A stretch of 38,238 nt of DNA from a virus, in the IMG/VR virus record IMGVR_UViG_3300043313_000897, positions 1 to 38,238 of that record; one strand, given 5' to 3'. Under the pieces are notes generated by a model. That model was not told where the DNA came from, did no database searches, and saw only the letters and a program-made list of their open reading frames with translations. Shown here piece after piece: positions 1 to 38,238 of the stretch. Within the stretch, counting starts at the first letter, position 1; each line of letters opens with the position of its first letter. The position numbers and the translations under genes are program-made.

Positions 1-2
1 GC

Positions 3-1274
3 CGCCATCCGGAGCGGTCGCTGATCCTGGCGACCTACGCCGACAAGCTCAGTTGGGACTTCGGCCGCGAGGTCAACGCGTTTCTCGAAGACAATCTGTA
101 CCGACAGATCTTTCCGGACATCCACATCAAGACGTCGAGCGTCGATCGCATCGAGCTGGAAGCTGGCGGCAAGGCGTTTTTTGTCGGCCGCGGATCCTCG
201 ATCACCGGTCGCGGCGCGGACGGTCTTTTGGTGGACGACCCGCTCAAGGACCGCGTCGAGGCCGATTCTCCGGGTACACGCGAAAAGCTTTGGCTGTGGT
301 TCAACCAGGTGGCGCGCACACGCCTCGCCAGCCACACCGGCTGGATTGTCATCATCACCACGCGCTGGTCCGAAGACGACCTTGTCGGCCGGCTGACCGA
401 CCCGCAGAATCCGAGCTACTCGCCGATCGAGGGGCCGAAGTGGAAGATCCTCGACCTGCCGGCGATCGCCGGCGAAAAGGATCCGCTCGGCCGCAAGGAA
501 GGCGAGGCGCTGTGGCCGAGCCACTTTCCGGTATCCTATCTCGACGAGCTGGCCGCAGTCGACCCGCGGGGCTTCCAGGCGCTCTACCAGGGCAGCCCCA
601 CGCCGGATAAGGGGAATTTCTTCCCCGCCGACAAGCTGCACACCTACCAGCGTTCGGACCTGCCACCGATGGAACGGCTGCGGTTTTATGCGGCCTCCGA
701 CCACGCGGTTTCGTCGCGCCAGGACCGCGACAAAACCTGCCTGCTTGTCGTCGGCGTAGACGAGGATCAAAACATATGGGTGATGCCAGACGCAGTGTGG
801 GGGCGATATCCAACCGACATGATCGTCGAGCGGATGATCGATCTGATGGAACGCTACAAGCCGATGCACTGGTGGGCCGAGCGCGGCCACATCACCAAGA
901 GCATCGGGCCGTTTTTGCGCAAACGAATGTTAGAACGCGGCGTCTTCTGCAGCGTCTACGAGATGACGCCGCTGGTCGATAAGCAGGCGCGCGCACAGTC
1001 GATCATGGCGCGCATCGCCATGGGCAAAGTATTCTGGCCGAGGCACGGCACCTGGTGGATCCAGGCGCAGAAGGAGCTGCTGCAGTTCCCGCATGGCGCC
1101 AGAGATGACTTGGTCGACGCAATCAGTTATATCGGCTTGGGGCTTGCCTACCAGGTTCCGAAAACGCCGAAGAAGCCAGCGTCGAACACACCACGTCCGG
1201 GGACGCTCGGGTGGGTAAAGGCGCAGGCAAAAGCCGACGCCGACCGTCGTCGCGCGTCGAGTGGGGGTTGGTAA
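3..1274 (+). CDS. terL: Terminase large subunit, C-terminal part (5' end outside window)
   Basis: This is the ATP-driven DNA packaging motor and headful/cos nuclease, which docks on the portal. The frame is open from base 3, so the start codon and the Walker A segment lie to the left of the window. Visible parts are the end of the ATPase domain, with the Walker B-like stretch GLLVDDPLKD after SITGRGAD, and an RNase H-like nuclease domain. The nuclease has an Asp in AASDHA, a central WWAERGHITKSIGP block and a late Asp pair in GARDDLVDAISY. The C-terminal tail is basic. The stop codon directly abuts the portal ATG, the classic terL-portal order. The family is clear; the subtype (P22-like or T7-like packaging) cannot be decided without the N-terminus. 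Confidence 0.95.
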   Translation, partial: RHPERSLILATYADKLSWDFGREVNAFLEDNLYRQIFPDIHIKTSSVDRIELEAGGKAFFVGRGSSITGRGADGLLVDDPLKDRVEADSPGTREKLWLWFNQVARTRLASHTGWIVIITTRWSEDDLVGRLTDPQNPSYSPIEGPKWKILDLPAIAGEKDPLGRKEGEALWPSHFPVSYLDELAAVDPRGFQALYQGSPTPDKGNFFPADKLHTYQRSDLPPMERLRFYAASDHAVSSRQDRDKTCLLVVGVDEDQNIWVMPDAVWGRYPTDMIVERMIDLMERYKPMHWWAERGHITKSIGPFLRKRMLERGVFCSVYEMTPLVDKQARAQSIMARIAMGKVFWPRHGTWWIQAQKELLQFPHGARDDLVDAISYIGLGLAYQVPKTPKKPASNTPRPGTLGWVKAQAKADADRRRASSGGW

Positions 1275-3755
1275 ATGGCATTGCCGCCCGTTGGTAATAC
1301 ACCCATATCGCCTGCACTTCGGGAGGCGGCTGCATCGGCCGTGACGCCACAGGCGCCGATGGACGAGAGCCTGATGCCGACCGGCGACGGCGACAGCTAC
1401 ACCCAGATAACGCCGCCAGGCGAAAAGGTAATCCCGCGCGAGGCCGATCGGGAGCTTAGCGAACGGCGCAAGCACCTGGTCACCGCCTTCACCGACATGG
1501 TCAAGCAGGCGAAAAGCCACTGGGACAAGACCTTCCGCAAGATGGAGGACAACCAGAAATTCGCTGCTGGCGTGCAGTGGCCGGACGACCCGAAAAAGGG
1601 CGCATACAACGACATCGTTGATGACGACCTGTATGTCGCGAACATCACGCTGAATCACATCCAGAAGCGTACTGCGGCGCTTTACGCCAAGAACCCCCGC
1701 GTCGTCTGCCGCAAGCGGCCGCGCTTGTTGGCGACGGTCTGGGATAGTTCACTGGAGAGCCTGACCAAGGCCGAAGCTACCATGCAGCAGGCGCAAGCGG
1801 CTATGATGGGCATGCCCGCTGGCGTGCCCGCCGGTCCACCCGGCATGCCGCCTGGGGCGCCGCCCGGCGGCCTAGCGTCTCCTCCCTCGCCGGCGCCGCC
1901 GGGCGCTGCTGCCGGTCCCCCTGGCATGCAGCCACCAGGCGCGCCTTCGGGGCCGCCAGGCATGCCCCCCGGCATGCCTGGCGGCATGCCGATGATGATG
2001 CCGCCGACGCCGATGCCGGCGCCCGAAGAGCTGATGAACGCGCAGGCGGTCATCGCCGATGCGCAGTCGGTCAAGCAGCAGATGGAACAGCTGACGAAGA
2101 TCGGCAAGACGCTGGAGCTGCTCTACAATTATGAAATCAGCGAGCAGCAGCAGAATTTCAAATCGATGATGAAGATGACCGTCCGCCGCGCCGCGACGTC
2201 GGGCGTCGGCTGGACGCGCATTGGCTTCCAGCGGATCATGGGCAAGTCGCCCGATCGCGACAGCCGCCTCGCCGACATGCAGAATCAGCTCGATATCGTC
2301 CGCCGGATATCCGCGGATATCGCCGATGGCGAATTGCAGAGCGAAAGTGCCAGCGCCGAGCAGATGCGGCTGACGTTGGAATCGATCCAGTCCGAAGGCG
2401 ACGTGGTGTTGCGCGAGGGGCTGCACCTGACCTGGCCGAAGCCGACAGCCGTCATCGTCGACCCGCGCTGCATACAGCTGCGCAATTTCCTCGGTGCCGA
2501 CTGGGCGGCAGAGGAATACATCCTGACGGTCAACGAGATCAAGGAGACCTACAACGTCGACGTCGGCAAGGACCACACGTCGTACTCACGCACCGACACC
2601 GGCACCGATTACGAGAAGGCGCGCGCCACCTGGCAGTCGAGCACTTCGTCGAGCGGCGACAACCCGCATGTCGACGAAGGTGACACCGACAATTGCCTGG
2701 TGTGGGAGCTGTTCAACAAGCGTGATGGCCTGGTCTATGTGATCTGCGATGGCTATCCGGACTTCCTCAAGGAGCCAGGTGCGCCAGACGTCTATACCGA
2801 CCGCTTCTGGCCGTGGTTCCTGACCGCCTTCAACGAGGTCGACGGTCGCGTTTATCCGATCGCCGACGTCGATTTGATCCGGCCGATGCAGCGCGAGTTG
2901 AACCGATCGCGGCAGGGCCTGCGCGAGCATCGCTTTGCCAACCGGCCGAAGATGGCCTTCGCCGAGGGTGTCCTGTCCGAGGACGACATCGCCGCGCTGA
3001 AGTCTCATCCGGTCAATGCGGTGATCGCCATCGCCGGGCTGCAGCCGGGCCAGGACATCAACCAGGTGCTGCAGGCGATCCGCGGCGTGCCGGTCGATCC
3101 GAATCTCTACGAGGTCAATCCTATCTTCGAAGACCTGATGCGCGCCGTCGGGCAGCAAGAAGCAAACTTGGGCGGCACGTCTGGCGCCACTGCCACCGAG
3201 ACGTCGATCGCCGAAGCCTCGAAAGGATCCGCGCTGTCGTCGTCGATCGATGACATCGATGACACTTTGAGCGCGATGGCGCACGCCGCCGGCCAGATCC
3301 TGCTGCTCAACATGTCGGAAGAGATGGTCAAGGAAATCGTCGGGCCGGGCGCCATGTGGCCGGTGCTGACCAAGGCGGATGTGGCCAAGGAAATCTACCT
3401 GGAAGTCGAGGCTGGATCCTCCGGCCGTCCGAACCAGGCGCAGGAAATGCAGAATTTCGAGCGGCTGGCGCCGATCCTCATGCAGATCCCCGGCATCAAG
3501 CCGCAATTCCTTGCAAAAGAAGCCATCAAGCGTATGGATGACAAGGTCGACGTCGATGAGGCCATTGCCGAGGGGATACCGTCAGTGACCTCGATGAACG
3601 CCGGCAAGACGCCCGGCCTGCCGGGCCAGGGCGATCCGAACGCGCAGGGGCCGCAGGGCGCGAACAACGCGCCGGCGCCGCCACAGCCCATGCCGGATAG
3701 CCCGACGCCGTCCACGCCGCCGCCAGCGCTGCCTGGCGGCATGCTGCCGAATTAA
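1275..3755 (+). CDS. Portal protein with a Gly/Pro/Met-rich insertion
   Basis: This is the dodecameric head vertex protein through which DNA is packaged and ejected (826 aa, in the range of large podovirus portals). The identification rests on its place directly after terL and before the scaffold, and on portal-like blocks such as the N-terminal helical part (HWDKTFRKMEDNQKFAAG) and the FWPWFLTAFNEVDGRVYPIADVDLI region. Residues about 176-252 form a collagen-like, low-complexity insert rich in GMPPG, GAPPG and PPGMP repeats. A second Pro/Gly-rich tail lies at about residues 780-826. The two halves flanking the insert look like ordinary folded sequence, so the insert is probably a surface loop or clip/crown extension. 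ATG 1275 follows the terL stop with no gap. Confidence 0.9.
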   Translation: MALPPVGNTPISPALREAAASAVTPQAPMDESLMPTGDGDSYTQITPPGEKVIPREADRELSERRKHLVTAFTDMVKQAKSHWDKTFRKMEDNQKFAAGVQWPDDPKKGAYNDIVDDDLYVANITLNHIQKRTAALYAKNPRVVCRKRPRLLATVWDSSLESLTKAEATMQQAQAAMMGMPAGVPAGPPGMPPGAPPGGLASPPSPAPPGAAAGPPGMQPPGAPSGPPGMPPGMPGGMPMMMPPTPMPAPEELMNAQAVIADAQSVKQQMEQLTKIGKTLELLYNYEISEQQQNFKSMMKMTVRRAATSGVGWTRIGFQRIMGKSPDRDSRLADMQNQLDIVRRISADIADGELQSESASAEQMRLTLESIQSEGDVVLREGLHLTWPKPTAVIVDPRCIQLRNFLGADWAAEEYILTVNEIKETYNVDVGKDHTSYSRTDTGTDYEKARATWQSSTSSSGDNPHVDEGDTDNCLVWELFNKRDGLVYVICDGYPDFLKEPGAPDVYTDRFWPWFLTAFNEVDGRVYPIADVDLIRPMQRELNRSRQGLREHRFANRPKMAFAEGVLSEDDIAALKSHPVNAVIAIAGLQPGQDINQVLQAIRGVPVDPNLYEVNPIFEDLMRAVGQQEANLGGTSGATATETSIAEASKGSALSSSIDDIDDTLSAMAHAAGQILLLNMSEEMVKEIVGPGAMWPVLTKADVAKEIYLEVEAGSSGRPNQAQEMQNFERLAPILMQIPGIKPQFLAKEAIKRMDDKVDVDEAIAEGIPSVTSMNAGKTPGLPGQGDPNAQGPQGANNAPAPPQPMPDSPTPSTPPPALPGGMLPN

Positions 3756-3772
3756 CACGGGGTGTACTTTCA

Positions 3773-4009
3773 ATGGAGAAAGCCGAAAACGTCACACACC
3801 TCCATTCCAAGAGGCAACAGAAGCCAACTCGTACCGCATCATCGCCATACAGTGTTGCCGCCATGCTCGGTGTCCCGTATCCCCGGTTCAAGCGCGCTAT
3901 CGAAGCGGGTGAGGTCGCGACCCAGTCGTTCGGCGGCAAAGTCTTTATTACCAAACGCGAGATAGAGCGCCTCAAAGCGCTCATCGCTGACATGTATGTG
4001 AACCAATGA
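3773..4009 (+). CDS. Small helix-turn-helix (excisionase/HTH_17-like) protein
   Basis: A 78-residue basic protein of unknown role. From about residue 26 it shows the pattern of a MerR/excisionase-type winged helix-turn-helix: YSVAAMLGVPYPRFKRAIEAG, followed by a short wing (GGKVFIT) and a helix beginning KREIERLKAL. The first 25 residues are charged and look disordered. It lies between portal and scaffold, and its stop overlaps the scaffold start (ATGA). A DNA-binding fold in this position is unusual. It could be a late-gene regulator, a packaging accessory protein or a TerS-like factor; none of these is demonstrated. The HTH reading is fairly secure, the function is not. Confidence 0.75.
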   Translation: MEKAENVTHLHSKRQQKPTRTASSPYSVAAMLGVPYPRFKRAIEAGEVATQSFGGKVFITKREIERLKALIADMYVNQ

Positions 4010-5073
4010 TGGCCGAAGAAGGCGAAAGCACAACCCCATCTGCCGAGCAATCGTCGACGCCCGCACCGGCCGCGTCCGAGACCCCGGCACCATCATCCTC
4101 GCCTAGCGAATCGCCGGCGAGTACTTCGGGCGCCAAGGAGAGCATGCTCGACGCCGTTCTGAAGGTGGTTCCGGCCACGAACGAGAGCGACGTCCTTGCC
4201 GACCAGGGTGCAAAGTCGGAGACCACCGAACCGACAGAAGACAAGCCAGAAGCCGAGACGGCGGAAGCCGGCGCGGAAGAGGATGACGATGGCGAGCCAC
4301 CGGCCGATGCCGGCAACCCAAAGCTTCGCAAGCAGATTCTCAGACTTCTCAAGCAAAGGGGCGAACTGCGCGAGACTGTCGCGCAATTCGAGGCAATGCG
4401 TCCAGCCGCCGAGATTGGCGAGCAGATGCAGTCCTTTGCACAGGTGAACAACCTTTCCGGCGAAGACGTCGCGCAGGTCATGCAGCTCGCTGCAATGCTC
4501 CGGCAAGGCGACTACGAAGGGTTCTACAAGGCTGTTTCTCCCTTCGTCCGCACTGCCCAGGAGTATCTGGGTATCGCGCTGCCGAAGGATCTTCGCGATC
4601 GCGTGGCCGCCGGCCACATGAGCGAAGCCACCGCAAAGGAGTTTGCGCGGACGCGCATGGACGAGCAGCGTGGGCGTGTCGAGGTGCGGCAGCAGCAGGA
4701 GAGCCTGTCTGCCCAGCACATTCGAAACGTACAGAACCAGGTTGCCAGTTCCGTCTCCAATTACGAACGCCAGCTATCCGCGAACGATCCCGACTACAAG
4801 GCGAAAGCCGCCTCCGTCCGGAGGACTGCACAGGCCATGCTGCTTGAGCGCGGTGGCACGATCGCATCAGTACAAGACGCCCTGGAGATCACCAAGGCAG
4901 CTTATGACGAGGTCAACGCCACGATCCGCCGGCAACGCCCATCGCCTGCCGCCACGTCCAAGATGCCGAATGGAAATGGATCCACAATGTCGGCGACCGC
5001 CGAGCCAAAGTCGCTCATGGAAGCGGCGATGCAGGGCTTGCAACGGGCAAGAAACGGTTCCGGCCATCCCTAG
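4006..5073 (+). CDS. Scaffolding protein (probable)
   Basis: A 355-aa protein located between portal and major capsid, the usual place for the scaffold that guides procapsid assembly and is then lost. The first ~100 residues are very acidic and rich in Ser, Pro, Glu and Ala. A charged helical middle follows, starting with LRKQILRLLKQRGELRETVAQFE, with coiled-coil character. A second helical stretch (about residues 210-260) contains RVEVRQQQESLSAQHIRN, and a helical C-terminus may bind the capsid protein. It starts at ATG 4006, overlapping the previous gene by 4 bp, with ATG 4009 as an alternative. No sequence motif proves the function; composition and position support it. Confidence 0.75.
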   Translation: MMAEEGESTTPSAEQSSTPAPAASETPAPSSSPSESPASTSGAKESMLDAVLKVVPATNESDVLADQGAKSETTEPTEDKPEAETAEAGAEEDDDGEPPADAGNPKLRKQILRLLKQRGELRETVAQFEAMRPAAEIGEQMQSFAQVNNLSGEDVAQVMQLAAMLRQGDYEGFYKAVSPFVRTAQEYLGIALPKDLRDRVAAGHMSEATAKEFARTRMDEQRGRVEVRQQQESLSAQHIRNVQNQVASSVSNYERQLSANDPDYKAKAASVRRTAQAMLLERGGTIASVQDALEITKAAYDEVNATIRRQRPSPAATSKMPNGNGSTMSATAEPKSLMEAAMQGLQRARNGSGHP

Positions 5074-5089
5074 AAGGGATCGGACTTAA

Positions 5090-6205
5090 ATGGCATTCAC
5101 AGCAGGCGAAATCACCAACATCGCCAACTCGTCCCTCGACTACTATCTCGACAAGGGCGACCAGTGGCGGCAGACGCTGCAAAAGCGTCCGCTCATGGAC
5201 AAGCTTGTTGCCCGCAAGAAGTTTTTCCCGGGCGGCAAGGGTAACGTATCGGTGGCTGTCTCCGGCGCCTTTGGCAACGGCGGCGTTAACGACACGCTCA
5301 AGGGATATACGCACAACGATACAGTGGTGTTCTACACCCCCGCCAACATCAAGCGCGCCAACTATCCCTGGCGTGAACATCACCTCGGTCTCGAGCTTAC
5401 CCACACCGAACTGAAGATCGACGGAATCAGTGTCGTCGATCCAGGCTCGAATGGCGAGCGCACGACCGAGCATAGCCGTCGCGAGATGACCGTCCTGGTC
5501 GGCTTGTTAGAAGACAAGCTGTTTGACCTCGGTGAGAAGTACGCGAGGGACTTCAACCGGCTGCTCTACGACAACGGCGTTGCCGACCCGAAGGCATTGG
5601 CCGGCCTCAAGCTGCTGATCGCAGACGACCCATCGGTCGGCGTCGTCGGCGGCCTCGATCGGGCCGTCGCCGGCAATGAGTGGTGGCGTAACCGCGCGAG
5701 GACCGTCGCATTTGGAGCCAAGGTCACCGCGACTCCGGCACTCGGCGTCCACGGCGGCGACGCGGTCACCAGCAACGTCGCCGATGGTGGCGCCCTGCTG
5801 GCGGTGCTGCAAAGCGAACTGCGGACGCTGCAGAAGTATGGCGGCAAGCCGGACCTGTTCGTCGTCGGCAGCGACTTTTTGGCGGCGATGGAAAAAGAGA
5901 TGCGCGCCAATGGCACGTACTCGATGACCGGCTTCACCAAGAGCCAGGATGGCGCGATGGGCGACATGTACTTCGCCGGCTCACCGATCGTCTACGATCC
6001 GACGCTTGACGACCTCGGTCTCAGCAAGCGCGGCTACTGGATCGACACATCGAAGATCATGCTTATGGTGATGGAAGATGAGTGGATGCACAAGCACACG
6101 CCAGCCCGCCCGCACAATCAGTTCCTGATGTATCGGTCGATCACCTCGACCTGTCAGTTGATCGGCAAGCAGTTCAACTCCTCGCTTGTCATCGACATCA
6201 AGTAA
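5090..6205 (+). CDS. Major capsid protein
   Basis: A 371-aa protein that should form the icosahedral shell. It follows the scaffold gene and precedes the adaptor and nozzle genes, and has the size and even, soluble composition of HK97-fold capsid proteins. It contains GGKGNVSVAVSGAFG (N-terminal arm/E-loop type strand region), TELKIDGISV, an 'NGERTTEHSRREMTVL' spine-helix-like segment and a C-terminal strand region with PHNQFLMYRS. A Shine-Dalgarno-like GGGATCGGA precedes ATG 5090. A perfect 36-bp palindrome follows the stop, which may let the gene be expressed at a higher level than its downstream neighbours. Confidence 0.88.
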   Translation: MAFTAGEITNIANSSLDYYLDKGDQWRQTLQKRPLMDKLVARKKFFPGGKGNVSVAVSGAFGNGGVNDTLKGYTHNDTVVFYTPANIKRANYPWREHHLGLELTHTELKIDGISVVDPGSNGERTTEHSRREMTVLVGLLEDKLFDLGEKYARDFNRLLYDNGVADPKALAGLKLLIADDPSVGVVGGLDRAVAGNEWWRNRARTVAFGAKVTATPALGVHGGDAVTSNVADGGALLAVLQSELRTLQKYGGKPDLFVVGSDFLAAMEKEMRANGTYSMTGFTKSQDGAMGDMYFAGSPIVYDPTLDDLGLSKRGYWIDTSKIMLMVMEDEWMHKHTPARPHNQFLMYRSITSTCQLIGKQFNSSLVIDIK

Positions 6206-6212
6206 CGCCACT

Positions 6213-6248
6213 GGGGGTGACATTTTCCGTACGGAAAATGTCACCCCC
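6213..6248. terminator. Perfect 36-bp palindrome after the capsid gene (possible terminator or operator)
   Basis: The left arm GGGGGTGACATTTTCCGT (6213-6230) is followed immediately by its exact reverse complement (6231-6248) with no spacer. As RNA it would fold into a very strong hairpin 8 bp after the capsid stop. No T-run follows on the + strand, so it is not a textbook intrinsic terminator. It could instead be a partial terminator, an RNA-processing or stability element, or a dyad protein-binding site. Attenuation after the capsid gene is common in phages. Confidence 0.6.
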
Positions 6249-6267
6249 GCTTTCACGGGAGCACCTC

Positions 6268-6702
6268 ATGCATTTCTGCACCGCGATGATCGCGATCGGC
6301 GACGACAAGGACAATGTCTACTTCGCCGACATGTTCGACCCGGTCAGTTGGCCAGAGATTCAGGTCATCCAGTTCATCCACGGCGACAGTACCGTCGACA
6401 AGATCCGGCCCTTCGTGAAGGTCGCGCAGTCGCCGCGCGAGGAGCGCCAGCGGCTCGTCGAAAAGTATGGCGAGGACAAGGTCACGCCCGTCTATCCGCG
6501 ATCGGGGCCGGCAGAGATGGATGCGCCCGAGGCGACGATCGCCTACGGCATGCAGTGGAAAGACCCGCGCACGAAGTCCCTGGAAACGATCGAGGACGAC
6601 CCGCGCGCGACGGATGTCTATTCGGACGACCCTGTGGCGGGGCCGGCGGCGACGCTGCCGCCGCGCGTCGGCGGAAAATTCGCGTCTCGAAAAGAGGCTT
6701 AA
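6268..6702 (+). CDS. Conserved-position head/connector-region protein, unknown function
   Basis: A 144-aa acidic protein with no family I recognise. ATG 6268 is chosen because GGGAG lies 6 bases upstream and because the open frame further upstream runs through the palindrome and the end of the capsid gene. It begins MHFCTAMIAIGDDKDNVYF, has a charged middle (REERQRLVEKYGEDK) and a disordered Asp/Pro-rich C-terminus. It sits between the capsid and adaptor genes and its stop abuts the adaptor start, so a virion or assembly role is likely by position only. A head decoration, head-completion or neck factor would fit. Confidence 0.7.
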   Translation: MHFCTAMIAIGDDKDNVYFADMFDPVSWPEIQVIQFIHGDSTVDKIRPFVKVAQSPREERQRLVEKYGEDKVTPVYPRSGPAEMDAPEATIAYGMQWKDPRTKSLETIEDDPRATDVYSDDPVAGPAATLPPRVGGKFASRKEA

Positions 6703-7383
6703 ATGCTGACGCAAACACTCCAGGAAATGGTTTCCAACCTCCGCTCGGAGTGTGGCCACAGCCTCAATGTCGCCCAGGGCACCAACGCCGTGGCGACGCT
6801 GCAATACCTGCTGCGGCGAACCCAGGAGGAGCTGTGGACGGCGTTCGTGTGGCCGGAGCTGCAACTGCGCGTTGACTGCCCGCTGACGCCGGGCACCTAC
6901 CTCTATGGTTACGACATCCGCATGCAGTTCGATATGATCCGCGAGGCGTGGGCGGCCAACGGCAGCTCGTCGCGCTGGTCGCGCGTCGACTATGGGATAT
7001 CCGAAGACAAGCGCACGCCGGGCACGCTCACCAACACCAGCCAAGGCGACCCCGTGCAGTTTTGGGAATCGGAAACCTCGGCGGCGGGCGCTGCCCAGTT
7101 CCGCGTATGGCCGACGCCGCAGACGTCGGGCTGGCTCAGGATGAGAGGCAACCGCGGGCTGAAGACGCTTGTCGCCAACGGTGACTCGTCGACGCTCGAC
7201 GCCACCTGCATTATCCTGTTCGCCGCCGCGGAACAGTTGGCGCGAGCGAAAGCCGACGACGCGCAGGGCAAGATGCAGAAGGCGCAGCGCCACCTCGGCA
7301 AGCTGCTCGGCAACCAGGTCAACGCCAAGAACAAGATCTCGACGATGGGATCGATGGCGCCACGTCTCGTCACCAGCAGGTAG
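6703..7383 (+). CDS. Head-tail adaptor (gp4/gp11-like) protein
   Basis: A 226-aa protein placed between the capsid block and the large nozzle gene, where podoviruses encode the adaptor ring that extends the portal. The helical N-terminus reads LQYLLRRTQEELWTAFVWPELQ, with an RRTQEELWxAFxWP pattern I associate with podovirus tail-tube A/adaptor proteins. A beta-rich middle with PVQFWESE and FRVWPTP follows, and then a long C-terminal helix (EQLARAKADDAQGKMQKAQ) suited to ring assembly. ATG 6703 directly follows the preceding TAA, so translation is coupled. Confidence 0.75.
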   Translation: MLTQTLQEMVSNLRSECGHSLNVAQGTNAVATLQYLLRRTQEELWTAFVWPELQLRVDCPLTPGTYLYGYDIRMQFDMIREAWAANGSSSRWSRVDYGISEDKRTPGTLTNTSQGDPVQFWESETSAAGAAQFRVWPTPQTSGWLRMRGNRGLKTLVANGDSSTLDATCIILFAAAEQLARAKADDAQGKMQKAQRHLGKLLGNQVNAKNKISTMGSMAPRLVTSR

Positions 7384-7386
7384 TCC

Positions 7387-9486
7387 ATGCCCTATGAGGT
7401 GGTAGAGAACTTCGCAGCCGGGCTGGATACCCGCAAGAATCCAGTGTCGGCGCCCGCCGGCACGCTTACCATTTTGAAAAACGCCATGATCTCGCCAGGC
7501 GGCGAGATCGCCAAGGCGCGCGCCTTCGTCAAGCTGGTCGACGTGCCGAACACTTTCGGCCTGGCGGCGACTGAAGCGTCGCTGTTCATTTTCGGCAAGA
7601 ACATCGACCCGGCTGTGCCGGCGATCGGCGTCTCGGGCGTGACGCTGCGCGGCGCCAAAATCGCCAACGCCGACCCTACTCTGGCGCAAACCGATTTCGA
7701 CGTCTTCGATGGCCAGGTCTATCTCGCCTGCTCGACCGCCGCCGCAGTCGACCCCGCTCCGGTTAAGACGGCAGCGCAGCGCAATCCGCACTACTATCTC
7801 GGGCCGCGCCAGTCGACCGACCCGAACCCGTCGATCTATGAGGCGATCGAGACCGAAGGCTCCGGCAAGGGCTACTTCGTCCGCACCTTCCAGACCAAGA
7901 TGTATTCGGTGGTCGGCAAGTACCTGTATTTTTCCGCCATCGGCAACCCGTTCGCCTGGGACGCCGAAACCTATATCGACCGCGCCACCGCCGTGGCCAT
8001 CGGCCCGGTCAAGACCGCCAGCACCACCGACGTCGAGCCGATCCGGGTCTATGTGCCGACTACCGAGATCAGCAGGTTCGTCACCGGCAACCGCGCCTAT
8101 ATCCAGGGCGTCAGCGCCACCGGCATCAAGCAGATCAACGACACCTACCAGGTGATCGGCACCATCCGTAACCCGGATACCTCTAATAGTGTCGGCAGCG
8201 GCTACGCCTCGTTCGAACTGAGCGGCACCAACGGCGCGACGGCGACCGGCCCGCAGATCACCGGCAAGATGTATGCGACGCCGGCGATCCGCATTACGTC
8301 GATATCCAACACCAACCCGGCGCGCTGCACGGTGGCGGCGGCGGATATCGGCAAGTTCATCGACGGCCAGAAGGTGCTGATCAACGGCGTCAGCGGCGGC
8401 ATCGTCCCCAGCGACAGGCTCTACATCATCAGCGACGTCAACAACCCGGTCAACACTTTCACGCTCAACGGCCTCGACGCCGACGGCTTCACGACGGCGC
8501 AGAGCGCCGACACTTGGGCGACGCTGACCACCGACGTGCTGCGCACCGGCCAGGGCTTTATCAACATCTCGACCACCGATGCCGCCAGCGAGAGCCTGCG
8601 TTCGCTGGAAATCTATTACGACAAATTAGCGATATTCAGCACGATGGCGACGCAGATCTGGTCGGTCGACCCCGACCCTAGCCTCAATCAGTTCGAGCAG
8701 CTGTTGCGCGGGTCCGGCACCCGCGCGGCGCGCTCGCCGCTGCAGTACGGCTCCGGCGATGTTCTCTTTCTCGATAGTTCCGGCATTCGCTCGCTGAAGG
8801 CCAAGGACAGCTCCAACAGCGCTGCAGTGTCGGACATAGGGTCACCCGTCGACCCGACCATCCGCGAGATGCTGATCGGCAATTCCGAGAAGATCCCGCC
8901 GGTGGCGGCGCTCGGCCAGGTCTATCTCGACGGCGCGGTATCGCTGCTGGAGCCGTCGATCGGCCGATTCTGGATGATCTTCAAGACCAAGATTCTCTGC
9001 CTTAGCTACTTCCCAGGCCCCGACATCACCGCCTGGTCGGTGCTCGACCTGCCGTTCAACATGCAGCATGCCGTCACCTGTGGCGGCCGCATCTTCTTCC
9101 GCGACGATGACGATGGCATCTGGATTTATGGCGGCGCCAACGGCACCACCTACAACGATAACAATGTTGAAGTTCGCCTGCCCTACATGAGCGGCAAGAA
9201 GCCGGGCCACAACAAGACCTACGAGGCGCTGGACATCACTGCGACCGGCACCTGGGAGGCCTACGTCTCCTATGATTTCAACAATCCGAATGCCGAGGAG
9301 CTGGTCGGAACCTTCGGGCCGGTCAGCCCGGCGACCAGCACTTCCGCGTCGACATGGAACGGCGGCAAGATGGAACTGCAGGGCTATGGCAGTCACATCT
9401 CGCTGCGATTCTACAACAACGACGCCAAGAACTGCACGCTGTCGAATATCGGCGTGCATTATCAAATGGCAGATGACGAGCAATAG
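7387..9486 (+). CDS. Tail nozzle (tail tubular protein B-like)
   Basis: A 699-aa, largely beta-structured protein likely to form the hexameric nozzle that closes the short tail under the adaptor. The start PYEVVENFAAGLDTRKNP followed by LKNAMISPGGEIAKARAFVK is the typical opening of podovirus nozzle or stabilisation proteins ('N-F-x-G-G-l-d...N...p.G.i.kR.g'). Internal features include strands with PSLNQFEQLLRGSGTRA and the DSSGIRSL stretch seen in propeller-like nozzle domains. The start ATG lies 3 bp after the adaptor stop. The assignment is by pattern and synteny; the precise subfamily is open. Confidence 0.8.
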   Translation: MPYEVVENFAAGLDTRKNPVSAPAGTLTILKNAMISPGGEIAKARAFVKLVDVPNTFGLAATEASLFIFGKNIDPAVPAIGVSGVTLRGAKIANADPTLAQTDFDVFDGQVYLACSTAAAVDPAPVKTAAQRNPHYYLGPRQSTDPNPSIYEAIETEGSGKGYFVRTFQTKMYSVVGKYLYFSAIGNPFAWDAETYIDRATAVAIGPVKTASTTDVEPIRVYVPTTEISRFVTGNRAYIQGVSATGIKQINDTYQVIGTIRNPDTSNSVGSGYASFELSGTNGATATGPQITGKMYATPAIRITSISNTNPARCTVAAADIGKFIDGQKVLINGVSGGIVPSDRLYIISDVNNPVNTFTLNGLDADGFTTAQSADTWATLTTDVLRTGQGFINISTTDAASESLRSLEIYYDKLAIFSTMATQIWSVDPDPSLNQFEQLLRGSGTRAARSPLQYGSGDVLFLDSSGIRSLKAKDSSNSAAVSDIGSPVDPTIREMLIGNSEKIPPVAALGQVYLDGAVSLLEPSIGRFWMIFKTKILCLSYFPGPDITAWSVLDLPFNMQHAVTCGGRIFFRDDDDGIWIYGGANGTTYNDNNVEVRLPYMSGKKPGHNKTYEALDITATGTWEAYVSYDFNNPNAEELVGTFGPVSPATSTSASTWNGGKMELQGYGSHISLRFYNNDAKNCTLSNIGVHYQMADDEQ

Positions 9487-9488
9487 TG

Positions 9489-9971
9489 ATGATCCGGATC
9501 GCCACGGCAACCTTCGAAGACCTGGCCCACATCGCCAGCTGGCTCTCCCCGGTCGACCGCATGGAGCTGGCCTGTACCCGCGACCCGGATGACTATCTGG
9601 CGCTGGCGCGCGACGCCGCGCAGACACTGATTCACAAGGTCGCGCTGGACCACGGGGGCAACCCGATCTTCGCCTTCGGCGCCCACCCGGCGGGCCTTAC
9701 CTCCGCGACTGTTTGGGGGTACAAGACTTCGGAGGGCAGCCGGGCGATCAAGGCTGTCACCAGATACTTACGCGACGAAATGATCCCGTCACTACGCGCA
9801 ACCGGGGTCGTCAGGGCGACGTGCTATGTCCACCGGGACAACGCCGGATCCCGCCTATGGCTCGCGCGTCTTGGCTTTCGGGCCAAGGCCACGCATGGGG
9901 AAATTGGCACCCCGCTGCTGCTCTACCAGCGCGACGAGCCAGATGTCCCGACCCTCCACACAATGCATTGA
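9489..9971 (+). CDS. GNAT-like small virion protein (T7 gp13-type, DUF2833-like)
   Basis: A 160-aa protein with the outline of an acetyltransferase fold: MIRIATATFEDLAHIASWL (first strand/helix), a central strand pair including PIFAFGAHP, and ATCYVHRDNAGSRLWLARLGFRAKA, which resembles the 'N..s..ll.k.GF' end of GNAT domains. T7-group phages encode a similar small protein of this type (internal virion protein A) in the same place, after the nozzle. Whether it is catalytic cannot be told, because the acetyl-CoA-binding Q/RxxGxG/A loop is not obvious. ATG 9489 is preferred to the overlapping GTG 9486. Confidence 0.7.
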   Translation: MIRIATATFEDLAHIASWLSPVDRMELACTRDPDDYLALARDAAQTLIHKVALDHGGNPIFAFGAHPAGLTSATVWGYKTSEGSRAIKAVTRYLRDEMIPSLRATGVVRATCYVHRDNAGSRLWLARLGFRAKATHGEIGTPLLLYQRDEPDVPTLHTMH

Positions 9972-9989
9972 TCAGATGGGAGACCCGCC

Positions 9990-11342
9990 ATGAGCTGGTT
10001 GAGTGAAATGTTTGGTGGTGGATCCGACAGCAACGACGAGCAGATCAAGTACCAGAAGAAGCAGGAGGAGATCGCCCGCAAGAAGGAAGAGGACCGCGTC
10101 GCCAAGCTCAACGCCGCCCTCGACAAGATCAAGGCCGCCTTCCACGGCAGCAAGGCCGTCGCCGCCGTGCCGCACAAGTACGACTGGTCGAAATTCGACG
10201 CCAACGACTACGATACCGGCGACGCCGTGACCGGCCTGCCTGCGGGCTGGACCTTCGTCAGGACAGAGGGCAAGAAGTCCGGCGGCGGGGGTGGCTCGAC
10301 GGCAGCGGTGAAGCCGGCGACAGCGACGCCCGCCGTAGTGGCGAAACCGGGGACGGCAGCACCGGCGGCGGTCGTGGCCAAGAATCCCTACGCCAAGGGC
10401 AGCAATGCCGCCAAGAACTGGGACGCGGCGCATCCCGCCGCCAAGGTATCGACGCCCAGCAAGCCGCTGCAAAGCGCCAAGAATCCGTATGCCTATGGCA
10501 GTGCGGCAGCCGCCAAGTGGGAGATAGCGAACGGCAATAAAAAGGCCGTCGTGCCGGTCGGCGGCGGCCAGAGCACCAACAATCCGCGCGGATACGCCGA
10601 TGGCCGCGAGGGCGGCACCAGCGACTTCATCATGACCAACACCGACCCCGGCGGCGGCAGCCACGGCAGCACCAACAAGGGCGGCGGCAACAAAAATGGC
10701 GGCGGCGGCGGTGGTGGCGGTGGCGGCAATGGCGAGCCGCTCTGGCAGATCCGCGGGCCGGACGGCAAGCTCTACAATATCGGCGACGACGTGGTCTACA
10801 GCACCGACCCGGCGGTAGCCGCGTCGAAGGGTTTCGACGACGACTTCTACAACAAGTACAAAAACTCCATGCTCGGCTTCTACCAGCCGGAGGTGACGCG
10901 CCAGTATGGCGACGCCCAAAAGGAGCTGACCTACCGGCTGGCCCGCGCTGGTACCCTGAAATCGCAGGCCGCCAACGATACCGGCGCGGACCTGATCCGC
11001 CAGAAGGTCGAGAACGACGCGCTGGTGTCGGATAAGGCGGACACCGCCGTCGCCGGCCTGAAGACCAACATCGCCGGCATGGAGAACAGCGCCAAGTCGC
11101 TGGTCAACGCCGCCCAGGATCCGGACGCCGAGGCCATCACCCAACTGAGTCAGCTCGCGGGGGCCAAGGTCGGCCTGGCCCAGCCGGACCTGTCGCCATT
11201 AGGCGAGGTCTTCAAGGTCGCCACGATCGGCGGCGCCAATGCGCTCTCCGGCTATACATCCGGGCGGACATCCGCCGACATCGCGGCGCTCGCGAAGAAG
11301 CTCAACACCAAAGGCTACGGCGCCTCGACCATCACCCGCTAG
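9990..11342 (+). CDS. Putative internal virion protein with polyglycine linker
   Basis: A 450-aa protein. Residues about 15-50 are a highly charged helix or coiled coil (DEQIKYQKKQEEIARKKEED). A low-complexity Ala/Pro/Val and Lys region follows, with two similar NPYAKGS / NPYAYGS units, each followed by (N)AAKNW / AAAKWE. Then comes a run of ten glycines near residue 240, and a helical C-terminal half (QYGDAQKELTYRLARAGTL, AVAGLKTNIAGMENSAKSL). Position after the GNAT-like gene and before the MCDP-type protein supports a core or ejection protein. The start has a GGGAG Shine-Dalgarno. No enzymatic motif is visible. Confidence 0.7.
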   Translation: MSWLSEMFGGGSDSNDEQIKYQKKQEEIARKKEEDRVAKLNAALDKIKAAFHGSKAVAAVPHKYDWSKFDANDYDTGDAVTGLPAGWTFVRTEGKKSGGGGGSTAAVKPATATPAVVAKPGTAAPAAVVAKNPYAKGSNAAKNWDAAHPAAKVSTPSKPLQSAKNPYAYGSAAAAKWEIANGNKKAVVPVGGGQSTNNPRGYADGREGGTSDFIMTNTDPGGGSHGSTNKGGGNKNGGGGGGGGGGNGEPLWQIRGPDGKLYNIGDDVVYSTDPAVAASKGFDDDFYNKYKNSMLGFYQPEVTRQYGDAQKELTYRLARAGTLKSQAANDTGADLIRQKVENDALVSDKADTAVAGLKTNIAGMENSAKSLVNAAQDPDAEAITQLSQLAGAKVGLAQPDLSPLGEVFKVATIGGANALSGYTSGRTSADIAALAKKLNTKGYGASTITR

Positions 11343-11353
11343 GAGAGCCGCCC

Positions 11354-12157
11354 ATGTGCGACCCGATCACACTTGGTACTCTTGCAATCGGCGCCGCCGG
11401 CACGGCCGTCAACGTCGTCGGCAAGGCCAACGCCGCCAAGCAGCAGAAGAACGAATACAACAACTGGGTGGCGTACCAGGACAAGCACCGCAAGCTTGAG
11501 GAACAGCGCCAGGAGGGAATGCGCGCCAAGGCCGCGGCTGCGGCGGACCAGGCCACCGACACAGTCGGCGCGGAAAATCAGGCAGATGTGCAGGCCGAAG
11601 AGGAAGCCCGCCTGCGCGACGCCTATGCGCAGGACAGCGGATTGGCGCCGACCTCCGATGCGCCGGTCTCCAACGCCGACAGCGCCATTCTTTCTGGCCA
11701 GCAGAGCGGCGGCGAGGTGTTCCAGACCGACATGGCGCGCGCGCTTTCCGATGCGACCGCCTCGGCCAGTAAGCGCCTCGGCGCGCTGGCGACGATGCGC
11801 TCCTATGGCGGATCTTCCGGCGGCCTCGGCACGGTCATGCCGATCGCCCAGCAGGCCGCCGGCGCGGATATCAACCAGCAGAACAATTTCCGCCGGGGTT
11901 CGCTCAACGCCTACCAGTTCGCGCAGGCGGTCGAGCCGGTGCAGGTCAGCTACTCCAATCCGGTCGCGGATATCGCGCAGTCTTTCCTGGGCGCCGGCAT
12001 GGCGGGCATGGGCAAGGCTGCCGCCGGCGGCACAATCAGTTCCGGCCTGAGCGATATGTTCAGCAAAGTCGTCGCGCCGTCGTTGAAGGCCACCACCGCC
12101 GATCCCTGGTCAGGGATCCCATTCGCCACCAGCGGCCAGAACGCGCGCACCTTCTGA
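11354..12157 (+). CDS. Internal virion protein B-like (T7 gp14-type)
   Basis: A 267-aa protein that begins MCDPITLGTLAIGAAGTA. A short hydrophobic N-terminal segment after an MC-x-P start is typical of the small ejection protein family represented by T7 gp14. A charged helix (residues 29-60) and a long Ala/Gln-rich helical region follow. The C-terminus has a Gly/Ala-rich stretch (FLGAGMAGMGKAAAGG) able to insert into or cross a membrane. In known phages such proteins leave the head and help build the DNA conduit across the cell envelope. A good AGGAGAG ribosome site precedes the ATG. The family call is moderate and rests on N-terminal style and order. Confidence 0.7.
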   Translation: MCDPITLGTLAIGAAGTAVNVVGKANAAKQQKNEYNNWVAYQDKHRKLEEQRQEGMRAKAAAAADQATDTVGAENQADVQAEEEARLRDAYAQDSGLAPTSDAPVSNADSAILSGQQSGGEVFQTDMARALSDATASASKRLGALATMRSYGGSSGGLGTVMPIAQQAAGADINQQNNFRRGSLNAYQFAQAVEPVQVSYSNPVADIAQSFLGAGMAGMGKAAAGGTISSGLSDMFSKVVAPSLKATTADPWSGIPFATSGQNARTF

Positions 12158-12166
12158 GGATCCGAG

Positions 12167-13630
12167 ATGGCAACGATAGGAGTCCGATACAATGACAGCG
12201 GCGTCGGCACCGACATCGCCAAGATATTGATGCAGGCCGTCGTCGGCGACCCCGACCGCGACGCCAAGATGGCCGCCCTCGAAGCCAATCTGATGGGCGC
12301 CAAGATCGACCGCGAGCGCACACTGGCGCTGGCCCAGTACGAGAAGCAGGAGGCCGCCCGCAAGCAGGGGGTCTACGACTACGCCGAAGGCGCGATCGAC
12401 CCGGCGACGCAATTGGCGATGGACAGCTACAATCGCTATAACCGCCCGGCGGCGGCGGCGGTAGAAGCACCGGTGCCGGTGGCGCCGCCGATCGATGTCG
12501 CCACGGAAATCAACTTTCCGGCGATCGGGCCGGAGCCGATCGAGGACGACACGGACATCATCCCGAACGCCGCCGCCCGCGTCGCGGCAATGCCGGCGCT
12601 GTCGCAGAACGTCGGCACCGACACCATCAACCCGCTGCCGTATGTCAACCTGCCAGAGGGTCCGGTGCCGATCGAGCAGGACTTCGCCCCGGTCGCCCCC
12701 GCCGGCATGCCGACAACTGCGCTGAAGCAGGCGCCGAGCGTCGTCGGCTCGCCCAATGATTTCACCGACCCGCAGCCGGGCTTCTCCGGCGGCGCCAAGG
12801 ACAACGGAGACGGCACGGTCACAACGCCGGTCGGCACGCTGCCGAAAGCGGAGATCCGCAAGATGATCGCCGTCGCCATGCACGACGAGGACGCGATGGG
12901 GTCGCTGCGCAAGATCACTGGCCAGCTCGGCCTGACCTATGGCGACACGCCGGAGGAGCTGCAGAAGGCGATGACCATGCTCGGCCAGGACCCCAGGCAA
13001 CTGCCGGCAAACCTCGGTGGGGCCGCCGACACCGGCAAGGAATCCGAAAAGGCCGGCATGCGCAAGGAGGTCTACGACCACCGCAAGGCACTCGCCGCGA
13101 TCAGGCCGACCATCTCGTCGCTGGAGTCTTCGCTCAACGACAACACCCGCGCCGGCGATTTGGCCTTTGTCTATGGTATCCCCAAGATCCTCGACCCGAT
13201 CGGCGTAGTGCGCGGCGAAGATGCCGACATGATCATCAACTCGGCACCGATACCGGATGCGATGAAAAACCAGATCCGCTCGGCAATGGCCGGCACCGGC
13301 GCACTCAGCATCGACGTGCGGCGGACACTGCTCGATATGGCCAAGCGCAAGGCCATCTCCTTCCAGGACGAGTTCAACCTGATCAAGAAAGACTACGCCG
13401 ACCGGGCGCGGCGTAACAATTGGCCGGTGGAAGACATCATCCCGAGCGACGGCGGTGAGATCGAGGCGCCGCCCGAGCCGGCAGAGACCCCGTCACCCGA
13501 TCCTGAAACGCCTAGCACTCGCGTCGTCGGCGAGGTCTATGAGTTCAAACTTAAAGACGGCAGTGTCGTCAAGCGCCGCTACAAGGGCGGACCTGAAAGT
13601 TCCCTGTCTAGCTGGGAGCCGGTATCGTGA
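12167..13630 (+). CDS. Putative internal virion/ejection protein, unknown family
   Basis: A 487-aa protein not assigned to a family. The N-terminus is helical (AALEANLMGAKIDRERTLALAQYEKQE split by short turns). A Pro/Asp/Val-rich linker spans about residues 85-215. A more conserved-looking helical domain follows (about 225-430), with SIDVRRTLLDMAKRKAISF and EFNLIKKDYADRARRNNWP, and the last ~35 residues form a small basic beta unit (VYEFKLKDGSVVKRRYKGG). It starts 9 bp after the previous gene with a GAGG site and overlaps the next start codon (GTGA). By context it is part of the virion core or ejection apparatus. Confidence 0.7.
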   Translation: MATIGVRYNDSGVGTDIAKILMQAVVGDPDRDAKMAALEANLMGAKIDRERTLALAQYEKQEAARKQGVYDYAEGAIDPATQLAMDSYNRYNRPAAAAVEAPVPVAPPIDVATEINFPAIGPEPIEDDTDIIPNAAARVAAMPALSQNVGTDTINPLPYVNLPEGPVPIEQDFAPVAPAGMPTTALKQAPSVVGSPNDFTDPQPGFSGGAKDNGDGTVTTPVGTLPKAEIRKMIAVAMHDEDAMGSLRKITGQLGLTYGDTPEELQKAMTMLGQDPRQLPANLGGAADTGKESEKAGMRKEVYDHRKALAAIRPTISSLESSLNDNTRAGDLAFVYGIPKILDPIGVVRGEDADMIINSAPIPDAMKNQIRSAMAGTGALSIDVRRTLLDMAKRKAISFQDEFNLIKKDYADRARRNNWPVEDIIPSDGGEIEAPPEPAETPSPDPETPSTRVVGEVYEFKLKDGSVVKRRYKGGPESSLSSWEPVS

Positions 13631-15576
13631 CAGAACTAGCGCCCTGGCTGGTGTCGCCGAAGCCCATTGCCGATCAACCGATTCCGTCTGCTCCGTGGGA
13701 AACGACAACGCCGAGCGTCGCCGAAGACATCGCCAACATCGCGCCGCGGGCGTTGCGTACCGGCGCCGAGATGGTCCCGGCTGGGCCTGCCGAACTGTCT
13801 GGACTGGTTCCCTCGATCGTCCGCAAGGCGATGGAGTGGGGTGTCGAATTTGGCGTGACCGACCCAAGCGCGCTGACGGAGTTCGACCAGAGCTACGCCA
13901 AAACGGGGGCGGGGCCGATGGTGAGTACTGCCGGGCTAGACAGCATCCGCCGCAACATCACCGATCCGATCCTCGGCGAGGGCGAGGACGTCGCCGCGCA
14001 GACGACGCCGGGGCGCTATGCCCAGACGGCGATCGAGAACGCGCCCGGCGCCCTTTTCAACCCCGGCAGCTTGGTCAGCAAGCTCGCCCAGTGGGGCGGC
14101 GGCAGCCTCGCCTCAGAGGGGGCCGCCGACGTCGCCAAGGCGGCCGGCGCGCCGGAATGGGCGCAGGATACCGCCCGCTTTGTTGGCGGTGGCGTCGGCT
14201 CGCTGGCGCCGCAGGCATCCAACCAGGCGCTAAATCCGCGTCCGATACCCGCCGTCAGGCAGCCGCATATCAACGTGTTGCAAACACGCAATATTCCGAT
14301 CAGTGCCGGCCAGCTCAGCGGCGACCAGCGGCTGATGATGCAGGAGGACGTCGCCGGCGGCGTGCCGGCCCTCGAAAACCAGGGCGACGCCTTCACCCGG
14401 GCGGCGATGGGCGAGCAGGGCGGCTTCCCGCCACTCGCCGAACGCGCGTCAAGGCCAGTGATGAAAGCCGAACTGGATCGCATGGGCGCCGAGTTCGACC
14501 GGCTGGAAAGCGTCACCACGGTGCCGTTCGACCAGGGCTTGCAGGACGAGCTGCTCAATGCCGTTACCGACTACGTCGAGAACAATCCGCATGTCGCGTC
14601 GGTGGTCGAGGGCACGGTGAACGACCTCGCCAAAAATGCCGCCGTCAATGGCGGCACCATTACCGGCGAGGGCTTCAAGAATATCCGCACCCGCATCAAC
14701 AAGCTGATCGGCAACGAGAATACCGACCCCGGCGTGACCGGCGCACTGATGGAAATCAAGGACCGGCTCGACGACGCCGTCGCCCGCAACCTGCCGCCGG
14801 AAGAACAGAGCGCCTGGCGCCGGGTGCGCGCCCAGTACCGCAACTATCTGCCGATCGAGCGGGCCAAGGCGAGCGGAGCGGCGCAGGGCGCATCGGAGGG
14901 CACCATCACCCCGCCGCAACTGCGCAGCGGCGTCAGGGCTGTGGAGGGCCGCCGTGAGATCGCCTCCGGCGAGCGCGGCATGACCGACCTGGCCGAGGCC
15001 GGCAGCGCCATCCTCGAACGGCAGCGCAGCTCCGGCACGGCCGAGCGCCTGGCGGCGCAGCGTGCCGGCTTGCCAACCTTGGCCGGCGCCGCGTTGGGCG
15101 GCGGCGGCCTGGCGGCACAGATACTCTCGGGCGGCGTCCCCTCCGTGCCGGCAATCGCCGCGGGTATGGGTGGCCTCGCCCTGACCGCCTTGCCGCGGGT
15201 TCGCGACGCCTTCATCCGATCGGACGTCGGCCAGCAGATTCTCTCCCGGCAGGGTCCGCGCATCGATACCGGTGGACCAGTCCCAGTGCCTGGGTCCGGC
15301 GTGATCCCGTTTGTCAGCGGCGGCACGGTCGGTCCCCCGACTGCGCAGGTCCTGCAACAATTGCAGCGCAGCGCGGCAGAGCCGCCCGCAGTGGTCGAGC
15401 CGGCAGCCGCGCCGGGTCCGCAGTCAATGATGCAGATCGAGATGCCGGAGATCGTCGAGCCGGTGCAGACGGCCTATCGCGACCTCGGCCCGCGCGCCTT
15501 CCGCCCGCAGCGGACGCTGCCGCCGCAGCAGATGGCGGCGCTGCCCGCCCTGCTGGCGCAGGCGCTCCGCACATGA
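13627..15576 (+). CDS. Putative internal virion protein with C-terminal hydrophobic Gly/Ala segment
   Basis: A 649-aa protein starting at GTG 13627, 4-bp overlap with the preceding stop. After an N-terminal region lined with 'AxxAGAxMVPAGPAE'-type helices comes a well-folded helical part (about residues 285-430: FDRLESVTTVPFDQGLQDE, then ...NIRTRINKLIGN, ...WRRVRAQYRNYLPIERAKA). This segment is found in several podovirus/prophage virion-interior proteins to my knowledge. Residues about 475-525 form a Gly/Ala/Leu-rich hydrophobic stretch that could insert in a membrane. A Pro-rich tail follows. I infer a DNA-ejection role from position and composition; no catalytic motif is seen. Confidence 0.7.
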   Translation: MTELAPWLVSPKPIADQPIPSAPWETTTPSVAEDIANIAPRALRTGAEMVPAGPAELSGLVPSIVRKAMEWGVEFGVTDPSALTEFDQSYAKTGAGPMVSTAGLDSIRRNITDPILGEGEDVAAQTTPGRYAQTAIENAPGALFNPGSLVSKLAQWGGGSLASEGAADVAKAAGAPEWAQDTARFVGGGVGSLAPQASNQALNPRPIPAVRQPHINVLQTRNIPISAGQLSGDQRLMMQEDVAGGVPALENQGDAFTRAAMGEQGGFPPLAERASRPVMKAELDRMGAEFDRLESVTTVPFDQGLQDELLNAVTDYVENNPHVASVVEGTVNDLAKNAAVNGGTITGEGFKNIRTRINKLIGNENTDPGVTGALMEIKDRLDDAVARNLPPEEQSAWRRVRAQYRNYLPIERAKASGAAQGASEGTITPPQLRSGVRAVEGRREIASGERGMTDLAEAGSAILERQRSSGTAERLAAQRAGLPTLAGAALGGGGLAAQILSGGVPSVPAIAAGMGGLALTALPRVRDAFIRSDVGQQILSRQGPRIDTGGPVPVPGSGVIPFVSGGTVGPPTAQVLQQLQRSAAEPPAVVEPAAAPGPQSMMQIEMPEIVEPVQTAYRDLGPRAFRPQRTLPPQQMAALPALLAQALRT

Positions 15577-15614
15577 ATACCGTTGTGGCCTCCAGGCGTG
15601 GCGGCTGCGATCGG

Positions 15615-15645
15615 GGGCGGCTCTTTCGACTGGAAAGAGCCGCCC
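15615..15645 (+). terminator. 12-bp stem-loop between two ejection-type genes
   Basis: GGGCGGCTCTTT (15615-15626) pairs perfectly with AAAGAGCCGCCC (15634-15645) around a 7-nt loop CGACTGG. It fills the 88-bp gap before the next gene, whose Shine-Dalgarno (GGGGGTGAGG) follows closely. There is no T-run, so a full intrinsic terminator is doubtful. Partial attenuation, RNase processing or mRNA stabilisation are alternatives. Confidence 0.5.
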
Positions 15646-15664
15646 AACTTAACGGGGGTGAGGC

Positions 15665-17206
15665 ATGCCCAGCCTGAGCGAGATCCTTGGCAACGCCTTC
15701 AAGGGCCGCTCGGAGGCGTGGGCCGACATCGACGCCGAATACAAGCGGCGGCACGGCGTCACGCCGCCGACCGTGCGCGACTACGTCACCAGCGGTATTG
15801 ACTGGGCCAACAAGAACTACGGGCCGAAGGAGTGGAACCGCTTCGACAACACGTCGGCAGGCCTCGCCAGCGACCTGACCCAGACCCTGGAGGACACCAC
15901 GCCGATCGGTGTGGCGACCGCAGCCGGGGATACCGATCAGGCGCTGGCCGAAGGGAACTATCTCGGCGCCGGTCTCGCCGCGCTCGGGCTTATACCGGGG
16001 GCCAGGCCGGCGAAGAAGGTCGCCGAGACGGCGGTGAAGATGGCAACGAAAGAGCTGCCGGAAATCATGTCGAGCGCGGTCGCGGCGCCCGCCGTTCGCA
16101 CCAAGCCGGCGGAAATAACCAGCACGTTCAGCAAAAGACCCAATCAGCGCGCGCAAACCCCAGAGGCTGAGTTGCGGGCGGCCTACGAGCAGTCGGGGCC
16201 GGCCCTGCTCGACCCGCCGCAGTTCAATCCCGAGGACATTCCGATCGGTTCGGCCTTCATCATCGGGCCGGGCGATCGCACCGACACCGGCAAGAGACTG
16301 CTCGGCATCAACGGCAGGGAGTACGAGAACCCGGTCGACTTGCGCGGCGGCTACAATTTCCAGGCGGGCATCGAGCAGCAGAACCCGGACAAGTTATCGT
16401 GGAAGTCCGGCAAGGACGTCGTCGAGGGCTACGCCAAGTCGGTGCGCGCGGCCGAGAAGGCGGGCGCCGAACGGGTGTTCTTCGGTAACAGCCTGATGGG
16501 CAAGCACGCCGGTGACTTCTCCGAAATGCCGGTGCTGGCGGCGCTTGAAGAGGCGCGCCTCAACAAGATCTCGCCAGCCAACGCCGCCGAGCTGGACAAA
16601 CTGATCCAGAAGAAGGCGGGGCCGTACCAGTGGCCCGGCCTGGAGGCAGTGCTCAAGGACAAGAGCCTACTCGACGCCTGGGTTCACGGCGGCGGCACGC
16701 AGCGCAAGGCGGTCCTGAAGGCGTTCGAATCGGAGACCGGCCAGAAGCTCGGCGCACCGGATATCGCCGGCGTCAGGCAGGCGACGACAGCGCCGGAGCT
16801 GCGCGACGCGCCGGTCGGCATGACCAGCCAGAAGATAAGCGAGCTGGACCCCGGCGGGCGGGTCGTCGACAAGCCGATCGTCACCCGCGCGGACTATCCC
16901 ACTGGGCTGGGCGGCAAGTTGTTCGCCAAGATGCCGGAGGGCATTCCATACGACGTGATGATGCACGACTACGTCCAGGGACAGCGCGCCAAGTTCGGCA
17001 AGATCGACCAGCAGAATGAGCTGTACGCGATCGAGCGCGCCAAGCCGTTTCAGATCTGGGACAACCAGCAGCTCGATCGGGTGATGAACTATCTGCGCTC
17101 GAAGGAGGGCAAGACGCTCGGCTTCGGCGGCGCGCTGGCCGCCGGGCTGATGACCCGCGAGCAGGCGGAAGATCTCGACAGGGAGCTAAGTCGCCCCGAT
17201 GCCTAG
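15665..17206 (+). CDS. Putative internal virion protein with a polyvalent-protein-like C-terminal domain
   Basis: A 513-aa protein. The N-terminal 145 residues include a helical SLSEILGNAFKGRSEAWADI start and a hydrophobic Gly/Ala patch (NYLGAGLAALGLIPGARPAKK). The C-terminal ~350 residues look globular: DRTDTGKRLLGINGREYENP, VDLRGGYNF, then RVFFGNSLMGKHAGDFSEMP and a DAWVHGGGTQRKAVL segment. The DxTDTGxxLxxIxG...PVxLxGGxxF layout resembles a domain I have seen in very large 'polyvalent' proteins of mobile elements and phages, which are delivered into cells; that link is recollection and needs a profile search. It is the last of four large ejection-type genes and overlaps a small leftward gene by 21 bp at its 3' end. 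Confidence 0.65.
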   Translation: MPSLSEILGNAFKGRSEAWADIDAEYKRRHGVTPPTVRDYVTSGIDWANKNYGPKEWNRFDNTSAGLASDLTQTLEDTTPIGVATAAGDTDQALAEGNYLGAGLAALGLIPGARPAKKVAETAVKMATKELPEIMSSAVAAPAVRTKPAEITSTFSKRPNQRAQTPEAELRAAYEQSGPALLDPPQFNPEDIPIGSAFIIGPGDRTDTGKRLLGINGREYENPVDLRGGYNFQAGIEQQNPDKLSWKSGKDVVEGYAKSVRAAEKAGAERVFFGNSLMGKHAGDFSEMPVLAALEEARLNKISPANAAELDKLIQKKAGPYQWPGLEAVLKDKSLLDAWVHGGGTQRKAVLKAFESETGQKLGAPDIAGVRQATTAPELRDAPVGMTSQKISELDPGGRVVDKPIVTRADYPTGLGGKLFAKMPEGIPYDVMMHDYVQGQRAKFGKIDQQNELYAIERAKPFQIWDNQQLDRVMNYLRSKEGKTLGFGGALAAGLMTREQAEDLDRELSRPDA

Positions 17207-17362
17207 TTGCCGCTCCGCCCACGTGATGCCGTTCTTCTTGACCAGCTGCCAGATGGTGATGTGGTCGTCCGGGTCCAGGCCGAGCTTCGCCGCGAGCGCG
17301 TCGGCGTGCTCGATCAGGAAGTCGTGTATGTCTTCTTCTAGCAGTGTCGGTTCCGTCAGCAT
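17186..17362 (-). CDS. Small leftward gene inside the late cluster, unknown function
   Basis: A 58-aa acidic, helical protein reading MLTEPTLLEEDIHDFLIEHA at its start and ITWAERQLGIGAT at its end. It is antisense to the surrounding late genes. Evidence that it is real: a well-placed G-rich ribosome site (CGGGGGCGACCC-ATG), sensible protein composition, and an upstream block (17375-17410) that matches, in sequence and spacing, the leader in front of two leftward early genes near 20.7 and 26.1 kb. The open frame continues upstream of the ATG, but only the segment from the ATG has this context. The role is unknown; it could be an early inhibitor or regulator. Confidence 0.65.
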   Translation of the reverse strand: MLTEPTLLEEDIHDFLIEHADALAAKLGLDPDDHITIWQLVKKNGITWAERQLGIGAT

Positions 17363-17374
17363 GGGTCGCCCCCG

Positions 17375-17410
17375 AAAATTTTTCGTACTCCCTAACTTAG
17401 TGTACATAGG
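17375..17410 (-). promoter_or_regulatory. Leftward early-type promoter/leader element, copy A
   Basis: On the minus strand the block reads CTATGTACACTAA, then GTTAGGGAGTACG, then AAAAATTTTC, and then the ribosome site of the 58-aa gene. The same order and spacing (26-27 nt from TATGT to AAAATTTT) occurs at 20737-20775 and 26080-26117. The core deviates from ACATATGT by carrying CTATGT. Conservation between three unrelated genes argues for a shared promoter or 5'-leader function. I cannot assign the -35 and -10 boxes for this copy with confidence. Confidence 0.55.
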
Positions 17411-17421
17411 TCCATAAATCA

Positions 17422-17625
17422 ATGTCTGACCTCGGAAACATCCTCGCCGCCGCGCTCGACGCGCAGGCCGACCCGCGCCGCAAGCGGCCATACCAGCAGG
17501 CCGACCAGTCGGCGCCGCTGCTCGGCCGCACGCGCATGCCGCCAGATCTGGAATATGACGACATGCCGAACACCCCAGCGCGGCTACTGGCGCGCCTCGA
17601 CTGGGCGGCACGGGCACGGAGATAG
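17422..17625 (+). CDS. Small basic protein upstream of the endolysin, unknown function
   Basis: A 67-aa protein starting MSDLGNILAAALDAQADPRR, with an Arg/Pro-rich middle and an Ala/Arg-rich helical end (LLARLDWAARARR). It has no family I know. It is the first rightward gene after the small leftward gene and is followed, 3 bp after its stop, by the M15 peptidase, so it is probably co-transcribed with the lysis-type enzymes. The ribosome site is weak (AGG 11 bases before the ATG). It may be a minor virion protein. Confidence 0.6.
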   Translation: MSDLGNILAAALDAQADPRRKRPYQQADQSAPLLGRTRMPPDLEYDDMPNTPARLLARLDWAARARR

Positions 17626-17628
17626 GCG

Positions 17629-18207
17629 ATGGCAACGCTGCCATACAGACTCTACGGCGGCGCCACCCGGCCAGACGCTTTGAACTTCGCGCCGGAGTTC
17701 AGCCAGGCGCTGGCGGCGCTATACGCCAACGCCCCGCCGGAGGTGCAGCGCGAGCTGGGCCTGACCTCCGGATATCGCGATCGCGCCACCCAGGAACGGC
17801 TGTTCAACGCCAGCGACAGGACCGGCCACAGCGTCGCCAGGCCCGGCCACTCCAAGCATGAATCGGGAAGCGCCGCCGATCTGTACGGCTTCGGGCTTTC
17901 CGGTGGACCTTCGGTCAGCGACGCCACCAAGGCCTACGTCCGGGACAATGCCGAGCAGCACGGGCTTTACTTTCCGATGGACTACGAGCCGTGGCACATC
18001 CAGTACCGCGGCGGTGGCGGCGGCGGCGGCGGTTCGCTCGGCGATACGTTTGCTGCGGCGGTGGCGCCGGGAGAGGCGCTAGCCCCACCGGCGCCAGCCG
18101 AATACAATCCCTTCGGCGCGCTGGCCACCGCGCTTAACCAGGCCCCCGCTGCCGCGCCGCAGGGCAGTATGCTGCGGTGGTCGAAGGCAAGCGGTCGGAG
18201 TATGTGA
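17629..18207 (+). CDS. M15-family (VanY/L-Ala-D-Glu type) peptidoglycan peptidase
   Basis: A zinc metallopeptidase that should cut peptide stems of peptidoglycan, acting as endolysin or as a virion-associated lysin (192 aa). Family signatures are in order: LTSGYRDRATQERLF (residues ~45-59), the zinc motif H77-ESGSAA-D84, and E120-PWH123, giving ligands His77, Asp84, His123 and catalytic Glu120. An eight-glycine hinge (about 128-135) separates the catalytic domain from a ~55-residue tail containing EYNPFGALATAL. A similar SYNPFGSLGATL motif occurs in the next gene, which suggests a shared anchoring tail. No signal peptide is present. Confidence 0.9.
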   Translation: MATLPYRLYGGATRPDALNFAPEFSQALAALYANAPPEVQRELGLTSGYRDRATQERLFNASDRTGHSVARPGHSKHESGSAADLYGFGLSGGPSVSDATKAYVRDNAEQHGLYFPMDYEPWHIQYRGGGGGGGGSLGDTFAAAVAPGEALAPPAPAEYNPFGALATALNQAPAAAPQGSMLRWSKASGRSM

Positions 18208-18208
18208 A

Positions 18209-18967
18209 ATGAACCTTCTCCAGGCATTGCTGGCAAACGAAAGCGGCGGCCGCAACATTCCGAACGTCCACCAGGGTACGTCATCGGGCCAGGCGCAGGG
18301 CTACTTCCAGATCACCACCGGCACCTGGAACGATTTCGGCGGTACCAAGTATGCGCCAACCCCGCTGCAGGCGACCTACGCCCAGCAGGCTGAGATCGCA
18401 GGCAAGATCCCGCTCAAGCGGTGGGACGAAAGCACCGTTGCCAAGATGCGCGCCACCGGCAAGCCGATCGACCCCAACAAGACGCTCGCCGAGAACCTGG
18501 CGGCAAACGGTGAGGGTTTCGGATCGGACCCTGGCGGCGCGCCGCGCACCAGCGGGCCGGTCGAGGCAGCCAGCGGCGGCTTCGGCAACGAGGCGGCCAA
18601 GGATGTGCCGCAGCTGACAACGCCTCCACCGCCCGCCGTGGCCACGGCAGAGCCGACGCCGGCGGAAGTCACCGGCGACGCGCTCGGCGACATCGCCGCG
18701 GCGTCGTACAATCCGTTCGGCAGCCTCGGCGCGACGCTCGCCAGTGCGGTCGGCAAGGACAGAAACCAATTGCAATCGTCGCCGATGAGCGCGCCGCTGC
18801 AGGCGGCGCCTGTCGCCCGCAACATCGAGGTGCCGCTGCCGCCGGTCGCACCCGACGCCTCGCCGCCAATGGACCTGGCATCGCTGTTCAAGGTGGCGGC
18901 GGTCGGTAAGATCCCACAGGTCGACTCGGTCACCGGCAGGCCGGTCATGCGCAGGCAGTACGGATAG
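18209..18967 (+). CDS. Transglycosylase/lysozyme-like protein
   Basis: A 252-aa protein with a short N-terminal lysozyme-superfamily domain. ALLANESGGRN supplies the presumed catalytic Glu11, followed by the G-QAQGYFQIT-TGTW block (residues ~27-40) that forms the active-site cleft in soluble lytic transglycosylase-like domains. The catalytic part is small (~110 aa). The rest is a Pro/Ala-rich linker and a tail carrying SYNPFGSLGATL (near residue 168), shared with the preceding peptidase. It starts 1 bp after the peptidase stop. The likely job is local cell-wall opening during DNA ejection, or lysis; the tail motif favours a virion-bound role (inference). Confidence 0.8.
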   Translation: MNLLQALLANESGGRNIPNVHQGTSSGQAQGYFQITTGTWNDFGGTKYAPTPLQATYAQQAEIAGKIPLKRWDESTVAKMRATGKPIDPNKTLAENLAANGEGFGSDPGGAPRTSGPVEAASGGFGNEAAKDVPQLTTPPPPAVATAEPTPAEVTGDALGDIAAASYNPFGSLGATLASAVGKDRNQLQSSPMSAPLQAAPVARNIEVPLPPVAPDASPPMDLASLFKVAAVGKIPQVDSVTGRPVMRRQYG

Positions 18968-18977
18968 GAGAACGAAC

Positions 18978-19454
18978 ATGAGCGAGATCGACAGCGACGA
19001 GATCTACAAGGGCTGGATCATCCGCCGCAAATCCAACCACCGCAGGCAAGTCATGCAGGATGAAGCGGGCACCGGCGCGACGCTGGTTAGCTGGCCACGC
19101 GACGCCTACGCCTACATCGACAGGATGGTCGAGGGGGAGACCGAGCCGCCGCCGGTAGACATAGGTCCGCACATCGACTCGGTTACACCTGACACCGCTG
19201 TGCTTGGCGCTGGTATCATCGCGGTAGACGTGACCGGCACCAACTTTAACGAGACGTGCGTTGTCGAGTTCGACCAGATCGCCCAGCCTACGACGTTTGT
19301 GTCAGCTACCAGCCTGCAGGGCAGCTTCGACGCGAGCGCCGTTGGTCTGGTGGAGCACACGTACAATGTCACTGTCCGTGACAACGCCATCGAGGAGGAG
19401 TCGAACGACGTGCCGTTTACGCTGACTGCTGCGGCGAAGCGCAAGCGGGCTTGA
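18978..19454 (+). CDS. Ig-like (IPT/TIG) fold protein
   Basis: A 158-aa protein. Residues 1-55 form a small charged domain (YKGWIIRRKSNHRRQVMQDE). From about residue 63 an IPT/TIG-type beta-sandwich follows: PHIDSVTPDTAVLGAGIIAV, then VTGTNFNETCVVEFD and the closing VEHTYNVTVRDN strand. Such Ig-like domains decorate phage capsids and tails and can bind surface carbohydrates. It is the last rightward gene before the leftward block and overlaps the end of the facing gene by 38 bp, tail to tail. A good AGGAG site precedes the ATG. It may be a decoration or receptor-contact protein; no tail fibre is otherwise visible. Confidence 0.75.
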   Translation: MSEIDSDEIYKGWIIRRKSNHRRQVMQDEAGTGATLVSWPRDAYAYIDRMVEGETEPPPVDIGPHIDSVTPDTAVLGAGIIAVDVTGTNFNETCVVEFDQIAQPTTFVSATSLQGSFDASAVGLVEHTYNVTVRDNAIEEESNDVPFTLTAAAKRKRA

Positions 19455-19602
19455 GCGGCAGCAGGGCACGCTCCCACAGCGAGCAGACATAGTCCTCCGG
19501 GACGACGCGTCCGTGCTCCCAGCAATAGCCGTCGCGGCTGTAGAAGGCGCAGGTCAGGCAGACCGTGCGCTCGCGGGCCATCGGCAGGATCTCGGCGCTC
19601 AC
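19417..19602 (-). CDS. Small Cys-rich (probable zinc-binding) protein
   Basis: A 61-aa protein starting at GTG 19602, overlapping the upstream stop by 4 bp (GTGA). It contains CLTCAFYSRDGYCWEHGR and a further Cys in DYVCSLWE, giving a C-x2-C-x8-C...C pattern fit for one zinc ion. Related short 'C..C..y....C' proteins occur in phage accessory regions. It is the last gene of the leftward small-gene run; its final 38 bp overlap the rightward Ig-like gene. Confidence 0.65.
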   Translation of the reverse strand: MSAEILPMARERTVCLTCAFYSRDGYCWEHGRVVPEDYVCSLWERALLPLKPACASPQQSA

Positions 19603-19898
19603 AGCCCGGCTTCCTTGCGCGTCGCCCGCGCCTGATCGATCCAGTCCTGTGTGAAGTCCAGGGCTACTTCCGATTCCAGTGACGAATAGACGTCGGTGGT
19701 GACGGCGATGCCCTCGGCGTCGCCGGCTTCCGCCGTGAACACCAGCAAAATGTAGTGGCGCTGCTTGTCGTCGTGCTGGCGGCCGCCGATGTCGCGCAGC
19801 AGCTTGCGCATCAGCAGCATGATCGGCTCGCGCAGCCGGTCGCTGACGCCGATGGTGGCGAGCCGCTCGATGATCTTGGCGCGGCTGGCGCGGGTCAT
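19599..19898 (-). CDS. Small accessory protein, unknown function
   Basis: A 99-aa protein with a helical first half (SRAKIIERLATIGVSDRLRE, then LLMRKLLRDIGG) and a beta-type second half (RHYILLVFTAEAGDAEGIAV) ending in a helix (WIDQARATRKEAGL). ATG 19898 is preferred because it overlaps the upstream stop as ATGA; an in-frame GTG lies 15 bp earlier. I recognise no family. It is translationally coupled on both sides within the leftward run. Confidence 0.65.
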   Translation of the reverse strand: MTRASRAKIIERLATIGVSDRLREPIMLLMRKLLRDIGGRQHDDKQRHYILLVFTAEAGDAEGIAVTTDVYSSLESEVALDFTQDWIDQARATRKEAGL

Positions 19899-20362
19899 GT
19901 CCGTATCTCCCACAGCACACGCGGTATCCCGCCATTACCTACCGGATCACGCATCGCAACCAGCCTTTCATCCTTTGTCGATTCAGCCCACGACCCGCGC
20001 GGCGCGATCTCGCGCACCCGCCGCCACCCGGCGGCGCGCAGGCTGACGCCGCTCTCGTCGCCCTGCGTGTAGGTGATGCAGCGCAGGTAACCCATCGCCT
20101 TGCCGGCGCGCCAGGCGGCGCCGTACAGCATCGAGTTGGCGTTCTGCGTGCCGTCGGTGCAGGTCCTCGACACCTCCAGCGTCAGGCCGTCGTCAAAGCT
20201 GCGCGCCACCGGCCTGCCGCACATAACAACGCCGACCAGCGCCTCACCGTCACGAAGGCCAATGGAAAACTTGTGGCCGCGCGGCGGCTTGTTATGCCGG
20301 TGCAGTTCCGCGACGAAAGCGCAGGCGGCGCGGAAGGTTATCGGCACGACACGCAGACCCAC
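19895..20362 (-). CDS. XF1762-family GNAT-like protein
   Basis: A 155-aa protein matching the XF1762 family known from phages and plasmids. Recognisable blocks are RVVPITFRAACAFVAELHRH, then PRGHKFSIGL, GRPVARSFDDGLTLEVSRTC, TDGTQNANSMLYGAAWRAGK and the final SLRAAGWRRV. The fold is a distant GNAT acetyltransferase and the biological role is unknown. The start is GTG 20362, just after the stop of the coiled-coil gene. Preservation of the DDGLTLEVxRxCTDGT core makes the family call safe. Confidence 0.85.
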   Translation of the reverse strand: MGLRVVPITFRAACAFVAELHRHNKPPRGHKFSIGLRDGEALVGVVMCGRPVARSFDDGLTLEVSRTCTDGTQNANSMLYGAAWRAGKAMGYLRCITYTQGDESGVSLRAAGWRRVREIAPRGSWAESTKDERLVAMRDPVGNGGIPRVLWEIRT

Positions 20363-20366
20363 GCCA

Positions 20367-20723
20367 TCAGCCCATCCTCTGGCTCAACAGATCGTGCTCG
20401 CGCAGCTTGGCTTCCATGTCGTCGCGCAGGATGCGCAGCGCCGCCATGCGCTCCACTTCGAGGCGCGCTATCGCGTCGTCGGCGCGGCGGTCGAAGTCGG
20501 CCTTGGTCTCCGTCGCCAGCCGCTCGTACTCGGCGACGAGCGCCAGCCGCTCGCGGCGGACGCGGTCGCGCAGTTCGCGGTCATAGCGGGCCAGCGTCTC
20601 CCACTGCGTCGTCAACGTCGCCGTGTGGTGACGTGGCGGAAACGGCTTAACCGTCTCCTCGACGGCCTGCTCGATCGCCTGCTCGACGTCGTCTTCCATC
20701 TGCTTTTGCTGTTCATTGGTCAC
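20367..20723 (-). CDS. Charged coiled-coil protein, unknown function
   Basis: A 118-aa protein, almost wholly helical with heptad-like Leu/Ala spacing (LARYDRELRDRVRRERLALV and DDAIARLEVERMAALRILRD). GTG 20723 is chosen because GGAGAG lies 7-8 bases upstream, directly after the conserved AAAAATTTTT leader. An ATG 48 bp earlier would put the promoter element inside the gene. It is the first gene of a likely promoter-proximal subset of the leftward run. It resembles phage tape-like or structural coiled coils only in composition. Confidence 0.65.
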   Translation of the reverse strand: MTNEQQKQMEDDVEQAIEQAVEETVKPFPPRHHTATLTTQWETLARYDRELRDRVRRERLALVAEYERLATETKADFDRRADDAIARLEVERMAALRILRDDMEAKLREHDLLSQRMG

Positions 20724-20736
20724 GGTGGTTCTCTCC

Positions 20737-20775
20737 AAAAATTTTTCAGTTATTTTAAGTGTTGGGGACATATGT
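20737..20775 (-). promoter_or_regulatory. Leftward early-type promoter/leader element, copy B
   Basis: On the minus strand the order is GACATATGTCCCC, AACACTTAAAATAACTG, AAAAATTTTT and GGAGAG, leading into the coiled-coil gene. The ACATATGT core (20768-20775) lies in the larger near-palindrome GGTGACATATGTCCCC. TAAAAT (20757-20752) is a good -10 candidate and GTGACA (20778-20773) a close -35, though their spacer is only 15 bp. The element overlaps the 3' end of the 74-aa gene upstream. Confidence 0.6.
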
Positions 20776-20979
20776 CACCTGGTCCTCGACGGTCCTGGCG
20801 GCAATTCGGTTGTAGCGATGCACCGCGTCGCTGGTGGCGCCGCGCAAGTCCGCGGCGATCACCCGTATTTCCTCCAGGTCGGCGCGGATCCGTCGCAAAT
20901 TGTCGGCGATGATGGCGAGGTTGTCGGTGATCGACTGCGGTATCGTCGGCGCTGGCGCCGGTGCTGGTGCTTTGGCCAT
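20755..20979 (-). CDS. Small helical protein, unknown function
   Basis: A 74-aa protein with an Ala/Pro-repeat start (APAPAPAPT) followed by one amphipathic helix or coiled coil (NLAIIADNLRRIRADLEEIR) and a short end. It begins at ATG 20979. Its last codons run into the promoter/leader element of the next gene, so the element must serve both as coding and as regulatory sequence. The Ile/Leu heptad spacing suggests an oligomerising protein. Confidence 0.6.
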   Translation of the reverse strand: MAKAPAPAPAPTIPQSITDNLAIIADNLRRIRADLEEIRVIAADLRGATSDAVHRYNRIAARTVEDQVTYVPNT

Positions 20980-20991
20980 CGGTCCTGGTCC

Positions 20992-21273
20992 TTATCCGAG
21001 GTCTAGTTTCTTGATGCGCGGCCGCGGCAACTTACGTCCGAGCCTGGCGATCTCGTCGTTGATTTCGGCCGGCGACATTTCGGCGAGAGATCTCCGCTCG
21101 TCGAGCTTGGCGAGATCCTGGTTGCGGCCGATGGCGCCGATGACTTCCAGCATGGTCCGCGAGGCGGCGGCGCGCGCAGCTGCCGGCGCCTGCGTATCCT
21201 CGGCGACGCTGAGCAACGCGTTCATGGCGATGTCCTTGATCTCGTCAGGCGTGGCGGGTTTCTTGGCGGCCAT
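20992..21273 (-). CDS. Small helical protein, possible TerS-like or accessory protein
   Basis: A 93-aa protein: DEIKDIAMNALLSVAEDTQA, then PAAARAAASRTMLEVIGAIG, then SLAEMSPAEINDEIARLGRK, with a basic C-terminus (RPRIKKLDLG). 'APxAARxxAxxxLLxxxG' followed by 'MSxAEIxxEIxRL' is a layout I have seen in small phage proteins, some annotated near packaging genes. It is far from terL here, so a small-terminase role is only a possibility. GGGAG precedes the ATG. Confidence 0.6.
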   Translation of the reverse strand: MAAKKPATPDEIKDIAMNALLSVAEDTQAPAAARAAASRTMLEVIGAIGRNQDLAKLDERRSLAEMSPAEINDEIARLGRKLPRPRIKKLDLG

Positions 21274-21276
21274 GCG

Positions 21277-21639
21277 TCAGCTCCCTTTAGTATGGCCTTT
21301 ATAGAGAGGCTCCCATGACCACATCTCATTGAACAGGATGTCTTCCGGCTCGCTAAAACTTAGCCGTCTGTCCGGGTAGCCTTTATGCGTAATCAACCAT
21401 GCAACAGGCGCGTCCGTGTCGGGCTTGAGGGCGGCTTCGAAGTTGTCAGCAAAATACTGCGCTGCAACCAGCCATTGATCAGCATGGTTCTTCGGGTTGC
21501 GCGCAATCATGTCCCCGGCCTTTGGTGAACCGGCAAGTTTATCCGGCTGGGAAATGCTGACATTCGCCATGTCTTCACCGTCTTCATAAGGGCGAAGCTC
21601 GGCAATCTGACTGCGACGGTACGGGCGGAAATCGCTCAC
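21277..21639 (-). CDS. Conserved phage accessory protein, unknown function
   Basis: A 120-aa protein starting at GTG 21639 (4-bp GTGA overlap with the gene upstream). The first ~70 residues, FRPYRRSQIAELRPYEDGED followed by AGDMIARNPKNHADQWLVAA, match a small family repeatedly seen in phages of Proteobacteria. The second part (LKPDTDAPVAWLITHKGYPD) looks like a separate small module joined at a 'KPDT' junction. A diverged copy of the 20-bp junction repeat lies at that join (21413-21430). The protein may be a fusion of two formerly separate small genes. Confidence 0.7.
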   Translation of the reverse strand: MSDFRPYRRSQIAELRPYEDGEDMANVSISQPDKLAGSPKAGDMIARNPKNHADQWLVAAQYFADNFEAALKPDTDAPVAWLITHKGYPDRRLSFSEPEDILFNEMWSWEPLYKGHTKGS

Positions 21640-22041
21640 GGCTCCTCTCCTGTGTTGGATTTGAAGAAGGCGGTAGCTTCCTCTCCCATGAGCGACGTCC
21701 CGTCAGTGAACTCGACGTAGTCCACCAACTCTCCTGTGTCGGGCTTGAGGGCGCGGTCGATGGCGAACAGGACATCGTTGTCCTCGACCACCGCTCGCGC
21801 TTCCAGCAAAGCCGTTCGCAGCCGCGCTATTTCGGCCTTGGTGTCGATAAGCTCGGCGGCGAGAGCATCAACTGTGCTTGGAGCCTCGGAGTATCGTCTG
21901 GCGTTCGCGATCAGCGTCGCTACGTCCGTTTCCTGTGTCACGCCTTCTCTCCTGTGTCGGGCTTGACGCCTTTGAACGTGAACGGCTTGAGGATATCGGC
22001 AATCGCTTGCAGCGGGGAGGGCTTCTCTCCTGTGTCGGGCT
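21413..22041. repeat. Dispersed 17-20-bp junction repeat CTCTCCTGTGTCGGGCTTGA (five copies)
   Basis: Two perfect copies lie at 21729-21748 and 21947-21966, a 17-bp match at 22025-22041, a 3-mismatch copy at 21645-21664 and a diverged copy at 21413-21430. On the coding (minus) strand it encodes KPDTGE, and its reverse complement provides AGGAGAG. At 21947 and 21645 that AGGAGAG serves as the ribosome site of the next gene. The other copies are inside genes at domain joins. Confidence 0.75.
21636..21941 (-). CDS. Helical accessory protein with KPDTGE junction, unknown function
   Basis: A 101-aa protein from GTG 21941 (GTGA overlap with the upstream stop, AGGAGAG site). The first ~60 residues are helical (AAELIDTKAEIARLRTALLE) and include the KAEIARL unit that is repeated in the next gene upstream. 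ALKPDTGE then leads into a short domain (LVDYVEFTDGTSLMGEE). The KPDTGE codons coincide with a perfect copy of the 20-bp junction repeat (21729-21748), as if two genes had fused. The function is unknown. Confidence 0.65.
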   Translation of the reverse strand: MTQETDVATLIANARRYSEAPSTVDALAAELIDTKAEIARLRTALLEARAVVEDNDVLFAIDRALKPDTGELVDYVEFTDGTSLMGEEATAFFKSNTGEEP

Positions 22042-22648
22042 GGCCCTGACTGACTTGTGCTACTCGCTCGACTACACCGCCTAGCGAACGCAGCCATGCT
22101 GTTTCGGACCGGATAAGTTCCTTGAACCGTTGGTTCTCTGCCGTCAGCCGCGCTACTTCGGCCTCTGCCTTTTCGGCTCGGAGGATTTCCCAATCGATGT
22201 CATGGGTCAGTTCGTTGCGCTGTTGGGCAATCGTGTCCCTTGCCTCTGTCAGCCGCGCGATCTCGGCCTTGGCTTCGTCACGCTCTTTCCACGCCGCATT
22301 GCACTTGGCTTCCCAAGCTTCAGCGTTTTGGAAGAATGTGTCCTTGGCCTCGCGAAGCCGTTCCAGTTGGCCGAGCCTCGCGTGTCTTTCCTCTGCTGCT
22401 ATATCAAGGCGGTGCTTGAGTTCCGCGATCTCAGCCTTGGCTGCGACCGCTTCGCTGCCGTAGTATTTTGCCTTGCTCTGCCATACGTCGCGCTCATGGG
22501 TCAGCCGCGCGATCTCGGCCTTGGCGTCCTCTGCTGCTATATCAAGGCGGTGATTGAGGTCCGCGATCTCGGCCTCGAGGCCACGCACATAGGCGACCTC
22601 ATGGTAGTAAAGTTCCTTCGGTACGACGACCGCTTCGATGTCGCTCAC
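21938..22648 (-). CDS. Long coiled-coil protein with internal repeats
   Basis: A 236-aa, nearly all-helical protein. It holds duplicated units (LNHRLDIAAED and LKHRLDIAAEE; four copies of KAEIA-R/E-L), and the DNA repeat CTCTGCTGCTATATCAAGGC occurs at 22391-22410 and again at 22529-22548. It ends with QPDTGEKPSPLQ and GVKPDTGEKA, each made by a copy of the junction repeat. Translation starts at GTG 22648 with AGGAG 7 bases upstream. It is the first gene of the leftward small-gene run and lies divergent to the repressor-like gene. The role is unknown; bundle-forming structural proteins look similar. Confidence 0.65.
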   Translation of the reverse strand: MSDIEAVVVPKELYYHEVAYVRGLEAEIADLNHRLDIAAEDAKAEIARLTHERDVWQSKAKYYGSEAVAAKAEIAELKHRLDIAAEERHARLGQLERLREAKDTFFQNAEAWEAKCNAAWKERDEAKAEIARLTEARDTIAQQRNELTHDIDWEILRAEKAEAEVARLTAENQRFKELIRSETAWLRSLGGVVERVAQVSQGQPDTGEKPSPLQAIADILKPFTFKGVKPDTGEKA

Positions 22649-22661
22649 GGCTGCTCTCCTG

Positions 22662-22690
22662 TTGACGTGTGCATATGTACATCTTATCTC
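22662..22690 (+). promoter_or_regulatory. Promoter of the repressor-like gene with an embedded dyad operator
   Basis: TTGACG (22662-22667) and TATCTC (22685-22690) are separated by exactly 17 bp. The spacer holds TGTGCATATGTACA, a 14-bp dyad with one mismatched pair, whose CATATG core recurs in front of other phage transcripts. A protein bound there would block the polymerase, which fits autorepression by the HTH protein encoded 32 bp downstream (inference). Confidence 0.6.
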
Positions 22691-22721
22691 AGGGTGTGTT
22701 TCAATTCACGGGAATAACCTG

Positions 22722-22991
22722 ATGGACCTGGATAAGTGGATGCTGTCGCGTGACCTGATCGACCAGGACGTCGCCGACGCCGTCGGCATCAGCCGCTCGT
22801 ACTTCACCCGCATCCGTAACGGCGTGGTTGATGTGAGCCTTAAGACGGCGCTCAAGATCGTCGACTTCTCTAAGGGGAGGGTCGACATTCGCTACCTCCT
22901 GCGGACGCCCGCCCGGCCCGGCTACGTGCGGCCAGATAGCGTTCGAAAGCGGCCTGCGCGGAGAGCTTCCCTAGCACGCGAGACTGCTTGA
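22722..22991 (+). CDS. XRE-family (Cro/CI-like) DNA-binding protein
   Basis: An 89-aa protein with one helix-turn-helix: MLSRDLIDQDVADAVGISRS (helices 1-2 and turn), then YFTRIRNGVVDVSLKTALKI (recognition helix and helix 4). A basic tail follows. The size is that of Cro or a short repressor; there is no peptidase or dimerisation domain. ATG 22722 has GGGA 9 bases upstream. It is the only rightward gene between two leftward blocks, and its 3' end overlaps the helicase gene by 122 bp. It probably binds the CATATG-type sites in the window (inference) and so may decide early or lysogenic expression. Confidence 0.8.
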   Translation: MDLDKWMLSRDLIDQDVADAVGISRSYFTRIRNGVVDVSLKTALKIVDFSKGRVDIRYLLRTPARPGYVRPDSVRKRPARRASLARETA

Positions 22992-24306
22992 GCTGGTCGA
23001 CCGTATCCTCTGCCATGCAGACATGCACCATGACGTGCGCCTCCTGGCCCGGCCTGTGCAGGCGCGCCAGCGTCTGGTCCCACATCTCCGGCGACCAGGT
23101 CGGCGCGACCCACGCCATGCGGCTGCCGCCATGCTGGAGATTCAGCCCGTGGCCGGCCGACGCCGGGTGCATCGCCATCACCGGCAGCTCGCCGCGGTTC
23201 CATAGGTCGACATAGCGCGCCGCCTTGACGTCGCTGACGCCGGATCCAAGGTAGGGCAGGTCGTCGCCGCAAAGCCGGCGGATCATGGCGAGGTCTTCCT
23301 GGTACTGGTAGACGACCAGCAGCGGCTCGCCATCCAGCTCCTCTATAAGGTCCGCAAGCCACTGCGACTTCTCTTCGTGCAGCGTGTGGGTGCCAGCTGC
23401 GCCGGCCTCGTCGTAAACGAATCCGTTGGCGATCTGCGCCAGCTTGCCGGTGGCGACGGCGGCCGACGCCGCCAGGATGTCCGCCTCGGTCAATTCGGCA
23501 AGAAGTTTTCGCTCCATGTCGTCATAGGCTTCGCGGGCGTCAGCCGGCAGCACGATCTTGTCGTAGATGATCGACAGCTCGGGCAGGCCGGGCATCTCAC
23601 CCTCTTCCAGGGCGATCGAGATCGTCGCAGCCTCGGCGAGAAGGATCGGCTCGCGGTGCTGGTGGATCAGCCACTTGTAGCCGTGGAAATCATGTGGATC
23701 CTTGTAGAAGTTCTCGGCCTGCCACTTGTAGAACGACCGCCCCCACAGGCGGCTGTCGGTGATGATCTTTATGGGGTTGAACAGGTCGGTCATGCTGTTG
23801 GGGCGCGGCGTGCCGGTGAGGCCCCAGCGATTGCGGAACCTGTGCGCAACTTTCGCCAACGCCTTCGCCCGTTTAGATGTCGGCGACTTCAGCTTCGATG
23901 TCTCATCGATCACCAGGCAGTCGAAGATCGGGTGATCGTCCGGCCATTTCTCGATCAACTCCAACAGCCACTGGACGTTATCGATGCCGACAATGGTGAC
24001 ATCGTATTCGGCGTTCGCCAGCTTCTTGACGCGCTGGGCGGGCGTGCCTTCCAGCACGGTATACGACAGGCTGCGCAGGTGCTCCCACTTCTTGATCTCG
24101 TCCGGCCATACCAGGTTGGCGACGCGCTTCGGCGCGACCACCAGCGCATGGCGGATCTCGCCGTTGTCGATCAGGTCGGATATAGCGGTCAAGGTCGAGG
24201 CGGTCTTGCCCGCCCCCAGCTTGAGCACGCAGAACGCTTCCGGGTTCTCGTAGAGGTGGTCGACGACGCGGACCTGGTACGGCCGCAGTTCCTCACGCTT
24301 GCGCAT
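22870..24306 (-). CDS. SNF2/DEAD-box superfamily 2 helicase
   Basis: A 478-aa ATP-dependent translocase of the phage SNF2-like type, acting on DNA during replication, recombination or repair. Motifs in order: Q/N-terminal RPYQVRVVDHL, Walker A KLGAGKTAST (residues ~29-38), motif Ia VVAPKRV, motif II VIDETS, motif III LTGTPRPN, then in the second RecA domain VVYQYQED, motif V ASAGHGLNLQ and motif VI LARLHRPGQ. The Walker A and DETS boxes are intact, so activity is expected. Its start overlaps the end of the cytosine methyltransferase gene by 14 bp, so the two are co-expressed. Its last 122 bp overlap the facing HTH gene. Confidence 0.92.
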   Translation of the reverse strand: MRKREELRPYQVRVVDHLYENPEAFCVLKLGAGKTASTLTAISDLIDNGEIRHALVVAPKRVANLVWPDEIKKWEHLRSLSYTVLEGTPAQRVKKLANAEYDVTIVGIDNVQWLLELIEKWPDDHPIFDCLVIDETSKLKSPTSKRAKALAKVAHRFRNRWGLTGTPRPNSMTDLFNPIKIITDSRLWGRSFYKWQAENFYKDPHDFHGYKWLIHQHREPILLAEAATISIALEEGEMPGLPELSIIYDKIVLPADAREAYDDMERKLLAELTEADILAASAAVATGKLAQIANGFVYDEAGAAGTHTLHEEKSQWLADLIEELDGEPLLVVYQYQEDLAMIRRLCGDDLPYLGSGVSDVKAARYVDLWNRGELPVMAMHPASAGHGLNLQHGGSRMAWVAPTWSPEMWDQTLARLHRPGQEAHVMVHVCMAEDTVDQLKQSRVLGKLSAQAAFERYLAARSRAGRASAGGSECRPSP

Positions 24307-25636
24307 CGACGACCTCCATCAGGCTTTCGATGAAGACTTTGGCGGCTATGCTGTTGATTGAATTTCCGTAGCCTCTGAGCCTGCCGATGCGCGCTTCGCC
24401 CGACTTGTCGGCATCGAACGGTGCGCTCGAATTGCTGCCTCGCACCAGCTCTTTGGCAGCGCTTGCAACCAGCGGGAATGTGCCGGATTCAACTGGCCGC
24501 CAGCGTCCATCCCGGCAGAAGAGCCAGTCAGAATTTGCCCAGAAGCCGTTAACCGGACCGGGCCCTCCTCCGTTGACCAGCCCGTCAGCTTCGCCGTTCC
24601 CGGCAGCTTCAGCACCGGCTTGTCGTGGTTGCCCTGGCTGTAGCAGTGGGTGCTGCCCTTGCTGTCGTTGTCCACCGGCGTCGGCCAGCCCGCCTGCTGT
24701 GCCGCGCCATTGCTGGTGTAATTCGTGCCGCCCCTGCCCATCGTGTGTGAGCCGCCCATCCCGTCCGTCGCCACCGGCGTCGGCCAGCCCGCCGTTCGTG
24801 CCGCGTCGTTGATCGTGAAGGTCCGCTCCGGGTTGCGGCGTTCCGGGTGCTGACCGTGACGCTCTCCCGCGTTCGCGTCCGGCGTCGGCCAGCCCGCTAT
24901 CTGTGCCGCCGCCTGAAGGTCGCCGCCCCCCGATTCCGTCCGGCCCAGTTGCTTCTTTCTCTCGCCGCTCTCCGCTCCTCCGGTCGGCGTGCGCGGCGTC
25001 GGCCAGCCCGCTATCTGCGCCGCCACGTCCAGCGTGTCCGTCGAGATCGCGCCGTTGCGCATCCTGCCGCCCTGGTAGCCGCCCTTGCCGTCGCGCGTCG
25101 CCGTCGTCGGCCAACCCGCCAAGTCTTGTTCCTGCCCACCAGAGCCTTTGCCTGATGTGGGGCGCGCCGACGAGCGCGCTGCTGGTATCGACCGCAGCGA
25201 AGGCGTAACCCTCTCCTTCCATTTCGTCACATACAATATCGAGCCAAGCGAGGCCGTCCTTGCTCGCAACCTGCTCGCCAATGACGACTGCAGGGCGGCA
25301 CTCGCCGATGAGCCAGCCGAACTGCGGCCAGAGGTGGCGGGAGTCGGAGGTGCCGCCGCGGGCGCCGGCGGCGGAGAAGGGCTGGCACGGGCAGGATCCG
25401 GTCCAGATTTCGCGGTCGTCTGGCCAGCCCGCAAGGCGAAGCGAATAGGACCAGACCCCGATGCCGGCAAAGAAATGGGCCTGCCGGTAACCGGCGAGAT
25501 CGGCTGGTTCAACCACTGCGATAGAGCGTTCATCGACATCACCGTCCGCTATGTGCCCAGCCTTGATCAGTTCGCGCAGCCACGCCGCAGCGAACGGATC
25601 GATCTCGTTGTAGTAGGCGCCACGCTTAGCACTCAC
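24293..25636 (-). CDS. DNA (cytosine-5) methyltransferase with GLADA-repeat target-recognition region
   Basis: A 447-aa C5-cytosine methyltransferase that should methylate phage DNA and protect it from host restriction. It starts at GTG 25636 (GAGGAG site), giving [20 protein letters not shown], the usual start of this phage subfamily. Motif I is FFAGIG (~55-60), motif [10 protein letters not shown] with Cys84, motif VI EQV (~121), motif [12 protein letters not shown] (~160-167) and motif [15 protein letters not shown] near the end. Residues ~172-330 replace the usual target-recognition domain with five GLADxx units 33-38 residues apart. The same DNA is open in another frame that also resembles a methylase (see the 24346-25542 entry). 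It is coupled at both ends to its neighbours. Confidence 0.88.
24346..25542 (-). other. Second long open frame overprinted on the cytosine methyltransferase gene
   Basis: A 398-codon open frame on the same strand as the methyltransferase but in another phase. It carries [40 protein letters not shown], repeated GWPTP units and [20 protein letters not shown]. To my knowledge this series is typical of the C-terminal half of another common prophage cytosine-methylase family (GWPTPTA repeats, then LNPxHSRWLMGLP). The GLADA repeats of one frame and the GWPTP repeats of the other come from the same nucleotides (GGCTGGCCGACGCC). No strong ribosome site precedes its first codons, so expression is uncertain; it may be an ancestral or frameshift-accessed reading. 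Confidence 0.5.
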
Positions 25637-25853
25637 GCCACGGCTCCTCTTTGTGGTCGTCGATACACCGCAGCACATTGTTGCCGTGCATGGTCACCGC
25701 ACCTTCAAGCTGCGACGGCTCGACCAGCGTTATCAATGCGATGGCGACGAGGTGGTCGATCATGGACAGCAGCAGGGGTACATCCCTGTCCGCCGCTGCA
25801 TCCATGAGGTCCAGGCATGATCTTATCGTGAGCCGATGGCTGTTATCTATCAT
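25626..25853 (-). CDS. Small accessory protein, unknown function
   Basis: A 75-aa protein with a helical hydrophobic middle (LLLSMIDHLVAIALITLVEP) that might be membrane-associated, though it contains a His and an Asp. It starts at ATG 25853, overlapping the upstream stop by 4 bp, and its own end overlaps the methyltransferase start by 11 bp. This tight coupling in the early operon argues that it is a real gene. No family is recognised. Confidence 0.65.
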   Translation of the reverse strand: MIDNSHRLTIRSCLDLMDAAADRDVPLLLSMIDHLVAIALITLVEPSQLEGAVTMHGNNVLRCIDDHKEEPWREC

Positions 25854-26065
25854 AGCAACACCATCAGCAGCTCTTCTGCCCCGTAGACCTGGTTGGTGTC
25901 GCAGGCTTCGCAGCGATAGCGGCGGGCGTCCGGCTCGCAGCCACCCTGCTCATGGCCGCAGGCGATGCAGAAGCCGGTGGAATCCAATCCGAACATGCGC
26001 TGCTCGGCGGCAGCGAGCAGACGCTCATCAGTGATGGCTTCCGGCCAGAATTTACGGTCGAGCAT
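25850..26065 (-). CDS. Small zinc-ribbon protein
   Basis: A 71-aa protein with FCIACGHEQGGCEPDARRYRC and a following EACDTNQVYGAEELL. The C-x2-C...C...C-x2-C cysteines form a likely zinc ribbon. Similar 'CIACGxEQxGCEPDARxYxCExCG' proteins are common in proteobacterial phages, function unknown. ATG 26065 is chosen because AGGAG lies 8 bases upstream, directly after the shared AAAATTTT leader. It is the first gene of the promoter-proximal set that leads into the methyltransferase and helicase. Confidence 0.8.
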   Translation of the reverse strand: MLDRKFWPEAITDERLLAAAEQRMFGLDSTGFCIACGHEQGGCEPDARRYRCEACDTNQVYGAEELLMVLL

Positions 26066-26079
26066 TGCGAGGTCTCCTG

Positions 26080-26139
26080 AAAAATTTTGCCTGTTTTTAA
26101 TGTTAGGGGACATATGTACCAATTACGGCTCCACGTCAA
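26080..26139 (-). promoter_or_regulatory. Leftward early-type promoter/leader element, copy C
   Basis: On the minus strand TTGACG (26139-26134) is followed after exactly 17 bp by CATATG (26116-26111), then TCCCCTAACATTAAAAACAG, AAAATTTTT and the AGGAG site of the zinc-ribbon gene. This is the only one of the three leader copies with an obvious sigma70-type -35 box. GGTACATATGTCCCC is the clearest form of the shared element. The -35 lies inside the end of the MT-A70 gene. Confidence 0.65.
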
Positions 26140-26836
26140 CTTCTTCCCCCCAAACATCCCAGTTGTCGCGGCGCACCCGCGCGTTCAGCTCGATCTTCGG
26201 CACGCCGGGGAAATAGTCCTCGATCATCTGCGCGAAGATTTCCGGCTTGGCCGAGTGCAGGCGTGACGGCGGGTCCGCGGCGATCACTGATTCCCACTGC
26301 GTGCCTGGCGCCGGCGCAGGCACTTTGCCGCGCGTGCCGATCAGCAGCACTTCGTGCTTCGACCGGTTCCAGAACCCCAAACCAATGCGTGGCTTCAGCC
26401 AGATGTAGTGGCTGCGGTAGGCGAAGCCGTAATGCGCCATCAGCGCTAGCGCTAACGCCAGGTGCTGGTTGGTCGTCCACATGAACATGGCGCAGTCATC
26501 GGCGGCCAGTGCGGCGACATCGCGCGCCTTCAGATCGTCATGCGTGCTGGTCGGATAGGGCGGCGCCTTGTTGTTGCCGGTCTTCTCCGACCACACCGAC
26601 TGCTTCCATTCGGGGTCGCAATAGATGACGCCATACTTGCGTTCCGGTAGCGCCAGCTGCCTGGCCGCCAGGCCGGCGACGCGATCGGCGCGTGCCTGCT
26701 GCTTGCGCAGCGTCTTGGCGTCCGGGTTGTCGCGCTTCTTTTTCTTGCGGTAGCGCTGCTTCTTTTCTGCTTCGGTCAGTCGACCTCGTTTGCGCAAGGT
26801 TGGACGACCGTTTTTCTTGGGGGGTTTAGTGGACAT
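26123..26836 (-). CDS. MT-A70-family adenine-N6 DNA methyltransferase
   Basis: A 237-aa SAM-dependent methyltransferase. The first 55 residues are very basic (KKQRYRKKKKRDNPDAKTLR) and probably bind DNA. The catalytic DPPW motif appears as DPEW (residues 74-77, IYCDPEWKQS), a variant also known in phage homologues. Further family blocks are AMFMWTTNQHLALALALMAH, YIWLKPRIGLGFWNRSKHEV, LLIGTRGKVPAP and KPEIFAQMIEDYFPGVPKIE. ATG 26836 is chosen for its MSTKPPKKNGRPT start and a GGTGG site, but this start lies in a strong hairpin. ATG 26884, 7 bp after the upstream stop and lacking a ribosome site, is the alternative. The likely role is anti-restriction or phage epigenetics. Confidence 0.85.
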   Translation of the reverse strand: MSTKPPKKNGRPTLRKRGRLTEAEKKQRYRKKKKRDNPDAKTLRKQQARADRVAGLAARQLALPERKYGVIYCDPEWKQSVWSEKTGNNKAPPYPTSTHDDLKARDVAALAADDCAMFMWTTNQHLALALALMAHYGFAYRSHYIWLKPRIGLGFWNRSKHEVLLIGTRGKVPAPAPGTQWESVIAADPPSRLHSAKPEIFAQMIEDYFPGVPKIELNARVRRDNWDVWGEEVDVEP

Positions 26837-26858
26837 TTTCTTGTCCACCAAACCCCCC
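26819..26858 (-). promoter_or_regulatory. 17-bp stem-loop over the ribosome site and start of the MT-A70 gene
   Basis: Arms at 26819-26835 and 26842-26858 pair over 17 positions with one G-U, closed by a 6-nt A-rich loop. In the mRNA the 5' arm contains the GGUGG ribosome site, and the AUG lies at the loop/3'-arm border. Folding would hide the start, so a translational control role is plausible. There is no U-run for termination. Confidence 0.55.
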
Positions 26859-26891
26859 TTCTCATCCCCCGATTTGCCGATCATTTCGCAA

Positions 26892-27830
26892 TTAGCCGAT
26901 GACCGGGAACGGATCCGACATGGTCCACTCGAAGGCGGCCTTGCCGACCGGCTTTTGCTTGCGGCGGAACATGTTCCAGGCAATGACGATCAGCGCGGCG
27001 CGGACCACGTCGTGGACGCGGCCGTGCGTCGCCGTCTCCAGCTCCTTGACACGGTTCTGCAGCAGCTGCAGCGGCTTGTAGCGGCCCGTCCACTTGCCGT
27101 TCTCCCAGGCGGCGGCGAAGTCGATGGTGTCGGCGGTATCGACCTGGTCGAAGTGGTAGAGCATTGCCGCCACCATGCCGACCGGCTGCTGCGACACCGA
27201 CCTGATGCGCCGCGCCGAGGTGATGAAGTCGGACACGCCGGAGTGGCGGTCCTTGTACATGTTCAGGATGGTCGGCGGGGTGAACGTCGTCCGCTGCTTG
27301 ACGGTCTTGCGCTGAATCAATTCGGCCCAGCGCACCGCCGCCGAAACGTCGCTGGCGTTGGCAATGCCCTCGATCGCCAGCAGGTCGGCGCCGCCGCGGT
27401 TCTTGCCCTGGTCCATGCGCGAGAAGTATTCGTCACCGATGCCGAACACGATGTGCGTGCGGAAGGCGGTTCCGGATTTAATGCAGGCCATCAGCCGGTT
27501 CTGGCCGTCGCGCAGGCGCTTCAAGTTCGAAAACTTGAGCGTGTCGCCGGTGAGAACCCATTCACCGGCGCCCATCGCGTCGGAATAGATGTTGATCGCC
27601 ATCGGCTTTATGGGGCGGTTGTCCAGGTTATATTTCTTGAGGATGTAGTCGGCCATGCCGGGTGTGATGGTGAAGATCCGGCTGTTTTCCGGCTCGTCCT
27701 TGATAAACCGCTCCAGCGCGTCGATCGCCTTGCGGTCGTCCGGTGACAGCGCCAGGTATGCCTGCGCGATCGGGTCGATGACCGCTTCGGGGATGGCGGT
27801 GGTGGTGTTCAGTTTATGCACTTCACTCAT
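26892..27830 (-). CDS. DGQNRL-motif (ParB/DGQHR-like) conserved phage protein
   Basis: A 312-aa protein. Its centre has ITPGMADYILKKYNLDNRPI, then SDAMGAGEWVLTGDTLKFSN, and RLRDGQNRLMACIKSGTAF followed by HIVFGIGDEYFSRMDQGKNR. The W-x-x-T-G-x-x-I/L...L-x-DGQ-x-RL-x-A layout with a later F-x-x-(M/I)D-x-G-x-x-R is shared by a large group of phage and plasmid proteins with a ParB-like N-terminal fold. The helical C-terminal half may oligomerise or bind DNA. The biochemical role is unknown. GGGAG precedes ATG 27830. It sits between polymerase and MT-A70 in the replication operon. Confidence 0.75.
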   Translation of the reverse strand: MSEVHKLNTTTAIPEAVIDPIAQAYLALSPDDRKAIDALERFIKDEPENSRIFTITPGMADYILKKYNLDNRPIKPMAINIYSDAMGAGEWVLTGDTLKFSNLKRLRDGQNRLMACIKSGTAFRTHIVFGIGDEYFSRMDQGKNRGGADLLAIEGIANASDVSAAVRWAELIQRKTVKQRTTFTPPTILNMYKDRHSGVSDFITSARRIRSVSQQPVGMVAAMLYHFDQVDTADTIDFAAAWENGKWTGRYKPLQLLQNRVKELETATHGRVHDVVRAALIVIAWNMFRRKQKPVGKAAFEWTMSDPFPVIG

Positions 27831-27896
27831 GGTTTTGCTCCCTTTCTAGGAACTGGACCGCTCACGACGCCTGCGACCCCTAGGCGTAACCGGGGG

Positions 27897-30119
27897 CTAC
27901 AAGCCCCAGGATCTCTCAGATTTCGAATACCATCGGCCGACCGTCGTATCGGCGGCGAGCGGCAGACCTTCGGACCAGCGAAAGCCCTCGACCATTGTCG
28001 CGTGCAGGATCTCGCGCGCTTCGCTGGCGTATTCCTCCGGCGCCTCGACCAGCACCTCATCATGGGTGTGCAGGCGCACGGGCATCCAGGTGTGTGATTC
28101 ATGCTCGCGCAGCCGCAGCAGGGTGCCGCGCAGGATGTCGGCGGCGGTCGCCTGGACGATGTTTTCGCACAGCGTGCCGTGCCACAGCTTCATCCGGTAA
28201 TGGTCGCGCGAGTACATCAGCTCGCGGCGATATCCGGTGATCTTTTCGGGATCACGTTCATCGTCGTGCTGCTCCTGATCTTCCCAGCGGATCTTGCGGT
28301 AGGACAGGTAGCGGCCCGAGGGCAGCCGGCACATCAGCGTACCGCCCAGGTTTTCCCGCATGTAGACATAGCCGACGCGGCCGACGCGGATGGTCCGGCC
28401 CGGCACCCGCATCGCCGTGCAGGCGGCACCCCAGAGGCCGTAGGCGCCGTCACGATCGCTGTCCTTGCCCCACAGCCGCAATGCCCACGGATGGGCCTCA
28501 CGCCAGCGTGTGACGCCCGCCTTGGCCTCGTCGTTGGTCAGGTGCATGCGGTAGCCGGCGGCCATCGCCAGCAGCGCGTTCATACCGCCACCGAAGCCGC
28601 AGGCCAGCTCGATGACCTTACCGCGCTGGCGCATTTTCTTGTCCACCGCCTCGACCGCGACGTTGGATATCTCCGCGGCCGTGCGCGTGTAGATGTCGAA
28701 CTTCTCGTCACCGCGGTCGACCGCCTCGAAAACCTTAAGACGCGCGTCCGCCTCCGGATCCTTGGCTATCCACGGCAGGATGCGGGCCTCGATGTTGGCC
28801 CAGTCCGACCAGATAAAGGCGTGCCCTCGTTTCGCAACCAATGTCGGCCGGATCAACATGGATAACTTGCGCGAGATCGGCGCTTGGCCGTCGTCGAAAT
28901 CTTCCGGCGTCACGCCCTCGACCAAGGCGTCGATCGCATCGATCTCGTCATCGAGCGCATCGCGCATCAGATTGTGAACCTGGATGCCTCGGGCGGAGAA
29001 TCTGCCGGTCTGGCTGGCGCCGCCGAACACGTATTGGTGGCGAATGATTCCGTCGACCTGGCTGCGCAGCATCTTGGCGAACTTCGCCGGCGTCTTCGAC
29101 CCGCCGTACAAACGGATCTGAAGTACCCGTAACGCCGCCTGTAGAGGCGCTGGAAGCGGTTTGTGCGCTTCGAGGTAGACAATCATCCGCTCGACGCGAC
29201 CGCGCAGCAGCGACAGCTCTGCCTTGGTGACGGGATTGCCCTCCTCATCGACGACCGGGTTGCCCTCATCGTCGACCTCGCCGGTCGGCGAGAACTTGAC
29301 TTCCATGATCGACCGGCAGTCTTCCGGCAGGACGGCGTGCAGCCACGCCTTCAGCGTCTTGACCGAGTCTACGGTTTGCACCTGACCGTCGGTCAGGCGC
29401 AGCAGGTCGCGCGTCGAGATCTTCTTATCCTCGATCGCCATATGGGCGGCGGCGTCGGCCAGGTCGCAGTCGATCGAGATGCCGATGTCGTTGGCGGCCT
29501 CGGCCGCCCAGTATTCTTTCCACTCGGCCAGCGGCAGTTGCAGCGTGTATTGGAACAGCTCGCGCATGGCGACGATGTCGCCGGCGGCGTATGAGAGAAA
29601 CTCAGCCCACTGGTCCGGGTGCGTCTGCGGCGTGGCTGTCGACATCGGCAGGCAGAACAGCGTGATCAGCTTCTTGCCGCTTTCCAGCTTGCGAACCTTG
29701 GTCGCGTACTTCGCCGCGGTGGCGAGATCCGGCGGCAGGCCGGCGGCGGTTGCCTGGATGCGGGTGTCGATGAAATGCCACGGCTCTAACTTGGGAAAAC
29801 CAACCGTCGCGTTGTTCCAGATCTGGCGGTCGAAGCTGGCATTGTGGGCGCACAGGATCATCGTGCCGTCGAGCACGCGGGAAATCATCTGATGCAGCTG
29901 TGCCGGCATGTCCTGCCAGCGCAGTGCGCCGGAGAAATCCGCGACAGATTCGGTATGCACCTCGCCGTCACCGGACGCCCAGGCGAGGATGATCGCCTGG
30001 GCGGCGTGGCTGTACTTGTCCGAGCCGTCGGCGATCGGCACCGTCGACTTTGACTCGAAGTCCAACCAGCCGATGTTGCCGAGCGCGAAGACCGCGCCCG
30101 GCTCTTTTTCGTTACGCAT
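27897..30119 (-). CDS. Family A DNA polymerase with 3'-5' exonuclease
   Basis: The replicative polymerase (740 aa). The exonuclease domain has ExoI D20-x-E22 (WLDFESKS), ExoII AHNASFDRQIW (Asn93, Asp97) and ExoIII YAAGD (Tyr177, Asp181), all intact. The polymerase domain has motif A SDWANIEAR (near residue 436), motif B RQRGKVIELACGFGGG (near 500) and motif C HTHDEV (near 684). In motif B the residue equivalent to E. coli Pol I Phe762 is Leu, and the usual Tyr of the YG pair is Phe. There is no 5'-3' exonuclease domain, as in other phage PolA proteins. ATG 30119 lies 1 nt after the upstream gene's stop. A GGGGCT/AGCCCC hairpin (27893-27907) covers the stop. Confidence 0.96.
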   Translation of the reverse strand: MRNEKEPGAVFALGNIGWLDFESKSTVPIADGSDKYSHAAQAIILAWASGDGEVHTESVADFSGALRWQDMPAQLHQMISRVLDGTMILCAHNASFDRQIWNNATVGFPKLEPWHFIDTRIQATAAGLPPDLATAAKYATKVRKLESGKKLITLFCLPMSTATPQTHPDQWAEFLSYAAGDIVAMRELFQYTLQLPLAEWKEYWAAEAANDIGISIDCDLADAAAHMAIEDKKISTRDLLRLTDGQVQTVDSVKTLKAWLHAVLPEDCRSIMEVKFSPTGEVDDEGNPVVDEEGNPVTKAELSLLRGRVERMIVYLEAHKPLPAPLQAALRVLQIRLYGGSKTPAKFAKMLRSQVDGIIRHQYVFGGASQTGRFSARGIQVHNLMRDALDDEIDAIDALVEGVTPEDFDDGQAPISRKLSMLIRPTLVAKRGHAFIWSDWANIEARILPWIAKDPEADARLKVFEAVDRGDEKFDIYTRTAAEISNVAVEAVDKKMRQRGKVIELACGFGGGMNALLAMAAGYRMHLTNDEAKAGVTRWREAHPWALRLWGKDSDRDGAYGLWGAACTAMRVPGRTIRVGRVGYVYMRENLGGTLMCRLPSGRYLSYRKIRWEDQEQHDDERDPEKITGYRRELMYSRDHYRMKLWHGTLCENIVQATAADILRGTLLRLREHESHTWMPVRLHTHDEVLVEAPEEYASEAREILHATMVEGFRWSEGLPLAADTTVGRWYSKSERSWGL

Positions 30120-30120
30120 G

Positions 30121-30891
30121 TCAGGCTTCTACAGGACGCTGGACAGGACGCTGGCGGCGCGGCGCGGCGGGGCGTGACGGCTCCGTTACGGGTGCTGCGC
30201 GCGGTGCAGGCTTCGGCGCCTCTGCAGGTGCCTCCGCGGGCGCCGCAGCCGCTGCCGGAGCGGCGGCAGCCGGGTCGGGCATCTCCTCGCCGGCCATGTT
30301 GGACCAGGCGACGACCTCGAACACCGGCACGTAGATCTGGCCCCAGGTGCCGTGCTTGTAGCTGGTCGCCGACAGCTGCACGATCGGCACCATGTAGCGC
30401 GGGTTCTTGGTCCGCTGCACCTGAAGCGCCGTGAACAGATTATCGACAGCGCGCAGGCCGCCCTTCGAAGCATTCTTGTAATGGACCTGCTTGCCCTCGT
30501 CGTCGCCGTTCAGGCACTTCAAATCGAACGACCGCTGCTCGGCGAAGGGAATGCCGTTGATGTCGTCGGGACGTGCCGGCTTGTCGGCGAACACCGAGGT
30601 CATCACCTCGCCGAGAAGCACGTTCTTCTGGTTGCCGGGGTTATCGCTCCAGCAGGAAAAGCCGTGCGCGATCGACTTCGGGTTGATCGCCCACTCGGAC
30701 CCCTTCTGCACCGGGTCGTCGCCCTGGCCGAAGACCCACTCTCCAGACTTCATCATGCGCAGCAGCGGCATGCCGCCGATCTGCGGCGACGACGACTGCG
30801 ACTTGGCGAGGCGGCCCGCCAGCTCTTCGGCGAAGTCCTCGTCGTTGACAGCCAGGTCGAACGACCGGCGGGCTGTGATTTCGTTTGCCAT
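30121..30891 (-). CDS. Conserved protein next to DNA polymerase, possible ssDNA-binding protein
   Basis: A 256-aa protein. Residues ~1-200 look like a compact beta-rich domain (LLRMMKSGEWVFGQGDDPVQ, GFSCWSDNPG, RYMVPIVQLSATSYKHGTWG, IYVPVFEVVAW). The last ~55 residues are Ala/Pro-rich and end in a basic stretch. Proteins of this type commonly lie between polymerase and the DUF2800 nuclease in related phages. A DNA-binding or SSB-like replication accessory function is inferred from that company; the acidic SSB tail is absent, so the call stays open. Strong AGGAAATAGGAA ribosome site. Confidence 0.6.
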   Translation of the reverse strand: MANEITARRSFDLAVNDEDFAEELAGRLAKSQSSSPQIGGMPLLRMMKSGEWVFGQGDDPVQKGSEWAINPKSIAHGFSCWSDNPGNQKNVLLGEVMTSVFADKPARPDDINGIPFAEQRSFDLKCLNGDDEGKQVHYKNASKGGLRAVDNLFTALQVQRTKNPRYMVPIVQLSATSYKHGTWGQIYVPVFEVVAWSNMAGEEMPDPAAAAPAAAAAPAEAPAEAPKPAPRAAPVTEPSRPAAPRRQRPVQRPVEA

Positions 30892-30911
30892 TTCCTATTT
30901 CCTTTTCCTTG

Positions 30912-32114
30912 TTAGAGCGCCAACAGCGCCTGCTTGACGTCATCAGCCAAGGTCTCCCGGCTGACTTCCGGCCTGCCGTCGTCCACATGGGCGATCGTCG
31001 TGCCGGTCGACACCGCATGCCAGAGGGCAGGCGGGATTGCGATGCGGCGCTTCTTCAGCGCCTTTTCCATTTGTGCCACCGAGCGGATCTCCGGCTCGGT
31101 GTAGATGTCTTCCCCGGTGGCGCCGAGCGCGCGCAGTTCGGCTTCGACAGTCCCCTCGTCGCGCCACTGCCGGGTCGCCCGCTTGGGCACCAGCTTCCAC
31201 CCCGGAACCTGGCCGCCATTCTCCAGGTAAACATGGCCCTGCTTGCGGATCTCGGCGGCCCAGCTGTCGTACAGCTCGACCACCGCCAGGGCCTTCGACA
31301 GGAAGGCGCCATAGTCGGTCGGCTTCTCCGTCGCCGACGCCTGCAGTGCAGCGGCGACGGGATCGAACAGCGCCAGGTCGAGCACCGGCCCGGTCCACAG
31401 TTCGCAGGTCGCCTTGCAGGCGGCGAAGCGGCAATGCTCGCCGCGTTCCTTGCGTGGGTTGCGGCCGATCGCCTCCAGGAAGGCGCCATGAAACGCTGAC
31501 AGGAAATCATCCAGCTCCTGGTTCTCGACTTCGACATAGTCGATCGGCGGATCCAGCCTCGGCTGGATGATCACCAGCAGGATGGTCTTGCCCTTGAACA
31601 GGCGCGGCCGCTTGCCGCGCGCCGCGGCGGCGTAGAATGCCAGCTGCGGGTTGACCTGGTCATAATCGCCCATGTCGTAGAGCGCTTTCACAGGGACGCC
31701 TTGCCCAAACTTCCAGTCGACGATCGCCACCGTGTCGCCGTTGGTCAGCACCAAATCGACGCTGCCGAAGGCGCCGGTGACGCCGGGCAGCGGCAGGGTC
31801 TCCTCGATGCCGGCGAGCTTGAACTTGCCATATGGCCCGCGCAGCGTTTCCAGCGTGGCCAGCGCCTTTTTCAGAACAGCGACGTGTTCCTCGGTGATCT
31901 CGACCGTCTCGATCAGCTCGCCGAGCAGCTCGGCCGGGTCGATCGACAGCGAGTAGCATTTGGCGATCGCCGCGTGCAGCGCGGTGCCCTCCTGCGCATA
32001 GACGCTGGAAGTCTCGTTGTAGGGCGTCTTCATCTGCTCCTGGTGGGAGCCGGGGCAGGCGAGCAGGCGGGCGGCATTGGAGCCTCCCAGAATCACACTA
32101 TGCGCGCCGGGCAT
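30912..32114 (-). CDS. DUF2800-type PD-(D/E)XK (Cas4-like) exonuclease
   Basis: A 400-aa nuclease, likely a 5' or 3' exonuclease for recombination and DNA processing. Its start (SVILGGSNAARLLACPGSHQ) supplies a first Cys. The EGTALH motif, the GSVDLVLTN / VAIVDWKFGQG nuclease core (Asp of GxxD and the D-x-K of VDWKFG), QLAFYAAAA (motif IV Q-x3-Y) and the Cys pair in CRFAACKATCELW (a possible Fe-S or zinc site with the first Cys) are as in AddB/Cas4-like DUF2800 proteins. Start ATG 32114 overlaps the preceding stop (TAATG), so an upstream open frame is ignored. All catalytic residues appear present. Confidence 0.88.
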   Translation of the reverse strand: MPGAHSVILGGSNAARLLACPGSHQEQMKTPYNETSSVYAQEGTALHAAIAKCYSLSIDPAELLGELIETVEITEEHVAVLKKALATLETLRGPYGKFKLAGIEETLPLPGVTGAFGSVDLVLTNGDTVAIVDWKFGQGVPVKALYDMGDYDQVNPQLAFYAAAARGKRPRLFKGKTILLVIIQPRLDPPIDYVEVENQELDDFLSAFHGAFLEAIGRNPRKERGEHCRFAACKATCELWTGPVLDLALFDPVAAALQASATEKPTDYGAFLSKALAVVELYDSWAAEIRKQGHVYLENGGQVPGWKLVPKRATRQWRDEGTVEAELRALGATGEDIYTEPEIRSVAQMEKALKKRRIAIPPALWHAVSTGTTIAHVDDGRPEVSRETLADDVKQALLAL

Positions 32115-32302
32115 TATTCGTCGTCCTTCTGGATGGTGACCTTGGCCAGCGTGATGCGCGCCTTGTACTTGGCCAGCTGGCCGTTGTTGATGACGGCGTC
32201 GTAGGTCTTGAGCCTCGGCTGCTTCTCGGCCTCGATCTTGTCCCACTTGGCGGCGCGCTTGGCGCTGCGCGACAGGTAGGCGTTCTTCGACGGCGTGGTC
32301 AT
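32114..32302 (-). CDS. Small basic protein upstream of the nuclease, unknown function
   Basis: A 62-aa, strongly basic protein (SRSAKRAAKWDKIEAEKQPR followed by LKTYDAVINNGQLAKYKARI) ending acidic (TIQKDDE). ATG 32302 overlaps the upstream stop (ATGA) and its TAA overlaps the nuclease start. A nucleic-acid-binding or nuclease-partner function would fit but is not shown. Confidence 0.65.
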   Translation of the reverse strand: MTTPSKNAYLSRSAKRAAKWDKIEAEKQPRLKTYDAVINNGQLAKYKARITLAKVTIQKDDE

Positions 32303-32514
32303 GTCGCCTCCTTGTCGGGCAGGCCGATAATGATCTGCGTGCAGCGGGCGGTGTTGATCGCGCGGTGCCCCCCGACGGAACTCTTGATCCACACCCATTG
32401 CGTCGCGCCGAGCATGGACCATGCGTCAGCCCACGGCTCGGTTACGATGATCTGCTCGATGTCGCACTCGAACGAGCTGTTCTTGCCGAAGCGGAACTCG
32501 ATGCGCTGGACCAT
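32299..32514 (-). CDS. Small accessory protein, unknown function
   Basis: A 71-aa protein from ATG 32514 (TGATG overlap). It alternates beta-type stretches (RIEFRFGKNSSFECDIEQII and QWVWIKSSVGG), suggesting a small barrel or sandwich. No family is recognised. It belongs to the coupled chain of tiny genes leading to the nuclease and polymerase. Confidence 0.6.
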   Translation of the reverse strand: MVQRIEFRFGKNSSFECDIEQIIVTEPWADAWSMLGATQWVWIKSSVGGHRAINTARCTQIIIGLPDKEAT

Positions 32515-32825
32515 CAATCCATCCTCGCGATCTGGAAGGAACCATCCTTCTGGACGATGACCACCCAGGCGTAGTCGTAGACGAGCATGGTCTCGTCGCG
32601 GATCTCGGCGCTGGATATCGGCGCCAGCGGCTCGTCGCCGGGGTACTCGATGACGCCGGAATCAGCGTCGTATTGCCAGCCGGACATCGGCCGCCAGCCG
32701 CCGCCATGTTGATAGTGGCTGTCCAGCTGCTCGGCGATCGGCCGCTCGTCCTGCTCGTCGAGGAAGCCCGGCAGGTAGCCGAGCAGTTGCTCGGCGTCGG
32801 GCCGGAAGATGGTAAAGCGGATCAT
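32514..32825 (-). CDS. Small acidic accessory protein, unknown function
   Basis: A 103-aa acidic protein: RFTIFRPDAEQLLGYLPGFL, a Gly/Trp-rich middle (HGGGWRPMSGWQYD) and a beta-type end (VYDYAWVVIVQKDGSFQIAR). ATG 32825 overlaps the stop of the membrane-protein gene (ATGA). The high negative charge resembles DNA-mimic anti-restriction proteins only in composition; no specific motif supports this. Confidence 0.6.
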   Translation of the reverse strand: MIRFTIFRPDAEQLLGYLPGFLDEQDERPIAEQLDSHYQHGGGWRPMSGWQYDADSGVIEYPGDEPLAPISSAEIRDETMLVYDYAWVVIVQKDGSFQIARMD

Positions 32826-32998
32826 GGCGCCACCGTCGCTGGCCACGGCGATGATCGCGCGCCTTCGGGGTGGTTATGCAGGTAATTGCGGGTGGCGATC
32901 ACCGTGAGGTAAATCGCAGTGCCGATGACGGCCCAGAACAGGAGGACCGCCACTATCGAGGGGATCGCCTCCAGTTGCTCGCGGGTGCGGCGGTTCAT
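32822..32998 (-). CDS. Single-pass membrane protein, 58 aa
   Basis: A 58-aa protein with a basic N-terminus (MNRRTREQLE) and one clear transmembrane helix (IVAVLLFWAVIGTAIYLTVI), then a short polar tail. Both ends overlap neighbours as ATGA (ATG 32998, stop 32822), which makes it very likely a real gene. The N-in/C-out orientation predicted by positive charge would place the tail in the periplasm. It could be a superinfection-exclusion or holin-like peptide; no proof. Confidence 0.65.
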   Translation of the reverse strand: MNRRTREQLEAIPSIVAVLLFWAVIGTAIYLTVIATRNYLHNHPEGARSSPWPATVAP

Positions 32999-33213
32999 GG
33001 CGCCACCTTGGCGATGGGCTTGTTCTCGCCGTCGATGAAGGCGTGCGTAGCCTCGGCATCGACCTCGACGGCGCCGTGGTCGATGCAGGAGAACCAGCGC
33101 GAGAACAGCTCACGCGCGCTGGCTTCGGCCTCTTCCCTGGTGGCGAACACCAGCGCATTGGTCGACCAGGTATTCGGGTCGCCGAGCGTCTTTACTTGGG
33201 GCTTCCATGCCAT
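32995..33213 (-). CDS. Small accessory protein, unknown function
   Basis: A 72-aa protein starting MAWKPQVKTLGDPNTWSTNA, followed by a helix (TREEAEASARELFSRWFS) and a beta end (HAFIDGENKPIAKVAP). The W-S-T-N-A-L-V-F-A-T-x-E-E-A layout is that of small 'EAxxxAxxLxxRW' phage proteins I have seen often. GGAGG lies 7 bases before ATG 33213, which overlaps the upstream stop. Confidence 0.7.
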   Translation of the reverse strand: MAWKPQVKTLGDPNTWSTNALVFATREEAEASARELFSRWFSCIDHGAVEVDAEATHAFIDGENKPIAKVAP

Positions 33214-33413
33214 CACAGCACCTCCGGGTGGGCGGCCTTGATGTGCTGTATCAGGCGGCCGCGTTGCTGGTTGCCCTCGCGCATGCCCCAGCCGCGACCG
33301 GCAGTGCCGGGACGCGGCTTGATCACGGTGTCGGCGAACTTGCAGAGCTTGCAGGCGCGGATAATGCCGCGCGGCAGGTCTTTATGGCTGATGAAGCTAT
33401 CGGCCTTGTGCAT
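33213..33413 (-). CDS. Small C2H2-like zinc-finger protein
   Basis: A 66-aa protein with CKLCKFADTVIKPRPG and RGRLIQHIKAAHPE. The C-x2-C...H-x4-H arrangement suggests one long-loop zinc finger, and the PRPGTAGRGWGM loop is a hallmark of this small phage family. ATG 33413 is preceded by a tandem GTGAGGGC-GTGAGGGC that gives the ribosome site. The function is unknown; nucleic-acid binding is plausible. Confidence 0.7.
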   Translation of the reverse strand: MHKADSFISHKDLPRGIIRACKLCKFADTVIKPRPGTAGRGWGMREGNQQRGRLIQHIKAAHPEVL

Positions 33414-33420
33414 CACGCCC

Positions 33421-33588
33421 TCACGCCCTCACGGCGGCAAAGGTGCCGTCTATGTCGTTGCTCATGTTGCGGGCGTCACGCTGGGCAACCTGCCGCGGCG
33501 TGCTGCGCTGCATCCTGGCGACGGCGGCTATGGCATCGGCGCTGACGACGGTATCGCCGTTCTGGTCGACTATCTGGTAGTGGTTCAT
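33421..33588 (-). CDS. Small protein at the operon head, unknown function
   Basis: A 55-aa protein: MNHYQIVDQNGDTVVSADAI, then AVARMQRSTPRQVAQRDARN. ATG 33588 has AAAGGAT 7 bases upstream; the longer open frame before it lies in the leader. It is the first gene downstream of the good leftward promoter at 33710-33738, about 120 nt of leader away. Confidence 0.6.
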   Translation of the reverse strand: MNHYQIVDQNGDTVVSADAIAAVARMQRSTPRQVAQRDARNMSNDIDGTFAAVRA

Positions 33589-33709
33589 TTCGAAGATCCT
33601 TTTTCCTGTTTGCATTCCCGGCACCGGGGAGAGGCTCGTAGCGCGCGGCTTCAATGGCCTGGCAGAACTCCCCCTGCTGCGCCTTGGGCTGCCTCACCCC
33701 GGTTCAAGT

Positions 33710-33738
33710 CATATAGCGGACACATGTACGCTAGTCAA
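33710..33738 (-). promoter_or_regulatory. Leftward sigma70-type promoter with operator-like core in the spacer
   Basis: On the minus strand TTGACT (33738-33733), a 17-bp spacer and TATATG (33715-33710). The spacer contains GTACATGTGTCC, which matches the ACATATGT-type element found at three other leftward starts and in the repressor-like gene's promoter. It is the best-scoring promoter I can see by eye and should drive the whole leftward replication operon. Confidence 0.7.
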
Positions 33739-33745
33739 CAGCCTT

Positions 33746-33832
33746 TCAGATCCAGTGAATGAGAACCGCGCCGATGCAGATCCACAGCAGCAGGGCGATG
33801 GCGAGGCCGATGGCGAGGCTGCGCGGGTTCAT
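33746..33832 (-). CDS. Tiny membrane peptide, 28 aa
   Basis: A 28-residue open frame MNPRSLAIGLAIALLLWICI... that is one transmembrane helix with a basic N-terminus and a short HWI end. Its ATG overlaps the upstream stop (ATGA), as in other pairs here, and its stop lies just before the next promoter. It is similar in style to the 58-aa membrane protein in the same operon. Small size limits confidence. Confidence 0.5.
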   Translation of the reverse strand: MNPRSLAIGLAIALLLWICIGAVLIHWI

Positions 33833-34059
33833 TGCCTGGCCCGTGGTGCGTCGTGGGTGGGCGCGAGCGATTCAGCGTCGTCCAGATGGTGGATGACGCC
33901 GGCCTGGACTGCCTTCTCGACGGTTTCGGCGATGGCGTAGGTGAGGCAGACCGGGCAGATTCCATATATCTCGGCGATCGCCTTGACCGCCTGCAGCGCG
34001 ACGTCGAGCGCGGCGTGTTCGTCGGTCGGCACGGTGGCGGGCGGGTCGAGCTTTACCAT
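33829..34059 (-). CDS. Small protein with a CPVC motif, unknown function
   Basis: A 76-aa protein with helical DVALQAVKAIAEIYGICPVC, then LTYAIAETVEKAVQAGVIHH and a polar end. The single C-x2-C could bind metal in a dimer or be a redox pair. GGAGG lies 5 bases before ATG 34059. It appears to be the first or second gene of the leftward operon, facing the VRR-NUC gene. Confidence 0.65.
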   Translation of the reverse strand: MVKLDPPATVPTDEHAALDVALQAVKAIAEIYGICPVCLTYAIAETVEKAVQAGVIHHLDDAESLAPTHDAPRARQ

Positions 34060-34060
34060 G

Positions 34061-34177
34061 TCAGCCTCCGTGGGCTTGTCCGCAGGGGAAACGCAGGCTG
34101 ATGCAGGAACTGCACTTGTCGGGGACGAGGGTCGCTGGGGAGCGTTTGCACCCCCTATCCCCTGCGGATGCAGTCAT
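34061..34177 (-). CDS. Possible 38-aa Cys-rich peptide (doubtful)
   Basis: An open frame MTASAGDRGCKRSPATLVPD followed by KCSSCISLRFPCGQ, with four cysteines able to bind zinc, and ending 1 nt before the next gene's ATG. It lacks a ribosome site, and a TATTAT sequence over its ATG could instead be the -10 box of the leftward promoter. It is listed because the Cys pattern and exact junction are suggestive. Confidence 0.3.
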   Translation of the reverse strand: MTASAGDRGCKRSPATLVPDKCSSCISLRFPCGQAHGG

Positions 34178-34186
34178 AATAGCTGT

Positions 34187-34215
34187 TTGACGGCGCTGGT
34201 CGAGCCACCTAGTTA
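34187..34215 (+). promoter_or_regulatory. Rightward sigma70-type promoter for the VRR-NUC/primase genes
   Basis: TTGACG (34187-34192), exactly 17 bp, then TAGTTA (34210-34215), about 33 bp before the VRR-NUC start. It is divergent from the leftward operon. No CATATG-type core lies in this one, so it may be outside the proposed operator set. Confidence 0.6.
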
Positions 34216-34248
34216 GCGTTCCTATGAACATTCGTCAAGGCGATGCAG

Positions 34249-34527
34249 ATGATCGAGAAAGATGTCGAGGATTACCTGGTCGAGCGCGTGCAGGCGATCG
34301 GCGGCATCGCCGAGAAGGTGACGGTGCTCGGCAACCGTGGATTCTTCGATCGCCTGGTCGTGCTGCCGGGCGGAAAAATTATCATGGTCGAAGTGAAGAA
34401 ACCGAAGGGCGGCAGACTGTCTCCGCACCAAGTCTTGAGGGCAAAACGCTACCGGGCACTAGGTGTGGACGCGGCCGTCGTGAAGACCAAGGCAGAGGTC
34501 GATCGGCTGTTAGCCGCCTATCGTTGA
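34249..34527 (+). CDS. VRR-NUC domain nuclease
   Basis: A 92-aa stand-alone VRR-NUC (PD-(D/E)XK) nuclease, a type found in many phages and implicated in DNA repair or Holliday/flap processing. An N-terminal Glu-bearing helix (IEKDVEDYLVERVQAIGG), GNRGFFDRLVVLPGG with the catalytic Asp, VEVKKPKGG with the E-x-K pair, then LSPHQVLRAKRYRALGVDAA and the closing helix are all present. ATG 34249 is chosen because AAGG is 9 bases away; ATG 34243 would be too close. It is followed by a structured intergenic region before the primase. Confidence 0.9.
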   Translation: MIEKDVEDYLVERVQAIGGIAEKVTVLGNRGFFDRLVVLPGGKIIMVEVKKPKGGRLSPHQVLRAKRYRALGVDAAVVKTKAEVDRLLAAYR

Positions 34528-34536
34528 CCCGTCAGG

Positions 34537-34615
34537 GGCGGGGGCGTAGCGTCCGATTCCCTCTGCCAGAAAAGTTGAGAGCTGTCGGCCTCGCACCGAC
34601 AGCCCCCGCCTTTTT
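34537..34615 (+). terminator. Structured RNA with two competing stems and a T-run
   Basis: An inner 8-bp hairpin (GCTGTCGG 34581-34588 with CCGACAGC 34596-34603) overlaps by two bases a long-range 9-bp stem (GGCGGGGGC 34537-34545 with GCCCCCGCC 34602-34610). The long-range stem is directly followed by TTTTT (34611-34615). Only the long-range pairing has the terminator geometry, while the inner one would weaken it. It may attenuate transcription into the primase gene, whose AAGGA site lies 19 nt downstream. Confidence 0.55.
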
Positions 34616-34647
34616 CAGAGATCCACCCGTCAAGAAGGATTGCCTGA

Positions 34648-37173
34648 ATGCGGCAGAAACTAGAGCCGAAGCAAAAAGTTCGCAACCCCGCAACATTGGC
34701 TATGCGCCTGGACATCAAGGCGAACGGCTGGGATGTGATCCCAAGCGGTAATGGCAAGGGCGTGCTGGAGGTCGGCTGGAAGACGATGGCCAACAGCGCG
34801 GCGGATATAGCGCGGTGGTCGGATCCATCGTCCGGCATGCGGAACCTGCCCAACACATCAGTGCGCGTCACTGGCGACCTGCTGGTGTTCGACATTGATA
34901 TTAAAGATGAGGCCGTGCGCGATCGCGTCGTCGCGGCCTTCCGTGAGAAGCAGCCGGCATGGTTCGCCGGTGCCCTGCCGAGGGATAGCGGCGCCATCAC
35001 CATCGCCTATTTCGGCCGCGTGTCCGAGCCGGTCAAGATGCGGCGCACGCACCGCTATGGCGGCGGCAACATGGTGGAGGTCCACGGCGCCTTGTCGCTG
35101 CGGCAGATGGTGGTCGAGGGCAGGCATGCCTCTTTCGAGGTGACCGGCCGGATGTATCATTGGCATGCCGGCACGCCCTGGAACACAAGATTGGACAGTT
35201 TGCCGGTGATGGACGCCGCGGCGATCGGTGGGTTGATTGACCTGGCGGACCAGATCATGTCCGAGATGCTACCGCGCGACGCCGGCAGCGAGCCGAAGAC
35301 CGGCGGCAGGAAGCAGTACACGCTCGAGCGCGACACGCTGTTCATCAAGAGCGATGGCGAGCAGATCACCTGTGGTGATCTTGCTGAAGAGCTGGGGCCG
35401 GGCGATGACGTGCGCGGCGTCCTCGGTGACTACGAGGCGTGGCATGCGTCGACCAGCAAGACGCGCGACAGCGCGCATCTCGACCCGGTCGGCGAGTTTA
35501 TGATCTACGCATATGACGATTCGGTGCAGTATCGTTTCGCCGACCGCGCGCCGCCACCGCACTTCGAACTGGATAGTGACACCCTGGCGGCGATCGCCGG
35601 CATGGAAGATTCAGTTCGGTCTGAGGCACTACCCGAAGGGCGTCGACCCAGGTCGCCGGATATCTCCGATATCCCACGGTCACCACCGCGCGACGACGAC
35701 GGGCCGGGTGATGCCGACCGGCGCAGCTGTGCCAATGCGGTGGCGTATATGCTCACCTATCTGGCCTATTGGGGCGGCGCCCTCAAGGGCCGCGGCGGCG
35801 TGGTGTCGATCGATCCCGACGGGGAGATACAAACGCCGTGGACGCTGGCGTCATTGCGCATGCGCATGGCCAACTACTGCTATGTGAAGGTCGGCGCCAA
35901 TGGCGGCGCGAAGATCGTCAACCCGGTGGATATCTGGATGGCGCAGGCCGATCGCATCAGCGTCGCCGGCGTGCGCATGCGGCCGGAGTTGACGCGGCCA
36001 TTGTTCGTCGAGGACAGCCTGCAATACATCAACCGCTATGCGCCGCCGGACCATCCCACTGTGGGCGGGACGATCGCGCCGCTTGAGGTGCGCTTGCAGG
36101 ATCTCATCCCGGATCCGGACGAGTGTGCCTGGTTCGTCAACTGGCTGGCCTGCAAGGTGCAGAACCCGCATTGGCGGATGATCGGCGTGGCGATGATCGC
36201 CCAGCAGGCGGGGTCGGGCCGCGGGCTATTGGCTGAATTTCTCGGCCGGCTGTTCGGGCAGAAGTATGTGGCGCCTCTTCCCTACCGGCAGCTCACCGGC
36301 GGCGATGGCTCCAGGTTCACGGCAGACTACAGCGATCGCCTGCTGGTGTATGTCAACGAGGCTAAGACGGCAGATGATACCCGGTACAGGCAGCGCCACG
36401 CCGCCAGCGAGGCGCTCAAGGACTTCATCGAGCCGAACCATAAGATACCAGCGCGCATCGAGGGTAAGGGCGTGGATGCCGTCTATGGCCCGCTGGCGAT
36501 ATCGACGCTGGTGTTCACCAACAACACGGACGGGCTGCCGATCGGTGAGGGCGATCGGCGCCTGGCGGTGATCACCAATGGCCCACAGATGACGGTGGCG
36601 CAGCGTGACGCCTTCCTGGGCTGGATGGCGTCACCGGCGAATATCGGCGCCGCCTATCGACACCTGCGCGACCATGTAGTCGAGAAAGACCGCGGGGTAT
36701 TCGATCCTTATATGGCGCCTGCATTCGCCGGGCGCGACGTGATGATCGATGCCGGCAAGACGGACATAGATCGAGCCTACGAGGCCGCGCTGGAGATCCT
36801 GCGCGAGGCGAGCCAGGTGTACACGCTGACGCAGGTGGCCACGGCGACGCTTGCCAGGCTGGACAGGCACGGTGGAGATCTCGACAGCATGGTGCGCCGG
36901 CATGCACGCATAAAGGGTATACGCGCGTTCGAGAAGTATGACGGGCATAACTGGCTGGTGCGCTTCGGCGAGGGTAAAAACGGCAACAACAAGGAGCCTA
37001 TATTTGTCCACACCGAGAGCCGGCGGCGCTTCTGGAGCATGGCCGAAACCAAGGACGTGAGGCGCGAATTGTCCTTAGCCGAGCACGCGGTGGCACGCAC
37101 TTTGGCTGAAAGATACCCGCCGCTGCGCGTTGTCGAAGCCGAGACGACCGATGATGATGAGCCGGGAGACTGA
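34648..37173 (+). CDS. Primase-polymerase/helicase fusion protein
   Basis: An 841-aa replication initiator. Residues ~15-200 form an archaeo-eukaryotic-type primase (bifunctional primase-polymerase) domain with the metal-binding D82-x-D84 in LLVFDIDI and later strands AITIAYFGRV and MVEVHG. A linker of about 150 residues with an acidic Arg/Asp/Pro stretch (near 330-355) follows. The C-terminal SF3/D5-like helicase part has a P-loop AGSGRGLLAE (near 522, Arg in place of the usual Lys), the Walker B-like LLVYVNEAKT, and the NNTDGLPIGEGDRRLAVI sensor/arginine-finger block. AAGGA lies 9 bases before ATG 34648. The iteron-like array begins right after its stop. Confidence 0.88.
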   Translation: MRQKLEPKQKVRNPATLAMRLDIKANGWDVIPSGNGKGVLEVGWKTMANSAADIARWSDPSSGMRNLPNTSVRVTGDLLVFDIDIKDEAVRDRVVAAFREKQPAWFAGALPRDSGAITIAYFGRVSEPVKMRRTHRYGGGNMVEVHGALSLRQMVVEGRHASFEVTGRMYHWHAGTPWNTRLDSLPVMDAAAIGGLIDLADQIMSEMLPRDAGSEPKTGGRKQYTLERDTLFIKSDGEQITCGDLAEELGPGDDVRGVLGDYEAWHASTSKTRDSAHLDPVGEFMIYAYDDSVQYRFADRAPPPHFELDSDTLAAIAGMEDSVRSEALPEGRRPRSPDISDIPRSPPRDDDGPGDADRRSCANAVAYMLTYLAYWGGALKGRGGVVSIDPDGEIQTPWTLASLRMRMANYCYVKVGANGGAKIVNPVDIWMAQADRISVAGVRMRPELTRPLFVEDSLQYINRYAPPDHPTVGGTIAPLEVRLQDLIPDPDECAWFVNWLACKVQNPHWRMIGVAMIAQQAGSGRGLLAEFLGRLFGQKYVAPLPYRQLTGGDGSRFTADYSDRLLVYVNEAKTADDTRYRQRHAASEALKDFIEPNHKIPARIEGKGVDAVYGPLAISTLVFTNNTDGLPIGEGDRRLAVITNGPQMTVAQRDAFLGWMASPANIGAAYRHLRDHVVEKDRGVFDPYMAPAFAGRDVMIDAGKTDIDRAYEAALEILREASQVYTLTQVATATLARLDRHGGDLDSMVRRHARIKGIRAFEKYDGHNWLVRFGEGKNGNNKEPIFVHTESRRRFWSMAETKDVRRELSLAEHAVARTLAERYPPLRVVEAETTDDDEPGD

Positions 37174-37175
37174 TT

Positions 37176-37379
37176 TGTCCTTAATTCTACGGACAGTGTC
37201 CTTAGGATTCTGCCGATAAGGACAGCGCTATCTGCTTGTAATTAAACGCGTATTTCTACTATTGTCCCTGTGTCCTTATTTCTACGCACACACATATAGA
37301 GAAGTGGTAGGGTTATACACCACCAGTATAGAGAGAAAACGGAATCGTAAGGACACAAGGACAGAAGGACAGAAGGACA
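37176..37379. repeat. Iteron-like array of TAAGGACA/TGTCCTTA in AT-rich DNA (candidate origin)
   Basis: Eight copies. TGTCCTTA lies at 37176-37183, 37197-37204 and 37271-37278. TAAGGACA lies at 37217-37224 and 37348-37355, followed by AAGGACA at 37357, 37365 and 37373, giving four in tandem with an exact 8-bp period. The stretch between is clearly more AT-rich than the rest of the window. Copies at 37197 and 37217 form an 8-bp inverted repeat. The last copy doubles as the ribosome site of the next gene. Location directly after the primase-helicase gene fits an origin or an initiator-binding control region. Confidence 0.6.
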
Positions 37380-37382
37380 AAT

Positions 37383-37829
37383 ATGGGATACCGCCCTGCA
37401 TGGCGCCTGCCCTTAGTGGACTGCAGCAAGCGCGCCCCGCCGGTTCAGAGCGCCGCCTTCAAAGCAGCCCGCCTGGTACAACTCAAGAGCGTGCGCAAGT
37501 GTGAGGCGACCGCCAAGTCGACGGGGAAGCAGTGCGGGCATATCGCCATGCGCGGCACTGATCGCTGCCATATGCATGGCGGCAGGTACGCAGCAGAGCG
37601 CGCCGAGTCAGAGCGCATGGGCAGGCCGATCGTCCGCGTCAGGCGCCATCGCCAGCAATCGCTAGGTACGCTCGGCGCTGGGACTTGGCCTGGTGGGCTG
37701 CCGCATCGTGAGGATCTCGACGTGCTCGGGCCGAAGGCGAGAGGCGTGCTGTTCGAGGCCTGGTATAACCGGGAGCTGGATCCGGAGACGTGGAAGAGGG
37801 AATGGACACGTCCGCGTATCCGTAAATAG
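37383..37829 (+). CDS. Cys/His zinc-motif (HGG-type) small phage protein
   Basis: A 148-aa basic protein. Its centre, CEATAKSTGKQCGHIAMRGT followed by DRCHMHGGRY, gives the C-x10-C...C-x-x-HGGR pattern of a small zinc-binding module common in phage proteins located near terminase genes. The flanks are Arg-rich, and the C-terminus (GVLFEAWYNRELDPETWKRE) is helical. Start ATG 37383 is served by the last AAGGACA of the repeat array, so binding of an initiator to the array or its RNA could affect its expression. The function is unknown; DNA binding, or a packaging accessory role at the end of the genome map, is plausible. Confidence 0.7.
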   Translation: MGYRPAWRLPLVDCSKRAPPVQSAAFKAARLVQLKSVRKCEATAKSTGKQCGHIAMRGTDRCHMHGGRYAAERAESERMGRPIVRVRRHRQQSLGTLGAGTWPGGLPHREDLDVLGPKARGVLFEAWYNRELDPETWKREWTRPRIRK

Positions 37830-38238
37830 GTGGCAGAACGTTTTGTACCGACCCTAATTTAAGCGCATCGCCGCGCCCGCGCAGCCCTCGCCGGGGCCTC
37901 CGATCGGCCTCGATCGGGCGTCCGATCAACCCCATCCTTGTGATGCATAGGTGATGCACCAGCGATGCCTCGCCGTGTCGACCTGGTGTCGACCCGCTCA
38001 TAGCGCGTCACATAAACATCAACGATATCAAGGGCTTGGTATACTCAACCACTCCCTTACGAAGAGAGTGACGTGGCCTATAGCACACTCTGCATAAGGG
38101 TATGCTCTGCCTTTCGCGGGGTTTTCGCGGGGCAAAAAACGCCCCCCGGCCACCCCCGCCGCGCGGGGGCGCGGGCCAGTGCATCGCGCGACACAATTTT
38201 TATGCTTTTTTAAGTGACCCGGTACAAAACGTACCGAT
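37830..38238. other. Non-coding right end with inverted repeats
   Basis: No convincing gene is seen in these 409 bp. Near the left side ACGTTTTGTACCG (37838-37850) appears, and its exact reverse complement CGGTACAAAACGT lies at 38220-38232. The latter is itself a small hairpin (CGGTAC-AAAAC-GTACCG). In between are short repeats (GTGTCGACC twice near 37975-37995), a CACTC/GAGTG stem near 38050 and a GC-rich 7-bp stem (38153-38169). It could hold promoters for, or packaging signals next to, the terminase genes that should follow. Confidence 0.4.

Follow-up and report, generated by a model that had tools for sequence, protein, structure and literature searches.

To our knowledge, long overlapping genes on the same strand have rarely been demonstrated in bacteria or phages. 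The small chain of the C5-methyltransferase M.EcoHK31I is reportedly read from an overlapping frame. This enzyme consists of two polypeptides, the larger carrying motifs I-VIII and X together with the predicted target-recognition domain (TRD), and the smaller carrying motif IX (PMC3404938). M.AquI is also one enzyme made of two polypeptides, with a linear split into motifs I-VIII and motifs IX-X (PMC3404938). The small domain of C5-methyltransferases comprises the variable region and motif IX, and makes specific DNA contacts (PMC3404938). Several tandem TRDs are found in the Bacillus phage enzymes SPR, SPbeta, phi3T and H2, according to work cited in PMC8936443.

The window, i.e. the whole stretch of DNA analyzed here, is a virus record of 38,238 bases with a G+C content of 64%. 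On its minus strand, where all features given below lie, two frames of one gene are overprinted, a conclusion that is very secure and as certain as comparative data allow. Judged by sequence comparison, the locus is likely to encode a two-polypeptide C5-methyltransferase of the M.EcoHK31I type, with a large chain (alpha, frame A) and a nested small chain (beta, frame B) that carries motif IX and an array of cassettes.

The alpha ORF spans 24293..25678 (461 aa), and its true start codon may be internal to this ORF. Frame A matched PF00145 in Pfam with an E-value of 7e-11, above the cut-off, and phrog_363 in PHROG with an E-value of 2e-70; its best PDB relative is M.HhaI. The PF00145 profile, together with motif I (FFAGIG, 25457-25474), motif IV (PCQPF, including the catalytic PC, 25376-25390), motif VIII (APHIRQR, 25145-25165) and motif X (24356-24385), identifies frame A as a C5-cytosine DNA methyltransferase. 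With a motif VI-like GEQV at 25268-25279, all the motifs that an earlier note on this DNA had read in this frame were located. Five GLADxx units start at 25117, 25009, 24895, 24790 and 24691. A SNF2-type helicase gene (22870-24306) shares its first 14 bases with the end of alpha; a gene for an MT-A70-like adenine methyltransferase (26123-26983) is another neighbor on the same strand. An Rfam scan of the methyltransferase surroundings gave no match.

Frame B, which is +1 relative to frame A, is nested in alpha, and its longest open form extends over 24346..25542 (398 aa). It contains five GWPT(T/P) units, in agreement with the second same-strand frame of about 400 codons and five such units described in the earlier note. 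The single nucleotide motif proposed there to lie behind both types of repeat, GGCTGGCCGACGCC, was found in four exact copies, the first unit being a variant; the GLAD repeats are the GWPT units as read in the other frame. The N-terminal block of beta (25201..25302) overlaps alpha motifs VI-VIII, has its first conserved string at 25255-25302 and ends with WKERVTP (25201-25221). It is predicted to form a helix and a beta-hairpin, with a pLDDT of about 75-85. Cassette 1 (25009..25116) is of a type shared with phage N15, where it occupies position 2, and 13 other loci, and the type of cassette 2 (24895..25008) is found in locus L013. Cassettes 3 (24790..24894) and 4 (24691..24789) were assigned by frame and position and have no close relative in the collected set. 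Cassette 5 (24583..24690) shares its type with epsilon15 and Erwinia phage 59, in both of which it stands at position 2, and with others. The cassettes were missed by Tandem Repeats Finder, because the units are too diverged for it.

Searched separately from frame A, frame B matched phrog_31772 (1e-33) and phrog_1008 (3e-25), both labelled DNA methyltransferase; it matched no family in Pfam or NCBIfam, and a sequence search of the PDB gave no match. Two AlphaFold models of beta alone were of low confidence, and a Foldseek search with the smaller one returned nothing below an E-value of 0.5. Motif IX was assigned to 24445..24492, overlapping the segment 24470-24499, since hhalign pairs the near-invariant end of beta, at a probability of 93%, with motif IX as it occurs in frame in the single-chain methyltransferases of mycobacteriophages. 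In addition, a beta profile matched the part of WillSterrel gp71 that lies between motifs VIII and X and holds its PTPxxxDG units and motif IX; the E-value is indicative only, given the small search set. Motif IX is present in frame B and absent from frame A, where motifs I, IV, VI, VIII and X are found, which is the layout of the M.EcoHK31I type.

Frame B of the window stays open for 400 codons, compared with 174 +/- 56 codons in synonymous shuffles of A, and 0 of 5,000 shuffles reached 400; the open length of the third frame was not unusual in this test. Homologues were collected from viral contigs, annotated phages and, later, bacterial genomes. Nearly all viral-contig loci were found with frame-A peptides and are thus unbiased for B, and the bacterial-genome loci were found with frame-B motifs and are thus unbiased for A. 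From motif VIII to the end of motif IX in 65 loci (11,267 codons), frame B contained 1 stop, where synonymous shuffles of A predict 103.6, and frame A contained 0 stops, where synonymous shuffles of B predict 224.7. In the third frame there were 647. Because the 65 loci are partly related, the count was redone on 30 non-redundant loci sharing less than 25% of 12-mers, over a span that opens 13 codons after PCQPF and closes 17 codons beyond the start of motif IX. Frame B again had 1 stop, against 113.9 expected, and the third frame was at or above expectation. Outside this core span of the non-redundant set, frame B stops were at or above expectation, with 66 versus 55 expected before position -43 and 42 versus 28 after motif IX. 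In the other direction, frame A had 2 stops versus 323 expected in 75 bacterial-genome loci found through B. Each frame is thus open beyond what the other one forces, as in a genuine overlapping gene pair. Two loci, L003 and L059, have one in-frame stop in frame B and an intact frame A, making them candidates for natural loss of beta, or for sequencing error. Three of the 75 genome loci found through B (L109, L166 and L171) have an open frame B and a clearly shortened frame A, of 193, 246 and 181 codons, respectively.

Substitution rates at A codon positions 1/2/3 were.13/.12/.46 in the N-terminal part,.15/.09/.27 from motif IV to VIII,.31/.19/.21 in the cassette region,.21/.11/.11 at motif IX and.18/.15/.40 after motif IX. 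As A position 1 is B position 3, the freest position is A3 at first, B3 within the cassettes and motif IX, and A3 again afterwards; the change begins directly after PCQPF. We also estimated dN/dS with our own overlap-aware implementation in the style of published overlapping-gene methods, and give point estimates without errors because the pooled locus pairs are non-independent. The values for A and B were 0.09 and 0.79 before motif IV, 0.26 and 0.42 from motif IV to VIII, 1.12 and 0.21 in the cassettes, 0.24 and 0.33 around motif IX, and, family-wide, 0.12 and 0.81 at motif X. In the cassette region, the two ratios dNN/dSN and dNS/dSS were 1.12 and 1.00 for A, and 0.21 and 0.18 for B. Purifying selection was therefore found on each frame: B lies at 0.21-0.42 inside the overlap and at about 0.8 outside it, and A at 0.09-0.26 everywhere except in the cassettes. 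These results show that A alone is selected up to motif IV and at motif X, B alone in the cassettes, and both frames from motif IV to VIII and around motif IX. With both frames open and constrained across dozens of diverged loci, the proposal of the earlier note that the gene family has been overprinted is strongly supported.

Long alternative frames are common in G+C-rich DNA, frame B lacks a Pfam or NCBIfam match, and several records annotate the wrong frame or a single one, so that frame B might be a shadow, a chance ORF in a G+C-rich gene kept by mis-annotation. The two-way stop counts, the codon-position rates and the dN/dS values rule this out, with one B stop where about 104 are expected given A, and B at 0.21 where A is at 1.12. 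The two-frame pattern is moreover present in N15 at 52% G+C, the third frame is ordinary in the non-redundant loci, and we consider a shadow ORF extremely improbable. Composition in the window itself flips at the same place as the codon-position rates, the G+C content at A positions 1/2/3 changing from.61/.54/.68 ahead of motif IV to.84/.64/.63 in the cassettes.

The central part of frame B consists of consecutive units of about 35 residues, mostly 29 to 42, each opening with GWPTP or a variant of it; the arrays hold one to five such tandem, mosaic cassettes. Clustering 170 units at 50% identity gave 17 recurrent types and 22 singletons, and 13 of the 17 recurrent types were found at more than one array position. 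When translated in frame B, the window cassettes and their homologues are 73% identical; in frame A the figure is 36%. Differences amount to.27/.19/.52 at B positions 1/2/3. Picking the homologues by their similarity in B biases the identities, but has no obvious effect on the position pattern. Judged from these alignments, the recurring, shuffled unit is conserved in B, not in A.

The dN/dS values of 1.12 for A and 0.21 for B imply that the GLAD repeats are passengers and the GWPTP repeats the selected sequence. The earlier note had taken the five GLADxx units as the target-recognition region; the units are indeed there, but with an A dN/dS of about 1.1 they do not behave as a selected TRD. 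One may still place the TRD in the GLAD part of frame A and let beta add only motif IX, with the cassettes serving stability or assembly, for example. The predicted TRD of M.EcoHK31I is in the large subunit (PMC3404938), which is a point against assigning specificity to the cassettes, and frame A does stay open throughout the cassette region. However, amino-acid constraint there is seen in B and not in A, and the units are conserved in B rather than in A, albeit among homologues chosen by B, so we regard a GLAD-borne TRD as unlikely.

Of 67 loci, 58 have an internal TTG thirteen codons after PCQPF, often with AAGGAG six bases upstream; at this family start position, N15 shows GGAGG ahead of TTG-ATG. 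These signals suggest that beta probably starts internally in most relatives. A single protein could also be made by programmed frameshifting from A to B and back to A, joining the catalytic domain, the cassettes, motif IX and motif X; motifs I-VIII and X do lie in A and IX in B, and the mycobacteriophage relatives carry all motifs in one chain. Yet such a product would require two shifts, and frame A would not need to be stop-free in the cassettes (0 versus 225 expected) if it were skipped there. Between motifs IV and VIII, and again around motif IX, the same bases are constrained in both frames, and an internal B start with an SD-like site is present in most relatives, all of which makes frameshifting quite unlikely.

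The nested two-chain arrangement has a counter-point in the window, where the start shared by the family is absent: no TTG, no ATG and no SD-like site was found at that position. The best-scoring canonical candidate is an ATG at 25531..25533, which would give a beta of 395 aa and for which the upstream GCGGACGGTGATG has an anti-SD energy of -7.0. From position -42, B stops are less strongly depleted (5 versus 18.7 expected in the non-redundant set). As this depletion comes without visible amino-acid constraint, a longer beta is possible in part of the family. The missing site could mean that the family arrangement is real and that beta is no longer expressed in the window. However, frame B is intact over 400 codons there, its motif IX is conserved, and the codon bias in its cassettes is of the B type. 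Most of its differences from relatives fall on B position 3, and the upstream ATG has a fair SD-like site. A silent beta in the window is thus improbable.

Phage records with frame B number 186. The N15 version, used as the query, retrieved 15 plasmid records, and two strict patterns retrieved 234 loci, mostly from Proteobacteria, in a genome collection at species level. Both frames are also present in Tunturiibacter phage Tunturi_1, whose host belongs to the Acidobacteriota (L178:1781-2900). Usually one frame is annotated, and sometimes it is the non-catalytic one. Among ten phage records read closely, only A is annotated in five (N15, EBPR siphovirus 2, RcKeef, epsilon15 and Erwinia 59), only B in three (phiKX1, BAU.Micro_SLP-22 and Tunturi_1), and both in two (PhiXhv-28 and K1H). 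The annotations of Tunturi_1, L087 and L090 give frame B only and leave out an intact catalytic frame A. L090 at first seemed to hold a stand-alone beta gene, a reading we dropped because its frame A is intact and merely unannotated. In gp44 of EBPR siphovirus 2 (L085:1485-3980), an intein-like insertion of ~370 residues lies inside alpha motif IV; it sits after PC, and alpha resumes with HNCQPFS.

Frame B had earlier been taken for the C-terminal half of a second, common prophage methylase family. It does form a family, which stands apart in databases because frame B is annotated alone (3/10 phage records) or beside A (2/10), but it is the nested partner within the same gene family. This explains two unrelated-looking 'DNA methyltransferase' families in phage databases; many records annotate only half of the enzyme, sometimes without the catalytic half. 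The alternative that frame use has been switched on and off found no sign in the window or in its proteobacterial relatives, in which both frames are maintained together.

Under the two-chain arrangement, alpha would supply the catalytic domain, with SAM binding (motif I), the catalytic cysteine loop (motif IV) and motifs VI, VIII and X, and would be translated straight through the cassettes as a stop-free passenger, the GLAD repeats. Beta would supply the helix-hairpin block, the GWPTP cassettes and motif IX, and with them the remainder of the small domain contacting the DNA target; the two chains would assemble into one enzyme. We infer the specificity function of the beta cassettes, each of which may be a TRD. 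If so, the methylated targets, up to five here, would be altered or multiplied whenever cassettes are gained, lost or exchanged, and multiple targets may protect the phage genome against several restriction systems. On the whole, we lean toward such overprinted specificity, in which exchangeable second-frame cassettes with one DNA target each are swapped by recombination and both frames are kept open. The likely specificity determinant would then move from the usually annotated frame to the other frame, and the methylation targets of hundreds of prophages would become predictable from a catalogue of cassettes. With dozens of diverged loci, the division of labor between the two frames is legible base by base.

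Compared by published description, the locus shares with M.EcoHK31I (YGGCCR) the same split of conserved motifs over two chains. It differs in that the TRD of M.EcoHK31I is assigned to the large subunit, whereas here the variable region is constrained in the beta frame and consists of arrays of exchangeable cassettes; the new element is this modular, probably multispecific beta. Unlike in M.AquI, where motif X is in the small subunit, it is carried here by the large alpha. Escherichia phage K1H resembles the locus in that both frames of one gene, ORF28 and ORF29, are annotated as DNA methyltransferase, and the literature searched held no analysis of their function or constraint. In the open-access literature covered, no account of overprinted cassettes in a phage methyltransferase came up; the coverage was partial, which makes this absence weak evidence.

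The modules of the multispecific Bacillus phage enzymes are similar in size to the cassettes described here. Their domains lie in a single catalytic chain and frame, whereas those proposed here lie in a second, nested frame. The mycobacteriophage enzymes WillSterrel gp71 and prophiGD91-2 gp27 have PTPxxxDG units followed by a motif IX like that of frame B, but a single frame encodes their catalytic motifs, the units and motifs IX and X. In some of these single-chain enzymes a further unit was found in the +1 frame. PTP-type units in the +1 frame, with motif IX in frame A, were observed in some actinophage enzymes (L173:1678-2832 and L176:1612-2676), one such unit in prophiGD91-2 and several in Gordonia phage JKSyngboy. 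The cassettes thus seem to have moved between frames during evolution, and the single-frame version in mycobacteriophages makes a frame change on a longer time scale likely.
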